Source: Sulfobacillus acidophilus DSM 10332 (GTDB lineage Bacteria > Bacillota > Sulfobacillia > Sulfobacillales > Sulfobacillaceae). Taken from it: a DNA stretch of 64,000 nt. A program made the translations under genes and the position numbers. Location: the NCBI GenBank assembly GCA_000237975.1, contig CP003179.1, forward strand, positions 2,572,270-2,636,269. The letters are read 5' to 3'. The notes under the pieces are model-generated. The model made no database searches. It was not told the DNA's origin and saw only the letters and a list, made by a program, of their open reading frames with translations. Positions within the stretch are counted from its first letter, which is position 1, and each line of letters opens with the position of its first letter. Of the stretch, positions 1-64,000 are shown piece after piece.

Positions 1-1
1 T

Positions 2-340
2 GAAGGCTTTGAAATCCTGAAAGCGTCCGAGTTCCCGCTGGATTTGCCGGCCGTTGCCAAACTCTGGAATCACGGGAGTGTCGTCCGGAGCTGGCTACTG
101 GAATTGCTGGAAAAAGCGTATGCGGAAAACCCGGATCTTAAAGGCATCCGCGGCTATGTGGAAGATTCCGGCGAGGGCCGCTGGACCGTCGAAGAAGCCA
201 TTCGGGAAAACGTTCCCGCCCCGGTCATTACCTTGTCCTTAATGGCCCGGTTTAGTTCCCGACAAGAGGAGTCCTATTCCGCCAAAGTCATTGCCGCTTT
301 GCGGAACCAGTTTGGCGGGCATCCCATTAAACCCGAATAA
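2..340 (+). CDS. gnd: 6-phosphogluconate dehydrogenase, C-terminal part (gene cut by window start)
   Basis: The last 112 residues of a 6-phosphogluconate dehydrogenase, which oxidatively decarboxylates 6-phosphogluconate to ribulose 5-phosphate with NAD(P)+. The reading frame is open to the left edge, so the start lies outside the window. The segment GRWTVEEAIRENVPAP followed by LMARFSSRQEESYSAKV is typical of the substrate-binding all-helical C-terminal domain of the short (about 300 residue) decarboxylating class. It is followed 21 nt later by zwf on the same strand, so it is probably the first visible gene of a gnd-zwf-opcA-pgl operon for the oxidative pentose phosphate pathway. The family assignment is firm; cofactor preference cannot be judged from this fragment. 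Confidence 0.9.
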   Translation, partial: EGFEILKASEFPLDLPAVAKLWNHGSVVRSWLLELLEKAYAENPDLKGIRGYVEDSGEGRWTVEEAIRENVPAPVITLSLMARFSSRQEESYSAKVIAALRNQFGGHPIKPE

Positions 341-361
341 ACGACAGAGGAGAGCTGGTCG

Positions 362-1888
362 ATGCAAACCGTTGTCAACCCGTTACGGGAAGGCCTTACC
401 GAGCGGCGCCGTCCGGACCCCTTTACCCTGGTGATTTTTGGTGCGGCCGGCGATCTGGCCCATCGAAAACTCTTCCCGGCGTTATATAACTTGATGGTTG
501 ACGGGTGGCTGCCACCCGATTTTCGGATTGTCGGCATTGCCCGCCGTGCGTATAATAACGCCGAGTTTCGTCAGGAAGTGGCGACCTCGGTCCAGTCGTT
601 TTCCCGGCGGCCGCCGGATTTGGCGGTCCTGAACCGATTAACCGGGGGCTTAAGCTATATTACCGCCGATTTTAAGGATCCGGCCGCCTACGAAGCCTTA
701 AAAACGCTTCTCACGGATCCTGAAGGCGGTTTTCCTCCCAACTATCTCTTTTATCTGGCCACCCCGCCGCAAGCCTACCGCGTGATTGCCGCCGCCATCG
801 GAGAAGCCGGATTAAATCGCAGCCCCGACCCGCACGGGTGGGTACGCATCATCGTCGAAAAACCTTTTGGTCACGATCTCGAGTCGGCGCTCAGCCTGAA
901 CCATGATCTGCACCAGGTCTTCGAGGAACCGCAAATCTATCGTATCGACCATTATTTGGGCAAAGAGACGGTCCAAAATATCTTGGTGTTCCGGTTTGCC
1001 AACGGGATTTTCGAGCCCCTCTGGAACCGGCAATATATCGACCACGTGCAAATTACGGTGGCGGAATCCCTCGGCGTGGAAGGCCGCGGCTCGTATTATG
1101 ACCAGGCCGGAGCCCTGCGGGATATGGTGCAAAACCATATGCTGCAGTTATTGAGTTTAATTGCCATGGAGCCGCCGGTAGCATTTGAGGCCGATGCGGT
1201 TCGCGACGAAAAAGTGAAGGTGCTCCGATCCATTCGTCCGTTTAGTACCCGGGATATTACGCAATTTACCGTGCGGGCACAATATGAAACCGGGTCGATT
1301 GACGGGGAGGTGGTACCCGGTTATCTGGACGAACCGGACATTGCCTCCGATTCTCGAACCGAAACCTATGTGGCTTTACGGCTTTTGATCGATAACTGGC
1401 GCTGGGCGGGCGTACCGTTTTACCTAAGGACGGGTAAACGATTGGCTAAACGTGCCACGGAAATCGCCATTCAATTTAAGCGGGCTCCGCGTCAATTTTT
1501 CCGACAGACCGAAACCTCCGAACTGGAACCCAATCAACTGACCATCAAAATTCAACCGGACGAAGGGATTTCTTTACGATTCGGCGCCAAGGTACCCGGC
1601 CCGGCCATTCGGGTACGAACGGTTAACATGGAATTCCTTTACGGCACGTCGTTTGCCGGATCCCCGCCGGAAGCCTATGAACGCCTGTTGCTGGATGCCA
1701 TGGTCGGCGACTCCACACTTTTTACCCGCAAGGATGAAGTGGAGGAGGCGTGGACATTGGTTACATCCATTTTACACGGCTGGGAACGTGCCCGTGGGCC
1801 GCTGGCCACCTATGAATCGGGTAGCTGGGGCCCCCGAGAGGCAGACGAATTGATTGCCCGCGACGGGTTTCAATGGCGTCGCCCCTAA
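362..1888 (+). CDS. zwf: Glucose-6-phosphate 1-dehydrogenase
   Basis: A full-length 508-residue G6PDH, oxidising glucose 6-phosphate to 6-phosphogluconolactone in the cytoplasm. The N-terminal Rossmann motif GAAGDLAHRKLFPALYNL lies near residue 28. The active-site signature RIDHYLGKE, with its catalytic histidine and lysine, lies near residue 195, and EKPFGHDLESA precedes it. Length matches the family. The ATG is preceded by a GAGGAG ribosome site at a good distance. opcA starts 22 nt downstream and pgl follows, giving a complete pathway block from glucose 6-phosphate to ribulose 5-phosphate together with gnd. No oddities were seen. Confidence 0.97.
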   Translation: MQTVVNPLREGLTERRRPDPFTLVIFGAAGDLAHRKLFPALYNLMVDGWLPPDFRIVGIARRAYNNAEFRQEVATSVQSFSRRPPDLAVLNRLTGGLSYITADFKDPAAYEALKTLLTDPEGGFPPNYLFYLATPPQAYRVIAAAIGEAGLNRSPDPHGWVRIIVEKPFGHDLESALSLNHDLHQVFEEPQIYRIDHYLGKETVQNILVFRFANGIFEPLWNRQYIDHVQITVAESLGVEGRGSYYDQAGALRDMVQNHMLQLLSLIAMEPPVAFEADAVRDEKVKVLRSIRPFSTRDITQFTVRAQYETGSIDGEVVPGYLDEPDIASDSRTETYVALRLLIDNWRWAGVPFYLRTGKRLAKRATEIAIQFKRAPRQFFRQTETSELEPNQLTIKIQPDEGISLRFGAKVPGPAIRVRTVNMEFLYGTSFAGSPPEAYERLLLDAMVGDSTLFTRKDEVEEAWTLVTSILHGWERARGPLATYESGSWGPREADELIARDGFQWRRP

Positions 1889-1910
1889 GAATCCGAGAGA
1901 GGGGATCAGC

Positions 1911-2924
1911 ATGCCGCGTCAAACCATTCATTGGGAGCGTCAAGGGATTTCCGGACCCGAGCTCCGACGGGTTTTGCCCACCATCGTCCCAAGCGCGTTA
2001 AAAGAAGAAGTGGCCTTAACCGAAACGGTGATGACCCTTATCCTGTATATCGATGCGGACGATCCGCGCGACTGGAGCCACATCGCGGAGCAAATCGCGG
2101 CGTCGCATCCCGCTCGCGTGCTCATTTTGCGACCGGCCGCGACCGACGGCCCTTCCCAATTGGATGCACGGGTGCTGGCGACTATTGAAGACCTCCCGGG
2201 GAGCACGACCAAACATCGGGTGGTTTTCTCGGAATGCCTGGATATGACGTTACACGGACCGGTGGCCACCTATTGGATTGATTGGGTCCAACCCTTAATT
2301 CGCTCGGATCTGCCCTCCTACCTCTGGTGGTTAAAAGCCCCTCCGGCCTCCCGATTTCGATGGGATTTATTGGCCGGCGGGATTGGCTATCTCGTAATAG
2401 ACTCCGACAGCACCCAGCTGGACAAATGGGTACAGGCGTTGCGCAATTTTTCGCCCACGAGCCCGATGAAAATTTATGACTTGGCCTGGGTGCGCACCAC
2501 GGCGTGGCGTCGCGTCTTGGCGGAAGCGGCCGATCATGGGCCGGTTCTGGATTTAATGGCCACCCCCGACACCGTCCATTTTGAAGGCCCTCCCGACCAG
2601 CAAAGCCGCATGCAATATCTCTGGTATTGGCTATCTCACCAGCTCCGGTGGAACCTCTATCGACCCGAACTCCGGTGGAACTGGTCCCCCGCCGACACGG
2701 CCCGTGGCGTATTGACCAAATCGGGGCATGAGCTGGTCGTCGCTCGCGAAGACAACCGCATTGTGGCCCGTTACGGAACCCGGCATTGGTCGGAAGCCGA
2801 TGCACCCGAACCGGCCGTCGAGTGCTTTGTCCAACTGATGGCCGACGGACCGGATGCCTTGTTTCAATCGATCTGGAGCTACGCCTATCAACATCTTTTG
2901 TCTGAGGAGACGCGACATGACTAA
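1911..2924 (+). CDS. opcA: Glucose-6-phosphate dehydrogenase assembly protein OpcA
   Basis: A 337-residue OpcA-family protein, known as an assembly or allosteric effector of G6PDH in cyanobacteria and actinobacteria. The stretch VQPLIRSDLPSYLWWLKAPP in the middle is characteristic of the family. The frame is open further upstream into zwf, but the ATG at 1911 has a GAGAGGGG ribosome site and gives the usual N-terminus, so I chose it. It sits directly between zwf and pgl and overlaps the pgl start by 8 nt, which implies translational coupling. Functional linkage with zwf is inferred from the family and the operon. Confidence 0.9.
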   Translation: MPRQTIHWERQGISGPELRRVLPTIVPSALKEEVALTETVMTLILYIDADDPRDWSHIAEQIAASHPARVLILRPAATDGPSQLDARVLATIEDLPGSTTKHRVVFSECLDMTLHGPVATYWIDWVQPLIRSDLPSYLWWLKAPPASRFRWDLLAGGIGYLVIDSDSTQLDKWVQALRNFSPTSPMKIYDLAWVRTTAWRRVLAEAADHGPVLDLMATPDTVHFEGPPDQQSRMQYLWYWLSHQLRWNLYRPELRWNWSPADTARGVLTKSGHELVVAREDNRIVARYGTRHWSEADAPEPAVECFVQLMADGPDALFQSIWSYAYQHLLSEETRHD

Positions 2925-3630
2925 TTCCTCCGTTCACATTGCCGACACACCGACTCGACTGGTCGCCGATCTCGCGGCATATCTGGTTCAACACGCGGAT
3001 GAGGTGCTGAACCGGCAGCCTTTTTGGAACTGGGCGCTCTCCGGCGGATCGACACCGCTGGCCCTCTATGACTGGCTGGCAAGCCATCCCGACACCTTGC
3101 CGTGGCGGCAGATCCGCCTGTATTGGGGCGACGAGCGCCACGTGTGGCCTACCGACCCGGCCAGTAACTTTGGTGCGGTACGCGAACGGTTATTGCGCCA
3201 TCCGGCAATTGTTCCCGCGGCCGTTTACCGCTGGCCCACCGAATTGGATCCTGCAGAAACTCTCGCGTACTACCGACAAGTGCTTCGTCCGTTGCCCCGG
3301 GTCGACGGCTATCCCCAATTGGACTTGGTGCTGCTAGGTATGGGAGATGACGGCCACACGGCCTCCCTTTTTCCGGGATCGCCACAAGAATCGGTCACCG
3401 ACTGGGTCGCTTACGGTCCGGGCCCCCATTGGCATCGCTATACCCTGACCTACCCCACCTTGCTGAAGGCGCGGCAACTGGTCATGCTCGTGACGGGAGC
3501 CGCCAAAGCCGCATTGGTCAAAGCTTGCCTCAGCGATCCGGAGGCTCCGTACCCGGCCGCCCGCCTCTATCGCCAAGCGCCCCACATGCTCTGGTTTTTA
3601 GATGCCGAGGCCGCCCAAGCCCTAACCTAA
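2917..3630 (+). CDS. pgl: 6-phosphogluconolactonase
   Basis: A 237-residue protein of the NagB/RpiA-like fold that hydrolyses 6-phosphogluconolactone to 6-phosphogluconate. WALSGGSTPLALYDWL near residue 35 (phosphate binding), IRLYWGDERHVW near residue 70 and LLGMGDDGHTASLFPGS near residue 145 are the conserved pgl blocks, including the catalytic histidine. The ATG at 2917 overlaps the opcA stop by 8 nt and has a GAGGAGA site. Its stop codon overlaps the 3' end of nuoN on the other strand by 9 nt, so there is no room for a conventional terminator between the convergent operons. Confidence 0.95.
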   Translation: MTNSSVHIADTPTRLVADLAAYLVQHADEVLNRQPFWNWALSGGSTPLALYDWLASHPDTLPWRQIRLYWGDERHVWPTDPASNFGAVRERLLRHPAIVPAAVYRWPTELDPAETLAYYRQVLRPLPRVDGYPQLDLVLLGMGDDGHTASLFPGSPQESVTDWVAYGPGPHWHRYTLTYPTLLKARQLVMLVTGAAKAALVKACLSDPEAPYPAARLYRQAPHMLWFLDAEAAQALT

Positions 3631-4965
3631 GGGTCCCAAGGCATGCATCAACCAGAGCAGCGGATAGGTCCAAAGGCCCAGCAACACCAGAAAGACAGCG
3701 GATACCTGACTCATGGCGGCCAAGCCCCGCCGAGGCTTCGGCCGGGGGGACGGGGAAGCGGGGGCAAAAATCGGATAAATCCAGCGGAAATAGTATAAGA
3801 AGGTAAATCCGGTGACCAATAAGGCGATCAGCCAAACCACCATCGGCCCCGCCAACACAGATTCAACGCTATATAATTTGGCGGCCATGCCGAGCGTAAA
3901 CGGAAATCCCGCAAACGCCGCCAAAGCGATGACGAGTGCTCCGGCCGGCCCCCGCGTGGGGGGGTGCCAGGCCCCGACCAGTTCCTCCCGACGCGGATTA
4001 TGCAAACCGGCCAACGCATGCGCCGCACTGAATACCTGAAGGCTCGCCAGTACGTAAGTCGCCAGATAGGCGAAAGCGGCGGCGGCCTGACCCCGAGCCA
4101 GCGGCAAGAGAATAAACCCGACTTGGGAAATCGCCGCGTATGCCAGCATGCGCTTTAAACGGGGCTGGCGCCACGCCCCTAAAGCACCCACGACCATCGT
4201 GCCCACCGCCACAATATCGAAAACCGTCGATAACTGGCCAATGGCCCCGAAAGCGTGCGACGCGGCGAGCCGGATCAAGAGGGCGCCGGCCACAAATTTC
4301 GGCAGGGTGGCAATGACGGTGGCTACCTCCCAGGGGGTGCCCTCATACGTATCCGGAGCCCACCAATGAAAGGGAAAACTGCCCAATTTGAACAGCAGCA
4401 CGGCTAACAGGAGAGATTCCCCGGCGGCTAGGCCAGGACGTGTGCCGGCCGAAGTCAGTACTTCAAGGGTTCCCTGGGCCCCCCCGACAAGTCCCATTCC
4501 CAAAATGGCCAAAGCGGTAAATACGGTGGTCAAAATGAAAAATTTCAGAAGGGCTTCATCTCCGCCAAGGTCCCGGCTCCCGTCCCCCAACAACCCGTAC
4601 ACCCCGATATTGACCGTTTCTATCCCTAAAAAGATCAGAAGCCAGTTATTGGCCGATACCGCGACCACGCCTCCAACCGCCGCCCATATCAAAAGGGTGA
4701 GTGACCGAGGGCTGGACTCGACCGGCCAGATCGCCGTCAGTCCCAGAGTTGTGGCCAACACCCCCTCTTGGTCGATCACACGATTCGGGAGCGCACCGAG
4801 AAGCCGTTGATATTCCGCGGGGAGCGAGGATCCGCCGGAAAACCCCGCCATGACCAGTATAAGCCCCGCCACCGTTATGACCCGGTGCACCCGCCTATTC
4901 ATTGGGATCAGTTCCATCGTCATCATCAATACCGCCAACAGGCCCAAAGCCACCCACCCGATCAT
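3622..4965 (-). CDS. nuoN: NADH-quinone oxidoreductase subunit N (complex I antiporter-like)
   Basis: A 447-residue polytopic membrane subunit of the complex I proton-pumping arm and the last gene of the nuo operon. The start at 4965 overlaps the nuoM stop as ATGA and has a GGAGGGG site. The frame is open far upstream inside nuoM, but that part has no membrane character and is not used. The core shows the Mrp-antiporter pattern, with SFPFHWWAPDTYEGTP near residue 215 and a lysine-bearing helix followed by LKRMLAYAAISQVGFILLPL. About 13-14 membrane segments are evident. The 3' end converges with pgl. Confidence 0.94.
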   Translation of the reverse strand: MIGWVALGLLAVLMMTMELIPMNRRVHRVITVAGLILVMAGFSGGSSLPAEYQRLLGALPNRVIDQEGVLATTLGLTAIWPVESSPRSLTLLIWAAVGGVVAVSANNWLLIFLGIETVNIGVYGLLGDGSRDLGGDEALLKFFILTTVFTALAILGMGLVGGAQGTLEVLTSAGTRPGLAAGESLLLAVLLFKLGSFPFHWWAPDTYEGTPWEVATVIATLPKFVAGALLIRLAASHAFGAIGQLSTVFDIVAVGTMVVGALGAWRQPRLKRMLAYAAISQVGFILLPLARGQAAAAFAYLATYVLASLQVFSAAHALAGLHNPRREELVGAWHPPTRGPAGALVIALAAFAGFPFTLGMAAKLYSVESVLAGPMVVWLIALLVTGFTFLYYFRWIYPIFAPASPSPRPKPRRGLAAMSQVSAVFLVLLGLWTYPLLWLMHALGPLG

Positions 4966-6317
4966 GAAAATCCCCTCCATTGCCAAACGTGAATCCACCA
5001 ACCGGGAGCCAACCCAAGCCCCAGCAAGGGCAAACCCAAAACCCAGCCCATCCCTCGACCGAGGCCAGACGCCGGCGATGCCGGTTCGTCCGATCCGAAT
5101 CGTGCGCGCGCCAAAATCCGCACCCAGGTCGCACTCATCAGGACTAAAGCCGGAACAACGAGGGCGAACGCCAGGGGCGTTCTTTGATAGACCGATACCA
5201 GCACGCCCAATTCCCCGGGAAATAGCGCCAGTCCGGGAGCGCCCATATAGGCCAACGCGGCTAGGGTTAACCAACGGACGGTCGCCGGATCCCGCCGGTA
5301 AAGCCCGGTCAAGTCGCTCAACTGACGCCCCCCGGTCACCTCTTGGATCCGCCCGACGATCCAAAAGAGAAAAGGCGACGCCAATCCATGACCCACCATA
5401 ACCAATATCGCCGCCTCGGTGCCAAGAGCGGTCCCGCTCGCTAACGCCATCATGACGTACCCCATCGAGGCAATCGAACTCAGCGCAACCGTCTGCTTGA
5501 CGTCTTTTTGGGCGAAGGCTAATCCGCTGCCCACCAATAGCGTGATTGCTCCCCAGAATGTCCAAAACGGGCCGGCCTGCTGTAATGCCCCCCGCAGAAG
5601 ACCGGAAAACAGCAAAAACCCATACGGCGCCACTTTTAAGGCGGAACCGGCCAAATACATCGATACCGGGGTTGGGGCCTCTCCATGCATCCGAGGAAGC
5701 CAGGCATGAAAGGGCCATAGCGGTGTTTTAATGGCCCACGCCAACAGTAAAATTCCGAACACCAGCTGCTGTTGAACGAGCGGTAATGTCCCGCCGCCCA
5801 CGACGGTAATGTGATGCAGCGCCAAATAGAGGACCGCCGAAAGTAAGAGCATGCCCGCCACCCCGGAAAACGCCAGAAAATAAAAGGCAGCCGTTCGGCG
5901 ACCCGATCCCCCGTGTTTGCGGACCAATAAAAAGAACGGCAGCACCGCGGTTTCAAAACCCAGAAAATAGAGGAGCCAGTTCCGGCTTAAAAAGGCCACC
6001 GTCACGCCCCAAAACGCCAGAGTAAGCCAAACGACGGTATCACGGGACGGTCGCTTCATCGCGAGAGCCGTCGCTAAAAAGACGAGCGCATTCATCCATA
6101 ATAACGGGAGGTTGATTGACGTCACACCCACGGTAAAATTTAACCCGAGCGTCGGCCACCAACTAATACTCCACCATTGCCCGGGTTTCAATCCCGCCGT
6201 CGTGATCCCCAATTCGGCGAGCGCCATGGCGACTACGGCATATTGCCCATAACGGGCCGGCAACCCGAGGAAGCCGGCTAAAAACACCCACGGCCCTATC
6301 AACAACGCGATCAGCAT
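4962..6317 (-). CDS. nuoM: NADH-quinone oxidoreductase subunit M (complex I antiporter-like)
   Basis: A 451-residue membrane subunit, one of three Mrp-like proton-translocating subunits of complex I. Conserved blocks include WAIKTPLWPFHAWLPRMHGE near residue 195 and FAQKDVKQTVALSSIASMGY near residue 270, carrying the broken-helix lysine and the conserved loop. A glutamate-containing segment (FLGFETAVLPFFLLV) lies near residue 122. It is somewhat shorter than E. coli NuoM (509). The ATG is preceded by GAGGAGGGG. It lies 45 nt after nuoL and overlaps nuoN by 4 nt. Confidence 0.94.
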   Translation of the reverse strand: MLIALLIGPWVFLAGFLGLPARYGQYAVVAMALAELGITTAGLKPGQWWSISWWPTLGLNFTVGVTSINLPLLWMNALVFLATALAMKRPSRDTVVWLTLAFWGVTVAFLSRNWLLYFLGFETAVLPFFLLVRKHGGSGRRTAAFYFLAFSGVAGMLLLSAVLYLALHHITVVGGGTLPLVQQQLVFGILLLAWAIKTPLWPFHAWLPRMHGEAPTPVSMYLAGSALKVAPYGFLLFSGLLRGALQQAGPFWTFWGAITLLVGSGLAFAQKDVKQTVALSSIASMGYVMMALASGTALGTEAAILVMVGHGLASPFLFWIVGRIQEVTGGRQLSDLTGLYRRDPATVRWLTLAALAYMGAPGLALFPGELGVLVSVYQRTPLAFALVVPALVLMSATWVRILARARFGSDEPASPASGLGRGMGWVLGLPLLGLGLAPGWWIHVWQWRGFS

Positions 6318-6362
6318 AACGCCCCTCCTCTATCGTTTCTTCGGGTGTTTGGGATGCCGTCA

Positions 6363-8012
6363 TTACACATGGCCGACCAAAAGAACCCATAAAATGACTC
6401 CCAGACCGGACAAGAGGACATACCGCTGTGATCGCCCCGAACCGCCGCGATGGACAAGACGGGTTAGCCAGCGAAAAATGCCCACCCCGAGCCCTAACGC
6501 CTGCGATACTCCCTGCTCAGCCGCCAGCAGCATGTCCGCCGCGGCGTTTCCCAGGTGCCACAAATACCGCCAGCCGACTCCGGAACAAAGCGTCATCGGT
6601 CGCGTCCAAAGAGCCCCGAGCCCCGCTCCAAAGAGAACCGCCAAGAGACCGGGCCAGGTCTTTTCCCACAAAAGCGGGGGCAACGTCACCCAGGGATGCC
6701 AAAAATAAGTCCCTACGGCAAACCCGCTTAAAACCGTTGGCGGCCACAGCATAGCGAAAGGGCCCGTCTCCCCCGTAGGCCGAAACCCTTTCAGGGCCTT
6801 CAGCAAGCGGGTGGCATAGGCCCCGCCCAAAAACGAGAGGCCCCAATCCACGAGGGTCCCCGCCCAGGAACCGTCGCTGACGTGTAACAAGTCCGCTTTG
6901 GCCACAAAACCGCCGGTGGGCGGAAGTCCGGCAACCGCCAATAGGCCGACCAACAAAAGCCCGATCTGTTCAAACACCGTCAACTGTCCCGCCAAATCGG
7001 TCATGTGGCCCGAATGGGCTCGCCGGGACGCGATCCCGCCGACGAAAAAGAGTAGCGCCTTATATATGGCGTGAGCCACCAGCAGGGTCCACGCGGTTTG
7101 GGGCGAACCCCACCCGAGGGCTAAAAGCATCATCCCGAGTTGACTAACCGTGGAAAAAGCCAGGACGCGTTTAATCTCCGTCGCGCCTAAAGCCCCCACC
7201 CCGGCCAAAAGGGCGGTTCCGCCACCGATGACGGCTAATGCCGGCAAAATTCCGGATACATGCCCCAACAAGGGATCATAGCGAATGAGCAAGTAGGGAC
7301 CGGCAGCGACCATGGTTGCCGCATGAATCAAAGCACTCGCCGGAGTCGGGCCGGCCATGGCGTCTAAGAGCCAAGACGCGTTAGGGCCCTGTGCCGATTT
7401 AAAGGCCACCGCAATAAGGAGCGCCCACGCGATAAGGGGCCCTCCCTGGCGATTCACCTCCGCAATCGTGTTCAAATGCCCGAGGGACGCCGCCACCACC
7501 GCCCACAAGAACGCCACATCCCCCAAACGGGTGATGAGCATCGCTTTCGAAGCGGCCCAGCGAGCCGTCGACGATTCGCGGAAAAATCCCACCAAAAGGT
7601 ATGACCCCACCCCCATCCATTCCCATCCCACAAATTCCGTCAACAAAGTGTTGCCGAACACCGTGATGAGCATCGCTCCGGTAAAGGCCAACAAAACCGA
7701 CTGAAAATACCCCTGCCGGGGATTGCCCGCCAAATACCCCTGTGCATACCCTTGCGCCAAGAGATTAATCAACGTCGTCAATAACGCCATCCACTTGGCG
7801 ATGGGGGAAGCCAGCCAGCCGATTTGCCAGTTGACCCCGGCTAACTCGAAAAACGTCCACGTCACCGGTTTGACGGACGTCATCAAGAGCCACAGGGTCC
7901 CTCCCCACAAAATGGCGGAGGCTACGATCATCGCCACCGAAAGGGCGCGCGTCCGAACGACAATCCCCCATCCTCCCAAGATTAGCGGCAGCACCAAAAG
8001 CCCCACCCACAT
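6363..8012 (-). CDS. nuoL: NADH-quinone oxidoreductase subunit L (complex I antiporter-like)
   Basis: A 549-residue membrane subunit at the distal tip of the complex I membrane arm. TEFVGWEWMGVGSYLLVGFF near residue 125 and the DAMAGPTPASALIHAATMVA block near residue 215 are classical NuoL/ND5 signatures. A long C-terminal amphipathic stretch followed by one last membrane helix (ending VLLVGHV) corresponds to the lateral helix and its anchor, so the lateral element is retained although the protein is shorter than E. coli NuoL (613). An AGGAGGG site precedes the ATG. nuoK ends 2 nt upstream. Confidence 0.95.
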   Translation of the reverse strand: MWVGLLVLPLILGGWGIVVRTRALSVAMIVASAILWGGTLWLLMTSVKPVTWTFFELAGVNWQIGWLASPIAKWMALLTTLINLLAQGYAQGYLAGNPRQGYFQSVLLAFTGAMLITVFGNTLLTEFVGWEWMGVGSYLLVGFFRESSTARWAASKAMLITRLGDVAFLWAVVAASLGHLNTIAEVNRQGGPLIAWALLIAVAFKSAQGPNASWLLDAMAGPTPASALIHAATMVAAGPYLLIRYDPLLGHVSGILPALAVIGGGTALLAGVGALGATEIKRVLAFSTVSQLGMMLLALGWGSPQTAWTLLVAHAIYKALLFFVGGIASRRAHSGHMTDLAGQLTVFEQIGLLLVGLLAVAGLPPTGGFVAKADLLHVSDGSWAGTLVDWGLSFLGGAYATRLLKALKGFRPTGETGPFAMLWPPTVLSGFAVGTYFWHPWVTLPPLLWEKTWPGLLAVLFGAGLGALWTRPMTLCSGVGWRYLWHLGNAAADMLLAAEQGVSQALGLGVGIFRWLTRLVHRGGSGRSQRYVLLSGLGVILWVLLVGHV

Positions 8013-8014
8013 CC

Positions 8015-8311
8015 CTATCCCTCCTGATCCTTAAGGGTTTCAAACGCCCGGACTTCAGTGGTCCGATACCGTCGGGCTAGCCGTAAAACCACCGAAAGAC
8101 CAATCGTCGCCTCGGCACCGGCGACGGGAATACTGAACAACAGCATAATGGCCGGCCGGGCGGCGCCGCCGTGCTGAACCGCTAGGAGGGCGCCCCAATT
8201 GGCGGCCGACAGGAAAATCTCGGCCCCCATAAACAGCAAGATCGCCTGACGCATGCGAATCATCACCACAAAACCGGTTAACGCCAGTAAAACGGGCGGA
8301 AGATACATCAT
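8015..8311 (-). CDS. nuoK: NADH-quinone oxidoreductase subunit K
   Basis: A 98-residue, three-helix membrane subunit of complex I (MrpC-like). The run MRQAILLFMGAEIFLSAANW contains the conserved membrane glutamate of NuoK helix 2, and AEATIGLSVVLRL near residue 70 carries the second conserved glutamate. The start is ambiguous between two adjacent ATG codons (8311 or 8308); 8311 overlaps the nuoJ stop. Length is typical (about 100). Confidence 0.9.
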   Translation of the reverse strand: MMYLPPVLLALTGFVVMIRMRQAILLFMGAEIFLSAANWGALLAVQHGGAARPAIMLLFSIPVAGAEATIGLSVVLRLARRYRTTEVRAFETLKDQEG

Positions 8312-8793
8312 CCCCGATCCTCCTTCTGTTCCACGGTATCGGCGGCAATCGCGACGGCGGCCACCAGGGCTCCCATCAAAAGAATGGCCAGCGCTTCTAA
8401 GGAAAAGCCTTGATGAAGCAGTAGCCAGGTGCCTAAATCGGTTCCGGTGATGCGTCGAAGAGGGTCCGGAGCATGAGTGGCCGCCAAAATGCCGGCCATG
8501 GGCGGCAAAATCCAAACGATACGCCAACCCGGTGCCAGCGGAGGAAGGGATACGCCGGAGGGGGTCATCATCATCACAAATAACACCATGACCAATACGC
8601 CGCCGCCGTAGACCAAAATCTGAATCGCTCCTAATGTCGGGCTCGCCAATTCCCAAAATAAGGCGCCTACCCCTATCATCGTGCCGGTCAGATAATAGCC
8701 CGACAATAAGGGCCGCCGACTGAACAACACGCCCAACGATAAGCTCACCGTGATAAATGCCGTCAACCCATAGACCATGGCCGCCAAAGTCAT
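8308..8793 (-). CDS. nuoJ: NADH-quinone oxidoreductase subunit J
   Basis: A 161-residue membrane protein with five predicted helices, the NuoJ/ND6 subunit at the junction of the complex I arms. ATLGAIQILVYGGGVLVMVL-like family character is seen here as GAIQILVYGGGVLVMVLFVM near residue 55, the pi-bulge helix implicated in coupling. The start overlaps the nuoI stop and the end overlaps nuoK, both as ATGA, which suggests coupled translation within the nuo operon. Confidence 0.92.
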   Translation of the reverse strand: MTLAAMVYGLTAFITVSLSLGVLFSRRPLLSGYYLTGTMIGVGALFWELASPTLGAIQILVYGGGVLVMVLFVMMMTPSGVSLPPLAPGWRIVWILPPMAGILAATHAPDPLRRITGTDLGTWLLLHQGFSLEALAILLMGALVAAVAIAADTVEQKEDRG

Positions 8794-9203
8794 GAGGACG
8801 CCCCCGCACTTCGGGCCAATTCCGCGACGCCTTCCACAAGACGGGGCCGTGACGTCGTGGCCATTTCAAATTCCGGTCCCATGGTCAGACAGTGCGGCGG
8901 ACACGCCTCGACACACAAATCACAAAACATGCAAAGGCCGTAATCAATCGTAAAGGCGGTTAAGACGAAGCGGCGATCGTCACCCCGATAGCCTTCAACC
9001 GTCAAACAATTGACGGGACATATCCGGGCACACGCCTGACAGACCACGCAATCTTCCACCACCAACCGGTGGCGGCCCCGAAACCGTTCCGGTGCATAGG
9101 CATGCCGTTCGGGATAGGGGCGGGTCACCGGTCGCCGAAACACATGAATGCCGGTAACCTTCAAGCCGTTTACCAATCCGCGTCCCAAAATGCGCAGTTT
9201 CAT
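8790..9203 (-). CDS. nuoI: NADH-quinone oxidoreductase subunit I (2x[4Fe-4S] ferredoxin-like)
   Basis: A 137-residue subunit of the complex I connecting module holding clusters N6a and N6b. Two full CxxCxxCxxxCP motifs are visible: CVVCQACARICP near residue 55 and CMFCDLCVEACP near residue 95. The start at 9203 (MKLRILG) was preferred over an upstream in-frame start because it leaves a normal 32-nt gap to nuoH and has a purine-rich site. Since nuoEFG are absent here, NuoI together with NuoB is the likely entry route for electrons from an external donor such as ferredoxin (inference). Confidence 0.94.
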   Translation of the reverse strand: MKLRILGRGLVNGLKVTGIHVFRRPVTRPYPERHAYAPERFRGRHRLVVEDCVVCQACARICPVNCLTVEGYRGDDRRFVLTAFTIDYGLCMFCDLCVEACPPHCLTMGPEFEMATTSRPRLVEGVAELARSAGASS

Positions 9204-9235
9204 CTTTATTCGCCCCCTTCTTCGATACTTTCGGG

Positions 9236-10147
9236 TTACGGTGTCAACACCCGCCAAACCGCAATCCACATGACATTCAGCGACGTCAGGGGAATCAGCA
9301 CTTTCCACCCCAACGCCATTAAATGGTCAGGACGGATGCGGGGCCACGCCGCCCGAAGCCAGATGACGACGGAAACGACCGCCATGATTTTGAGAGCCAG
9401 CCACCATACCGGACCCGCGCCGAGATAAAGCACGGCCATCAACCAGGCAAATAACAATAAGTGGGCATACTCCGATACGACAAACAGCGCGAAGCGCACA
9501 CCGCTATATTCCACGTGATAGCCCGCCACCAATTCGGACTCCGCTTCAGACAAGTCAAACGGCGGGCGGTGGGTTTCGGCTAACCCGGCAACGAAAAACC
9601 CCAGCGCACCCAACGGTTGACTGACAATATAGGGCAGATGGGCTTCATGTTGGGCAATGACGTGCAAGTTGAGTGATCCTGCGGCCAAGGCCGGGCCCAA
9701 GAGCGCCAAACTAAGCGGTACCTCGTAACTCACCATCTGGGCGGTGGCGCGCAGACTGCCGATGAGGGCATATTTGCTGTGCGAGCCAAACCCGGCGGCC
9801 AAAATCGCCAACACTTCCAAACTTAACACCGCACCCACAAACAATACGCCGATATTCAATTGCGGATCGAGTTCGGGCAACGCCGCAAATGCCACAAACA
9901 CGGGCACGAAAGCCCCGACGGGCGCCCAACGATAGAGTGTGTGGTGAGCCTGGTCGGGCAACACGTCGGATTTCGACAGCAATTTCACGATATCCGCCAG
10001 CGATTGCCATAACCCTTGCGGACCTACTCGATTGGGCCCCAACCGCACTTGCAATCGGGCGAGGAGTCGCCGCTCATACCACAGTAAAAACGCTGCGACC
10101 GGGGGCACGGCCAAGGCGCATCCGACAGCCGACAAAATATCCCTCAT
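9236..10147 (-). CDS. nuoH: NADH-quinone oxidoreductase subunit H
   Basis: A 303-residue membrane subunit with about eight helices that forms the quinone chamber with NuoB and NuoD. RLQVRLGPNRVGPQGLWQSL near residue 33 and the acidic loop LAETHRPPFDLSEAESELVA near residue 190 are the family hallmarks. The start overlaps the nuoD stop (ATGA). Gene order D-H-I, with G omitted, is typical of the 11-subunit form of the complex. Confidence 0.95.
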   Translation of the reverse strand: MRDILSAVGCALAVPPVAAFLLWYERRLLARLQVRLGPNRVGPQGLWQSLADIVKLLSKSDVLPDQAHHTLYRWAPVGAFVPVFVAFAALPELDPQLNIGVLFVGAVLSLEVLAILAAGFGSHSKYALIGSLRATAQMVSYEVPLSLALLGPALAAGSLNLHVIAQHEAHLPYIVSQPLGALGFFVAGLAETHRPPFDLSEAESELVAGYHVEYSGVRFALFVVSEYAHLLLFAWLMAVLYLGAGPVWWLALKIMAVVSVVIWLRAAWPRIRPDHLMALGWKVLIPLTSLNVMWIAVWRVLTP

Positions 10148-11265
10148 CGGTCGACCTCCCCCAGCACGATATCGATGCTCCCCAAAATGGCGATGGCGTC
10201 GGAGACCATATGGCCTCGTAACAGGTGTTCCAACGCCTCAAGATTGAATAAGCTGGGCGGTCGAATCTTCAGCCGTTTTGCGTGAGGGGTCCCATTCCCC
10301 ACGAGATACACGCCCAGTTCGCCACGGGGACCTTCCACGGCAAAATACGTCTCATCTTCGGGAAATTTAATGATCCGGGGAACTTTGGCCATAATGGGGC
10401 CGGTCGGTAATTTTTCGAGAAAGGTTTCCACCAGGTTTAACGACGTATCCAACTCATCCATCCGGACTTGATAGCGTGCCCAGGTATCTCCCGTCGTCCG
10501 GGTGACCACCGGCACCAAGACCTGTCGATAAATACCATAGGGTCGATGGCGGCGAAGATCGTAGGACACTCCGCTCGCGCGAAGCATGGGGCCGCTAAGC
10601 CCCATCCGGATCGCCAACGATCCGTCAATCACCCCGATGTCGTGAACCCGACGCCGAAATATCGCGTTATCTTCGATAAGGGTCCGATATTCACGAAATT
10701 TTGCCCGAAAATATCCAATGCCGACGGCGACTTTTTTCACCCACATGTCGGACGCATCGTAGCGTACGCCGCCAAACCGCATGAAATTGTAGGTGAGGCG
10801 CGCGCCTGTGAGCTCCATCAACAAGTCCAAAATCATTTCGCGTTCACGAAAGGTATATAAAAAGGGGGATAAGGCGCCCACATCCAAGAGAAAGGTGCCT
10901 AGCCATAAAAGATGGCTGGCTATCCGGTTAAGCTCCATGACAATCCCGCGCAACACCTCCGCCCGGGGTGGCGCCTCCAGAGCCAACAACCTTTCGCCCG
11001 CTCCGATATAGGCCATTTCATCAAACATCGCCGCCAAATAATCCCAACGATCCGGATAGGGTTGATATTGTACGGCGGTCCGCCGTTCCGCTAATTTCTC
11101 GAATCCCCGATGCAGATATCCCATATGGGGAGTGACTCCGACGATCGTCTCGCCTTGGAGATGAAGTACCACCCGAAATACGCCGTGTGTACTCGGATGT
11201 TGGGGGCCTAAATTCAAAATAAGCTCTTCGTGACGAATGGTCGGCGGCGGTAGAATTTTGCTCAT
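10144..11265 (-). CDS. nuoD: NADH-quinone oxidoreductase subunit D
   Basis: A 373-residue peripheral 49-kDa-type subunit. LNLGPQHPSTHGVFRVVLHL near residue 18 contains the quinone-site histidine loop, followed by GYLHRGFEKLAE. No NiFe-binding cysteine pairs of the hydrogenase ancestors are present. It is not fused to NuoC. It overlaps nuoC and nuoH by 4 nt each. Confidence 0.96.
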   Translation of the reverse strand: MSKILPPPTIRHEELILNLGPQHPSTHGVFRVVLHLQGETIVGVTPHMGYLHRGFEKLAERRTAVQYQPYPDRWDYLAAMFDEMAYIGAGERLLALEAPPRAEVLRGIVMELNRIASHLLWLGTFLLDVGALSPFLYTFREREMILDLLMELTGARLTYNFMRFGGVRYDASDMWVKKVAVGIGYFRAKFREYRTLIEDNAIFRRRVHDIGVIDGSLAIRMGLSGPMLRASGVSYDLRRHRPYGIYRQVLVPVVTRTTGDTWARYQVRMDELDTSLNLVETFLEKLPTGPIMAKVPRIIKFPEDETYFAVEGPRGELGVYLVGNGTPHAKRLKIRPPSLFNLEALEHLLRGHMVSDAIAILGSIDIVLGEVDR

Positions 11266-11639
11266 TGAATGTCACCGTCCCAAAGGGTGTAACGTTTTCG
11301 CAGCGGATGTCCCTGAAATCCGTCCGGCAACAACAGGCGTCGTAAATCCGGGTGCCCTTCGTAGAACACGCCGAAGAGGTCATAGACTTCCCGTTCCTGG
11401 AAATTGAAGCCGGGTACCAACGGAGTTAATGAAGACACGCGAAGATCATCATCGTCTAACCGAACGGCCAGCATGACCTCGGACTCGCCCGGCGGGCCGA
11501 GGGCTCGAAACAGATAGACCAGCTCCACGCCCTCACCGTGATCGACGGCCGTATGCAACACCGGATAACGAAATCCCTCGTCTAAGAGACCACGAACGGC
11601 GTCTAGAAGCCGGTTTTTGTCCACATCATAGCGCCTCAT
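11262..11639 (-). CDS. nuoC: NADH-quinone oxidoreductase subunit C
   Basis: A 125-residue 30-kDa-type subunit, shorter than the roughly 170-200 residues common elsewhere but including the signature [20 protein letters not shown] near residue 78 and [11 protein letters not shown] near residue 110. The missing length is at the N-terminus. It lies between nuoB and nuoD with 4-nt overlaps on both sides. Confidence 0.92.
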
Positions 11640-12166
11640 GCGTCACCCTCCGACCAAAACGGGTAACGGCGCGTCTCGGCCGGCAATCGCCTCTCCGGAA
11701 TGACCGGCTTACCGGTAATTTTTTCTTGCAACCGAAAAATGCCCCACATGAGGGCTTCCGGGCGGGGAGGACAACCGGGCACATAAATGTCGACCGGCAC
11801 AATATGGTCCACTCCTTTCACGACGCTATACACGTCGAAAAACGGACCGCCGGACGTGGCGCACGCCCCCATGCTGATGACATAGCGCGGTTCCGGCATT
11901 TGTTCATATAAGCGCCGGAGAACCGGAGCCATCTTTTGGGTTACGGTACCGGACACGATCATGACGTCGGCTTGACGGGGACTAGCCCGGAATACCATCC
12001 CAAAGCGATCTAAATCATAATCGGAAGATCCGGTTGTCATCATTTCGATGGCACAACACGCCAGCCCAAACGTTAACGGCCAAAGAGACGATTTACGGGC
12101 CCATGCCACCAACTCTTTTAACGGGGCAAAAAACACCTGCCGCTCAAGCGAGCCGGCTACATCCAT
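11636..12166 (-). CDS. nuoB: NADH-quinone oxidoreductase subunit B (N2 cluster)
   Basis: A 176-residue subunit carrying the terminal [4Fe-4S] cluster N2. The tandem cysteines in [11 protein letters not shown] near residue 37, the cysteine in [12 protein letters not shown] and that in [16 protein letters not shown] near residue 133 are the four ligands. It overlaps the end of nuoA by 10 nt and nuoC by 4 nt. Confidence 0.96.
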
Positions 12167-12513
12167 GTCAGAACCCCCTTTTTCCAGGCATAGACGAGCC
12201 CAAACAATAACATCGCCATAAACACCACCGCTTGGAGGCCCAACATCGGGGGCACGCGGTTCATCGCATCGGCCCAGGGATATAACACGGCCGTCTCGGC
12301 ATCGAACAACACAAAAATTAGCGCATAAAGGTAATACCGGACATATTGCGGTTGCCAGGTATCCCCTTCGGGTTGAATGCCCGATTCGTAGGGTCGGCCC
12401 ATCGCACCGTTAGACAACGCGGTCGGTAACCGAAGCCAGCGGCCGACCCGTTCCATCGATAGCGGAATCATTACGCCGAACGCCAAAAAAAGCACCAACG
12501 TGAGGCCGATCAT
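12157..12513 (-). CDS. nuoA: NADH-quinone oxidoreductase subunit A
   Basis: A 118-residue membrane subunit with three helices and the first gene of the nuo operon. [20 protein letters not shown] near residue 43 and [15 protein letters not shown] near residue 72 are the conserved loop and acidic helix. GGGGAGGA precedes the ATG. The operon promoter should lie in the AT-rich stretch upstream (12530-12700); a possible minus-strand -10 TATAAG is at about 12548-12553, but I see no convincing -35. Confidence 0.94.
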
Positions 12514-12695
12514 GAAATCCTCCCCTTACGGTATCGCAAGTTCACCCGCTTATAGTTCTCTCGTGCTATGCTGATTAAATCCTGATGGTTTTTTCTTCGG
12601 CTCAATAGGCCCGCAATGGAATGAACTTTTGGGTGTGGGATATCGTCCATCCTATATAGTCTGAATTAAAATTGCAATACCTAAAAAATAAATAC

Positions 12696-12724
12696 TTGAC
12701 TTTTTCCGAAAATATTAGCAGAAT
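12696..12724 (+). promoter_or_regulatory. Predicted sigma-A-type promoter of the ferredoxin operon
   Basis: TTGACT at 12696-12701 and CAGAAT at 12719-12724 with a 17-nt spacer (5/6 and 4/6 matches to TTGACA/TATAAT) inside an AT-rich tract. A start near 12731 is predicted, which would place the palindrome at 12734-12753 immediately downstream of the start. Prediction only. Confidence 0.5.
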
Positions 12725-12733
12725 GGGTCCCAA

Positions 12734-12760
12734 CTAAAGAACTAGTTCTTTAGAACTAGA
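12734..12760. promoter_or_regulatory. Nested palindromic operator candidate
   Basis: ctaaagaactagttctttag (12734-12753) is a perfect 20-nt palindrome. It overlaps a second inverted repeat, ctagttct-tt-agaactag (12742-12759). The two share half-sites, as in operators that bind two repressor dimers. The position just downstream of the predicted start of the plus-strand operon fits a repressor site. The regulator is not identified. Confidence 0.55.
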
Positions 12761-12949
12761 CCTTTAGCTACCCGGACCATACCGTTCGCGATACCCAAGC
12801 CGCCTATTCCCGGCTTTCATGTAGACAACAGCGCCGTTCCGCGACGCTTGGCACCCCTTGTCCGACCCGCCCGAAAAGGGCCAACGAGAGCGGCCAGCCC
12901 CTCTTTGCCTGGGGGATAGGAAGAGTCATTCCAACAGGGAGGTTTCGTC

Positions 12950-13156
12950 ATGCCCAATCCGCACGATAAGAGCCCGACCCAAGGTTTTGACCGAGGATAC
13001 GGAGCCATCGGGGCCCTCTTGCTAGGGCTTTTGTTTCTCAGCATCAAATCACAGTCGGCCGGCTTGATTGCGCTCGTGTTGTTGACGGTGATGCTCTGGG
13101 TCAGTGTCGGAGCCGCCATGTTAATCAGTCGGTTTAACCAAGGGAGATGGGAATAA
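12950..13156 (+). CDS. Small two-helix membrane protein, unknown family
   Basis: A 68-residue protein. A polar N-terminus (about 17 residues) is followed by two hydrophobic helices, roughly residues 19-33 and 40-60, and a short basic tail. An AGGGAGGT site precedes the ATG. The stop overlaps the start of the membrane iron-sulfur protein as TAATG, so the two are probably translationally coupled and may form a complex. No family is recognised. It opens a five-gene operon with ferredoxins and is a plausible small accessory subunit (inference). Confidence 0.75.
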   Translation: MPNPHDKSPTQGFDRGYGAIGALLLGLLFLSIKSQSAGLIALVLLTVMLWVSVGAAMLISRFNQGRWE

Positions 13157-14964
13157 TGGCCACATCCGAAAAACCGATTCCCCTCTCCTCGCCCTACTCC
13201 AAGCCCCTCTATAAGTGGCTGGACCGCCTCATCCCGGTCGGTTTGGCGGGATTTATGCTGTTGGTGTTTTTTGACTATAGCTGGTGGGTTGTCCATTCGC
13301 CCCGTCCGATTGCCACCTGGCGCCGGATCATCTTTTTCTCGATCTGGATTCCCACCACGTTGTTTTACGTCAGCTTAGGCCTGAAAGACATCATCCAAAA
13401 TTGGAACGGGCGGTGGGAATTTGCCGGCCCCAAGCCACGTCCGCCCCACGCGGACACCATCGGTACCCAAAAGGTCATATTACAGCAAGACTACTTTCGC
13501 ACGGTGAGCGGAAAGCGTGTCGATCTCAGCCAAAACGCCTTTTTCCGATGGTTATTTCACCGGCGATGGTACCAGTTTGCCGCCCAGTTGCCGAACGTGA
13601 TCATCTTCAACATCGTCATTATTGCCGGGTTAATGGGGACGGTGAACCCCAACCTGAATTTCGGTACCGTGATTACATGGTACCTGTGGTTTGGCGTATT
13701 TTTCGCCCTCTGCTTAGGCATCGGTCGCGGGTGGTGTCTAATATGCCCCTTTAGCGCACAGGCCGAATGGGTACAACGGCTCGGTTTATTCAGTCGGCGT
13801 AAAAAACTCTTCACCTTGGGACGGAAATGGCCGCAGAAGTATTCCACTGTGCTAATTTCCGTATTTTTCTTTATGACGCTGACCTGGACCGAAGAATTCT
13901 ACAACGTGGCGGGACCCGGCTTGCCGATTTTTACCGCAGCCTTGGTGGCCGGTATTATCCTCTGGGATCTCTTCTATGCCTTGGTCTTCGAACGCCGATC
14001 ATTTTGCCATTACGGTTGCCCGTTGGCCGCGGTGATTGGGGCCACCTCGGCTATCGCACCGTTTGAAGGATTCCGGGCCAAAGACCGTTCCCTCTGTAAA
14101 ACCTGTACGACCAAGGAGTGCATGCGCGGCAGTGATCGGAGTTATGGCTGCGGCTGGTTCGAGTACCCGGGCAGTATGACATCGAATTTCAACTGTGGCC
14201 TTACCGGAGAGTGTTTTAAGGGATGCCCCTATGAAAACGTCGGCCTCTCCGTCCACGCTCCCTTAAAAGAAGCCTATCAACCCAAGAAAAAGCGGTTTGA
14301 CGTCGCCCTGAGCGTCACGCTCATGATGGGAACCCTGTTTTTCGAGGTGATTAACGCCACCCCCACCTACGGGGTGTTCGACACCTGGCTTTCTCGGGTC
14401 ACCGGATGGACTCGTATCGCCCAGATTTTACACACCCAGCTTCAAGGCTATCCGAATCCCCTGGATTTCTTCGGGATTATCCTCGTCTGGCCCTTGGCCG
14501 CCTGGGGATTGACCCGATTAGCCGCGGTCTTCAGCCGCGGAACGCTCACCGCGCGCGAGCTGTTCACACGCTATATGTACGGCTGGATTCCCCTGTTCGG
14601 CCTAGGCATTTTTGCCCGGCAACTACCGAAAGTGCTTACCAATGCCGCCACCATCATTCCCGTCTTATCCGACCCGTTCGGCTTCGGCTGGAACATGCTG
14701 GGGACAGCCACCGGGGTGCATACCCGTAGTGTGGCGCCGGACTGGATCTTATGGGTTCAGGTGGCTCTGGTCATCATTGGCGGGCTTTCGGGCCTTTTCA
14801 TTACCCGGAAAATTACCCAACTGGACTACCACAATAAACCCGGTGCCAAAGCCATCGATGCCTTGATGAACGGAATCGTGCTTATTCAAACCGTCGCGTT
14901 GGCCGCACTGTATGTCGATATTGCCGCCCAGAATCCCGGTCACCCCTTTTCCCCGCCATTTTAA
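13156..14964 (+). CDS. Polytopic membrane iron-sulfur protein, NapH/NosR/CcoG-like
   Basis: A 602-residue membrane protein with about 10 hydrophobic segments. Cysteine clusters face the loops: GRGWCLICPFSAQAEW near residue 195, SFCHYGCPLAAVIG near residue 280, then a cysteine-rich soluble stretch with CKTCTTKECMRGSDRSYGC and NCGLTGECFKGCPYENV between about residues 310 and 360. The first two resemble the CxxxCP motifs of the NapH/NosR/CcoG ferredoxin-type membrane proteins; the later spacing (Cx5Cx3CP) departs from a standard ferredoxin motif. The start at 13156 was preferred over 13147 because of its ribosome-site spacing. The following genes are ferredoxins, so a role in moving electrons between ferredoxin and the quinone pool is likely but inferred. 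Confidence 0.75.
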   Translation: MATSEKPIPLSSPYSKPLYKWLDRLIPVGLAGFMLLVFFDYSWWVVHSPRPIATWRRIIFFSIWIPTTLFYVSLGLKDIIQNWNGRWEFAGPKPRPPHADTIGTQKVILQQDYFRTVSGKRVDLSQNAFFRWLFHRRWYQFAAQLPNVIIFNIVIIAGLMGTVNPNLNFGTVITWYLWFGVFFALCLGIGRGWCLICPFSAQAEWVQRLGLFSRRKKLFTLGRKWPQKYSTVLISVFFFMTLTWTEEFYNVAGPGLPIFTAALVAGIILWDLFYALVFERRSFCHYGCPLAAVIGATSAIAPFEGFRAKDRSLCKTCTTKECMRGSDRSYGCGWFEYPGSMTSNFNCGLTGECFKGCPYENVGLSVHAPLKEAYQPKKKRFDVALSVTLMMGTLFFEVINATPTYGVFDTWLSRVTGWTRIAQILHTQLQGYPNPLDFFGIILVWPLAAWGLTRLAAVFSRGTLTARELFTRYMYGWIPLFGLGIFARQLPKVLTNAATIIPVLSDPFGFGWNMLGTATGVHTRSVAPDWILWVQVALVIIGGLSGLFITRKITQLDYHNKPGAKAIDALMNGIVLIQTVALAALYVDIAAQNPGHPFSPPF

Positions 14965-14985
14965 ACGGTTAGGAGGTTTTTACCC

Positions 14986-15309
14986 ATGTCCACCTGGACT
15001 CTAACGGTACCTACGGTCAATCACGAGCGCTGTGTGGGATGCGAGTTATGCACCCGGGCGTGCGGGGTCACTCACGCCATTAATTTAAACTTGGAGCATA
15101 ACTGGGTCGAAGTCTCCGAAGAACTGTGTTGGGCCTGTGGGGCTTGTACCCGCATGTGTCCCTTTAGCGCCATTACCTTGCCGGACTGGGTGGAACCCAA
15201 TAAAGCGTTACGAGATGCCATTTATGCCCGAACCCGCAAGCCGAAAAAACGGCATGACGCCCCGGAACCCTTGACCGCCGAAACCGATTTGACCGAAAGC
15301 CTCTCATAA
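14986..15309 (+). CDS. Dicluster 2x[4Fe-4S] ferredoxin
   Basis: A 107-residue soluble protein. CVGCELCTRAC near residue 16 and CWACGACTRMCP near residue 46 are two complete four-cysteine motifs. The first lacks the usual proline after the fourth cysteine. A charged 35-residue C-terminal tail follows and has no recognised function. An AGGAGG site precedes the ATG. It lies 21 nt after the membrane iron-sulfur protein and 21 nt before a second ferredoxin, so it is probably an electron carrier of that system. Confidence 0.88.
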   Translation: MSTWTLTVPTVNHERCVGCELCTRACGVTHAINLNLEHNWVEVSEELCWACGACTRMCPFSAITLPDWVEPNKALRDAIYARTRKPKKRHDAPEPLTAETDLTESLS

Positions 15310-15330
15310 ATCCCAGAAAGGAGACTCTAA

Positions 15331-15606
15331 ATGGCTCACGTGATTACGGATCTTTGCCAAGGGACTAAAGACCAAAGTTGCGTGGAGGTATGCCCGGTCG
15401 ACTGTATTCATCCGGCTTCCTCCATTGACGGGGTTGCCGAATATGAGTCCACCCCGCAGCTCTACATTGATCCCAACACCTGCATTGACTGTGGAGCCTG
15501 CGTACCGGTCTGTCCGGTCGGTGCCATTGCCATGCAAGATGATCTAACGCCCGAACAACAACCGTTTATCGAAATCAATGCGGCCTATTTTCGCATTCCG
15601 AGGTGA
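15331..15606 (+). CDS. Ferredoxin, 7Fe ([3Fe-4S][4Fe-4S]) type
   Basis: A 91-residue ferredoxin. Its N-terminal MAHVITDLCQGTKDQSCVEV followed by CP and its central CIDCGACVPVCPVGAI are typical of the 7Fe/FdxA class, in which the first motif (Cx7Cx3CP) holds a [3Fe-4S] cluster and the second a [4Fe-4S] cluster. It is followed 4 nt later by the HesB-like gene. A paralogue with the same framework is encoded convergently at 15998-16267. Physiological partners are not shown by the sequence; the gene order suggests the membrane iron-sulfur protein. Confidence 0.9.
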   Translation: MAHVITDLCQGTKDQSCVEVCPVDCIHPASSIDGVAEYESTPQLYIDPNTCIDCGACVPVCPVGAIAMQDDLTPEQQPFIEINAAYFRIPR

Positions 15607-15610
15607 TACG

Positions 15611-15931
15611 ATGGCGATTCGTTTAGAAATTACCCCCGATGCGCATGACGCGTTTTTACGTCTCGAACCCACTCGCGAAGGCGACTATATTCGCGTTCAA
15701 GTCGGTCCGTCTTGTGGATGCGGCAAAACCGGATTTCAAATGATCTGGGAATCGCAGAAGAAATGGGGCGATACGGTCATCCGCCACACCCCTATTCCGC
15801 TTGTGCTGGATCGTCAAGCCCGAGCAGCGCTGAAGGGGGCCATTATCGACTATTCGAACGACCCCGTAAAACAAGGTTTTCGGATTGAGGCCCCCGAGAT
15901 GCGTTCGAGTTGCGGATGCGGCCATTCGTAA
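15611..15931 (+). CDS. HesB/IscA-like iron-sulfur carrier protein
   Basis: A 106-residue protein with VGPSCGCGKTGFQMIWES near residue 33 and a C-terminal SSCGCGHS. The terminal CGCG resembles the conserved cysteines of A-type Fe-S carriers of the HesB group, here doubled by an extra N-terminal CGCG. The start at 15611 has a GAGGTGA site that overlaps the end of the ferredoxin gene. As the last gene of a ferredoxin operon it probably helps deliver clusters to the operon's own products (inference). Confidence 0.75.
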   Translation: MAIRLEITPDAHDAFLRLEPTREGDYIRVQVGPSCGCGKTGFQMIWESQKKWGDTVIRHTPIPLVLDRQARAALKGAIIDYSNDPVKQGFRIEAPEMRSSCGCGHS

Positions 15932-15951
15932 CGCATTTCGCCTGGATGATG

Positions 15952-15983
15952 GAGGGGCGGGATGTCGAATCCCGCCCCTCTTT
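15952..15983 (+). terminator. Intrinsic terminator of the ferredoxin operon
   Basis: An 11-bp GC-rich stem (gaggggcggga with tcccgcccctc), a 7-nt loop and a short T tract, placed 21 nt after the HesB-like stop and before the convergent ferredoxin gene. Confidence 0.85.
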
Positions 15984-15997
15984 CCGTGATGGACCAT

Positions 15998-16267
15998 TCA
16001 TGCATGATAGAAACGGCGATTCTCCTCAATAGACGCTTCCTCTTCCGGAGGTACCTCATCCATATAAAAAATGGCCTCGACCGGACAGACCGGAACACAC
16101 GCCCCACAATCGATACAAACCTCCGGATCAATATAAAGTTGCGGAGACGCCGCAAAAGCCTCCGGTCCGTCAATATCGCTGGCCGGATGGATGCAGTCGA
16201 CCGGGCAAACCTCCACACACGATTGATCTTTCGTTCCCACGCAACGTGACGTAATCACGTGCGGCAT
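15998..16267 (-). CDS. Ferredoxin, 7Fe type, second copy
   Basis: An 89-residue ferredoxin sharing long blocks with the one at 15331-15606, for instance GTKDQSCVEVCPVDCIHPAS and CIDCGACVPVCPV, so it is a clear paralogue. The C-terminal thirds differ and are acidic here (VPPEEEASIEEN). It is encoded in the opposite direction and follows the cupin gene by 13 nt, so it is under separate control from the first copy. Confidence 0.92.
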   Translation of the reverse strand: MPHVITSRCVGTKDQSCVEVCPVDCIHPASDIDGPEAFAASPQLYIDPEVCIDCGACVPVCPVEAIFYMDEVPPEEEASIEENRRFYHA

Positions 16268-16280
16268 CCCAACCCCTCCT

Positions 16281-16628
16281 TCATGACAACCCCAGGTCCT
16301 CTTTTAACGAATGGTAACGCGGATGGGGCACAATGATTAACTGTACCAGGGCATCGTCTTCCGCGGTAAATCCGTGACGTACCCCTGCTTGCAATACCAC
16401 CGTCTCCCCCGCCCGAAGGAAAAACGATTCGGTACCGGCTGTCATCCAAATAGCGCCCGTAAGCACCTGGATCATCACTTGACTGCTTGTCTCATGCTCT
16501 TTTAAGGCTTGCCCGGCTTTTAGCCCAAACCAAACCACCGCCGCATGCGGCGCGTCGTAGCGATGAGTCACGGTTATATGATCGGGGTGAAACAACGCGG
16601 GATCCTCGATACTCCACCGCTCCTTCAT
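16281..16628 (-). CDS. Cupin-domain protein
   Basis: A 115-residue single-domain cupin. GLKAGQALKEHETSSQVMIQ near residue 34 and the segment around LRAGETVVLQAGVRHGFTAE near residue 72 give the two beta-barrel motifs with a metal-site histidine and glutamate in the first and a histidine in the second. I chose the ATG at 16628 over a longer frame because of an AGGAAGG site and normal cupin length. Such small cupins are often dioxygenases or sensors; substrate unknown. Probably cotranscribed with the downstream ferredoxin. Confidence 0.75.
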   Translation of the reverse strand: MKERWSIEDPALFHPDHITVTHRYDAPHAAVVWFGLKAGQALKEHETSSQVMIQVLTGAIWMTAGTESFFLRAGETVVLQAGVRHGFTAEDDALVQLIIVPHPRYHSLKEDLGLS

Positions 16629-16742
16629 CCTATCATCCTTCCTGGCCTTTATCCCATTGGCAAAACCAGCATAGCGGGGTTCTGGGAGGAAAAACGTGAC
16701 CTTGCTCACAAAACTGCTGGTAAGACCGAAGCTTCCTCAAAT

Positions 16743-16758
16743 CGTGATCGCGATCACA
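16743..16758. promoter_or_regulatory. CRP/FNR-type binding site
   Basis: CGTGA-TCGCGA-TCACA matches 9 of 10 conserved bases of TGTGA-N6-TCACA, and its inner 14 nt are a perfect palindrome. It lies 144 nt before the DUF2249 gene and 115 nt before the cupin start on the other strand, in their shared intergenic region. Confidence 0.55.
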
Positions 16759-16901
16759 GCGTAGAACCGACGGTTACGATACCGTTTTATTGGTTTGACG
16801 CATCCTTACCCCATATAGCCGCCGGATGGATACAGCCTCGGTCGGCGATGCGTCGGACCGGGGAAAATCATGTACCCTTACACCAGAAGGAGGTATCACC
16901 G

Positions 16902-17144
16902 ATGGCGAACGACTCCCTCGTCTTGAACGCATGGCAATTTTCTGCCGCCATCCGACATGACGTCATCTTTCGCTTGTTAGCCGCCTTGCCGGTTGACCAA
17001 AGCCTTTTATTAATCAATGACCACGATCCTAAACCGTTATTTTACCAACTGGATGCGGAACAACCGGGACGTTTTCGCCGCGAATATCAAGACGCCCCGT
17101 CTTCCGACCATTTCGCCGTACGGATCACGCGAATCACCGCCTAA
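16902..17144 (+). CDS. DUF2249 domain protein
   Basis: An 80-residue soluble protein. The core LLALPVDQSLLLINDHDPKP, then LFYQLDAEQPGRFRREYQD, is the DUF2249 signature. Members are often linked to anaerobic or nitrogen-oxide metabolism genes and to CRP/FNR-type regulators, but their biochemical role is unsettled. An AGAAGGAGGT site precedes the ATG at 16902. The ABC transporter gene begins 11 nt after its stop, so the three genes form an operon. Confidence 0.85.
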   Translation: MANDSLVLNAWQFSAAIRHDVIFRLLAALPVDQSLLLINDHDPKPLFYQLDAEQPGRFRREYQDAPSSDHFAVRITRITA

Positions 17145-17155
17145 GGATGGAGCCA

Positions 17156-18115
17156 ATGTCTGATACGGTTTGGGTTTCCTTTGAACAGGTGACAAAGCGC
17201 TACGGATCAACCTGGGCCAACCGAGACATTAACGTGTCTTTCGCCCCGGGCCAAATCGTCGGGATTCTCGGGCCTAACGGAGCCGGTAAGACCACGCTCC
17301 TTCGCCAACTGGTCGGGCTCACCCGTCCGACCTCGGGAACGATTCGGGTCTTCGACCGCCCGGTACGTCCGGGACAGCGCTGGGTGAAAAATTTGATCGC
17401 CTATTTGCCGCAACACCCGTTAGCACTGGGTGACCTCACCGTCGAAGAGGCGATCTTGACCAGTGCACGCCTCAGGGGACGCCTTCTCGCCGATGCCCAA
17501 CAGCAAACCCGGACGCTCTTGGAGGATTTGGATCTCACGAGCATCCGGACCCGTTTGGTCGGTTCGCTATCGGGCGGCGAGCATCGGTTGGCCGGGATCG
17601 CCAGTGCCTTAGCCGCCCCCACTCCCGTTATGGCTTTGGACGAACCGACCAATGAACTTGACCCGTTGATGCGCCGCCGGGTATGGGATCTGATTCAGGC
17701 CTTAAAATCACCCGATCGGCTGATTTTACTGGTCTCCCATAACATCTTAGAGGCCGAACGGGTCCTGGACCGAGTCGTCATTTTGCACCAGGGAACCGTT
17801 CACTATGACGGTAGTCCCGCCGCGCTCCGACAAGATGCCGGCGACGTTTTGACCGTGACCATTACCTTAAACGACCCGGCCCTCGATGTGGTCCGGGATC
17901 TTGCCGATCATCACCTGGTGTGGGAACGGCAAAATCAGACTTATACTTTTACCGCCCCACGCCCGGTTGCGCTGCATCTTCTCGCCCACTGGTTAAAGCA
18001 ATCCGGACATATTGCCAGCGTCACGGTTAATGAGCCCACGCTGGAAGACGCTTATCTCGTCTTGCGGCAAAAATGGGCGCCCGAATCATCTTCAGAAGAG
18101 AGGACGCGATCATGA
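17156..18115 (+). CDS. ABC transporter ATP-binding protein
   Basis: A 319-residue ABC ATPase. Walker A GILGPNGAGKTTLLRQL near residue 35, signature SLSGGEHRLAGIASAL near residue 137, Walker B PVMALDEPTNELDPL near residue 157 and the switch histidine in LLVSHNILEAERVLDR. The signature has GEHRL in place of the common GQxQR. About 100 C-terminal residues after the ATPase core are typical of ABC-2 exporter ATPases. The ATG at 17156 is preferred over 17147. The stop overlaps the permease start (ATGATG). Substrate unknown. Confidence 0.88.
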   Translation: MSDTVWVSFEQVTKRYGSTWANRDINVSFAPGQIVGILGPNGAGKTTLLRQLVGLTRPTSGTIRVFDRPVRPGQRWVKNLIAYLPQHPLALGDLTVEEAILTSARLRGRLLADAQQQTRTLLEDLDLTSIRTRLVGSLSGGEHRLAGIASALAAPTPVMALDEPTNELDPLMRRRVWDLIQALKSPDRLILLVSHNILEAERVLDRVVILHQGTVHYDGSPAALRQDAGDVLTVTITLNDPALDVVRDLADHHLVWERQNQTYTFTAPRPVALHLLAHWLKQSGHIASVTVNEPTLEDAYLVLRQKWAPESSSEERTRS

Positions 18116-18858
18116 TGATGCCCACCGTGTCTTCGCCTCGCTTGACGACCATGTTTCGCGTTCTTCTCGGTATGCAATTCGCCCGCCTGCGAAAAAGTTG
18201 GCGACCGTACATTGTGGTGAGTGCGGTCATGCCGGCCGGTATCGTATTGTTGCTCCATTTGATGACGCCTCACATGAACGTAGCCGAACGACAAGACGTC
18301 ATATCCGGCGCCATGTTGTTATCGGAGGCCATCGCCAGCATCGTGATGCTGTCGCAATACGTGGCTTGGCTCCATGTCAGCCGTGCCCTTGACCACTATC
18401 GCGTCCTCCCGATCTCCTTGGAAGTCTTGGTTTTGTCCTTGACGGGCGTTTACGGTTTGTTCGCCTGGCCCGGCATTGCGCTCATTGGCATTGAAGGCGT
18501 CTTATTAGATCATCTAACCCTCCGATTCGGCGCAATCTTAATTCCTCTCCTGCTGGTTACCGCTCTCGCCATGGGAGCCATCGGTATCGTCATTGGTCTA
18601 CTGGCCCCCGACGAAGGGATTGCCGGCCTCTTGGGCAACTTGGTGATGATGGCGATTTTATTCCTCGGCATGGTCCCGGCAGTGTCCAGCTCTCGTATGC
18701 CGTGGCTATGGATTCTCCCATCCACCGGATCCATCACCATCTTACGCCACAGCTTATTTGACCAGCCGGCGGCCGTGACGACCTTGTGGACGGGAGAACT
18801 CCTCTATGTCACCATCGCCGTTAGCATCGCCACCTATTTCATTAAACGCCCCTCTTGA
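18112..18858 (+). CDS. ABC-2 type permease
   Basis: A 248-residue integral membrane protein with about six helices, encoded in overlap with its ATPase. The helices cover roughly residues 35-55, 65-90, 110-130, 145-170, 178-198 and 222-240. The pattern and gene pairing fit the ABC-2 exporter family; the sequence itself has no substrate signature. Two ATG codons in tandem at 18112 and 18115 are possible starts. Confidence 0.75.
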   Translation: MMMPTVSSPRLTTMFRVLLGMQFARLRKSWRPYIVVSAVMPAGIVLLLHLMTPHMNVAERQDVISGAMLLSEAIASIVMLSQYVAWLHVSRALDHYRVLPISLEVLVLSLTGVYGLFAWPGIALIGIEGVLLDHLTLRFGAILIPLLLVTALAMGAIGIVIGLLAPDEGIAGLLGNLVMMAILFLGMVPAVSSSRMPWLWILPSTGSITILRHSLFDQPAAVTTLWTGELLYVTIAVSIATYFIKRPS

Positions 18859-18886
18859 CTGGTCGTCCGACCCTTGTCCCCACGCG

Positions 18887-19222
18887 TTAGGTTGCGGTCA
18901 TGGGATGAATCGATTCCGGCAAGGCGTTTAGCGCGTCCAGGCATTTTCGGCGAAACGTTTTCTCAGGAGTTTTCCGACAGTGGTCTTTTAGATGCTCGAG
19001 GGGCACCAAAAGGCCGGTGGGGGGCAAAGAACCCTGTCGTAAATGCTGACGGACAAGCGCCGAAAGAAGCTCCCCGAGGCGGGCCTTTTGGTTGGGATCC
19101 TCTGTCCAACCGATTCCCACCACCCGCACAGGATATCGCAAATTGTGATAGACCCCTTCCGTGACGTCAAATACGAGGCTCCACCCATCCCGTTCATATC
19201 GTATTTCGAGCAGCCGAATCAT
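18887..19222 (-). CDS. Hypothetical protein
   Basis: A 111-residue soluble protein of unknown family. The N-terminal half looks like a beta-sheet (IRLLEIRYERDGWSLVFDV) and the C-terminal half is basic and helical (HLKDHCRKTPEKTFRRKC). A GGAGGT site 9 nt before the ATG supports translation. It lies 63 nt downstream of the rhodanese gene on the same strand, so cotranscription is likely. Confidence 0.5.
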   Translation of the reverse strand: MIRLLEIRYERDGWSLVFDVTEGVYHNLRYPVRVVGIGWTEDPNQKARLGELLSALVRQHLRQGSLPPTGLLVPLEHLKDHCRKTPEKTFRRKCLDALNALPESIHPMTAT

Positions 19223-19285
19223 CGGCTTGCCACCTCCCTCATCCTAACCACGCCCAGTAAGGCTTTCAAGCCGACCTTATCGCCG

Positions 19286-19774
19286 TCAAGAGTCCTCGGC
19301 GCTTACAGACGAAGGGAAACTCTCGTCAATTTCCCACGGTAGCCCGAGCCGCGCCCATAAAACCAATCCGCCTTCCAGGAAAAAGGCCGGGGTTTCATGG
19401 CGAGCGGTCCACTGTCCGGCCGCAATGCGGCTTCGAATACCGGCTTGGCAAACAAACACCAAATTGTCCGATTGGGGAATTTCGTCTTCCCGAGCCCACA
19501 ATTCCAGCAACGGGATATTCGCCGACGGGATTAACCGCATCCGGTGATATTCCTCTCGATCATCGACATCGATAATCGTCGGTTGCCAGCCCGACCGCAG
19601 CATATGGCGGAAATCGCCCGGCAAAAGCCCAGTGACAGCAGGCGATCCGAGTCGGCTAAGCGTGAGAAAAGCCTTTACCGCCAGATTTAATTGATCCTCG
19701 GGTGATTGGCGATAGCGTTCGGCCATGGCCATAATCTGATCGCCTAACGGCGGGCCCAACCGAATTTCATTCAT
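19286..19774 (-). CDS. Rhodanese-like sulfurtransferase domain protein
   Basis: A 162-residue protein with an N-terminal helical extension (about 55 residues) and a rhodanese domain. PTIIDVDDREEYHRMRLIPS near residue 65 is the conserved N-terminal rhodanese block, and FVCQAGIRSRIAA places the catalytic cysteine at residue 109 in a CxxGxRS loop. The sulfur donor and acceptor are unknown. A GGAGG site precedes the ATG. A perfect CRP/FNR-type site lies 172 nt upstream on the shared intergenic region. Confidence 0.85.
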   Translation of the reverse strand: MNEIRLGPPLGDQIMAMAERYRQSPEDQLNLAVKAFLTLSRLGSPAVTGLLPGDFRHMLRSGWQPTIIDVDDREEYHRMRLIPSANIPLLELWAREDEIPQSDNLVFVCQAGIRSRIAAGQWTARHETPAFFLEGGLVLWARLGLPWEIDESFPSSVSAEDS

Positions 19775-20141
19775 TGTCCCGTGCCTCCATTCTCTGTCCG
19801 GATACGACTGGGGATCGGGACGAAGCCGTCATCGTTCGTTGGTAATGCAGCGACACATGCGATTAAACACCCGTCCGAAAGCGGCCTCGACCCCAGCCCC
19901 ACACGGCCGGCTAAAATCACTTTAGCCCGAGACAACCCGAGAAAATGTGATGTCCGTCACACGTCATAGCGTCCGGGTCACACGATATCCAGGGATATGA
20001 AAGAGGGGAACGTAACCGAGAACGTAAAGCCCGTTGAAAATTTTTCTGTCGAAGGTCTTCTCTTCATGGCGAACGGTCACCTGACGCGTCGATGTCGCAT
20101 AAGATGTCGCGAATTCTCCCTTATCTTAGGAGGTGTTGGGC
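19775..20141. other. Divergent intergenic region with CRP/FNR-type site
   Basis: 367 nt between the rhodanese gene (minus) and the tandem Cys-rich genes (plus). It carries the perfect CRP/FNR-type palindrome at 19946-19961, a possible extra half-site near 19977-19983 and a strong TTAGGAGGT ribosome site at its right end. I see no gene in it. Confidence 0.6.
19946..19961. promoter_or_regulatory. CRP/FNR-type binding site, perfect consensus
   Basis: TGTGA-TGTCCG-TCACA matches all ten conserved positions of the CRP-family consensus. It lies 196 nt before the gene at 20142 and 172 nt before the rhodanese gene; which is controlled is not evident. Confidence 0.6.
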
Positions 20142-20648
20142 GTGCCCATCGGTCCCCTTCCACCCGGATGCATTGCCATTTGTTCTCCCCCGGCGGAAGA
20201 CGTAACCAATGAGATTCCCGTAAAAAGCGGGGTCTGTCAATTATTCGCCGACGGATTAACCTTGTCGGATGTCGTCGTGACAGATTGTGTGATCGAATCC
20301 GTTTCTTTTACGGAAATCACCCCGCGCGCTGTGGGACTGACCGTGGAATTTCGGATCAACTTTTCGTTCACGGGTACCATAGACAACTTTTCGTTCCATG
20401 GTCAGGGTTCCTGCCAAGATTCTCTCCTTATCGTCGACGTCATCTTGCCGACCCATGAACATTTCGCGAGTCCGCTCGATTGCGCCGCCCACTTGAGTTG
20501 CACCGCGCGCGATGTCGGTTTTGACGCCGAAACCGGGGTACAAACCTTTATTGTCCACATTCAGGGTGAATTGACGTGTGTGGGGTGCCCTGAGGTTCCC
20601 TATACCATCGTGCAAGTATGTCCCTCAATCCCTACATCCACGATGTAA
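20142..20648 (+). CDS. Cys-rich protein of unknown family, first of a tandem pair
   Basis: A 168-residue protein with about ten cysteines and almost no lysine, rich in beta-branched residues, suggesting an extracytoplasmic or structural beta protein, though no signal peptide is present. The middle motif VKSGVCQLF, then VVVTDCVIESVSF, recurs in the next gene. Near the C-terminus GELTCVGCPEVPYTIVQVCP has a CxxC. I chose the GTG at 20142 because of the AGGAGGT site 7 nt upstream; GTG 20133 and TTG 20136 are alternatives. Spore-coat or surface-layer use is only a guess. Confidence 0.7.
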   Translation: MPIGPLPPGCIAICSPPAEDVTNEIPVKSGVCQLFADGLTLSDVVVTDCVIESVSFTEITPRAVGLTVEFRINFSFTGTIDNFSFHGQGSCQDSLLIVDVILPTHEHFASPLDCAAHLSCTARDVGFDAETGVQTFIVHIQGELTCVGCPEVPYTIVQVCPSIPTSTM

Positions 20649-20668
20649 ATATTCAGGAGGAAATGCCT

Positions 20669-21136
20669 ATGTCGTCGTCCGAAGTCACCTGCCAAGAACT
20701 TTGCACGGCCACCGCCACGCCCGTCTTTACCCCCGTCAAGGTAACGGGCGTGTGCGATTATGCGGTCTCGGCTCCTCTAAGACAGGTCACCGTATCGGAT
20801 TGCCAAATCGAATCCGTCTCGAGCCTCGCCATCTCGTCAACGACCGTCTTAATTAGCGTTCAAACGGTCGTCCATTTTACCTTTGTGCTTGATGACACCC
20901 ATCAAACGGCGGAGTGTCATACCGTGATAGAATTCCTGCTCTCCCCCGTAGAACCGCCGGTAACCTTGTTGGAATTTCCTCCCTGCATGGTGGATGTGAC
21001 GTGTCGGGCGACCTATGCCGGATATGACCGATTTATTGACGCCGAAGAATTCCTCGTCACGGTCATCGGATCCGTATCCTGCTACGGGTGCGAAAGTGCC
21101 GTGGTGAATGTACAACTTTGCCCCCCGACCACGTGA
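20669..21136 (+). CDS. Cys-rich protein of unknown family, second of a tandem pair
   Basis: A 155-residue paralogue of the preceding gene. Shared layout: CQELCTATAT-like Cys-rich N-terminus, VTGVCDYAV, VTVSDCQIESVSS, a hydrophobic beta stretch, VDVTCRATYAGYD and a terminal SVSCYGCESAVVNVQLCPP. The cysteine positions align with the first copy, so they are probably structural or disulfide-forming. The ATG at 20669 has an AGGAGGAA site. It starts 20 nt after the first gene's stop, forming a two-gene operon followed by a hairpin at 21168. Confidence 0.7.
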   Translation: MSSSEVTCQELCTATATPVFTPVKVTGVCDYAVSAPLRQVTVSDCQIESVSSLAISSTTVLISVQTVVHFTFVLDDTHQTAECHTVIEFLLSPVEPPVTLLEFPPCMVDVTCRATYAGYDRFIDAEEFLVTVIGSVSCYGCESAVVNVQLCPPTT

Positions 21137-21167
21137 TTTGACGTACCGTTGCAAAACGTCCCACGGC

Positions 21168-21207
21168 GGCCGAGATCCCCCGCCGATATCTCGGCCCCTC
21201 TCTCTTG
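21168..21207 (+). terminator. Possible terminator after the tandem Cys-rich genes
   Basis: ggccgagat and atctcggcc form a 9-bp stem around an 11-nt loop, followed by a pyrimidine-rich CCTCTCTCTT tract instead of a pure T run. It lies 32 nt after the stop of the second gene. Confidence 0.5.
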
Positions 21208-21276
21208 GGCCGATTTCCGCGCCTTGCGACCCGCATTTTCCCTGCAGATTGAATGCGGTTGACCCCGCGGGGATTT

Positions 21277-21489
21277 TCATACGGTAGATCTTAGGATCTT
21301 GGTCTTGACAGACTTTTGGGAGAGTCGAAACCCGTTAATCCGGTACCGGCGGCTCATTGCGCGATAGCCGCACTGCGGACACACGACAAATGAGCCTAAC
21401 CCGAGGTGAATCGTGAACATCAAGGAAACGTTGCCGATTTGAAACGATGTCCCGCATCGGGGGCACACGAAGTATACGTGTCGAGCCAT
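21277..21489 (-). CDS. Small zinc-ribbon protein
   Basis: A 70-residue protein with CPRCG near residue 9 and CPQCG near residue 37, spaced as in a treble-clef zinc ribbon, then a basic tail (SRRYRINGFRLSQKSVKTK). The region between the knuckles is hydrophobic. No good ribosome site precedes the ATG, but the start follows the stop of the tiny upstream membrane-peptide gene directly (TGAATG), so translation may be coupled. Function unknown. Confidence 0.6.
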   Translation of the reverse strand: MARHVYFVCPRCGTSFQIGNVSLMFTIHLGLGSFVVCPQCGYRAMSRRYRINGFRLSQKSVKTKILRSTV

Positions 21490-21594
21490 TCAGGCATAAA
21501 ACCCGGCCACACTCGCCAACACCAACAGTGGTCCAAGAAGTCCGAGACCCGCCACTTTGACCCCTTCCCGATCCGTCATGGCATCATTCCCCAT
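21490..21594 (-). CDS. Tiny single-helix membrane peptide (34 residues)
   Basis: The frame encodes a short polar head (MGNDAMTDREGVKVA) followed by one hydrophobic helix of about 18 residues ending VAGFYA. An internal ATG at 21579 would give 29 residues. The stop codon abuts the ATG of the zinc-ribbon gene. There is no strong ribosome site, so the call rests on the membrane-like composition and the coupling with its neighbour. Confidence 0.35.
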   Translation of the reverse strand: MGNDAMTDREGVKVAGLGLLGPLLVLASVAGFYA

Positions 21595-21815
21595 GGCCGC
21601 CAGGTCTACATCGTGAGCATAGATCATCCGTTGGGCAAAACCATTCGATGCGGCACCTCGTTATTCCTGCTTAAGGAATCCAGGTCGATCACGGCGACGG
21701 AAATTGGGCACCAACAGTGACCCCGGGATTGTTTGCCGTGAAACAGATGCACCGGGCAATTCCTACCCGGCAAAAAGCGGAGACGATCAGCTCGTCACCG
21801 CTTATGTTTCGGATC

Positions 21816-22412
21816 CTAACCTTGTTGCATTGCTTTGGCCGTGTTAACCCGGTCACCGAGTCGAACGTGCGGGCGGCGCAAAGAACCTGTTTCGACTTCG
21901 TAAATATATGCGTGGATTTCGACATGATCGGGAATCAACGGATGGTTTCTCAAAAATCCGATCTGGGCTTCGGCCGTTTGGTCCACATCCTCAAACATCT
22001 TAAGCCAACGATAATAAGCGTCCATATCGGTTAACCGAAATTCCGGCAATAAGGGATCGACGGCCAGGCCATTCAACAAGTCCGGTACTCTTTGCTGCAA
22101 AGCGTTCATGATCTGGTCAGGCGAAGCCGACATCATGCCGCATTCGGTGTGATTGACAATAATGATTTCTTCGGTGCCGAAAAACCGGGTGGTCAACACG
22201 GCCGAGCGAATGACATCATCCGTAACCAATCCGCCGGCATTACGGAAAATATGCGCATCGCCGAGCCCTATCCCCAACACGTCTTCGACCGGCAACCGTT
22301 CATCCATGCAGGCCAGCACAAATAGTTTTCGATTGTTGGGAATCCCCATTTGCCGTCGTAACACCCATTCGGTCCGCTCATTCATCTTTCGATCGATCTC
22401 GTCGTATATCAT
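21816..22412 (-). CDS. Beta-class carbonic anhydrase
   Basis: A 198-residue cytoplasmic zinc enzyme interconverting CO2 and bicarbonate. ACMDERLPVEDVLG contains C35, D37 and R39 (CxDxR), FRNAGGLVTDDVIRS follows, and VNHTECGMM supplies H88 and C91, so the full beta-CA metal site is present. AGGAGG lies 9 nt before the ATG. A possible minus-strand promoter (TTGAGG-16-TATTAG) lies upstream near 22463-22490. It is a single-gene unit; a role in inorganic carbon supply is inferred from the family. Confidence 0.92.
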   Translation of the reverse strand: MIYDEIDRKMNERTEWVLRRQMGIPNNRKLFVLACMDERLPVEDVLGIGLGDAHIFRNAGGLVTDDVIRSAVLTTRFFGTEEIIIVNHTECGMMSASPDQIMNALQQRVPDLLNGLAVDPLLPEFRLTDMDAYYRWLKMFEDVDQTAEAQIGFLRNHPLIPDHVEIHAYIYEVETGSLRRPHVRLGDRVNTAKAMQQG

Positions 22413-22660
22413 GGGTTTGTTCCTCCTGTGTTTGGTATATTCCCATCTTAGTTAATTTTCTAATATTTGGCAAATGAATTCCCTCAAGTTCCCTTTCCCG
22501 TAATTATGTCGGAGCTTGCGAAGCAAGAGATTTTAAGGATTAGCGGTCCCGGCGTTGTCCTGGCTGTCGAATATCCCATCCGAATCCTTGCCATGTTTTT
22601 CGCTATTCTGGCGGTACCCCGATGTGACATACGGGGCACTATCAGGCAGGAGGAGATTTT

Positions 22661-22855
22661 GTGAGATTATGGTGGAGACTTTGGGGCGGTCGCCTCGCCG
22701 CATATTTGAGCAAGAAAAACGGCAACGTGTTCATCGAAAACGGTATTTGGATTATCGTCGTCGTATTGGCCATGATTGTGCCCATCGAGACCCTACGCAA
22801 CGCTCTCGTCAACGCATTCGGTCAAATTACCCAAAACCTCAATTCCATTCCGTAG
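22661..22855 (+). CDS. Small pilin-like protein (Flp/TadE-type N-terminus)
   Basis: A 64-residue protein starting with GTG after an AGGAGGAG site. A basic N-terminal leader (residues 1-19) ends at KKNGN, followed by VFIENGIWIIVVVLAMIVPI, a hydrophobic helix with a glutamate at about +5, as in type IV/Flp prepilins. The short length fits an Flp-like pilin. It is the first of three overlapping or adjacent genes with related N-termini. No prepilin peptidase is in the window. Confidence 0.65.
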   Translation: MRLWWRLWGGRLAAYLSKKNGNVFIENGIWIIVVVLAMIVPIETLRNALVNAFGQITQNLNSIP

Positions 22856-23283
22856 CCGGTAATGCCTTCATCGAACTGCTGTTGGTGTTGCCTGTCATCG
22901 TATTTCTCGCCTTAAGTCTTGTCACCTTGGGCGAAATGGCCCTGGAGCATCTCGCCGCAGGACAAGCGGCAGAAAACGCCGTCAACGCGTGGGCAAGCAC
23001 GAATAACCCGAGTCTCGTATCGTCGACAGTCGATCAAACGCTAAGTGCAGACGGGTTTAGCAATCTATCCGCCGTCTCCACCAAGATAGCCAGCGAGGGA
23101 TCGTTAGAAGTGGTCACCGTCCAAATGCCTGTCCGGTTGTTAAGCTTAAAACAGGTCGGCTCCGTCGTGGAAACCCGCAGTATCTACGTATCCTCCGGAA
23201 CCGGCACGACGCCGCCTCCGGGCGGGAGCGGCGGAGGAGGTGGAGGAGGTGGCATTATCCTTCATCACTTCCCGATGTGGTAA
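22816..23283 (+). CDS. TadE-like minor pilin, start codon unclear
   Basis: The coding frame is clear from about 22852: AGNAFIELLLVLPVIVFLAL is a textbook TadE N-terminal helix, followed by about 80 residues with a coiled and beta character and a C-terminal Pro-Gly-rich tail. No ATG, GTG or TTG with a ribosome site exists in a sensible place. I give 22816, an in-frame ATT, as a nominal start; a TTG at 22747 has no ribosome site and would lie inside the previous gene. Non-canonical initiation or a frameshift from the preceding gene, whose stop is at 22853-22855, is possible. Confidence 0.6.
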   Translation: MRSNYPKPQFHSVAGNAFIELLLVLPVIVFLALSLVTLGEMALEHLAAGQAAENAVNAWASTNNPSLVSSTVDQTLSADGFSNLSAVSTKIASEGSLEVVTVQMPVRLLSLKQVGSVVETRSIYVSSGTGTTPPPGGSGGGGGGGGIILHHFPMW

Positions 23284-23602
23284 CGTCTCGTTAATGGGGC
23301 TCGGCCTGACCATTGTAGGGCTTATAATCGGCACCTTAACCGTTCAAACCGGCACCCTGGCGGTTGAGCAAAATCAGTTGCGGGACGCGATGGCCAATGC
23401 CGCGCACAACTTTACCGAAACTCCGACAGCCACTCTTTACCAAAATCGGGTGGACACCGAACTCCAGTCAACCCAGTTTCAGTTGCTGTCATTCTCCGCC
23501 AATTGGACGGGGAGCGGCTGGACGATCACCGCCAGCGGCCGATGGCACACGCCCCCGTTTTTGGGGATTCCCGGAGGCTCCGTCGTCGCAGCCGTTCCTT
23601 AA
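23249..23602 (+). CDS. Pilin/TadE-like protein
   Basis: A 117-residue protein with a short leader, then CGNVSLMGLGLTIVGLIIGT, a hydrophobic segment followed by LAVEQNQLRDAMANAA, which resembles the amphipathic continuation of pilin helices. The C-terminal half is beta-like (SANWTGSGWTITASGRWHTP). The GTG at 23249 has a GGAGG site; it overlaps the end of the TadE-like gene by 35 nt in another frame. It ends just before a strong terminator, closing the three-gene unit. Confidence 0.55.
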   Translation: MALSFITSRCGNVSLMGLGLTIVGLIIGTLTVQTGTLAVEQNQLRDAMANAAHNFTETPTATLYQNRVDTELQSTQFQLLSFSANWTGSGWTITASGRWHTPPFLGIPGGSVVAAVP

Positions 23603-23614
23603 AACTTAACCCAC

Positions 23615-23647
23615 TGAGGCCGGCAATGACCGGCCTCAATTAATTTA
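23615..23647 (+). terminator. Intrinsic terminator of the pilin-like cluster
   Basis: tgaggccgg pairs with ccggcctca across a 6-nt loop, followed by ATTAATTT. It lies 12 nt after the stop at 23602. Confidence 0.8.
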
Positions 23648-23760
23648 TGGAGAGGATCGGGTCAAATAATCGTGATGAGGACAAATGACCCATCCCCCTT
23701 TCAATGACACGTAATTTCTCGTTCAGCCGAAAATACCACCATGATCGGCCGAGTTGCGAG

Positions 23761-24957
23761 TTACCGTCCGGAAGGGTCAACTGAACTCCGGAACTCCCTC
23801 GATGTTGAAAATAACATCCGCCACCCTAACCAGGTGGAGGTAATCAGACCGCCCACGCCAATACCGAGATAAAACAACGGCAATCCGAGTTGTGCGATAG
23901 CTAAACTCCCCAATAAAGGGATAAAGGGGGTCGTAGAGCGTGCGGTCATGCGAAAGATTGCAATCACCCGGCCAAATATTTCGTGAGGAACGATTTCTTG
24001 CCGCCATGTTCGAATATTTAACGAATAAAACGCCGATATCATCCCCATGGCCAAAATCAACGCGACGGCTTCTCCGCCAGTCCCCACAAAAAACCATAAG
24101 CCAAAAAGTGCGGAGCCGATTATAGCCCCCATCACGACACCAACGTTTCGGGGCACCCACGGAGATACCATGGCAAACATTACTGTTCCTAACAGGGTTC
24201 CCACCCCTTCCATCCCATACGTCACTCCAGTGACCGCCGCGTTCAAATGCAAGTGACGACGGAGGACAACCAGAATGAATGGCATGCCGGCCGATTCCAC
24301 CACATTCCACACGGTACTAATTGCCAAGAGATACCGAATCCGCGTGTTTTTCCATACGTAATTTAAGCCGGTCAACATCTCGGACCGCGAGACCGGAAGA
24401 ACGGGAAGGGGAGGCTCATTTACACGTATGAGAAAGAGGAGCGCCCAGGCTAAAATATAACTCGTGGAAACTATCAATAAAGCAAGGGCCATGGATCGTC
24501 CTACGAGATAGCCACCTACCACGGGTCCCACGATCACCAAGGTAGCTTCTAATCCATTCCATAAGCTGTTAGCCTTAGCCAACTGCTGCGCGGGTACCGT
24601 AACGGCAAACATGGCTTGAAAGGCTGGCCAATCCAAGACTTCCAACGCCCCCAGCATTATGGCAGCGATATATAGAGGGGTGGTCGAGTGGGATGTCATG
24701 ATTAAGGCACCAATAAGACAGAACGTTACCACACCCTCCATCCCGGTCGTGACCGACAAGATCTGTTTCTTCGACGTACGATCAACTATCGCCCCTAAAA
24801 GCGGTGCCGCCAACTCCGGCAACGAGAGAACGGCCATGCTCCCTCCAAGTGCCAAAGGGGAGCCCGTCTTCAAGAAGACATACCAGCTTAAAGCAAATTT
24901 GAATAATAAGCGCCCAAATACTGTCAGCGCCCGAGAAATAAGAAATAGATAATACAC
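23761..24957 (-). CDS. MFS transporter, DUF894/EntS-like exporter
   Basis: A 398-residue 12-helix membrane protein. The N-terminal LAAPLLGAIVDRTSKKQIL near residue 50 is the loop 2-3 motif of the major facilitator superfamily, and WPAFQAMFAVTVPAQQLAKA near residue 110 is common in the MFS_3 branch that includes enterobactin-type and macrolide exporters. Substrate unknown. By eye the gene and the following 450 nt are less GC-rich than neighbouring genes, which may point to recent transfer. The start lies at the edge of an AT-rich upstream region. Confidence 0.85.
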   Translation of the reverse strand: MYYLFLISRALTVFGRLLFKFALSWYVFLKTGSPLALGGSMAVLSLPELAAPLLGAIVDRTSKKQILSVTTGMEGVVTFCLIGALIMTSHSTTPLYIAAIMLGALEVLDWPAFQAMFAVTVPAQQLAKANSLWNGLEATLVIVGPVVGGYLVGRSMALALLIVSTSYILAWALLFLIRVNEPPLPVLPVSRSEMLTGLNYVWKNTRIRYLLAISTVWNVVESAGMPFILVVLRRHLHLNAAVTGVTYGMEGVGTLLGTVMFAMVSPWVPRNVGVVMGAIIGSALFGLWFFVGTGGEAVALILAMGMISAFYSLNIRTWRQEIVPHEIFGRVIAIFRMTARSTTPFIPLLGSLAIAQLGLPLFYLGIGVGGLITSTWLGWRMLFSTSREFRSSVDPSGR

Positions 24958-25411
24958 TCCATCAACTCCAAAAATGTTCGTTCAACTTTTTATTTTTCGT
25001 GAAATTTAACGCCATTTGCGTAACACGTCTGCCGAACTCGCCAAGGTGTCTCGTTCAGAGGCCCCATATCCCTATCAGCACTCGATACCAATTAACGCCC
25101 CGTGGTGCGTTCGTCTATCAACAGCGCCAGACTTAAATGTCATCCGATAGCTGTCGACAACCCTATTACCTCGCTGATGATCTCGGCCCGGCGGATTTAA
25201 TCGTTACGGCCAATCGCTTATAAATCGCGCCGAGGTTCTTTGAGATCCCACTGATAAAGGATAGAACAATGTCGTTCTTGCAACCGAACCAACTGATAGC
25301 CCAAGAGTTCCACCACTCCTCGGAAAGCTGTCAATCAAACGAAATCCCCTGTCAGCCTTGCCGCCTTAAGGCCCGTCAAGTCCATAGGTGGGCCTTTTGC
25401 CATGCCGACGG
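24958..25411. other. Gene-poor region between the MFS and GT87-like genes
   Basis: 454 nt with no convincing gene apart from a possible 38-codon frame on the minus strand (25218-25334). The right end (25370-25396) can fold as AAGGCCC...GGGCCTTTT with a long loop and might terminate transcripts arriving from either side. The rest shows nothing recognisable. Confidence 0.5.
25218..25334 (-). CDS. Possible 38-residue protein or gene remnant
   Basis: A TTG-initiated frame after an AGGGGA site about 10 nt upstream. The predicted peptide has a protein-like mix (VVELLGYQLVRLQERH, then LYQWDLKEPRRDL). No family recognised. It may be a degraded fragment of a larger gene rather than a functional product. 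Confidence 0.2.
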   Translation of the reverse strand: MTAFRGVVELLGYQLVRLQERHCSILYQWDLKEPRRDL

Positions 25412-26587
25412 TTAAGAGGACAAGGACGTCGGAAGAGGGGGAGTATGAGGCTCGGATGTCCCCGCCCCTTGGGCTGTTCTCCAAAGACCCCAACCGAGGA
25501 GAACGTCTCGTATACCGGCCAACCGCATGACGTCGGTCCACGTCCATCCCGTAACCCAATGAACCGCCAACCAACTGATCGGATAGACAGCCGTTGTCAA
25601 CGCGGCGACGACCGCCCATCCAGCCGAAAAACGCGGAGACGATCGTGCGACCAAAGGCACCATCCATATCCAATATTGGGCCGAATAGACTTTGCTGGTG
25701 ATGATGAGAATGCCCACCGCGAGGATAGCCGCTTCCGTCCACGACCACCGCCCGGCCGCCCAGCCCTTCCACACAAGTACTTCCAATCCCACACCGAGGA
25801 GCAAAAATCCGAGGCCGAGCCCATGATTCGCGATGGCGGATTGTACATTTAAACTGCCAAAACTTCGGATGAGGTGCACCGACGGATGGACCCACGCGAG
25901 AAGACCCGCGACGGTCGATTCAATTTCCGTGGGACGTCGCCAGGAATATTGAATCGGCGACAAGGCTTGCGACGGGTTGGTTAACGCCGGTAGACCGAAT
26001 AATAAAATGGCCGTGACGCCCAAAAACACGAGTAATCGGTCCCATCGCCAGCGACCGGTCGTCCGCCATTCGTCAATCAGCACCAACGGGGCCAAGACTA
26101 CAGGAAACCATTTAAGCGCCGTCCCCAGCGCCATCCAAACCCATGCCGAGCCCCACCGCTTTCGTTCAGCCGCCAGCAGGGTGAACCAGAGGAATGCCGC
26201 CGGCCACAAATCGTAACGACTGGCCCAAAGATATATCGCTCCCAAATCCAAAAAAATCAAAAACCGCGTCACCCATGTCGGCCCTTCGATCCGCCCCCCA
26301 TAGATTAAAAGGCTAACCAAAAGGCCGGCTGTGACCAGAGCCCATCCCAGTGGGTAACTGACCGGCAACAGCATCGGTAACAAAAAGAGCCCCATCGCCA
26401 TTGCCGGATATTCCCGGGGCCAATGCGTACCAATCGGCCGAGTCACAAAGGATTCCGCATAACGATGGTATTCCGATACGTCGACCGACGGCAGGTAGCG
26501 GGCGCGTAAAATGCCAATCGCGACCGTCAGGCACGCCAGTAACACCATTCGTGTTCCCGAGGACAGTCGAGGGACCACCGACCCCAT
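25412..26587 (-). CDS. GT87-like (DUF2029) polytopic membrane glycosyltransferase
   Basis: A 391-residue membrane protein with about 9-10 helices. The ending of the first large loop, WPREYPAMAMGLFLLPML near residue 60, and ASRYDLWPAAFLWFTLLAAE with GTALKWFPVVLAPLVLIDEW between about 125 and 175, resemble the DUF2029/GT87 family that transfers polyprenyl-linked sugars at the membrane. The ATG at 26587 gives a short tail before the first helix; upstream in-frame starts at 26659 and 26689 would add a polar extension. The acceptor is unknown. Confidence 0.6.
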   Translation of the reverse strand: MGSVVPRLSSGTRMVLLACLTVAIGILRARYLPSVDVSEYHRYAESFVTRPIGTHWPREYPAMAMGLFLLPMLLPVSYPLGWALVTAGLLVSLLIYGGRIEGPTWVTRFLIFLDLGAIYLWASRYDLWPAAFLWFTLLAAERKRWGSAWVWMALGTALKWFPVVLAPLVLIDEWRTTGRWRWDRLLVFLGVTAILLFGLPALTNPSQALSPIQYSWRRPTEIESTVAGLLAWVHPSVHLIRSFGSLNVQSAIANHGLGLGFLLLGVGLEVLVWKGWAAGRWSWTEAAILAVGILIITSKVYSAQYWIWMVPLVARSSPRFSAGWAVVAALTTAVYPISWLAVHWVTGWTWTDVMRLAGIRDVLLGWGLWRTAQGAGTSEPHTPPLPTSLSS

Positions 26588-26748
26588 GCCCCTTTCACCA
26601 GATTGGTCACCTCTTCTCACCACATCGTCGAGAGAGAAGGTGTCCCTTGATCCAAGCATAGATATCGGCCCCTTGGCAAGAGAAGACATCCGGCATACTA
26701 CCAGGCCGTTTTCGCCATATTAGCCGTAAAACGGAGGAGGTGTGACCC

Positions 26749-26862
26749 ATGACGAATCCGGGTCCGGCGCGCTTTTTGCTGTGGTATGCCGGTTGGGGTG
26801 CCCTGTCCATCGTCGGCTACTGGGGGCTCTTTCACCTTTTTGAGCACTGGGAGTGGATTTAA
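26749..26862 (+). CDS. Small single-helix membrane protein (37 residues)
   Basis: The ATG follows an excellent AGGAGGTG site by 8 nt. The peptide begins MTNPGPARF and continues with a Trp/Tyr/Gly-rich hydrophobic helix (LLWYAGWGALSIVGYWGLF), ending HLFEHWEWI. Such a strong ribosome site before a membrane-like frame makes it likely to be a real gene although very short. Function unknown. Confidence 0.6.
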   Translation: MTNPGPARFLLWYAGWGALSIVGYWGLFHLFEHWEWI

Positions 26863-26942
26863 CTGTCCCATCAGCGCCATAGCGGCCCCGATTTGTTACA
26901 ATGGAGCCAAAATCACTGATCGCGGCAAAGGAGAGAACATCA

Positions 26943-27350
26943 TTGGCACATACGGTGGTCAAGATTGGTAAGCCTTTTGGACAAGGTACGCAACCCCAAG
27001 GCGGCGTCTTCTATGCGATTCGATTGCCGGAAGATAGCGTCGTGCGCCAAAGCGAGCTAGATTGGGAAGTCACGGTAGAGGGCACGGTATACCACGCGAG
27101 CCTAAAAAACCTCCCGCCATCCCCTATCGTCAAGATCGCCGAACAGCAAAACACATGGCTCGTTCATCATTATACCGTGCGCCAACTGGCCAATAGTTTT
27201 GCCTGGGACCGCCAGACGGTTTCCTTTCCCGCCGATGTCGATCCCGAGACGCCCGCCGATTGGTTCGTGTTTCCGGAACGATTAATCGACGGCAACACCG
27301 TGCAACCGGTGGATCACGGGCCTCACCCGTTGATGAAACTCATCGCATAG
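26943..27350 (+). CDS. Hypothetical protein
   Basis: A 135-residue soluble protein of unknown family. The N-terminus HTVVKIGKPFGQGTQPQGGV suggests a beta-rich start; the rest alternates strands and short helices, with WLVHHYTVRQLANSFAWDR in the middle. TTG at 26943 is chosen because of an AAAGGAGAG site 8 nt upstream. It precedes the DapA-like gene by 59 nt on the same strand; a GC-rich hairpin (27367-27385) lies between them. Confidence 0.55.
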   Translation: MAHTVVKIGKPFGQGTQPQGGVFYAIRLPEDSVVRQSELDWEVTVEGTVYHASLKNLPPSPIVKIAEQQNTWLVHHYTVRQLANSFAWDRQTVSFPADVDPETPADWFVFPERLIDGNTVQPVDHGPHPLMKLIA

Positions 27351-27409
27351 ATACAAAGGATATGGCGGGCGGTCGTATGCCGCCCTCATTGGCCGAAGGA
27401 GGACCGCCC

Positions 27410-28288
27410 GTGCTGCTCAAACCCGGAACCTATGCGATTTTATCCACCCCGTTTACCGACGACGATCGGGTCGATCTTCCCAGCTTGGAACGCCTCACCC
27501 GCTTTTATGTCGAAGCAGGCGCAGACGGCGTGGTGGCTCTGGCGGTTATGGGCGAAGGAGCCAAATTATTGGACGCCGAACGGGATGAGGTTTTAAAAAC
27601 GGTCGTCGAGACCGTCGGGAAAAAGATCCCGGTGATAGCCGGGGTCAGTGCCCCCAGCGTAATGCAGGTGCGCCACCACATTGACCGCGCACGTCAGATG
27701 GGCGTGAACGCCGTGATGCTGGCTCCGACGGCCGGCACGGATCCCCTCAAGTGGTACCATGCCGTCAGTGAAGCCGGTCTGCCGATGGTACTGCAAGACC
27801 ATCCGCAATCCTCCCAAGTCCAACTTACGGTCCCCGTCATTCAGGCTATTATCCAAGCGGTACCCGCTATCGTGGCGATTAAAAATGAAGCCCCACCCAC
27901 CATGGTGAGGACCCGCCAACTCCGCCAAGCATTACCGCCGTCGATTACCATTTTAGGGGGCCTGGGCGGCGTCGAGATCTGGGGCGAGTTGACGGCGGGA
28001 GCCGACGGTACCATGACCGGATTCGCCTTTCCGGAATTATTAACCGCGATTGTCGGCCAGTTCTTACGCGGCAACCCGGAAAGGGCCCGCACCCTTTATG
28101 AGGCCGGCCTCCCCTGGCTCCTGTTAGAAGCCATGCCGATTTATTCTTTGGCCATCCGAAAGCACATTTTGTGGCGTCGCGGCATCATAGCCAGCGCCCG
28201 TGCCCGCCAGCCGTCCCCCGTATTAGACCCTTTCCTGGCCCAATATGTGGATGATTTTGTCGAACGATTTAAGGAGCTGCGGTGGTAG
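27410..28288 (+). CDS. DapA/NanA-family aldolase-like protein with altered active site
   Basis: A 292-residue TIM-barrel protein of the dihydrodipicolinate synthase/N-acetylneuraminate lyase superfamily. The Schiff-base lysine is kept in VAIKNEAPP near residue 162. The usual GTTGE loop reads AVMGEG, and the conserved tyrosine of the YNVPSRT motif is replaced (VLQDHPQSS). These changes argue against dihydrodipicolinate synthesis; an aldolase or dehydratase for another 2-oxo acid is more likely. GTG at 27410 follows AGGAGG. The 3' end overlaps the DUF1284 gene by 20 nt. Confidence 0.8.
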   Translation: MLLKPGTYAILSTPFTDDDRVDLPSLERLTRFYVEAGADGVVALAVMGEGAKLLDAERDEVLKTVVETVGKKIPVIAGVSAPSVMQVRHHIDRARQMGVNAVMLAPTAGTDPLKWYHAVSEAGLPMVLQDHPQSSQVQLTVPVIQAIIQAVPAIVAIKNEAPPTMVRTRQLRQALPPSITILGGLGGVEIWGELTAGADGTMTGFAFPELLTAIVGQFLRGNPERARTLYEAGLPWLLLEAMPIYSLAIRKHILWRRGIIASARARQPSPVLDPFLAQYVDDFVERFKELRW

Positions 28289-28715
28289 AGGAGTCTACCG
28301 GCAAGAGTCCCTCGCCACGTTTCAAGCGGGCCAGCCCCGCTTCGCAGACCCCGTATGAAAGCCACGGACACGTGTGACAAAACCGCGGAATATCCTCAAC
28401 CGCAATGTCCTCGATAATCCGGTCTAAAATCTCCTGCCAGGAAATCACCGCCCCCGGTCGAAGACCCAGACGGGCCAAAATTTGCGCATCCCGCCACATC
28501 ACCCGTTCTTCTTCACAATGCACCGGCTGGGCGGGATCATCAGTCGGGAACGCCTGGCATAACCGGTCCGGGCCCTCCACGATCTCGACCGGCGTATCCG
28601 GTGTCCGTCGCAAACGGGTATGAATCGCGGTCATATTGGCGACATATTCCAGGGAATACCCCATACCTTGATAGCCTAAAAGACACAAGAGATGATGTCC
28701 ACGCAAGCGGACCAT
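28269..28715 (-). CDS. DUF1284 iron-sulfur-like protein
   Basis: A 148-residue protein beginning VRLRGHHLLCLLGYQGMGYS, the signature of DUF1284. Four cysteines near the C-terminal half (C in FCHTCPWLSYGVCEAGLARL plus earlier single Cys) could ligate a metal or an iron-sulfur cluster. Its function is unknown in the literature I know. It is convergent with the DapA-like gene and follows the KimA-like gene only by opposite direction of its 5' side (25 nt away). Confidence 0.75.
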   Translation of the reverse strand: MVRLRGHHLLCLLGYQGMGYSLEYVANMTAIHTRLRRTPDTPVEIVEGPDRLCQAFPTDDPAQPVHCEEERVMWRDAQILARLGLRPGAVISWQEILDRIIEDIAVEDIPRFCHTCPWLSYGVCEAGLARLKRGEGLLPVDSSTTAAP

Positions 28716-28740
28716 ACCGATGCCCCTCTTTATCCATGCG

Positions 28741-30603
28741 TTAGGAAGGCTTAGAATTTACCGGTTTTTGCTGCAGACGGTACGGCACGACCGTCACCGC
28801 GATCCGACGACGGAAAATCAGTACCGCCTCAAGGGCGACCGCCATGTGGTTATGAAGAATATTTTGCCAAGACTTTTCCACCAACAACTCGGGAATCACG
28901 ACGACCACCCGCCCCTCGGCAAATAACCCGGTTAGATGGTCAATGTAACGGACCATCGGCCGAATCACCGACCGGTATTGCGATTCCACCACGGCTAATT
29001 TAATCCGGGGATCGGCATTCCAATTTTTCCAGCGGGCGTGAAACCGAGCCTCCCGTTCGGGCGTACCCGCCACATGTAGCGCCACGATTTCTTCCGGATT
29101 CATGGACAGGGCATAGGAAAGCGTCGCCAATGTCATCTTGTTGATGCTGGCGACCGGCACCACCACCACCAACGCTTTGGGCTTCGGCACCAATGTCAGA
29201 TCCTCCAGCCGCAGTTCGTCCGCGACACTCCGATAATGCTGGTGCACCGCCCGCATACCCCAAACGATGGTCGGAATCGCCAGCACGACGATCCAAGCGC
29301 CCTCGGTAAATTTGGTCACAACCGAGGTGATCACAACGGCGGCGGTGAGAAGGGAGCCGAATAACCCCATGCCGATGGTTACCCAGCGGTGCGGATCGTT
29401 CCCCTCCTGCCAACGTTTTTTGGCCAGACTACTCATCGCAATAGTAAAACTCATGTAAACCCCGACGGCATAGAGCGGGATAAGGGCATCGGTGTTTCCT
29501 CGAAACGCAATAATCAAAAGCGATGAAATGATCCCCAAGACGATAATGCCGTTCTGGTAGACGAGACGATCCCCGCGCGCCAAAAACATGCGCGGCATCC
29601 ATTCGTCGCGCGCCATGATACTGGCTAACTGGGGAAATCCCGCAAAACTGGTGTTGGCGGCGATGGATAAAATGGCCATCGTGACGAACGACAACAAATA
29701 GAAAAACCAGCCGTGACCAAAGATTCTATCCGCCAGCTGTTGGAGTACGGTCACTTCCGCATTCGGCACAATATGATAACGGAACGCGATGATCGACGTT
29801 CCCAAAAACATGCTGCCCAAAAAGAGACCCAAGAGCAACATGGCCCGACGGGCTCGTTGGACCGAGTCCTCTTTAAATACAGGGACACCGTTGGAGATGG
29901 CCTCGATGCCGGTTAACGCCGAGGAGCCGGAACTAAACGCCCGTAAAATTAAGAGGGGGGCGACGGATACAGCCGTAGGCGTGACATACGCCGCCAACGG
30001 CGTCGGGGCGGCCCGATGAAAAAGGCCTACGGCGACCATGGCCAGGATCATGACGATAAAGAGATAAGTCGGAGCGGCAAATAATTGGGCCGATTCCCGG
30101 ACGCCCCGCAAGTTGACAATGGTAAGAAAAGCCACGACCAAAACCGACAATTCGACGGTGTACGGAAGAAGCGAGGGAAACGCGGAGACTAAAGCCGCAA
30201 TCCCCGCTGTCACGCTGACCGAGACCGTCAACGTATAGTCGATTAATAAGGCGGCTCCGGCCAAAAGTCCGGCCGAAGGGCCCAAGGTATCCCGGCCAAT
30301 CACATAGGCTCCGCCCCCGGTCGGATAGGCCCGAATAATCTGGCGGTAGCTCACCACCAAGAAAATCAGCAAAAGCACAATGACCGCCGAAATCGGCAAG
30401 GAATACCAAAGCGCCCCAACGCCTGCCGCGCTTAATACGATGAGAATCTCTTCGGTACCATAAGCCACCGACGACAACGCGTCCGGGGCGAGAACCGATA
30501 AGCCTTCCCACACCCCTACCTTGCGGGATTCCGCTTCCCGATCCTTAATAGGGCGACCAAATAATATTGTTCTTAAATTCACATGTCGTCGTGTATGTTT
30601 CAT
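28741..30603 (-). CDS. APC-superfamily transporter, KimA (YdaO)-like K+ importer
   Basis: A 620-residue protein with about 12 membrane helices followed by a cytoplasmic C-terminal domain of about 150 residues. LAPDALSSVAYGTEEILIVL near residue 30 and YPTGGGAYVIGRDTLGPSAG near residue 95 are APC substrate-site segments shared with KimA-type proton-coupled potassium importers. The tail (PKALVVVVPVASINKMTLAT and beyond) resembles the USP-like domain that binds c-di-AMP in KimA. No ydaO riboswitch is evident upstream. The start is uncertain; the longer frame begins at 30684. Confidence 0.8.
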   Translation of the reverse strand: MKHTRRHVNLRTILFGRPIKDREAESRKVGVWEGLSVLAPDALSSVAYGTEEILIVLSAAGVGALWYSLPISAVIVLLLIFLVVSYRQIIRAYPTGGGAYVIGRDTLGPSAGLLAGAALLIDYTLTVSVSVTAGIAALVSAFPSLLPYTVELSVLVVAFLTIVNLRGVRESAQLFAAPTYLFIVMILAMVAVGLFHRAAPTPLAAYVTPTAVSVAPLLILRAFSSGSSALTGIEAISNGVPVFKEDSVQRARRAMLLLGLFLGSMFLGTSIIAFRYHIVPNAEVTVLQQLADRIFGHGWFFYLLSFVTMAILSIAANTSFAGFPQLASIMARDEWMPRMFLARGDRLVYQNGIIVLGIISSLLIIAFRGNTDALIPLYAVGVYMSFTIAMSSLAKKRWQEGNDPHRWVTIGMGLFGSLLTAAVVITSVVTKFTEGAWIVVLAIPTIVWGMRAVHQHYRSVADELRLEDLTLVPKPKALVVVVPVASINKMTLATLSYALSMNPEEIVALHVAGTPEREARFHARWKNWNADPRIKLAVVESQYRSVIRPMVRYIDHLTGLFAEGRVVVVIPELLVEKSWQNILHNHMAVALEAVLIFRRRIAVTVVPYRLQQKPVNSKPS

Positions 30604-30714
30604 ACGACTACTAAGATAACGGATTCTGCGCTTAACAATACAGATTTTGCGACGCCGAAAGAGAATTTTTTTCGCCGCCGACACCTGTCGGCTTTTGCCG
30701 GTAACACTACCGTC

Positions 30715-31860
30715 ATGAACACGCCTTACTGGTATACGCGAACTTTTTGGACGCTCGCACTAGGTCTTTTCTTAAACGCCTACGTCTTTGGCGTGTCGGC
30801 GGTCGCCCTGACTTGGATCCCCGACTCCCGTCCCCTGGCTATCTGGCTCTTAATTTGGTCCCCCCTGTGGCTCAGCGTAGGGGTCGTCTTAGGCGGCTGG
30901 TGGCCCGATTCCGCGGGACGGCGGCAAGTCCTCCGATGGGGGCCGTTCGGATATGCACTGGGCGCACTCCTCCTCTGGTATTCCGACCGGGTCTGGGCTG
31001 CCTTGACCGGCAGCGGTTTTTTGATGGTGACCGCCGGAATTGACAGTAATGTCATTTTGACGTACTCGCGCGAATTATTGCCCCCGGCGACCCGGCGGGC
31101 AGCCATGTTTTTTGAAATCAACTTTGTCAATTTAGGAGGATTGGCTCTCGCCGCCGCGGCTTTTTGGGGCGGTCCATCGGGCATCGCCGGCGAACGGCAC
31201 CTGGTCGCCTTCATTCCTGCTTTGCTAGTCGGTATTAGCCTCATCTTACGCTGGGGTCTTCCCGAGTCGATCTTATGGAAATATGAATCTGTCGGCCCGA
31301 ACCGACCGGGTTGGCAGGCCGTCTTCAGCATCCGCTTTTTAGTGGCCGTGTGCTTTGCCTTCGCGAACACTACCGGCTTTTCTTTACTAAGCTATGCCTA
31401 TGGCGCCGAGTTCTTACCCCGTTATTTCCGTATGATTTTTCTGGTATCCACGGCGACCGCGTTTATGGTGGGCTTATGGGCCCGACTCTGGGCCCGAATT
31501 CCCCCGCGCCTCTTATTGGCGGGCGGTTACGGTCTAGCTACGGCCGCCGCCTACGCCCTTTACCGGGTGGTATCGCCGACCACTTGGAGGTTTTGGCTAG
31601 CCCTCTTTTTTCTGAGTGCGATGACCTCCATTACCTATTTAGCCGAAGATACCTTTAAAACCGGCGGATGGCCCTCACGGATGAGGGCCCGGCTTACCAG
31701 TGCCGTCCGCGTGACGGCGCTCTTGGGGGATATTGGGGTGTTATTGGCGACTCACCGGACGCGTCCGGAATATTTTCTCCGGGTGATGATTATCGTATGG
31801 GCCGTAGGCTGGATGGCCGCCCTTTTGTGGTGGCGGCAGGCTCAAGCGCCGGAACCCTAA
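30715..31860 (+). CDS. MFS transporter
   Basis: A 381-residue 12-helix carrier. The loop 2-3 motif appears as GGWWPDSAGRRQVLRWGPFG near residue 62, and the central loop follows ILRWGLPESILWKYE near residue 180, similar to sugar-porter/aromatic-acid type MFS. Substrate unknown. The ATG at 30715 gives a normal N-terminus; the frame is open further upstream to 30583. Its last 120 nt overlap the methyltransferase gene on the other strand. Confidence 0.8.
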   Translation: MNTPYWYTRTFWTLALGLFLNAYVFGVSAVALTWIPDSRPLAIWLLIWSPLWLSVGVVLGGWWPDSAGRRQVLRWGPFGYALGALLLWYSDRVWAALTGSGFLMVTAGIDSNVILTYSRELLPPATRRAAMFFEINFVNLGGLALAAAAFWGGPSGIAGERHLVAFIPALLVGISLILRWGLPESILWKYESVGPNRPGWQAVFSIRFLVAVCFAFANTTGFSLLSYAYGAEFLPRYFRMIFLVSTATAFMVGLWARLWARIPPRLLLAGGYGLATAAAYALYRVVSPTTWRFWLALFFLSAMTSITYLAEDTFKTGGWPSRMRARLTSAVRVTALLGDIGVLLATHRTRPEYFLRVMIIVWAVGWMAALLWWRQAQAPEP

Positions 31861-32718
31861 TACCCCGTACCCGCTTTCGGCATCGTGGTCAAAGCGGCTA
31901 GGCACCCACCCAGCCAGACGTGCCAACCGTTTCAACGTCGGAACCGAATACACGTGGCCTTCGTTTTTTAGAGCCAACTCCAATTGAAAAAGGCCGGTGA
32001 GGGGGGCGCTTCCTTTAAAATATCCCACAATGTAAAGTTCTCCCGAATCGGCCAGTCGTGACCCCAACCGCCGCAACAAGCCGACCAATTGCGCCCTTGG
32101 CAGTACCTCGACGAATCGAATCAAGCTAATTTTGGTAAAGGGCCCCGGGGGCAACGTATCCAACACATCGCCCCGCCAAAGAATCACACCGGTTCCGGCG
32201 GGCCAATCCTGAAACGCCTGGGCGCGGTCGACGGCCACCACCCGGTGTACGCGGGGGGCAATTTCACGAGCCCATTGGCCAGGCCCCGCCCCCACATCCA
32301 GCCATACGTCATCGGCCTTGACCGGCAGGGTTTTTAACAGCCAACGGGTAAGATACTGGCCGGTTTCCAGAAGACGGGCCTGTTCTCCCCGTGCTTCCCA
32401 GCTACCGGGATCCTCGTTGGACGGCATCAACGTCCGGGACAAGTGAAGCCAACGGGCGGCTTGGGCTACGCCTTCGAGGCAGCCCGAGGTCGGCTGTTGC
32501 CCCACCCAATGCCAATAGGGTCGGTCGTAGCGGACATAGCCCCCGTCTTGTAACGCCTCTAACACCGGTCTCAGATAAGTCCGGGAATATCCCCGGCGAA
32601 CCAACTGACCGACGGTACACCCTCGCCGCAATTGATCATAAAGGCGACTGCGCAGCACCGCATCCAACAGTACCGTGTGATAAAACGGCAGATCGTGATG
32701 AATCCAGTCCGGTCGCAC
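31741..32718 (-). CDS. SAM-dependent methyltransferase with winged-helix N-terminus
   Basis: A 325-residue protein. The N-terminal 90 residues look like a small helical or winged-helix dimerisation domain as in O-methyltransferases (LYDQLRRGCTVGQLVRRGYS). VWLDVGAGPGQWAREIA near residue 137 is the SAM-binding motif I, with the acidic VVAVDRAQ at the end of strand 2. GTG at 32718 has a GGAGGG site 7 nt upstream. About 40 C-terminal residues are read within the 3' end of the convergent MFS gene. Substrate unknown. Confidence 0.75.
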   Translation of the reverse strand: MRPDWIHHDLPFYHTVLLDAVLRSRLYDQLRRGCTVGQLVRRGYSRTYLRPVLEALQDGGYVRYDRPYWHWVGQQPTSGCLEGVAQAARWLHLSRTLMPSNEDPGSWEARGEQARLLETGQYLTRWLLKTLPVKADDVWLDVGAGPGQWAREIAPRVHRVVAVDRAQAFQDWPAGTGVILWRGDVLDTLPPGPFTKISLIRFVEVLPRAQLVGLLRRLGSRLADSGELYIVGYFKGSAPLTGLFQLELALKNEGHVYSVPTLKRLARLAGWVPSRFDHDAESGYGVLGFRRLSLPPPQKGGHPAYGPYDNHHPEKIFRTRPVSRQ

Positions 32719-32788
32719 CGTGCATCCCTCCGCGGGTCTATGCTACGCGAGAGGTTCCGGATCTGGTGCGCGTCTCTCCGATTAAAAG

Positions 32789-33571
32789 CTATGTGTGAGT
32801 TCGAAGCCAATGGCCCAACGGCAACACCTCGACCCCGGCCGCATCCAGTGCCCGACGAACGGCGCGAGCCAATTCGACCGCGCCCGGGTTATCTCCGTGA
32901 ATGCAAATTGTGTCAGGCGTTACCGTCAACCACTGTCCGTCGAGGGTGGGCACGCGATGCTGAAGAACCATTTCGACTGCACGCCGGGCCGCCACCGACG
33001 GATCCTGAATCACGGCTCCCGGCAAAGACCGGGGCGCTAATCGGCCATCGGGGAGATATGCGCGATCGACATAGACTTCCTGCGCCACGGTTAACCCGCG
33101 GGCGCGTCCTCGCGCCAACAGCTCCCCACCATAGGCGATGAGAATCAACTGCCGATCATATAACTCGATCGCATCCAGAATGGCATCCGCTAAAGAGGCA
33201 TCCGTCACGGCCAGATTATTCAACTGGCCGTGGGGTTTCACATGCGCGAGAGGGATATTTTCCGCCCGGCAAAAAGCGTGCAGTGCGCCAATCTGATACA
33301 GCACGTCGGTATGCGCTTCCTCGGGAGTTACCGCCAAATTCCGGCGTCCAAAGCCCACTAAATCGGGAAACGCCGGATGGGCCCCCACCGAGACGCCGTG
33401 AGATTTCGCCAAACGAACGGTTCGTGCCATCACGCGCGGATCGCCGGCATGAAATCCACAGGCCACATTCGCCGACGTAATATAGGGCAAGACCGATTCG
33501 TCATGTCCCATAGTCCAAGCCCCAAAGCTTTCCCCCATGTCACTGTTCAGATCAATCCGTGCCGCCATCAT
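32789..33571 (-). CDS. pxpA: 5-oxoprolinase subunit A (LamB/YcsF family)
   Basis: A 260-residue protein. RIDLNSDMGESFGAWTMGHD at the start, ITSANVACGFHAGDP near residue 31 and AHVKPHGQLNNLAV near residue 108 are PxpA blocks. With PxpB and PxpC it forms the bacterial ATP-dependent 5-oxoproline hydrolase, recycling pyroglutamate to glutamate. It overlaps pxpC by 20 nt and is the last gene of pxpB-pxpC-pxpA. ATG 33568 is an alternative start. Confidence 0.94.
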   Translation of the reverse strand: MMAARIDLNSDMGESFGAWTMGHDESVLPYITSANVACGFHAGDPRVMARTVRLAKSHGVSVGAHPAFPDLVGFGRRNLAVTPEEAHTDVLYQIGALHAFCRAENIPLAHVKPHGQLNNLAVTDASLADAILDAIELYDRQLILIAYGGELLARGRARGLTVAQEVYVDRAYLPDGRLAPRSLPGAVIQDPSVAARRAVEMVLQHRVPTLDGQWLTVTPDTICIHGDNPGAVELARAVRRALDAAGVEVLPLGHWLRTHT

Positions 33572-34724
33572 CCCATCCCCTTATCGTCGCGATTTCGTCA
33601 CCGGCCTCAACCCACGAACCGTCCCTCACGAGATCCAAGAGAATTCCAAAGACCGGACTGGTCACCGTCATCCGCTGACCCAGGCTAATGATATCCAAAA
33701 TCGGTTGTCCCGCCGCCACGACATCCCCGGGAGCGCTTAATAGGCGCCCTTCACCATCGTTCCTGTCCACCCCTCCGGCAATGGGCGCCCGGATTGGGAT
33801 GTCCCGCGGCAACGTTGCCCCGTGCTCAATCCAGCTCTGTTGTTGACGCCACGCCGTATAGGCAGCCTCCGGGGTGACCGGGTCGAAAAAGACCAGTTCC
33901 CCCGGAACCAATTGGGCCAGGGCCGGCCAATCGGCCCGAATCACGTGAGCCAAAGCCGGATAGCCCCCTAAGGTGCCCCGGTTTTTCAATAAAACCAAAA
34001 GCTCGCCGCTGGGCGGACATTCAATCGCACCGATGGCCATCCCTTCGGAAATGGCGTCTCCGGGAACCGACGGGATCGGAGGACCCGAGAGACGAAGTCC
34101 CATCGCGTCGGAATGTAAAGACACCCGAAATTCCCCGGTCACCAGTTTAGCCCATGCCTCGGCGGGAAAGCGATCACGGCGGACCCCCGGCAAAACCCTT
34201 AATCGGCGACGATGAAGACATGTTTCCCACCCCGCTATCCGTGGAGCTCCACCGGACCGAAGAGCGGTTACCACATCGCCGACCCGCAAAGGTCGCCCTT
34301 CCACGCCGCCAATCCCCAAAAGAACGTCGGTCGCCCGACTGCCCAAAACGGGCGGCACGTCGATCCCGCCCGGAAAGGCCATATAGGCCCGGGCACCTCG
34401 CCGTCGGGCGCCGAATCGAATAGTTTCCCCGGTCTCAACCCGCTGAACCTCGCCCGGATTCCACGGTCGACCGCCAATGGTCGCACTTAAGTCAGCCCCG
34501 GCCAAGGCCAGATAGCCCGAGGATTCGACGACAAGTTCCGGACCGCTTATCGTCAGCTCTAAAACCGCCGCTTGGGGAGGATTGTCCAATAACCGGTTAG
34601 CCCAAACTGCCGCATAATCATCCAACACCCCGGCCACAGCCACCCCCAGATGCTCATACCCCCAGCGACCTGGGTCCTGCACACTCGTCATGAGACCCGG
34701 ACGTACCACGCGCACACTAACCAT
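33552..34724 (-). CDS. pxpC: 5-oxoprolinase subunit C with C-terminal biotinyl-like domain
   Basis: A 390-residue PxpC/KipA-type protein. VRVVRPGLMTSVQDPGRWGY at the start and RAYMAFPGGIDVPPVLGSRA near residue 110 are family signatures. The normal body ends around residue 310; the final 70 residues form a biotinyl/lipoyl-like domain (IRAPIAGG, then GDVVAAGQPILDIISLGQRM). The position of the modified lysine reads LGQRM instead of AMKM, so it probably cannot carry biotin. The 5' end overlaps pxpB by 8 nt. Confidence 0.92.
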   Translation of the reverse strand: MVSVRVVRPGLMTSVQDPGRWGYEHLGVAVAGVLDDYAAVWANRLLDNPPQAAVLELTISGPELVVESSGYLALAGADLSATIGGRPWNPGEVQRVETGETIRFGARRRGARAYMAFPGGIDVPPVLGSRATDVLLGIGGVEGRPLRVGDVVTALRSGGAPRIAGWETCLHRRRLRVLPGVRRDRFPAEAWAKLVTGEFRVSLHSDAMGLRLSGPPIPSVPGDAISEGMAIGAIECPPSGELLVLLKNRGTLGGYPALAHVIRADWPALAQLVPGELVFFDPVTPEAAYTAWRQQQSWIEHGATLPRDIPIRAPIAGGVDRNDGEGRLLSAPGDVVAAGQPILDIISLGQRMTVTSPVFGILLDLVRDGSWVEAGDEIATIRGWDDGGTD

Positions 34725-35418
34725 GAAGATCCCCCGCTTCCGGCCACTGGCCCGTCCCGTTCAGACGTTCATAGGTCTCGAGATCAATCGCGTAAAATTC
34801 CAGATAATCTCCCGGCTGATAGCGCGTGAGGCCAGACTCTTGCCAATCAAACAATTTGGCCGGCGTTCGGCCGATGAGATTCCATCCCCCGGGAGAAGCC
34901 AATGGATAAATCCCGGTTTGTTGACCGGCTAGCGCCACGGAACCGGCCGGCACCCGAACCCGGGGCGAATCCCGCCGAGGTACCCGGATTGGTGCGGGAA
35001 CCACCCCGCAGAGCGGAAATCCCGGAGAAAAGCCAATGGCATAAATGCGATACCGGGTCCCGGTATGAATAGCCGTGACATCTTCCGGAGTCAGTCCGGT
35101 CGTTTCTGCAACCGATATCAAGTCCGGCCCCCACACCCCTCCATAAAGCACAGGAATCCGCCATAAGCGGGACCGAGGCCTGACCGCCGAAACGGGCAGG
35201 TCCTCTAAATAGTGCCTCACCGAGTCGGCGTCGACGACACCGGGATCAAATTCGACCAGCACCGAGGCATAGGCGGGCACAAAGCCCAAAAACCCCGGAA
35301 AAGGATGCCGGGCGAGAGCGGTGCTCCAGGCGATGACCAGGTCGTTTACCTCGGGCGAAATTTCGTGACCGAATTCCGCTAAAATCGCGGAATCGCCCGC
35401 CGTCAAAAACGTCGGCAT
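34717..35418 (-). CDS. pxpB: 5-oxoprolinase subunit B (KipI family)
   Basis: A 233-residue KipI/PxpB protein. FLTAGDSAILAEFGHEIS at the N-terminus and IYAIGFSPGFPLCGVVP near residue 125 followed by VPAGSVALAGQQTGIYPLAS are the conserved elements. It is the first gene of the pxpBCA operon and pairs with PxpC in the kinase-like half of the 5-oxoprolinase. ATG follows a GAGGGAGG site. Confidence 0.93.
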   Translation of the reverse strand: MPTFLTAGDSAILAEFGHEISPEVNDLVIAWSTALARHPFPGFLGFVPAYASVLVEFDPGVVDADSVRHYLEDLPVSAVRPRSRLWRIPVLYGGVWGPDLISVAETTGLTPEDVTAIHTGTRYRIYAIGFSPGFPLCGVVPAPIRVPRRDSPRVRVPAGSVALAGQQTGIYPLASPGGWNLIGRTPAKLFDWQESGLTRYQPGDYLEFYAIDLETYERLNGTGQWPEAGDLHG

Positions 35419-35587
35419 GCGATCATCCTCCCTCCTCCTGTCCTGTCATTTTGTCATATGCCGGCGAAGTACAGCTGCTCTTATCCAGGAGACCAGATTA
35501 GCGATTAATTGTCGAGCGGTTGACCGACCGTCTGCCGTTAACGCCTGATAGGCTGAAGCCACTCTCTTCAAGAAATGAGGTCAGCTG

Positions 35588-36745
35588 ATGTCACCCTATC
35601 GATGGAGCCCTACCCCGTCGCCGCTTTCGCCCCGGGCACAGGAAGAACGAAGCGACTGGGATCATGTTTTTCGGCAATGGACCACGCTCTTGCAGCAACA
35701 ATTTCCGGAACACCTGGCGTATCTGGTTTGGGATGCCCCACGCATTCACGCGCTGGAATTGGTCGCCGACGAAATCATGCCACAATATCCCGATTGGGAT
35801 CCCGCGTTGGCACCGGTCCTTCGGCGAGCCTGGATCAATCGCTTAACCGGGCTAGGCCCGTTAGAAGACCTCCTGTTGGATGAAACCGTAAGCGACATTA
35901 TGATTAACGGACTCGATGCCTATGTAGAACAAGGCGGGCAGATTACACCCGTCGCTTGGCCTATCCATGACGTCGACGAAGTAGCCGACTTGGCTCGCCA
36001 ACTGGCGAGTCGCGCCGGCCGGCAGCTCACAACGGAGAACCCGCTATGCGACGCCATTTTGTCCGACGGTTCGCGTATCCACCTCGTTCTGCCGCCGGTC
36101 AGCGAGGTTCCCGAGATTACCATTCGCCGGGCCTCCGGCACCCCGTTATCGCTGGAAGACTACTTTCGTCTGGGATCGTTAACCGAAGCCTTATGGGACG
36201 ATTTACGCGCACGTGTCGTCGCCCGCCAAAATATTCTGGTCGCCGGTGGCGCCGGAACCGGAAAAACCTCTCTTTTACGCCTGTTAGCCACGCAGATTCC
36301 TGATCACGAACGGCTGGTCACTATCGAAGATGTCCGTGAATTAAATCTGACCCATCGGAATACCGCGCGTTTGGAATCGCGTGCCCAATGGCCCGTTCAC
36401 CGCCTGATTATCGAGGCCTTGCGGATGCGGCCGGATCGCATTATCGTGGGCGAAGTACGCGGCGGGGAAGCCTGGGACCTCTTGGAGGCCATGGCAACCG
36501 GCCACCCGGGATCGCTCAGCACCGTGCACAGTGGCGGTGATGCCTTGAAAGCGATTAAACGCCTTTCTCGCATGGCGATGTATCAAACCCGCCCAATCCA
36601 ATACGATCAGATTGTCGCGCATGCCCTGGACACGATTGATGTGGTCGTCAATGTTGAACGCGCAGCCGACGGACACCGGCACATTCGGGCGGTGAGTGAA
36701 ATTGTCGAAGGCACCATTCGCTCCGTATGGGAATTTCGGTCATGA
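35588..36745 (+). CDS. tadA: TadA/CpaF-type secretion ATPase (VirB11 superfamily)
   Basis: A 385-residue hexameric-type ATPase. An N-terminal domain with [20 protein letters not shown] near residue 97 precedes the ATPase core: Walker [17 protein letters not shown] near residue 220, [10 protein letters not shown], and [20 protein letters not shown] followed by [12 protein letters not shown] near residues 282-315. All are CpaF hallmarks; it lacks the FHA or receiver extension of longer homologues. It powers Tad pilus assembly with TadB/TadC. ATG follows GAGGT. It overlaps the next gene as ATGA. Confidence 0.9.
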
Positions 36746-37434
36746 GAGAGTTCTGGGCCATCATGGCCGGATTCATGGTGTTGGGTTTTCTCATCCCGCT
36801 TCCTGTAGAATATGCCACCCTGGCCTGGCTTATCACCGGATGGTCGCATCAATGGCTTTTGATGCTGCTCGCCATCGCCGAAGGATTGGCGCTTGGCCTC
36901 TATCACCAAACCCGACGCTGGAGCCGGCGCCGCGATCAGGATGCCGAGGAGGCCGACGCCTTATTACAGCAATTAAACCAATTGATGTCGTGGGGCCATT
37001 CCTTAGCCCAATCCTTAGATTCCCTCGGCTATCGAATCGGCGGTCAAACCACCTCGGCCGAATCCGTCCTCCAAGAACTGGCTCGGCATTACCGGGTGTC
37101 GGGGTTGGAGGTGGTCGCGGATACCGCCGCAAGCATCCAAAAAGACGGCGGCTCCTTATTACCGGTGATTCAGTGGGCACGCCAACAAATAACCCGAGAC
37201 CGTCAGGAGCGGTTTGCCCGACAACTGGAAGAATCGTCGAAGCAAAGTACCATTCTCATTTTATCGTTGGCGCCCTTTGGCGTGCTGTTGTTGTTTCGGC
37301 TCATATTACCTCCGTTTTACCGCGCGGTGGTTGCCACCTCGCTAGGCCATGCCGCCTTGATCCTCATCTTGACGTTACAAAGTCTGGTTTGGGCTTTCCT
37401 CATTCTCTATTTACGAAAGGACGACCACCGCTAA
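36742..37434 (+). CDS. tadB: TadB-like inner-membrane platform protein (T2SSF domain)
   Basis: A 230-residue membrane protein with two helices at the N-terminus, a soluble helical T2SSF-type domain (about residues 70-165, with VLQELARHYRVSGLEVVADT) and two helices at the C-terminus. Its position after TadA and its layout fit TadB, though it is shorter than many (about 300). ATG at 36742 overlaps the tadA stop; ATG 36727 is an in-frame alternative. It ends overlapping tadC by 1 nt. Confidence 0.75.
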   Translation: MREFWAIMAGFMVLGFLIPLPVEYATLAWLITGWSHQWLLMLLAIAEGLALGLYHQTRRWSRRRDQDAEEADALLQQLNQLMSWGHSLAQSLDSLGYRIGGQTTSAESVLQELARHYRVSGLEVVADTAASIQKDGGSLLPVIQWARQQITRDRQERFARQLEESSKQSTILILSLAPFGVLLLFRLILPPFYRAVVATSLGHAALILILTLQSLVWAFLILYLRKDDHR

Positions 37435-38069
37435 TGTTGGCGATCGGATCCTTCTTGTTGGCTTGTGGATTTGCCGGCCGCAGTTCCGTCAATCGGTCGG
37501 CCATTTGGGCCGCCTTTGGCGTATGGATAGGGGCCTTTCTTTTCCATCGTCCGCTAATCATCCCGAGCCTATTATTGCTGGCGGGTGGCGTAGCACAAAT
37601 CGCCATCCGTCGGCCTACTGCGCCGTCCCAAAATCTTCGGCGTCGGGGACTCATTCGATTTTGGCAAAAAGTCGGGGTTTTTTTGTCGGCGGGCATGACC
37701 CTATGGCGAGCCATCGAATCCGCGGCCGTCCGCGATCCCGTCGGGTTCGCCATTCAGGCTTATGCGGCCGAAGTGCTCGGTTTACGATCCCCGGAAACGT
37801 CCGATCCGATCGCCGACCTTAAAGACCTCCCGGAGTTACCCGCCATTTTGGGGACCATTCGTCACGGGTTTCGACACGGCGTTGATCATCACCTGATAAC
37901 CCAGCAAGCCAAAGACTGGGACGCCCGCCTGCAATTTGAAGCCCAATTTCGTCAACGCCGGGATCCGTTATGGCTGTCGGTGATACCGGCCCTCTTATTG
38001 TTAAATGTCCTGTGGCTATTTTTGGCCCCCCTGGCCCAAAGCTTGTCGGCCGCCTGGCTCCACCTCTAG
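37434..38069 (+). CDS. tadC: TadC-like inner-membrane platform protein
   Basis: A 211-residue membrane protein with hydrophobic segments at the N-terminus (residues 1-60) and C-terminus (about 180-210), and a central soluble domain containing FLSAGMTLWRAIESAAV, as in T2SSF modules. ATG overlaps the tadB stop (TAATG). The stop codon is 3 nt from the boundary of the group II intron. The order tadA-tadB-tadC is that of canonical tad loci. Confidence 0.7.
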   Translation: MLAIGSFLLACGFAGRSSVNRSAIWAAFGVWIGAFLFHRPLIIPSLLLLAGGVAQIAIRRPTAPSQNLRRRGLIRFWQKVGVFLSAGMTLWRAIESAAVRDPVGFAIQAYAAEVLGLRSPETSDPIADLKDLPELPAILGTIRHGFRHGVDHHLITQQAKDWDARLQFEAQFRQRRDPLWLSVIPALLLLNVLWLFLAPLAQSLSAAWLHL

Positions 38070-38072
38070 ACA

Positions 38073-39961
38073 ATCGAGTAGGGGCGGGTGACTAACCCGC
38101 GCCCTCTCACACCGCCGTACGTACCGTTCGGTATACGGCGGTTCATGGCCAGCGTAGACGTGTCGTTTCATACCGGCTCAGGAGGCGTTGTAAGCCTTGT
38201 GCATCCCAGTACGCCACCGTTAGTATGCTGTTCAAAGGTCCCGTGGCAATACGCCACGGGCCTTTGCGTGACATGGCCAATTCCCACGCCTGCCACTCCT
38301 TGACCCCCAGCGCCCGTAATTCGCGCAGGCGAGTCCGGGGCCGCGTCCAGCGTCGCCAGACGATGGCCCGAAAGCGATGGCGAATCCAACTATCCAGGTC
38401 CCGCAGGGGCGTCGGCGTATCCACGAGAGCGAAGTAGCCTATCCACCCGGCAAGGTACCGGTTAACTTGCTGAATTCGCGCCTCTAAGCGCCCCGGTGCA
38501 TGTCGGTCGGTGAGTTCCCGCAAGCGGCGCTTGACGCGCCGCAGGGACTCGCGGGCTCGTCCAATCCGATATTGACCCCGGTACTTCAAAAATTTGAACC
38601 CGAGGTACGGTCGGCGGGTTAGCCGGTCGACCGCGCTTTTCGCGGTGTTGACGGGCAAGTGGAGGCGGTGTTCAAGATAGCGGGTGACTGAGGTCAAGAC
38701 CCGCTCTCCTGCCCGTTGGGAATGCACGAATATCATCGCGTCGTCCGCATAGCGGACGAATGCCACCCCCCGCCGCTCGAGTTCCTTGTCGAAATCGTCG
38801 AGGACGATATTGGCCAGCAACGGGCTGAGCGGTGAGCCTTGGGCGGCTCCGGCCGTTCGCGGGGCACTCACGCCATCCACCCTAATGCCGGCTTGGAGGT
38901 ATCGCCGGATGAGCCGCAATACCTGCAGGTCTTGGACCCGGCGCGCGACGCGCGCCATCCGGATGTCATGATTAATCCGGTCGAAGAACTGCTCCAAGTC
39001 GAGGTCGACCCCCCATTCGGCCCCGTCCTCGGCGAGCCGACGGACATGCCGCACGGCTTGGTGGGCACTGCGTCCGGGCCGAAAGCCGAAGCTGAAGTCC
39101 GCGAAGTGGGGGTCAAAGATGGGCGTCAGGACTTGTAAGACAGCTTGCTGGATAAAGCGGTCGACCACGGTGGGGATGCCGAGCGTCCGGACGCCCCCGG
39201 TGGGTTTCGGGATTTCGACCCCTCGGATGGCGTGCGGACGGTAGGTGCCGTCTCGCAGTTGCGGACGAATCATCGGCCAGTGCGCCCCGAGATAGTCCAC
39301 CAATGCCTTTGTGGACACCCCGTCGACGCCCGGTGCGCCATGGTTGGCCACCACGCGCCGTAGCGCGAGCCGAAGATTCTGCGCGTCCAGTATGGCCTCC
39401 ATGAGACCGAGTGTGCGACACGTCGGGTGTCGAGGTTCCGGATGCCGGGGACCCACTCGGCGCCTGTATCGGCCCTGCGGGCTTCACCCGTTCATCCGCT
39501 CCGAGGCCCTCGCGCCGCGAGGTATTCGGCTGTCGTCGCAAGTCCCACGAATCCATGAACTGCCCCACTTTCTGGTAATGTTCGGTCCTTCAACTGGCGC
39601 GGCCGCGCCAGTCTACGATGACCTCGGCTGACGTCTCTCGCGTCACACGCCCCTTGCGATGCGTCTTCCCGCGCGGCGGTACCGCGAGAGATCTCCCCGG
39701 GTAAGAGCGTGCCCTGTCCCTCCATCTACCGGGTGCATTGACGTGACGCGCGCTTGACCGTATGGGGCTTCGTTCCGTCGAGCGAACTCACCCCGCGCGC
39801 CCCGCCTCGGATGCACTTCCGGTTCGTCCGGCCGGAGGTTTGCCGCCGGCTTCCTTCGGATTCCACCTCACGGCGGACATCCTTGCCGTGAGCTAACGGT
39901 TGGAACGGTCATCCCCCGTTCAGGACTTCCACCTTAAAGTACACGCCCATGCCGGGCGCAC
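38073..39961 (-). mobile_element. Group II intron, class C-like
   Basis: About 1.89 kb, read on the minus strand. The 5' end GTGCGCCCGG at 39961-39952 fits GUGYG. The 3' end is a domain V hairpin (38109-38144; arms accgccgta and tacggcggt, 2-nt bulge, inner stem) and a domain VI stem ending in CCCCTACTCGAT. The encoded reverse transcriptase has no endonuclease domain. The 5' exon is an intrinsic terminator stem-loop ending about 5 nt from the insertion point, the target type of class C introns. About 500 nt of the ribozyme lie 5' to the reverse transcriptase gene. The last base is uncertain by 1-2 nt. Confidence 0.88.
38143..39456 (-). CDS. ltrA: Group II intron reverse transcriptase/maturase
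   Basis: A 437-residue intron-encoded protein. LMEAILDAQNLRLALRRVVA near residue 18, GAPGVDGVSTKAL, SFGFRPGRSAHQAV near residue 121, AAQGSPLSPLLANIVLDDFD near residue 202 and the catalytic VRYADDAMIF near residue 228 are reverse transcriptase blocks. The maturase domain X follows (NRYLAGWIGYFALVDTPTPL). No HNH endonuclease domain, as in class C introns. GTG at 39456 is a nominal start; ATG at 39402 (MEAIL) is as likely. The stop lies at the edge of domain V. The gene looks intact. Confidence 0.93.
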   Translation of the reverse strand: MGPRHPEPRHPTCRTLGLMEAILDAQNLRLALRRVVANHGAPGVDGVSTKALVDYLGAHWPMIRPQLRDGTYRPHAIRGVEIPKPTGGVRTLGIPTVVDRFIQQAVLQVLTPIFDPHFADFSFGFRPGRSAHQAVRHVRRLAEDGAEWGVDLDLEQFFDRINHDIRMARVARRVQDLQVLRLIRRYLQAGIRVDGVSAPRTAGAAQGSPLSPLLANIVLDDFDKELERRGVAFVRYADDAMIFVHSQRAGERVLTSVTRYLEHRLHLPVNTAKSAVDRLTRRPYLGFKFLKYRGQYRIGRARESLRRVKRRLRELTDRHAPGRLEARIQQVNRYLAGWIGYFALVDTPTPLRDLDSWIRHRFRAIVWRRWTRPRTRLRELRALGVKEWQAWELAMSRKGPWRIATGPLNSILTVAYWDAQGLQRLLSRYETTRLRWP

Positions 39962-39966
39962 TCGAT

Positions 39967-40000
39967 AGAAGACGCCGCCCAGTTACGAGCGGCGTCTTCT
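39967..40000 (-). terminator. Shared intrinsic terminator stem between the two convergent operons
   Basis: A perfect 12-bp stem (agaagacgccgc with gcggcgtcttct) and 10-nt loop, 17 nt after the stop of the gene at 40018. The group II intron begins 5 nt after it on the minus strand. Before intron insertion it would also have served the tadABC operon from the other side. Confidence 0.85.
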
Positions 40001-40017
40001 CCTGCTATCCCCTGCGA

Positions 40018-40989
40018 TTAGTGCCGTCCGAATCCTCGCAGGCGATCGGTCCACCGGGAAGCGGCAGCCGTCGATTGAGTGGTGGGGGTCAGGTGGCGTT
40101 CGGCCACGTGAAGACGGTCAACCACCCGTTTAACCGTCGGGTGAACCCCGGCCAACGACCAACATTCGATCGTCAGTGACGGCAATAACGGCCGGATGGA
40201 TTCGACGGTCGATTGGAACACCGTGGGCGGCGTGTCCCGATCGACCCACAGTATGAGCATATCCAGATAGGGCAGGGCCGCCCAGGCCATATTGCTCAAA
40301 CGGCGTCCGAAATCCCACGCCTGCCACGAGTCTATTTGCCGCACTAACCATTCAATTTTCGACCCGGTTGCCGATTCCGGCAACGGAAGCCATGGCGGCG
40401 GGGCCGGTACAATCCAGTAACCCGTCCCTTCTACCTTGCGTAAAAGGGCCCATTCGGATCGGCTGGTGGAGGGTCCGATCCGTGTTTGCGCCAATGTGAA
40501 TCCGGCACTGTCCCAATCCAAATCAATCCAGCCGCCGTCCTTTCCGGTCGCCGTGACCTTCCGAATCCACCAGTCCCATAACGGGCGGCGGTCGGGATAG
40601 GGATAAAGACTCAACATCCCCCACCGCCGGGGTATCATCGTCTCGTGACTTGCCACCGCCGGCGGATCCGGTGAAATCCACTGCCTAAGCCGGGTTTGAT
40701 CAATCTCGCCTCGCCATATCGACACCCCGTGAGGGGGTGAAGACACCACCCGAGCCGCACTGACCCAAAACACCCATTCAATGTGGGGATATTGCCGACA
40801 TAAAACCCACCACGCGTCGGAATCGACCGGTAACCCCGATAGGGCTTCTCCCACCAGCACCTGCCGTGCCCCTGAAATCATCGGTTCTAACGTATCCCAG
40901 CGATCCACCGCGGTAATCGCCAGGCGGTCCCCGTATGTCTCCTCGACCCATCGATTGAGGCCTATTTGGCCCGAGGCCAGGATAATCAC
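40018..40989 (-). CDS. Hypothetical protein in TadZ/CpaE position
   Basis: A 323-residue soluble protein. The first 110 residues resemble a receiver-like alternating fold (MIILASGQIGLNRWVEETYG, LPVDSDAWWVLCRQ), and the rest is Trp-rich. The place in a tad-type locus next to an SAF protein is where TadZ/CpaE would be expected, but I see no deviant Walker A motif, so it is either a degenerate TadZ or an unrelated protein. It overlaps the SAF gene by 4 nt and is the last gene of the minus-strand operon. Confidence 0.5.
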   Translation of the reverse strand: MIILASGQIGLNRWVEETYGDRLAITAVDRWDTLEPMISGARQVLVGEALSGLPVDSDAWWVLCRQYPHIEWVFWVSAARVVSSPPHGVSIWRGEIDQTRLRQWISPDPPAVASHETMIPRRWGMLSLYPYPDRRPLWDWWIRKVTATGKDGGWIDLDWDSAGFTLAQTRIGPSTSRSEWALLRKVEGTGYWIVPAPPPWLPLPESATGSKIEWLVRQIDSWQAWDFGRRLSNMAWAALPYLDMLILWVDRDTPPTVFQSTVESIRPLLPSLTIECWSLAGVHPTVKRVVDRLHVAERHLTPTTQSTAAASRWTDRLRGFGRH

Positions 40990-41531
40990 GGCACACCTAC
41001 CAGCATCACAAGACCCGCTTTTTCATGTTGATATAAGGCGATGGCCTCTTGCCAGGGCACCAGTAAAGCCACTGCCGCCCCGCTTCCGATCGCTTGATTA
41101 ACCCCGATGACCGTTAACGGAGACGATTGCCAAATAATCTGTTGGCCACTCCAGACCACCACTTGAACGCTCGCTCCGGGACTGGCAAGAAACGTATCGG
41201 CGGCAGCGCTAGGCGAAACCGTCATCACCACCCAGTTTTCTGGAATTTTGCCGAGCATTGCCGGCGTCACCACCGCTCCCGGCCAGAGCGGTTCTCGGGC
41301 ATAGCCCTGCAGTCGATTCGGATTGATGACCCCCATAGCTGTCTCTGGCACCCAACGCAAATCGGCCGCCGTTACGGGACTTCCCGGGGGCACGTAGCGG
41401 GTCACCACCGGCACCTCCACGACCGGACGGCTGGGTGTTAACCAACTCGATCCGAGAAATACCGCCCCGCTGACGACCAGCGCCAAGGGCCCCGCCTTAC
41501 TCCAGGGCCAGTTCGGCCACCTCAACATCAT
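40986..41531 (-). CDS. SAF-domain protein, CpaB/RcpC-like
   Basis: A 181-residue protein with one N-terminal membrane anchor (residues 13-32) and a periplasmic or extracellular domain. PVVTRYVPPGSPVTAADLRW near residue 40, continuing through PGAVVTPAMLGKI near residue 83, is the SAF module found in CpaB/RcpC pilus-assembly proteins. It is shorter than typical CpaB (about 250). It overlaps the following gene by 4 nt and follows the VirB4-like ATPase by 16 nt. Confidence 0.7.
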   Translation of the reverse strand: MMLRWPNWPWSKAGPLALVVSGAVFLGSSWLTPSRPVVEVPVVTRYVPPGSPVTAADLRWVPETAMGVINPNRLQGYAREPLWPGAVVTPAMLGKIPENWVVMTVSPSAAADTFLASPGASVQVVVWSGQQIIWQSSPLTVIGVNQAIGSGAAVALLVPWQEAIALYQHEKAGLVMLVGVP

Positions 41532-41547
41532 CTTCCCTCCCCACGCC

Positions 41548-43221
41548 TTATCTTCGCCACTCCGCTTGCAACACCCGTTGTTCGGCCGGCGAAAAAATCA
41601 CTTTGAACGGGACATGCGCATCTTCGGCCAATAGTAACCCTTCGCCGGTCATCGCCCCTTTCAATCGCTCAAGCTCTCCCTCATGAAGTCGCATGACCTC
41701 GGATAAATCGGTTAAGCTGTCGGGATGTTGCCGCATTAAATTCACTAAGGGGGCATTGCGAAGACATACTTCGGCGGCATGACTTCGCGTCAAATCGCCA
41801 ATATCCTGGGTCACCAACGAAATCGCGGTACCCCATTTGCGGGCTCGCCGAAACAATTCTTCCAGGTAGGTCACGACCCCGACGTCATTGAATAAATGCC
41901 ACGCTTCATCGAAGATCACCAGGCGGCGGACGTCACGGCTCACGCGCCGCATCACCCACTCCGTCAGGGCGAGATACGCGGCCGCCTTCATGTGTTCGGT
42001 CAATCCGCTGAGGTCGAATATTTCAAAGTCATCGGGCGGGGACCCGCCGGGGGCCCCCAATAACCGATTCCAACGCTCCCAACTGAGGGCCAAGCGATCG
42101 CCGGCGCGGCGATTCTCGTCGGTCAACAGTTGAATCAAGCGGTCCGCCGTAAGAACCTTACCCTGCAGAGGAAAAAAACGGGTGCGGGTTTCACTCACCT
42201 GCAACCAAACCACATCCCGGACCAAAGGTCCAAATTCCGTCATCAAATCCGGATTGAGGCGGGTTAACAACCGTAGCAAAAAGTCCGCCTGCCGCTCCCG
42301 CTCTTCCGGTTCCAGACTGCCGTCAATCGTGAAGGGGTCAAACACAAAGCGAGGCGTCGGGGCTTGCCCGAGTGCCCAGCGGGTTGCCCCGACCGCCTCC
42401 AAAATCCGGTATTCGCCCTCCGGATCGATAATCGTGACAGCCCACCCGCGGTACCGGGTCCGCAGAGCTTCCAGTTTCGACAAAAAACTTTTACCGCTAC
42501 CGGACCACCCGACCGTAACGGAGTGGGGAGAGGCCAATCGAAACCGATCGACGACAATCAGCGAATGGGTATCCGGGTTAATCCCCATGACTTGTCCGGA
42601 GGCATGAACCAATTCTCGAGATGAAAACGGGAACACGGTGGCCCAAGCCTGGCTGTCCATTTCGCGCACTTTGTCGGTCGGAGAGGCCAACGGTAAGAGA
42701 CGGCGCAAGCCGAGCTGTTGTTGAAACCGAAGCGGCCGAATGATTAACAGCATTCCTTGCGTTAAGCTTTCCAAGAGACGTGAGCGCTCTTCCAAAAGAT
42801 CTTGGGACTCCGCCCAAATCGTCAAGGTCATGCCGACTTCCAACAGCCGGGTTTCCCCTCGCGCGACTCCCACTCGAATTTGGTGAGCATCCTCGATGGC
42901 GGTGCCCTCCTCCGCCGAGGCCAAGCGGCCGCCCCGATTGGCCGCCTGCTGGGCTCCTAACCCCCAGATTAACCGCCGATTAATGGTCCGCATGGCCTCC
43001 TGATTGGCCACCGGTCCCGTACTGAGCGCCAACGTCAGCGGAAAGGGGACAGCCAAGAGCGGTTCAAACCATCCCGGTTCCACGGTCCGGGGATAGCCGG
43101 CAACCGTATAGCTACGAATCCACCATGGGCCCAGTTTGGCCAGGTTACTGGCCACTTCAACGGAATCGGGCCATACGGCATCTAACGGATCCGGCCGCTG
43201 CCGCCGCTGCCTTATTCCCAT
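41548..43221 (-). CDS. VirB4/TraE-type secretion ATPase
   Basis: A 557-residue ATPase. Walker A SVTVGWSGSGKSFLSKLEAL near residue 240, Walker B VRRLVIFDEAWHLFND near residue 445, and SLVTQDIGDLTRSHAAEVCL following it are VirB4/HerA-superfamily features. It lacks part of the normal N-terminal domain, which is encoded separately by the overlapping upstream gene. ATG at 43221 overlaps that gene's end by 10 nt; a TTG at 43227 is an alternative. In conjugation systems VirB4 energises pilus biogenesis and DNA transfer; no relaxase or VirD4 is found here. Confidence 0.85.
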   Translation of the reverse strand: MGIRQRRQRPDPLDAVWPDSVEVASNLAKLGPWWIRSYTVAGYPRTVEPGWFEPLLAVPFPLTLALSTGPVANQEAMRTINRRLIWGLGAQQAANRGGRLASAEEGTAIEDAHQIRVGVARGETRLLEVGMTLTIWAESQDLLEERSRLLESLTQGMLLIIRPLRFQQQLGLRRLLPLASPTDKVREMDSQAWATVFPFSSRELVHASGQVMGINPDTHSLIVVDRFRLASPHSVTVGWSGSGKSFLSKLEALRTRYRGWAVTIIDPEGEYRILEAVGATRWALGQAPTPRFVFDPFTIDGSLEPEERERQADFLLRLLTRLNPDLMTEFGPLVRDVVWLQVSETRTRFFPLQGKVLTADRLIQLLTDENRRAGDRLALSWERWNRLLGAPGGSPPDDFEIFDLSGLTEHMKAAAYLALTEWVMRRVSRDVRRLVIFDEAWHLFNDVGVVTYLEELFRRARKWGTAISLVTQDIGDLTRSHAAEVCLRNAPLVNLMRQHPDSLTDLSEVMRLHEGELERLKGAMTGEGLLLAEDAHVPFKVIFSPAEQRVLQAEWRR

Positions 43222-43802
43222 GCCCAATTGACTCCCGGCCTTAACGGTTGCCCCCCGCCTAAACTCGCATATAGAAAGCGGAACAGGTCGTCCTTTTCGA
43301 GTGGATGAAGCCGCATCCCGAGTGGTCGTAACCCTTGACCAATGACTTCTTTCCGCCGGCTCAACTCAAGCTCGGCCTCATCCCAGAGGACTTCCCCCCG
43401 TCTTCGGGGACGGGAACGGGTGTCGGTACCTTGCCAGGACAAGATAATAAAGAAACGGCGCCGCACCAAATGATGGACCGAGACCGTTTGCTGCAAAAAC
43501 TCGATATAATCCGCCAAAGAAGGGCGCAAATGAGCTTCGATTTGTTCTTCCCGGCTTTTTAATTCGCCTAGGTATTCGTCCAACCGCAAGTAATCCGACC
43601 GCACCAAAATCTCCACCGGAAAACTTAAGCCGTTTAAAAACGCGGTATACCCGCTAATTAACCGTTCTTGCTCCCGGTTGGACCGTAATCCAAAATTAAT
43701 GGGCGTCGCTTCGAGAACGGTGGTAAAACGGTCACGACCGACCAGACAGATACCGGGCCCCACCGCTCGAATGGGAAATAATCGATTGATTTTCACCGCC
43801 AT
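43212..43802 (-). CDS. VirB4 N-terminal-domain-like protein
   Basis: A 196-residue soluble protein. FPIRAVGPGICLVGRDRFTT near residue 9 and TPINFGLRSNREQERLISGY near residue 33 match the N-terminal domain that precedes the ATPase in Gram-positive VirB4/TraC-like proteins. It is followed directly, with a 10-nt overlap, by the ATPase-bearing gene, so VirB4 appears split into two polypeptides. It is preceded 45 nt upstream by the PrgI-like gene. Confidence 0.7.
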   Translation of the reverse strand: MAVKINRLFPIRAVGPGICLVGRDRFTTVLEATPINFGLRSNREQERLISGYTAFLNGLSFPVEILVRSDYLRLDEYLGELKSREEQIEAHLRPSLADYIEFLQQTVSVHHLVRRRFFIILSWQGTDTRSRPRRRGEVLWDEAELELSRRKEVIGQGLRPLGMRLHPLEKDDLFRFLYASLGGGQPLRPGVNWAWE

Positions 43803-43847
43803 GTTATCACCCCATGCATCATTTAAATTGGGTTCAGGGTGCCACGC

Positions 43848-44126
43848 TCAAGGTAAGTAGCGCCGCGGCGAGCAGAGAAAGAAAAGCATCCGCCAAATCC
43901 ATTGGGGAAAAGAACTCTCGTCGAAACGGCCCCAAGTCAATACGGCCGCCATTAAGGAAATGCCGCCGATACCTGCACCGCGTGCAACCAGCGGCTTTAC
44001 CACGTGCCAGGCCCATAGATCCAGCGTAATTCCGGCCACGAGCCACGGTATATCGCTTAGTCGAAGACCAAATAAGATTTCCGGTTCTCGGGCAAGCGGT
44101 AAAAGCACGGTACGCGGAGTCGCCAT
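43848..44126 (-). CDS. PrgI-family membrane protein (VirB3-like)
   Basis: A 92-residue protein with a polar head (TVLLPLAREPEILFGLRLSD), two adjacent hydrophobic helices (about residues 30-66) and a basic tail ending PRRYLP. This is the layout of PrgI, the VirB3 counterpart in Gram-positive type IV secretion systems, normally placed just before VirB4, as here. ATG at 44126 lies 5 nt after the VirB6-like stop with a GGGGGTGG site. Confidence 0.72.
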   Translation of the reverse strand: MATPRTVLLPLAREPEILFGLRLSDIPWLVAGITLDLWAWHVVKPLVARGAGIGGISLMAAVLTWGRFDESSFPQWIWRMLFFLCSPRRYLP

Positions 44127-44131
44127 CCGAT

Positions 44132-44902
44132 TCACCACCCCCGCCCGATGAGGTGTCGAAATTGGGTGGGGATTTTCGTCATATACCACAATAACCCCAC
44201 CTCCAAAATCAGGCCGGTGGCATTGAGCGCGTGTCCTCCGAGCATCCCCCAGGCGATCCACAAGACCCCCGCGTGAAGGCTTTGAACAAATATCAATGCG
44301 ACCAATTCCCGAAACAACCGGCCAATGCCGGTCGGATGAAACCCGGTTGCCCAGAGAAGCGCCCCCCAGGGCAAAAGTGCCGTCAACAGCAAGATTTCGA
44401 TACTTCGGATGGCGTAAAAAACGGCCAAATAGACCACTAGCGCGACGATCAACAGAGAAAAGACCAACACCAGCAGCGGGGACATCCAAGAGGCGGTTAT
44501 CGGACTGGCCGGCCAAGCCACTGTCGGCGGTTTCAACGCCAACACCATTCCGTCGTTGATGCCCAGCAATTGGTGCACCGTCCATAACCCGGCACTCCCC
44601 AACACCGCGGCGACCACCGTCCGCTCGACAAATTCCCACGGGCCCATCGGATAGAGGCCCGACCACCCCATTTGCGGCCACATCAGACGCATAATCCCGA
44701 GAATTAAGAGAAGGCCGGCCACTCCCCAGCACAAATGAAGGCTGAGGTAATAAAAAGCGGTTGCAGCCCTGGGCCACGCCAAAGGAGCTAAAATGGTGTG
44801 GCTCACCAGCTGCTCGCTTAATGACGCCAATTGTTGCCACAACCAACCGGAGAATATCCGAATCCCCTGGGCTACCGGATTAAGGGACGGCGTGAGATTC
44901 AT
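44132..44902 (-). CDS. VirB6/TrbL-like polytopic membrane protein
   Basis: A 256-residue membrane protein with about six helices. The core IRSIEILLLTALLPWGALLW and LVALIFVQSLHAGVLWIAWG between about residues 160 and 220 recalls the central section of VirB6/TrbL and archaeal CedA proteins, which form the transmembrane channel part of type IV systems. The gene abuts the VirB2-like gene and precedes PrgI, which is the expected order. Family assignment is by topology and context, not by strong motifs. Confidence 0.65.
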   Translation of the reverse strand: MNLTPSLNPVAQGIRIFSGWLWQQLASLSEQLVSHTILAPLAWPRAATAFYYLSLHLCWGVAGLLLILGIMRLMWPQMGWSGLYPMGPWEFVERTVVAAVLGSAGLWTVHQLLGINDGMVLALKPPTVAWPASPITASWMSPLLVLVFSLLIVALVVYLAVFYAIRSIEILLLTALLPWGALLWATGFHPTGIGRLFRELVALIFVQSLHAGVLWIAWGMLGGHALNATGLILEVGLLWYMTKIPTQFRHLIGRGW

Positions 44903-45135
44903 CAGGACACCACAAATTGAATCACTTGCCGTAACACGTCGACCATCAACACCAGTCCAAGCCCAATCGCCGCACGGCCCATTAAACTTTTTGCCGAGTC
45001 GACAGCACGCGGATTATGCGCTAACATAAACCGAAGAGCGCCATAGACCATGACCAGGGTAAATACGCCGCCCGCCAAGTCGGTAAGGAGTGCGGTGAGG
45101 TGTGTCACCGCCCCCATTAACGGGGCATCAGGCAT
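44902..45135 (-). CDS. VirB2/TrbC-like pilin
   Basis: A 77-residue protein with two hydrophobic helices (about residues 9-37 and 56-74) joined by a short basic loop (AHNPRAVDSAKSLMGRAA). Small two-helix proteins upstream of VirB6 are VirB2-type pilins. The ATG at 45135 has an internal AGGAG site; the first in-frame ATG at 45156 would leave that site inside the coding region. The stop overlaps the VirB6-like start by 1 nt. It is the head of the minus-strand operon. Confidence 0.65.
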   Translation of the reverse strand: MPDAPLMGAVTHLTALLTDLAGGVFTLVMVYGALRFMLAHNPRAVDSAKSLMGRAAIGLGLVLMVDVLRQVIQFVVS

Positions 45136-45186
45136 GTTGACATCGCTCCTTTGCATGCCATTTGGTTCGCAATCCGTTACCCGGTC

Positions 45187-45221
45187 CGAAAAAGAAAACC
45201 GGCGAGGGGCTAACCCTCACC
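45187..45221 (-). terminator. Terminator or attenuator in the leader of the VirB2-like operon
   Basis: On the minus strand GGTGAGGG-TTAGC-CCCTCGCC forms an 8-bp stem followed by GGTTTTCTTTTT. It lies about 52 nt before the VirB2-like start and about 135 nt after the thioesterase stop. It may end the thioesterase transcript or attenuate the secretion operon, depending on where the promoter lies. Confidence 0.65.
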
Positions 45222-45252
45222 GCTATGGTACCGATGTAGAGACTGGTATTCC

Positions 45253-45271
45253 CTGTCTAAATTTTAGACAG
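45253..45271. promoter_or_regulatory. 19-nt perfect palindrome upstream of the secretion operon
   Basis: ctgtctaaa-t-tttagacag is a perfect inverted repeat about 118 nt before the VirB2-like start, upstream of the hairpin at 45187-45221, in AT-rich sequence. No T run follows on the minus strand, so an operator is likelier than a terminator. Confidence 0.5.
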
Positions 45272-45355
45272 TTTTCGACAATATATCGAATCTACGCGGA
45301 TAAAACGTGAGTATTTTTGCCATTGATAGCTTTACTTCGTGTTTTTTCGACATAA

Positions 45356-45886
45356 TTACGGAGTTTCCTGACCTTTTCGAGCCGCCCGTTTGGCTAACCG
45401 CTCGGCACGCCGCGCTTCGGCCTGCCGAAACCGAGCTTGTTCCTCGGCATTGGTTAAAATTAACGGCGGCACTTCGACCGGTTGTCCCTCGGCATTAAGG
45501 GCCACAAAAGTTAAATAAGCGGTGCTGGTTTTCCGGATTTCGCCGGTTTCCAGGTTTTCGCCAAACACCTCCACGCCAATTTCCATCGAGGTCCGGCCCA
45601 CCCAGTTAACCTGGGCAATCAAGCGGATGACCTCGCCCACTTTGATAGGGTGTAAAAATTCCAAACTGTCCATGGAGGCGGTCACCGCCACATGCCCCGC
45701 ATGACGGCCCGCGGTAATGGCCGCCGCCAGGTCAATCCAGTGCATGACCTTGCCGCCCAAAATATTGCCCAACTGGTTGGAGTCCCCGGGCAGGACCAAT
45801 TCCACCATTTCAGTGCGGGTTTCCGCAACGGTTTTTCCAGCCACCCGTAATCCCCTTTCCGTATAATGCCATCCCCACCGGTCCAT
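45356..45886 (-). CDS. Acyl-CoA thioesterase, hot-dog fold (YciA/BACH type)
   Basis: A 176-residue protein. VLPGDSNQLGNILGGKVMHW near residue 32 is the hot-dog helix with the catalytic aspartate/asparagine region, followed by HVAVTASMDSLEFLHPIKVG near residue 65. Such enzymes hydrolyse medium to long acyl-CoA. A charged C-terminal tail rich in Arg and Ala (RFRQAEARRAERLAKRAARK) is an extension. ATG at 45886 is chosen for its AGAGGACG site and normal N-terminus. Confidence 0.85.
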   Translation of the reverse strand: MDRWGWHYTERGLRVAGKTVAETRTEMVELVLPGDSNQLGNILGGKVMHWIDLAAAITAGRHAGHVAVTASMDSLEFLHPIKVGEVIRLIAQVNWVGRTSMEIGVEVFGENLETGEIRKTSTAYLTFVALNAEGQPVEVPPLILTNAEEQARFRQAEARRAERLAKRAARKGQETP

Positions 45887-45966
45887 GCTACAGTCGTCCT
45901 CTACGGTGTTAACAAACCCTGCAGATCTTGTCAAATCTCACCGTCGGGCCAGAAAGGATGAGGGAC

Positions 45967-47388
45967 GTGAGCATCAAAACCCGAGGCAAAGTGCCTCATC
46001 GCGTGAAGGGACACCATCGGCAGCATTTCCGCCGCGATTTAACCGCGCCCACACTGACCCTCCTGACGATTGGCGGCATCATGGGTTCCGGCCTGTTCAT
46101 GGCCAGCGGGATCACGATACGCCAAGCTGGCCCCGGGGTGTGGCTGCTTTATGTCTTGGGTTTCATCGCGATGTCCCTGGAAATCAACGCGTTAGCGGAA
46201 ATGTCGATTGCCACCCCGACTCCCGGATCGTTTCTGGTATTTACTCGTCAAGTTCTGGGGCCCGCTTGGACCTTTGTCGCCGGATGGATTTTCTGGTTCT
46301 CCAGCGTATTGACGATGTCCAGTGAAGTCACGGCCGCAGCCCTTTTCTCCCGCTATTGGTTTCCGCAAATGCCGCTTTGGGGTTGGTCGCTTTTCTACTC
46401 CGCCTTAATCATCGGCGTGAATTTCATTAGTGTGCGCGGCTTTGGTACGGTCGAAAATATCATGGCCGGGATTAAAACGGTGGCGGTGTTGGGGTTTTTA
46501 GTCGTGGCCGGCCTAACCCTCGGTCACTGGCTCGCCCCTTCCCGACCGCTACCGTCTCCGGCTTTCGCCTTGGGGCTTCGGCAAGGTCTTTTTCCCCACG
46601 GCTTCTTTGGGGCGGCCCCCACCATGGTTTTGGTACTCTTCGCCTACGCCGGGACCGGTGTCATCGGCATGGCCGCCGCCGAGGCCAAAGATCCCCAACG
46701 GACCCTTCCCAAAGCCATCCGCTCGACAATCTGGCTCGTGGGGATCATGTACTTGGGTTCGATATTGGCGCTGTTGGCGATGGTCCCCTGGACAGTCGAA
46801 AGCGACCGGATCAGCCCGTTTGTGCTCGCGTTGGAACACACGAGCCTTCCTTATGTCTCCAGTTTAATGAACCTCATTTTGCTGTTTGCCGTGTTATCCA
46901 CGATGAATGCCGCCCTATATTCCAACGTGCGCGTGTTATATACCTTAGCCCATGAGGGACAGGCGCCTAAAAGCCTTGGCCGTCTCAACCGTCGCGGTCT
47001 CCCCAGCCGGGCGACCTGGACCAGCGCCGGCCTTTTGGCGCTCACCATTGCCCTAGCCTATGTATTACCCCACAAAGCCTACGCCTATCTGGTGACCGCC
47101 ACCGGATTTCAGGCGATGTTCATTTGGCTTATGATTTTGCTGACGGAACTCTATTACCGGCCCTACTTGGAACGACACCATCCCGAACGACTAACCCATA
47201 AATTGGTCGGATATCCCTATACCACCTACGGCGTGATGGGGCTGGTCGTTCTGGCCTTGATTTTATCGCTCACGTCGGCCAATCAGTTGGTCGGCGCGGC
47301 GGCCGGCTTTTTGGGCATTGCCATAGCCACCGCGATCTGGTTTATTGTCCGCCATCGAATCCCCCGTGATGACAAAGCCCCCTCTTGA
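45967..47388 (+). CDS. Amino acid permease, APC family
   Basis: A 473-residue protein with 12 membrane helices. TIGGIMGSGLFMASGITIRQ near residue 38 is the helix-1 substrate-site motif of the APC/AAT family, and LFAYAGTGVIGMAAAEAKDP with RTLPKAIRS near residue 230 is the conserved helix 6-loop region. The substrate is probably a neutral or cationic amino acid; not determinable here. GTG at 45967 follows AAAGGATGAGG; ATG at 45958 is an alternative. Divergent from the thioesterase gene (80 nt apart) and convergent with the HPP gene (1 nt apart). Confidence 0.87.
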   Translation: MSIKTRGKVPHRVKGHHRQHFRRDLTAPTLTLLTIGGIMGSGLFMASGITIRQAGPGVWLLYVLGFIAMSLEINALAEMSIATPTPGSFLVFTRQVLGPAWTFVAGWIFWFSSVLTMSSEVTAAALFSRYWFPQMPLWGWSLFYSALIIGVNFISVRGFGTVENIMAGIKTVAVLGFLVVAGLTLGHWLAPSRPLPSPAFALGLRQGLFPHGFFGAAPTMVLVLFAYAGTGVIGMAAAEAKDPQRTLPKAIRSTIWLVGIMYLGSILALLAMVPWTVESDRISPFVLALEHTSLPYVSSLMNLILLFAVLSTMNAALYSNVRVLYTLAHEGQAPKSLGRLNRRGLPSRATWTSAGLLALTIALAYVLPHKAYAYLVTATGFQAMFIWLMILLTELYYRPYLERHHPERLTHKLVGYPYTTYGVMGLVVLALILSLTSANQLVGAAAGFLGIAIATAIWFIVRHRIPRDDKAPS

Positions 47389-47389
47389 C

Positions 47390-47884
47390 CTACTCCGCGG
47401 CCGACGTTGAGGGCGCCCGTTTAGCCGTCCATAAGGGATAGGAACGATGAGGGGCCATATTATTGATGACATACGCCACGCCGATTAAAATAAGGGCTCC
47501 CGCCCCGATGGGCATGACCACGAAAAGCCAGCCGGCTTTACCCAAAACCGCAATTAACGCCGTGGCGCCCCCCGGCGGATGCACCGTGTGCGTGACCCGC
47601 ATGACGAAAATAGCGAACGCCCCGGCGAAAGACAAGCTAATCCAGGAAAGACCCCATAGATGATAACAAAGGACCCCGATAAACGCCGGCAACATTTGTC
47701 CCAGCAGCACATTACGCGGACGCGCAAACGGCGAATCGTGCAACCCGAAGAGAAGTAAGGCGGAAGCCCCGAACGAGCCCGCCAAGAGGGGCAGGTGCAT
47801 CGGTACCGCCAAATAGGCTAGGATACTGAGCCCGATCAGGCTTCCGACAAAGGTCCAAAGATGATCATGCAGCGATTTAACCAA
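47390..47884 (-). CDS. HPP-family membrane protein
   Basis: A 164-residue membrane protein with four to five helices. MRVTHTVHPPGGATALIAVL near residue 94 carries the His-Pro-Pro motif that names the family. Some members transport nitrite in chloroplasts and cyanobacteria; others are of unknown function. The frame only offers TTG at 47884 as a start, 13 nt after AGGAGG. It is convergent with the APC permease gene, with no gap for a separate terminator. Confidence 0.82.
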   Translation of the reverse strand: MVKSLHDHLWTFVGSLIGLSILAYLAVPMHLPLLAGSFGASALLLFGLHDSPFARPRNVLLGQMLPAFIGVLCYHLWGLSWISLSFAGAFAIFVMRVTHTVHPPGGATALIAVLGKAGWLFVVMPIGAGALILIGVAYVINNMAPHRSYPLWTAKRAPSTSAAE

Positions 47885-48275
47885 TCTCGCATTGTCGCCT
47901 CCTAATTTGTAATTACTATATGATTATTTCGCCAGATGATCAATCTCAACGCTTTTCCCATTTTTTAATGGCCCCTATTGCGATCAGGAATGATGCCCCA
48001 ATGACCGCGAGTCAGAGGCGTTCAAATATAACCGTGCCGACGGATCCTTGAGCAGGGCGTCCCCTCATTGGCTGATACGGCCATGCCGCTCGGCTCGCAC
48101 GGGTGATGACGTCTTGGGAAACCCGTTCGCCATCCGCCTCACGTCCAGGGAGGTTCCGGCGGAGTCCGGCTTAACCCCGGCGCGTTATAGGCGGGATAAG
48201 TCCAAAGGGCCCGGAGGATCCCTCCACGGGCCCGATGACATCTCCGTCATTTAGGGTAGAAAGATTCATGGAGGG
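47885..48275. other. Intergenic region upstream of the HPP gene and downstream of rlmD
   Basis: 391 nt without a gene. The left part is AT-rich (47905-47970) and should contain the minus-strand promoter of the HPP gene. The right part holds the rlmD terminator (48204-48233). The middle shows nothing recognisable. Confidence 0.6.
48204..48233 (-). terminator. Intrinsic terminator of rlmD
   Basis: On the minus strand GGGCCCGTGGAGG pairs with CCTCC-GGGCCC (outer GGGCCC arms plus inner GGAGG/CCTCC) around GAT, followed by TTT. It is 43 nt after the rlmD stop. Confidence 0.7.
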
Positions 48276-49625
48276 CTACTCGGCACGGACCAAAATCGCA
48301 CAGCTTTCCACATGATCCGTTTTCGGGAACATGTCGACCGGGGTCACCCGCACCAGTCGATACGTCGACGCTAATAGCTTCAGATCGCGGGCCAAAGTTT
48401 CCGGATAGCAAGAGATATAAACCAGCCGCTGGGGCTTTAGCACTAATAACGCCTCAATCACCTCAGGTTTAAGACCGGCGCGCGGCGGGTCAAAAATGAC
48501 CGCATCAGGTGGACGTTGGCCTTTTTGGGCCCAGTCCCGCATGACGGCTTCGGCCGCCCCTTGAATCACCTCGACCCGCTTATCCAGCCCATTCAGCCGC
48601 ATATTGTCCCGGGCGTCCAAAACAGCCGCCGGATGGAGCTCTACCGCCGTCACATGACGAGCCCGCTGAGCCGCTAATGCCGCCAATGTGCCTACCCCGG
48701 CATAAATGTCCCATACCGTGTCGGGATTGTCCTCCAAAGCCTCCAGCGCCAGTTGATATAACACCTCGACTTGTTCCGGATTGACTTGAAAAAACGAGGT
48801 AAACGACAGGCGGAAGGTTAATCCCAGGAGGGTTTCCCGCAACGAATCGGCACCCGCCGCGACCCGGGTCTGATGCCCTAATACCCGGTTGGTTCGCTCC
48901 GGATTGATATTAATCCCCACTCCGGCCACGTTCGGTACCTGTTCATGAATCGCCTCGGCCAGCTTTTGTAGGGCCGGGATGTCCTCCCGCGCCACTAACA
49001 GGACCAAGGCCTGACCGACCGCACGCGAGGTCCGGATCAGCACATGGCGTAGAATGCCGGTATGCCGCGTCTCCTCGTAGGGTTCGATGCCGGATTGGTT
49101 GACCAAGTCCCGCACCGCCGCCAACACATGATTAATTAACGTATTTTGAATGGCACAGGCCGTTACGTCGATCACCTGGTGGGTTCCGCGTTGAAATAAG
49201 CCGAGGCGGACATCGCCGGCCGTCCCGGCCACCGGAAACTGCCCTTTGTTCCGATAGGCCCAAGGATTTTGGGCAACCCGAATCGGTTGTAACGACGGCT
49301 CGGTCAATCCCGCTATCCGGACCAGAGCTTGCCGCACCCGTTCCCATTTATATTGGGCCTCGGCCGGATAGTCCCAATGTTGTAACGTACATCCACCACA
49401 ATCGGTATACACGGGACAGACGGGTTCAACCCGCTCCAAGCTCCGGGTGAGCCATGCCTGAACGCGGGCCCGCAGGTATGTTTTATGAGACTCGGTAACC
49501 TGTACCTCTACGGTTTCCCCCGGCAACGCTTGAGGTACAAAAACCAATCGGCCGTCCGGCGCCCGGCCCACCCCATCGCCGGCCTGACCCATCCGTTCAA
49601 TGTGGACTGTCAGTTGTTCTTCCAC
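48276..49625 (-). CDS. rlmD: 23S rRNA (uracil-C5)-methyltransferase, RlmD/TrmA family
   Basis: A 449-residue protein. An N-terminal TRAM domain (residues 1-60, ERMGQAGDGVGRAPDGRLVF) is followed by a cysteine cluster CPVYTDCGGCTLQHWDYP near residue 69 for an iron-sulfur cluster, then the methyltransferase with FTSFFQVNPEQVEVLYQLAL near residue 278, IFDPPRAGLKPEVIEAL near residue 392 and the nucleophilic cysteine in VYISCYPETLARDLKLLA near residue 418. It methylates a uracil in rRNA or tRNA; the paralogue cannot be told apart by sequence alone. Confidence 0.93.
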   Translation of the reverse strand: MEEQLTVHIERMGQAGDGVGRAPDGRLVFVPQALPGETVEVQVTESHKTYLRARVQAWLTRSLERVEPVCPVYTDCGGCTLQHWDYPAEAQYKWERVRQALVRIAGLTEPSLQPIRVAQNPWAYRNKGQFPVAGTAGDVRLGLFQRGTHQVIDVTACAIQNTLINHVLAAVRDLVNQSGIEPYEETRHTGILRHVLIRTSRAVGQALVLLVAREDIPALQKLAEAIHEQVPNVAGVGININPERTNRVLGHQTRVAAGADSLRETLLGLTFRLSFTSFFQVNPEQVEVLYQLALEALEDNPDTVWDIYAGVGTLAALAAQRARHVTAVELHPAAVLDARDNMRLNGLDKRVEVIQGAAEAVMRDWAQKGQRPPDAVIFDPPRAGLKPEVIEALLVLKPQRLVYISCYPETLARDLKLLASTYRLVRVTPVDMFPKTDHVESCAILVRAE

Positions 49626-49655
49626 GCGCGCCTCCTTGACGTCTCCTTGATAGCC

Positions 49656-49680
49656 AAAAGGACGGGAGCCTTCGCTCCCG
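49656..49680 (-). terminator. Intrinsic terminator of the gat operon
   Basis: CGGGAGC and GCTCCCG form a 7-bp stem around a 4-nt loop, with TTTT on the minus-strand side, 20 nt after the gatB stop. Confidence 0.75.
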
Positions 49681-49699
49681 CCCGCCCGAGACCCGACGA

Positions 49700-51175
49700 T
49701 TACGGTGCTGTCTTAAATTCGCGATCAATGATCTCTTTCAGCAGTTGATTGACCAGATCCGGTTTCGCTTGTCCACGGGTCTTTTTCATGACCTGCCCGA
49801 CCAAAAACGCCAAGGCTTTATCTTTTCCGGAGAGGTAATCTTGAATCACCGGTTGATTCCCCTCCAGCACTTCCATGACCACGGCCTGAATCGCACCGAC
49901 ATCGGTAATTTGACTCAGTCCCTTGGCTTTGACCACCTCGGCGGCACGGGCGCCCGTCTCAAACATGGCTTCCAGCACTTCTTTGGCCATACGACCCGAC
50001 AAAGTCCCTTTATCGATGAGCCCCAAGAGTTCCACTAAATGCTCGGGCCCCACCGACGGATTCTCAAACGTTTCCCCCCGGGCATTCACCAGTCGCGAGA
50101 CATCGGACAAAATCCAATTGGTCAGGGTCCGCACCTCTTCATACGCTTCCCGTGCCGTCTCCCAATAGCGATAGAGCGCACGGTCTTGCACAATCACCTC
50201 AATGTCCTTGTCCGGAATACCTAACGCGCGCATCCCCGCCCGTATCTCGTCCGGCAAAACCGGCAACTGATCCCGTTGTTGGGCAATCCATGCCGGATCC
50301 AGTATCAAAGGCGGCAAATCCGGCTCCGGGAAGTACCGGTAGTCATGGGCTTCTTCTTTACTGCGCTGGCTGTAGGTACGTCCCGTCACATCGTCGAATC
50401 CCCGGGTTTCCTTGATAATGCGTTCGCCCTGGCGTAAGAGCTCCACTTGACGTTCAATCTCGTACTCGATTCCGCGTTGCACATTGCGGAAGGAATTCAC
50501 GTTTTTAATTTCCACCCGGGGCAAATCCTCCAAGGACCCGGTATATCCCGCCGGTCGGATGGAAACGTTGGCGTCGCAACGGAGCGAACCTTCCTCCATT
50601 TTGAGGTCGGATACGTCCAGATAACTCAGAATGGCCCTCAGCTCGGACAAATATAGGCGCGCTTCCTCCGCCGAGCGCATGTCCGGTTCGGAGACGATCT
50701 CAATTAAGGGCACTCCGGCCCGGTTAAGGTCTACAAGCGACCCGGTGGCATCCCCTAACCGTTGACCCAAATGGTTCAGTTTGCCGGCATCTTCCTCCAA
50801 GTGAATCCGGCGGATGCCGATTACGCGGGCCTGACCGTCTTCCGTGCGGATGGTCACCTGGCCGAATTCCGCAATCGGCTGGTCGAATTGAGAAATTTGG
50901 TAAGCCTTCGGTAAGTCGGGATAGAAATATTGTTTGCGGTCAAATTTGGACCACGGATGTACGCGGCAATTTAGCGCCAACGCCGAACGCACCGCCAACC
51001 GCACCGCTTCCGCGTTTAATACCGGTAACACCCCGGGCATGCCGAGACAAACCGGACAGGTGTGGGTGTTGGGAGGCGCCCCAAATTCCGTCGAGCAACC
51101 GCAAAAAAGCTTCGAGCGCGTTTTCAGCTCGACATGCACTTCCAACCCGATAATGACATCATACGCGTCAAGCAT
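49700..51175 (-). CDS. gatB: Asp-tRNA(Asn)/Glu-tRNA(Gln) amidotransferase subunit B
   Basis: A 491-residue subunit B of the GatCAB amidotransferase, which activates mischarged Glu-tRNA(Gln) or Asp-tRNA(Asn) for transamidation. YDVIIGLEVHVELKTRSKLF at the start and CGCSTEFGAPPNTHTCPVCL with four zinc cysteines near residue 26 are diagnostic, and the C-terminal YqeY-like tail domain (QPVIQDYLSGKDKALAFLVG near residue 445) is present. The ATG at 51175 is chosen over a longer frame that reads through gatA; it overlaps the gatA stop by 8 nt. Confidence 0.96.
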   Translation of the reverse strand: MLDAYDVIIGLEVHVELKTRSKLFCGCSTEFGAPPNTHTCPVCLGMPGVLPVLNAEAVRLAVRSALALNCRVHPWSKFDRKQYFYPDLPKAYQISQFDQPIAEFGQVTIRTEDGQARVIGIRRIHLEEDAGKLNHLGQRLGDATGSLVDLNRAGVPLIEIVSEPDMRSAEEARLYLSELRAILSYLDVSDLKMEEGSLRCDANVSIRPAGYTGSLEDLPRVEIKNVNSFRNVQRGIEYEIERQVELLRQGERIIKETRGFDDVTGRTYSQRSKEEAHDYRYFPEPDLPPLILDPAWIAQQRDQLPVLPDEIRAGMRALGIPDKDIEVIVQDRALYRYWETAREAYEEVRTLTNWILSDVSRLVNARGETFENPSVGPEHLVELLGLIDKGTLSGRMAKEVLEAMFETGARAAEVVKAKGLSQITDVGAIQAVVMEVLEGNQPVIQDYLSGKDKALAFLVGQVMKKTRGQAKPDLVNQLLKEIIDREFKTAP

Positions 51176-52637
51176 GGGATGCGCCCCCTGTCTCAATCTC
51201 GGGCCAGGTCGCACGCGGCATAAGCGATTCAACCCAGCCGGCCGCCTCAAAGAGCACCGCTTCGCCAAACCATGGCGCCAACAATTGTAAGCCGACCGGC
51301 AACCCGTCAACCTGCCCGGCAGGTAAGGACAAACCGGGAATGCCGGCCAAGTTCGCCGGTACGGTGTAAATGTCGCCTAAATACATGGCGAGCGGATCGG
51401 CTTGCCGCTCACCTAATTTAAACGGCAAATCCGGCGTGGTCGGCGTCACGATTACATCGACGGATTGAAAGGCCTTTTGGAAATCCTCCCGAATTAAGGT
51501 CCGGACCTTCTGCGCTTGCAAATAGTACGCGTCATAGTAACCGGTCGATAACGCATGGGTCCCTAATAAGATGCGGCGTTTCACTTCCGGACCAAATCCT
51601 TCGTCCCGTGTGGTTTCATAAAGCGATACCAGATCTTTGGCTTCTGCCCGATATCCGTAGCGAACCCCGTCATAGCGAGCCAAATTCGACGACGCCTCGG
51701 CCGGGGCGATTAAATAGTAGGCCGAAATCGCATAAGGACTATGGGGCAAGGAAATCGTGACCAGCCGGGCCCCGTGCTCTTCTAAAACGGCCAACGCGTT
51801 CCGCACCCGATCCGCCACGCGGGGATCGAGTCCCTCAGAGAAGTATTCTTCCGGCACCCCAATCGTCAATGGCTTGGACGCATCGCGTGTCACCGGGGTA
51901 TACGCGGCCACCGACGTGGCATCCTGAGGGTCGTGCCGATGGATGACGTCAAACACATATTGGGCATCCGCCACAGATCGCGTTAAGGGCCCGATTTGGT
52001 CCAAACTGGAGGCGAAAGCGATTAACCCGTACCGCGAAACCGTTCCATATGTGGGCTTCAACCCGACGATACCGGTATAGGCCGCCGGTTGCCGGATCGA
52101 GCCGCCGGTATCGGAACCCAAGGCAACCGGGACCAACCGGGCCGCCACCGCCGCCGCCGATCCGCCACTGGAGCCCCCCGGCACCCGAGTTAAATCCCAA
52201 GGGTTTTTCGTGGGGAAAAAGGCCGAATGCTCCGTCGAGGAGCCCATGGCAAATTCGTCCAAGTTGGTTTTGCCGATCACAATCGCCCCGGCCTCTTTCA
52301 AGAGACGCACCACCGTGGCTTCATACGGCGCTCGAAAGTTTGACAAAATTTTGGATCCGGCCGTGGTCGGCATCTCCCCGGTCACGATATTGTCCTTAAT
52401 CGCAACCGGGACGCCCGCCAACGGTCGTTGCCGCCGTTCCGCCGGCGTCCAGCCGTCTTGTATCCGGGCGGTCCGGCGAGCCGATTCGGCATCGACATGC
52501 AAAAACGCGCGGACCTGAGGATCGACCGCCTCTAAACGAGCCAGGTGGGCCTCCACGATCTCTTGGGCCTGCAGGTCCCCGGCACAAAACTTTTCATGCA
52601 GGGACACCGCACTTTCGTCGACCAATGCTGAACTCAT
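51168..52637 (-). CDS. gatA: Asp-tRNA(Asn)/Glu-tRNA(Gln) amidotransferase subunit A
   Basis: A 489-residue amidase. The Ser-cisSer-Lys triad is visible: lysine in VPVAIKDNIVT near residue 77, cis-serine in PGGSSGGSAAAVAA near residue 152 and the nucleophile region in GSDTGGSIRQPAAYTGIVG near residue 174. It releases ammonia from glutamine for GatB. Overlaps gatC and gatB (4 and 8 nt). Confidence 0.96.
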   Translation of the reverse strand: MSSALVDESAVSLHEKFCAGDLQAQEIVEAHLARLEAVDPQVRAFLHVDAESARRTARIQDGWTPAERRQRPLAGVPVAIKDNIVTGEMPTTAGSKILSNFRAPYEATVVRLLKEAGAIVIGKTNLDEFAMGSSTEHSAFFPTKNPWDLTRVPGGSSGGSAAAVAARLVPVALGSDTGGSIRQPAAYTGIVGLKPTYGTVSRYGLIAFASSLDQIGPLTRSVADAQYVFDVIHRHDPQDATSVAAYTPVTRDASKPLTIGVPEEYFSEGLDPRVADRVRNALAVLEEHGARLVTISLPHSPYAISAYYLIAPAEASSNLARYDGVRYGYRAEAKDLVSLYETTRDEGFGPEVKRRILLGTHALSTGYYDAYYLQAQKVRTLIREDFQKAFQSVDVIVTPTTPDLPFKLGERQADPLAMYLGDIYTVPANLAGIPGLSLPAGQVDGLPVGLQLLAPWFGEAVLFEAAGWVESLMPRATWPEIETGGASHA

Positions 52638-52939
52638 GCCGGTTCCCCTCCCTCTTCCATGATGCGAGGAACCACAAACATCTGTTCCAAAACCACCGGT
52701 CCGTTCGCCAAGGCGGCGTCCGGCGGCAAGGACGGCTCGACCTGATCCGGCCGTAACGGCATCATGAGATCCACCGCATGGCGGGTGGGCGGTACCTCGG
52801 CCAATTCTAATTGCTGTAGTTGGGCGACATAATCCAACACCCGGTTCAAATCTTGCCGCACCGGCTCCAATTCTTCGGCCGTCAGCCGAAGACGCGCCAA
52901 GCGGGCAATATGGCGAATATCCTCATCTCGGAGTTCCAT
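52634..52939 (-). CDS. gatC: Asp-tRNA(Asn)/Glu-tRNA(Gln) amidotransferase subunit C
   Basis: A 101-residue GatC. DEDIRHIARLARLRLTAEEL at the start and LNRVLDYVAQLQQLELAEVP near residue 31 are typical; PTRHAVDLMMPLRPDQVEPS follows. It wraps around GatA and GatB in the complex. First gene of gatCAB. Confidence 0.94.
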   Translation of the reverse strand: MELRDEDIRHIARLARLRLTAEELEPVRQDLNRVLDYVAQLQQLELAEVPPTRHAVDLMMPLRPDQVEPSLPPDAALANGPVVLEQMFVVPRIMEEGGEPA

Positions 52940-53003
52940 TCCCTGCCTACCTTTCCCTAGGGACCATTAACGCGGAAAATTATAACACAGGCCGAAACCC
53001 GGG

Positions 53004-53035
53004 AAAAAAGAAGTCTCCGGCGCCCCGGAGACTTC
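53004..53035 (-). terminator. Intrinsic terminator of the oppDF operon
   Basis: A perfect 11-bp stem (gaagtctccgg with ccggagacttc) and 4-nt loop, with six T on the minus strand, 5 nt after the oppF stop. Confidence 0.88.
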
Positions 53036-53040
53036 GGAGG

Positions 53041-54042
53041 TTAACGAAAGTGGCACGCGACCCAATGTCCCGGTTCCGATTCTTTCAGCGGTGGCCGTTC
53101 GACTTTGCACCGTTCCTGGGCTATGGGGCATCGGGTGTGAAACCGACAGCCGCTGGGAGGATTCACCGGACTCGGAACATCCCCTTGCAAAATAATGCGT
53201 TCCCGGCGGATTTCCGGATTGGGAATCGGTATCGCGGAAAATAACGCCTCCGTATACGGATGCAGGGGATGTCGGTAAATCTCGTCGGAATCGGCAATCT
53301 CCATCATCACACCCAGGTACATGACCCCGACCCGGTCCGAGATATGACGAATCACGTTTAAGCCGTGGGCGATGAATAAATAGGTTAAGCCAAACTCTTT
53401 TTGCAGATCTTCCAAGAGATTGAGAATCTGCGACTGAATGGACACGTCCAGTGCGGACACCGGCTCGTCGAGCACCAACAACTTAGGATTTAAGGCGAGT
53501 GCCCGGGCAATCCCAATTCGCTGCCGCTGACCGCCGGAAAATTCATGGGGATAGCGGCGGATATGATAGGCGGCCAAACCCACCACTTCCAACAGCTCCC
53601 GGACGCGTTTTTGGCGCTCCGCCTTGCTGCCGATGTGGTGGACAATCAACGGCTCCTCGATAATTTCCCCCACCGACATGCGAGGATTTAAGGACCCGAA
53701 CGGATCTTGAAAGACAATCTGCATTTCCCGCCGCAACTGCCGCATTTCCGCTTTGGACAGCTTCACAATGTCCTGTCCCTCAAAAATCACTTGCCCCGAC
53801 GTCGGTTCAATTAGCCGTAAAATAGCCCGACCGGTCGTGGTTTTGCCGCATCCCGACTCCCCCACCAATCCCAAGGTCTCGCCGGCCTTGACATCGAAGC
53901 TCACACCGTCGACCGCTTTGACATAACCGACGGTGCGAGAAAAGAGCCCGCCGGTAATGGGATAATATTTGGTCAAATCCCGCACCGACAACAACGGTTC
54001 GGCCGGATCCCGCTTGGGGGTCGGCGACAACACCGTGCTCAT
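53041..54042 (-). CDS. oppF: Oligopeptide/dipeptide ABC transporter ATP-binding protein, OppF-like
   Basis: A 333-residue ABC ATPase of the peptide/nickel group. Walker [21 protein letters not shown] near residue 60, signature [20 protein letters not shown] near residue 165, Walker [21 protein letters not shown] and the C-terminal oligopeptide-type [20 protein letters not shown] near residue 295 with a probable metal-cysteine set. ATG 54042 is used; a longer frame is not supported. It overlaps oppD by 4 nt. Confidence 0.9.
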
Positions 54043-55037
54043 GAGGCCACCTCCTTGCCTTTGCCTTCGACATGTAACCAACAGCTGACCTTTCGGCCGT
54101 CGCCCACATCCGCCAATACCGGCGTTTCCCGCCGACAAATATCCATCGCCTGCGGGCACCGGGGCGCAAAGGCACAACCTTGCGGCAAGTGCAAGAGATT
54201 GGGCACCGTTCCCTCAATCACGTGGAGCTTTTCCGTACGCGGTTCATCCACGCGGGGAATCGACGCCAATAATCCTTGGGTATACGGATGCAACGGTTCA
54301 CGGAACAAATCCTTGGTGGTCCCTTCTTCGACGACTTTACCGGCGTACATCACGGCCACCCGGTCACAGGTCTCCGCAACGACTCCCAAGTCATGGGTAA
54401 TGAGCATGATAGCCGCATGAAATTCGGCTTGCAACTTTTTCATCAGGTCCAAAATTTGGGCTTGAATGGTGACGTCAAGCGCCGTCGTAGGTTCGTCGGC
54501 AATCAGGAGTTGCGGGTTACACGAAAGCGCCATCGCAATCATGACCCGCTGCCGCATACCGCCGGACATTTGATGCGGGTATTCTCGGGCACGCCGTTCA
54601 GGAGACGGAATCCCGACCAAGCGCAGCATTTCCACCGCCCGATTCCAGGCTTCCCGCTTACTGACGTTCTGGTGCAGAATGACCGCTTCCGCAATTTGGT
54701 CACCCACCGTATAAACCGGATTTAACGAGCTCATCGGCTCTTGAAAAATCATGGCAATATCGTTGCCACGGATTTTACGCATTTCATCCGGGGATTTCTT
54801 GAGGAGGTTTTCACCACGAAATAAGATTTCGCCCCCGACAATCCGTCCGGGCGGATTCGGCACCAACTGCATAATAGACAGCGACGTGACGCTTTTACCA
54901 CTCCCGGATTCGCCCACAATGCCCAGCGTTTCCTCTTCATCTAGGTAAAAACTCACGCCGTCGACGGCCGGGATTTCCCCTTCGTCGGTAAAAAAGTGTG
55001 TCTTTAAATTCTTAACCTCCAACACCCGGTTTGCCAA
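54039..55037 (-). CDS. oppD: Oligopeptide/dipeptide ABC transporter ATP-binding protein, OppD-like
   Basis: A 332-residue ABC ATPase of the same group. Walker [21 protein letters not shown] near residue 40, signature [20 protein letters not shown] near residue 153, [20 protein letters not shown], and C-terminal [20 protein letters not shown] near residue 287. The TTG at 55037 is chosen because an AAGGAG site precedes it by 8 nt; ATG at 55067 is an alternative. No permease or binding-protein genes accompany the pair in this window. Confidence 0.88.
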
Positions 55038-55153
55038 GGTGTTCGCTCCTTCCTGGGTTCGAACCATGTAGGCATGATAAAGACCCGGTAGCACTCGTCT
55101 GGTTTACCAGGTCCATTATACGGTTGACTAAACCGCTTACACAATGGATGGTG

Positions 55154-59310
<4,157 letters not shown>

Positions 59311-59397
59311 GGGAAACCTCCCGGCTATGGTACCTTTCATTATACCAGCTCCAGGACCTTCGATAACAACAGGAGGGCCGGCGCGCGCGAATCCCGA

Positions 59398-59697
59398 CTA
59401 CGATTTATCTGTGCCTTTCAAACGATCCAGAACCAACCGATAGCCGTCGGCGCCAAACATTAAACTGCGCTTGACCCGGGAAATCGTGGCCGAGGAGGCC
59501 CCCGTCAGGCGTTCGATGTCGTCATAGGTTTGCCCTTCATCCAACATTTTGGCCACTTGCAGACGTTGGGCCACCGATTGAATTTCGCTGACCGTTAAAA
59601 TATCTTCCAAAAAAGCATAACACTCGTCGGTTGTTTGCAAACTTAAAATGGCTTCACATAAGAGATCGGTTTCGGCGTTTTTCAATTTGGGATTCAT
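59398..59697 (-). CDS. YerC/YecD-like TrpR-family regulator
   Basis: A 99-residue all-helical protein. LLCEAILSLQTTDECYAFLE near residue 12, then EIQSVAQRLQVAKMLDEGQT and YDDIERLTGASSATISRVKR, give the TrpR-like helix-turn-helix of YerC/YecD proteins. The gene lies upstream of pcrA-ligA, a conserved place for yerC in Firmicutes. Its target and ligand are unknown. The ATG at 59697 gives the normal length; the frame is open further upstream and overlaps the GerD-like gene only in that unsupported part. Confidence 0.85.
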   Translation of the reverse strand: MNPKLKNAETDLLCEAILSLQTTDECYAFLEDILTVSEIQSVAQRLQVAKMLDEGQTYDDIERLTGASSATISRVKRSLMFGADGYRLVLDRLKGTDKS

Positions 59698-59791
59698 CAC
59701 TCGTCTGCCGAGGTTTCCAACAAACCTCCCAGCCCCGCTTTCTGCCCTTTTGTTCCCAGCATACTCGAACTGGGCAGAAGCTGACAATCCG

Positions 59792-60430
59792 TTATCCGCC
59801 GCTCGATCCGCCTCCCCCACCGCCGGAACTGCCGCCTCCGCCGGAACTCCCGCCACCGCCGCCCCCCGACGAACTTCCGGATTGCCCGCCGCCGGACGAC
59901 GATGATTTACCGCCTCCGCCGGATTGGCTTTGACTGGAGGACGAGGTGACCATCTTCATGAGACTGGATCGAACCAGCATGTCGATGTTTTGGGTCATTT
60001 GGGGCGTACTCAGGGCCTTTTGCACGTCTTGCTCCAACTGCTTTTGGAAGGTCGGACTGGCCAACACCAAACTGACCGCCTTTTGAAGCGCGGACTGGCC
60101 GGTCGGGCTCATCAAACTTTGCTCTAAATTCGTGGATGCGGCGGCTTCGGCAATAAATTTCTGCATGCGGGGCGTCTCCAATTCGTCACGAACCGCTTTT
60201 TGCACCTCAATCGACGGCGCCCCGCCGCTACTCGACGATTGCGACCCGCCTCCGCCGGATTGCGACCCGCCGCCCCCGCCCGACTGGGATCCGCCACCGC
60301 CCGAACTGGATTGGTGACTGGTGGTGGCGGACGATCCATGTTCAGGCGACGGGGATCCCATACTGATGCTGCACCCGCTCAAACCCACGAGCATCGCTAC
60401 CGCGATTAAAGATACGACTCGATATTGCAT
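59792..60430 (-). CDS. GerD-like spore germination lipoprotein
   Basis: A 212-residue protein with an N-terminal signal ending in a lipobox (AVAMLVGLSGC, lipid cysteine near residue 20). A Ser/Gly-rich linker follows, then a helical core of about 90 residues (ETPRMQKFIAEAAASTNLEQ and ASPTFQKQLEQDVQKALSTP) resembling the GerD core used in nutrient-receptor clustering during spore germination. The last 50 residues are again a Gly/Ser repeat. ATG at 60430 follows GGGGCCAGGA. Assignment is by pattern, so moderate. Confidence 0.65.
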   Translation of the reverse strand: MQYRVVSLIAVAMLVGLSGCSISMGSPSPEHGSSATTSHQSSSGGGGSQSGGGGGSQSGGGGSQSSSSGGAPSIEVQKAVRDELETPRMQKFIAEAAASTNLEQSLMSPTGQSALQKAVSLVLASPTFQKQLEQDVQKALSTPQMTQNIDMLVRSSLMKMVTSSSSQSQSGGGGKSSSSGGGQSGSSSGGGGGGSSGGGGSSGGGGGGSSGG

Positions 60431-60527
60431 ATCCTGGCCCCCTGCTATTTGCCTCAGAGGCCAGGATTCCCCCATTTTGCTCCTTATACCCTTCCGTTCA
60501 ATAGCAATATTAACCAGCCAGGGACGC

Positions 60528-61760
60528 CTAGGACCGACCAATATCAGTTCGGTATTGCGCCCCGGGAAAGGTCACCGCACGCACCCGCTCGTAGGCGAGG
60601 TGGCGCGCCTGTTCGATATCGGCGGCCCAGCCGGTCACCGCCAACACCCGTCCGCCGTGAGTGACCAATCGGCCGTCGGCCAACCGGGTCCCGGCTTGAA
60701 ATATGACCGTATCGGGCATCTCCGTCCCTAATTGCAAGGGAATTCCCGTCACGGCCGTGTCCGGATACCCCGGCGCCGCCAAGACCACCGTCACCGCATG
60801 ACGGGTCGGTTGGGGCACGGTCGGTACCTGTCCTTGGCTTAAGGACCACCACCAATCATACCAATCGATGTCCAAAATCGGCATGATGGCTTCAGTTTCC
60901 GGATCGCCCAGCCGGACGTTAAATTCCAGTACATAAGGACCTTGGGCGGTTAGCATCAGCCCGACGTACAAAATTCCGCGATAGTCAATTTGGGCTTCCT
61001 GCAAATACCGCATCATAGGATCCAAAATACGGCCGTCAACCATTGCCTTGAGATCCGCCGGCGGTTCAGTCCATACCGGCGCGTAGGCGCCCATACCGCC
61101 GGTATTCGGGCTATGGGGATCCGCCGTCAGCCGTTTATAGTCGCGGGCCACCGGTAACCAGCGATAACGACCACCGGCCACCGCCACCAAGACCGAGATT
61201 TCTTCGCCGGTCAAAGCCTCTTCCCAGATGACGCCGTCTTCCCAGATTTCCGGGATCGCCCGCCAGCGGTCCCATACCGCCAAGGCCGTTTGGGCATCCG
61301 GGGCCACCACCACCCCTTTGCCTTGGGCCAAGCGGCTTTGCTTTATCACGCGTGGCCACTCGGTGCATGCTTGAATCCACGCATGCAACTCCTCTGGCCT
61401 GTGCGTCACTTGCCAAGCCGCGGTGGGAATGCCATAGCGATCCATGATTTCTTTGGCATGGCGCTTACTGCTTTCCAGCCGTGCTCCCTCTTGCCCGGGG
61501 CCCACCACCGGATAGCCGAGCGCCCGCAAACGATCCGCCAGCCCGTCCGCCAAAGGCGCCTCCGGCCCGATGACCACCAAGGGCCGGCGGCCGTGGAAAA
61601 TCCCCTCCCAACTCTCCGGCGCCACACTTGGCAGAACGCCGCCCCATTCGGCGAGACCCGGATTGCCCGGGACGGACCAAAGAGTGGCCCCACTCTTTTT
61701 CAACCCCCACGCAATCGCGTGTTCGCGGGCGCCTTGTCCCACCACGATAACCTCACGCAA
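60528..61760 (-). CDS. purD: Phosphoribosylamine-glycine ligase
   Basis: A 410-residue GARS enzyme of purine synthesis, ATP-grasp fold. VIVVGQGAREHAIAWGLKKS at the start, PLVVIGPEAPLADGLADRLR near residue 62 and VLEFNVRLGDPETEAIMPIL near residue 280 are family blocks. TTG at 61760 is supported by GAGGAGG 8 nt upstream, 13 nt after purH. The order purM-N-H-D is a standard late purine operon. Confidence 0.95.
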   Translation of the reverse strand: MREVIVVGQGAREHAIAWGLKKSGATLWSVPGNPGLAEWGGVLPSVAPESWEGIFHGRRPLVVIGPEAPLADGLADRLRALGYPVVGPGQEGARLESSKRHAKEIMDRYGIPTAAWQVTHRPEELHAWIQACTEWPRVIKQSRLAQGKGVVVAPDAQTALAVWDRWRAIPEIWEDGVIWEEALTGEEISVLVAVAGGRYRWLPVARDYKRLTADPHSPNTGGMGAYAPVWTEPPADLKAMVDGRILDPMMRYLQEAQIDYRGILYVGLMLTAQGPYVLEFNVRLGDPETEAIMPILDIDWYDWWWSLSQGQVPTVPQPTRHAVTVVLAAPGYPDTAVTGIPLQLGTEMPDTVIFQAGTRLADGRLVTHGGRVLAVTGWAADIEQARHLAYERVRAVTFPGAQYRTDIGRS

Positions 61761-61773
61761 ACCGTTTGCCTCC

Positions 61774-63297
61774 TCAGTGCCGAAAATGGCGCTCGCCGGT
61801 AAATAAGAGCGTAATCCCATATTGCTCGGCTTTTTCCACGGACTCTTGATCCCGCACCGAGCCGCCCGGTTCGATAACGACGGCAATCCCATACGCCTGG
61901 CATAACTCCAGCACGTCGCCAAACGGGAAAAATCCGTCCGAGGCCAAGACCGCCCCTTGGGCATTGGCCCCGGCGCGTTCCAAGGCCTGCCGCGCGGCAT
62001 CCACCCGATTGGTCTGGCCGCCGCCAATCCCGACCGTCACACCGTGGTTCACCACCACAATCGCGTTGGACTTGACCATGGCCACCGAAGCCCAAGCCAA
62101 CCTCAAATCGGCGGGGGACACCCGACCCGCCCAATCGGGTCCGGCGACCCGAGTCCAGCGGTCCCAGGCGCTATAGTGGTCATCTCGCGCTTGCACCAAG
62201 AGGCCTCCCGTGACCGAACGGACCTCCCAATCCATCGGATGGGCGCCCGCCGGGACTTGAAATACGCGTAAATTCTTCTTCCGGCCCAACGTCGCCAGTG
62301 CCTCGGGGGTAAAATCGGGGGCCACCACAACTTCCAAAAACAAATCGGTCAACGCCTCGGCCAACGAGGTATCGACCGGTCGGTTAACGGCCACGATACC
62401 GCCAAAAATCGAGACCGGATCCGCATCATGCGCCTTTCGATAGGCTTCGTTCACCGTATCCGCCACCGCCACCGCACAGGGGGTTTGATGTTTGACCACC
62501 ACAGCCGCCGGCTCTTCTTCTAACGAAGCCGCGAGCCGCCATGCGGTATCCAAATCGGCCCAGTTATTGTAGGACAGCGCTTTCCCCTGCAAGAGCGTAC
62601 CGTGCGCCACGCCGCCCGGCCCGGGCCACCGGTAAAATGCGGCGGGTTGGTGTGGATTTTCCCCATAACGAAGAGACTCTTGCCGGGTCCCGCCGATGGC
62701 CCACCGACGCGGCCACCATCCCTCCGGCAGCGGCCCTAGCGTCGAGGCGATCATCGCGTCGTACCAGGCGGTGTGATAGAGGGCCGCTTGGGCCCATAGC
62801 CGCCGCTCGTTTAACGTCCACTCGTGCAATGGTTTTTGCATAAACTCGGCATATTGCTCCGGATCCACCACCGGGATGACGCGGGCAAAATTTTTGGCCG
62901 CCGCCCGAATTAACGCCACACCGCCAATATCAATCGATTCAATCCGATCGGCCAGCGGGGCGTTTTGTTCAAGAGCCGTTTCGTAGGGATACAGGTTAAC
63001 CACCACCACATCAATTCGGGGTGCCTCTAATGCCTCCCGCTGAGCGCGATGATGGGCCAATGATTCGTCCGCCAAAAGCCCGGCATACACTTTGGGATGA
63101 AGCGTCTTGACCCGGCCGTCAAGAATTTCGCCAAAACCCGTCAAAGATTCCACCGTGTGTACGGTGAAGCCGGATTCGCTCAACGCCGTCGCGGTGCTTT
63201 GGGTAGCCAACAACTGAAGCCCTTGGTCGACCAGCCAGCGGGCCAAATCGACCAAGCCCCGTTTATCGCTGACACTGATTAAAGCCCATGAATCCAT
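61774..63297 (-). CDS. purH: Bifunctional AICAR formyltransferase/IMP cyclohydrolase
   Basis: A 507-residue enzyme for the last two steps of IMP synthesis. The N-terminal cyclohydrolase domain starts ALISVSDKRGLVDLARWLVD and contains KTLHPKVYAGLL near residue 62. The C-terminal transformylase shows LQGKALSYNNWADLDTAWRL near residue 237 and VVKHQTPCAVAVADTVNEAY near residue 268 with the catalytic Lys-His pair. ATG at 63297 has GGAGGAGG. Overlaps purN by 19 nt. Confidence 0.96.
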   Translation of the reverse strand: MDSWALISVSDKRGLVDLARWLVDQGLQLLATQSTATALSESGFTVHTVESLTGFGEILDGRVKTLHPKVYAGLLADESLAHHRAQREALEAPRIDVVVVNLYPYETALEQNAPLADRIESIDIGGVALIRAAAKNFARVIPVVDPEQYAEFMQKPLHEWTLNERRLWAQAALYHTAWYDAMIASTLGPLPEGWWPRRWAIGGTRQESLRYGENPHQPAAFYRWPGPGGVAHGTLLQGKALSYNNWADLDTAWRLAASLEEEPAAVVVKHQTPCAVAVADTVNEAYRKAHDADPVSIFGGIVAVNRPVDTSLAEALTDLFLEVVVAPDFTPEALATLGRKKNLRVFQVPAGAHPMDWEVRSVTGGLLVQARDDHYSAWDRWTRVAGPDWAGRVSPADLRLAWASVAMVKSNAIVVVNHGVTVGIGGGQTNRVDAARQALERAGANAQGAVLASDGFFPFGDVLELCQAYGIAVVIEPGGSVRDQESVEKAEQYGITLLFTGERHFRH

Positions 63298-63902
63298 GTT
63301 TTGACCTCCTCCTGCCACAAAACCCCTCGGGTGGGATGCCACTCAATGAAACCTTGGTCCAATGCCCAGATCACCCGCGGGTAGAGGCTATGTTCCACCT
63401 GATGCACCCGCATCGCCAAATCGTCGACCGTATCGGTCGGATAACGCGGCACGGGCACTTGGGCAATCAAGGGCCCCGAATCTTGCCCTTCATCAACAAA
63501 ATGCACACTGACGCCTGTCCAGAGCACGCCGGCTTCATAGGCCCTTTCAATGGCATGGAGTCCGGTAAAGGCCGGCAATAACGAAGGGTGCAAATTCACC
63601 AGCCGCCCACGGTAGCGATCAACCAAAGCCGGCGTCAGCCATCGCAAAAATCCGGCCAAAGCCACCGCTTCAATGCCTTGGGATTCCAAAACGTCCAGCA
63701 GTCGGCGATCGTAGGCGTCCCGATCGCCACCGACCTCTTGCGCGGTCAACACGACGGCCGGAACGCCATACTGTGCCGCAATGCCAAGCGCCCCGGCGGT
63801 CCGTCGGTGAGACACCACCAACGCGACGGGAAATCCGGTGTCCAAAAGGGCCTTCAGGTTTGTACCGGCGCCGCCGACCAATACTGCCCACCTCATCGCC
63901 AT
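63279..63902 (-). CDS. purN: Phosphoribosylglycinamide formyltransferase
   Basis: A 207-residue GAR transformylase. RGRLVNLHPSLLPAFTGLHA near residue 98 holds the catalytic Asn and His, and VDEGQDSGPLIAQ near residue 136 the catalytic Asp. Its N-terminus has the expected VLVGGAGTNLKALLDTGF. A second ATG at 63896 would overlap the purM stop as ATGA and is equally possible. Confidence 0.94.
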   Translation of the reverse strand: MAMRWAVLVGGAGTNLKALLDTGFPVALVVSHRRTAGALGIAAQYGVPAVVLTAQEVGGDRDAYDRRLLDVLESQGIEAVALAGFLRWLTPALVDRYRGRLVNLHPSLLPAFTGLHAIERAYEAGVLWTGVSVHFVDEGQDSGPLIAQVPVPRYPTDTVDDLAMRVHQVEHSLYPRVIWALDQGFIEWHPTRGVLWQEEVKTWIHGL

Positions 63903-64000
63903 CCCACACCCGGTTCCTGACGCACGTCCCCTATCAAGTAGAGAGGCGGAGCGGTATCCGGCCAGGCCTTTTGAAGGGCGGACACGTCCTCCTCCGATAC
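63893..64000 (-). CDS. purM: Phosphoribosylformylglycinamidine cyclo-ligase, C-terminal end (partial)
   Basis: The frame entering from the right edge encodes 35 residues (LQKAWPDTAPPLYLIGDVRQ near the end) and stops at 63893, overlapping purN. The place directly before purN and the end-of-protein sequence suit PurM, but too little is visible for certainty. Confidence 0.6.
   Translation of the reverse strand, partial: VSEEDVSALQKAWPDTAPPLYLIGDVRQEPGVGWR

Follow-up and report, generated by a model that had tools for sequence, protein, structure and literature searches.

A chromosomal operon of Sulfobacillus and relatives joins Tad motor genes to a type IV secretion core and may be a domesticated DNA-exchange machine

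The plasmids pL15 and pY0017 and the integrated element Kr1 of Sulfobacillus thermotolerans carry MinD-like, TadA, TadB/TadC, VirB4 and TrsL/TrsB-type genes together, and Sulfobacillus plasmid relatives with a Tad motor, VirB4 and a relaxase are described as conjugative (PMC6803676). The chromosomal Ced (Sulfolobales) and Ted (Thermoproteales) systems of archaea are built from a VirB2-, VirB6- and VirB4-like set; Ced is paired with the type IV pilus Ups, a MinD/ParA gene is found in Ted loci too, and the VirB4 N-domain is shared out between CedB and CedD (PMC9905601, PMC11868833). The chromosomal type IV secretion system (T4SS) of Patescibacteria has VirB2-like pilins and, in the loci read, separate VirB4 N and motor genes, with the coupling protein (T4CP) mostly encoded far from virB4 (PMC12102498). 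Canonical monoderm Tad (type IVc) pili are specified by SAF/CpaB, TadZ, TadA, TadB and TadC in their usual order.

The window analysed here, the whole stretch of 64,000 nucleotides from S. acidophilus DSM 10332, contains at 35588-45135 a locus that bears comparison with all of these. It has the gene combination of pL15, pY0017 and Kr1, but those systems are mobile, with a relaxase, linked TraG/VirD4, primase and lytic transglycosylase, whereas no such gene is linked to the chromosomal operon, which is syntenic. On a plasmid relative in genome G016 the order is VirB6-PrgI-VirB4N-VirB4C-T4SS pilin-MinD-TadA-TadC; no relaxase was found beside these genes by Pfam among the proteins scanned, and one is reported for this plasmid's family in S. 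thermotolerans (PMC6803676). The split VirB4, VirB2-like pilin and distant coupling ATPase are shared with Patescibacteria, a different phylum, whose system has pilin arrays and, in the loci read, no Tad genes. The SAF-to-TadC order is that of a canonical Tad pilus, but in the order of Sulfobacillus the operon lacks Flp and TadE/F genes and has T4SS core genes upstream. The initial annotation likened the parts list to Ced/Ted, and this holds for the VirB2/VirB6/VirB4-like set and the lack of a linked relaxase. It does not extend to kinship: VirB4, which alone was compared with the Ced families, matches CedB at 1.1e-5 and the bacterial CD1110/FATA-type family at 4.5e-60, PrgI/VirB3 is present, the Tad genes lie in the same operon, and DNA transfer is here a proposed function. 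Its parts being those of bacterial conjugation, the locus would share a design with archaeal Ced but no close ancestry, and Ced/Ted are, judging by sequence, probably analogues rather than close homologues.

Components of the operon

All Tad and VirB-like genes lie where the initial annotation had placed them, and profile searches and structure comparisons assign the parts to T4SS and Tad families; the hybrid Tad/T4SS locus is real. The two convergent operons of that annotation, however, go back to a single ancestral operon of ten genes, virB2-virB6-virB3-virB4N-virB4C-SAF-tadZ-tadA-tadB-tadC. Most relatives keep these genes collinear; in the window an inversion has broken the row, and a group II intron sits at the junction. 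This intron (38143..39877, minus strand) stands outside the machine and comprises an RT/maturase gene (38143-39456; RVT_1 7.5e-37, GIIM 3.1e-18) and RNA domains (39585-39877; Rfam RF02001 9.1e-26, also RF01998). Since it is syntenic throughout an order, the gene set is far above chance expectation.

The T4SS-type genes are all on the minus strand. The virB2-like pilin gene (44902..45156, 84 aa) has an orthologue in the order's loci, whose starts make 45135 (77 aa) the likelier start, in agreement with the end first given to the locus; its match to T4SS_pilin PF18895 (1.3e-5) scores 25.6 bits against a cut-off of 26.6. Next comes a VirB6/TrbL-like polytopic channel protein (44132..44902, 256 aa), with TrbL_4 (PF19597) in 16 of 19 orthologues. 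Structure comparisons covered this protein and the TadZ-like protein described below; the VirB6-like AlphaFold model (pLDDT 86) has as its best PDB match the VirB6 of R388 (7o3v_F, Z 10.8, rmsd 5.3 over 218 residues), a middling score for a helical protein. The prgI/virB3-like gene (43848..44126, 92 aa) gives a weak PrgI match (E 0.09), but fits PrgI/VirB3 in place and size, and its position is kept in 41 loci. VirB4 is encoded by two overlapping genes, which the initial annotation overlooked: a TrsD-like N-terminal half (43212..43802, 196 aa; NCBIfam TrsD 1.1e-4) and a motor half (41548..43227, 559 aa; CD1110-family VirB4, a match found in 15/15 orthologues tested). The N half is a separate gene in 42 loci of the order, so the split is no sequencing error. 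The motor retains intact Walker A (GWSGSGKS) and Walker B (LVIFDEAW) motifs and its profile matches the solved VirB4 4ag5 at 4.2e-36. On these profile matches the VirB-like proteins appear to be members of the FATA-type conjugation family of monoderm bacteria.

Two further genes on the same strand begin the Tad-type half, namely a SAF-domain CpaB/RcpC-like protein (40986..41531, 181 aa; SAF PF08666 6.3e-5, CpaB 1.6e-3) and a 323-residue protein (40018..40989), previously passed over as a TadZ, that belongs to the operon and combines a receiver-like part with a degenerate MinD fold. Its AlphaFold model (pLDDT 86) matches MinD/ParA folds with Z 12-15 (best up to 15.5, rmsd 3.1 over 187 residues), and TadZ 3fkq is among its top Foldseek matches. 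Orthologues in one family (f2) retain GGVGTTT-like P-loops, and the P-loop is lost in the window copy, a degenerate TadZ/CpaE-like protein. On the plus strand lie the TadA/CpaF motor ATPase (35588..36745, 385 aa; T2SSE 1.2e-41, TadA family TIGR03819 4e-65), whose orthologues (42-58% identity) accompany VirB4 in nearly all genomes of the order, and the platform proteins TadB (36727..37434, 235 aa), assigned by position and orthologue profile, and TadC (37434..38069, 211 aa), assigned by the profile of its own family, which also picks up a canonical Tad platform gene (7e-15). Neither platform protein has a T2SSF match above threshold in the window; 6 of 18 TadB/TadC orthologues do. No Flp-, TadE- or TadF-type pilin gene was seen downstream of tadC in the loci of the order inspected or in family f41, and a genus of another family (g21) has three pilin-like genes downstream of the operon. 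Relatives also carry a further Tad locus of the canonical kind, which includes TadE-type genes and may supply pilins to the hybrid machine.

Two matches on the minus strand to the Spo0A box (TGTCGAA, 45274-45280 and 45346-45352; motif defined in PMC3485338) precede virB2, so the operon may be under Spo0A control. A search for anti-phage defence with PADLOC gave generic ATPase matches only.

Conservation and vertical inheritance in the order

Of the 42 genomes of the order, 40 have a VirB4 orthologue; it lies beside housekeeping genes, and the chromosomal neighbours gatB and an amino-acid permease are common to many genera. Where the two halves have become unlinked both are kept, the TadA orthologue lying 23-30 kb off or on another contig (genera g8 and g11, genome G002); the co-conservation in Sulfobacillus and relatives that had been proposed as a check is therefore found, as collinear genes or as two retained halves. 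VirB4 distances correlate with those of neighbouring gatB (r 0.94), the order's VirB4 and TadA sequences fall into clades separate from the plasmid copies, and related hybrids are present in other families of the class. VirB4 and TadA showed no co-evolution beyond shared ancestry (partial r 0.04). A search for the chromosomal-type operon on plasmids returned a best VirB4 match of ~31% identity. The operon is thus conserved and vertically inherited, and the hybrid machine is a fixed chromosomal part of Sulfobacillus and relatives. This sustains the earlier view that it is not an ordinary conjugative element, as do the housekeeping flanks in the window and the lack of a relaxase among the flanking genes scanned.

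The operon itself contains neither a relaxase nor a known DNA-processing nuclease. The initial annotation had seen no VirD4 either, and none is adjacent among the flanking genes scanned, but a VirD4-like coupling ATPase, which it missed, is encoded elsewhere on the chromosome (G000:C1:2848005-2849465) next to a PF13814 gene. The VirD4-like gene is tied to the operon only through co-occurrence: it is found in 54/154 genomes of the class, 53 of which have a VirB4 match. Five genomes of the order have VirB4 and no VirD4-like match; four are less than 85% complete and the other (G004) 91%. ComEC, the standard DNA-uptake gene, is present in none of the 54 carriers versus 80/100 other genomes of the class (Fisher 4e-25, a value that ignores relatedness), and outside the order in 0/19 versus 80/93. 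The RpoB tree indicates two or three separate changes in this pattern, and 13 genomes outside the order have neither gene. The absence of ComEC suggests the machine may be a route of DNA exchange. Most of the order lacks DprA as well, which points to a general loss of transformation genes that could predate the hybrid and be unrelated to it.

Proposed function and alternatives

VirB11 ATPases are usually missing from monoderm systems. We propose, with a probability of roughly 0.5, that the operon encodes a domesticated, relaxase-less cousin of the Sulfobacillus plasmid Tad/T4SS conjugation systems, most likely serving cell-to-cell DNA exchange, a function consistent with the absence of ComEC. 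A VirB2/VirB6/VirB3/VirB4 core of monoderm conjugation type, encoded in the same operon as SAF/CpaB, TadZ, TadA, TadB and TadC, would provide the conduit together with its motor; the Tad motor would make or drive a surface filament or cell-cell contact, TadA possibly filling the role of the related VirB11; and the VirD4-like ATPase and PF13814 protein, encoded elsewhere, would feed or receive DNA. DNA as the substrate, its direction of travel and these roles are our interpretation of the gene content. More tentative, and on balance doubtful, is the fuller proposal of a bacterial counterpart to Ced plus Ups, in which a fully domesticated conjugation apparatus, united with a Tad motor in a single operon, would, under Spo0A control, exchange chromosomal DNA among kin and replace ComEC-type transformation in several lineages of this Firmicutes class.

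Tad pili are mainly adhesive, and an adhesive or aggregation machine, in which a Tad-type pilus merged with a VirB2-type pilus attaches cells to minerals or kin and moves no DNA, would suit an operon without a relaxase of which SAF, TadZ and TadABC make up half. We consider this unlikely, though it is to be taken seriously: it leaves the absence of ComEC unexplained, and as relatives already have a canonical Tad locus with TadE-type genes, adhesion alone needs no VirB4, VirB6 or VirD4-like ATPase. Chromosomal T4SSs of other bacteria often secrete proteins, and the VirD4-like ATPase might recruit effectors for contact-dependent secretion, as in bacteria-killing or host-directed T4SSs; Patescibacteria indeed retain a related chromosomal VirB4 system (PMC12102498). 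This is less likely still, as genes resembling effectors or immunity factors were not seen beside the conserved operon, and the pairing of the VirD4-like gene with PF13814, whose family name refers to plasmid replication-relaxation, points to DNA.

The locus could also be what is left of a conjugative plasmid that integrated, or of an ICE, given the similar Tad and VirB4 gene set on plasmids and integrated elements of the lineage (PMC6803676) and the inversion and intron of the window copy. That reading is very improbable and already largely refuted by the neighbours shared over many genera, the clades apart from plasmid copies and the intact Walker motifs; a degenerate copy was seen only where there is a second, intact one (G035). 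Least probable of all are two unrelated operons brought side by side by accident, as the convergent halves with an intron between them might imply, a reading refuted by the collinear operon of most relatives and the keeping of both halves when separated.

Tad pili are filaments that trace back to archaea (PMC6668835). Beltran et al. (2023) knew of no report, beyond the archaea of their study, of a conjugation apparatus domesticated to transfer DNA (PMC9905601). The operon is a strong bacterial candidate for such an apparatus, in acid-loving organisms and with a built-in Tad motor. Since ComEC is missing from the genomes that carry it, there is a clear prediction of order-wide DNA exchange without transformation, and the cultured species S. 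thermotolerans, S. harzensis and S. acidophilus make it testable. The finding also bears on the ways in which Tad and T4SS parts can combine.

Composition and unity of the operon

The window spans G000:C1:2572270-2636269 of a two-contig genome that totals 3,557,831 bases, its longer contig having 3,472,898. On the minus strand lie, in order, virB2, virB6, prgI/virB3, virB4N, virB4C, a gene for a SAF/CpaB protein and one of 323 codons, and on the plus strand tadA, tadB and tadC. Pfam and NCBIfam searches of the window proteins assign TadA (4e-65), the VirB4 motor (CD1110 family, 4.5e-60), the VirB2 product (T4SS pilin, 1.3e-5), the SAF/CpaB protein (SAF, 6.3e-5), the VirB4 N-terminal half (TrsD, 1.1e-4) and, weakly, the PrgI/VirB3 product (PrgI), with no convincing family for VirB6, TadB or TadC taken singly; among orthologues, VirB6 matches TrbL_4 in 16 of 19 and TadB/TadC match T2SSF in 6 of 18. 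The TrbL_4 matches agree with the AlphaFold model of VirB6 (pLDDT 86), whose top structural match is R388 VirB6 (7o3v_F, Z 10.8, rmsd 5.3 over 218 residues), a middling score for a helical protein, the three best being all VirB6.

The 323-aa protein has no Pfam match. Its model (mean pLDDT 86, pTM 0.63) comprises a receiver-like N-terminal domain and a MinD/ParA C-terminal domain, the closest structure being 3ea0_A (Z 15.5, rmsd 3.1 over 187 residues), with many MinD/ParA entries at Z 12-15 and, at rank 4 of the Foldseek matches, 3fkq, a two-domain protein of Eubacterium rectale that serves as a TadZ model (PMC10499894). A GGVGTTT-like P-loop is kept in the orthologues of family f2 and lost in the window copy. 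This TadZ-like protein and the SAF gene together give the usual Tad order CpaB-TadZ-TadA-TadB-TadC.

The initial annotation described two convergent operons, which prove to be one broken operon: in most genera of the order (Sulfobacillus and relatives, 42 genomes) the loci read are collinear on one strand, as virB2-virB6-virB3-virB4N-virB4C-SAF-tadZ-tadA-tadB-tadC. In the window an inversion has turned the tad half round. At its joint, directly behind the tadZ stop codon, a group II intron (38143-39877, Rfam D1D4-3) is inserted, which may have contributed to the rearrangement. The flanking thioesterase, amino-acid permease, RNA methyltransferase and gatB genes are the same in the relatives' loci read. 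The co-conservation expected of a single system was found, as the VirB4 profile matches 40/42 genomes of the order, and tadABC is kept where it lies apart (genera g8 and g11, genome G002); separations on the same strand are 23 kb (G016), 30 kb (G023) and 23 kb (G020), and elsewhere tadABC is on another contig. Neither a VirB4 nor a TadA orthologue was found in G005 and G024, and no orthologous TadA match in G021, where VirB4 is present. A search of 81 relatives detected the VirB4 motor in 46. Patristic distances of VirB4 and GatB agree (r 0.94), as expected under vertical inheritance, and reveal no co-evolution between VirB4 and TadA beyond shared ancestry (partial r 0.04). Three more TadA genes lie in the genome of the window (G000:C1:820169, 1160005 and 1195101; loci L078, L079 and L080), that of L078 belonging to a canonical Tad locus that includes TadE-type genes. 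In another genome (G035:C1, about 1.59-1.62 Mb; L043, L044) the whole operon is tandemly duplicated, the VirB4 motor of the second copy being broken into several frames.

A putative coupling ATPase in trans and the loss of transformation genes

The initial annotation saw no VirD4, yet a PF02534 search located a conserved VirD4-like ATPase of about 500 aa elsewhere on the chromosome (G000:C1:2848005-2849465, within L198:7979-10155; PF02534 1.2e-13). It is followed by the gene for a PF13814 (Replic_Relax) protein with the conserved motif E-x-DTG-x-E-x3-QW-x2-KL-x2-Y; the pair is syntenic across genera of the order and recurs in family f41 and genus g21. A MinC_C protein is encoded near the VirD4-like gene. 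The profile of the VirD4-like ATPase matches 59 of the 154 genomes of the class, or 54 once five with weaker matches in long mobile-type frames are set aside, and 53 of these 54 also have a VirB4 match. Within the order the gene was not found in the operon-less G005 and G024, nor in five that have VirB4; completeness is below 85% in four of these five and 91% in the other (G004).

ComEC (PF03772) is absent from all 42 genomes of the order and present in 80 of the other 112 of the class. With genomes treated as independent, it occurs in 0/54 carriers of the VirD4-like gene against 80/100 others (Fisher 4e-25) and, outside the order, in 0/19 against 80/93 (2e-13). When 29 genomes are placed on an RpoB tree, the two labels can be explained by three changes, of which strong branch support makes at least two unavoidable. 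The pattern thus reflects more than a single event, though few in all; here the hybrid label takes in three genomes (G057, G104, G118) with VirD4-like and VirB4 genes but no adjacent tadA seen. DprA and ComGA-like ATPases are likewise lacking in most genomes of the order, indicating that the transformation pathway was lost as a whole. Thirteen genomes outside the order have neither ComEC nor the VirD4-like gene, and in one (G138) ComEC coexists with a cluster of VirB4 and TadA genes, the VirB4 of which falls among mobile-type copies.

Relatives and putative regulation

Named matches come from Sulfobacillus harzensis, S. thermotolerans, S. benefaciens and acidophile MAGs, followed by chromosomal T4SSs of Patescibacteria (PMC12102498), which resemble the operon in the VirB4N/VirB4C split but lack Tad genes in the loci read. 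In these patescibacterial loci (L134-L176) the VirB4 halves are separate genes in most cases, and many have several VirB2-like pilin genes. Other hybrid operons within the class occur in genus g21 (G047, G072), family f41, G116 and G077; in those of g21 (L085, L193) virB4 is a single fused gene and tadC is followed by three pilin-like genes. VirB4 and TadA trees both resolve three separate groups: the order, g21 with f41, and plasmid/ICE copies.

Of the 39 loci read from the order, 27 have the core Spo0A box, TGTCGAA (PMC3485338), upstream of virB2, compared with a background rate of 0.04 per 250 bases; some have tandem copies spaced 10 bases apart. Such sites lie at 45274-45352 in the window and were also noted in loci L199, L201 and L203. 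Genus g8 lacks the motif upstream of virB2 and has it upstream of the VirD4-like gene. Spo0A was found in nearly all genomes of the order, and not in G047. From these motifs we predict that Spo0A would control the operon.

Origin and function

Conjugation systems that combine a Tad motor, a MinD-like protein and VirB4 with relaxase and TraG are carried by plasmids of Sulfobacillus and by an integrated element (PMC6803676), and the G016 plasmid has the same gene order. Since the chromosomal operon shares the first three of these components and has no relaxase, it is best seen as a domesticated relative of the mobile systems. The archaeal Ced/Ted import machines to which it had been likened are a parallel in design, as in Ced plus Ups (PMC9905601, PMC11868833), and not close kin, since the VirB4 of the operon is of bacterial type.

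DNA exchange between cells is the likeliest function of the operon, with a probability of about 0.5, given the homology of VirB4, VirB6 and the VirD4-like protein, the PF13814 gene beside the latter, the related plasmids and the lack of ComEC. Adhesion is a less probable alternative, and protein secretion less probable still. The plasmid form of the hybrid is already known, as are domesticated T4SSs in archaea; for the chromosomal operon we found no published description in the open-access literature, and its novelty would grow if DNA exchange were shown.
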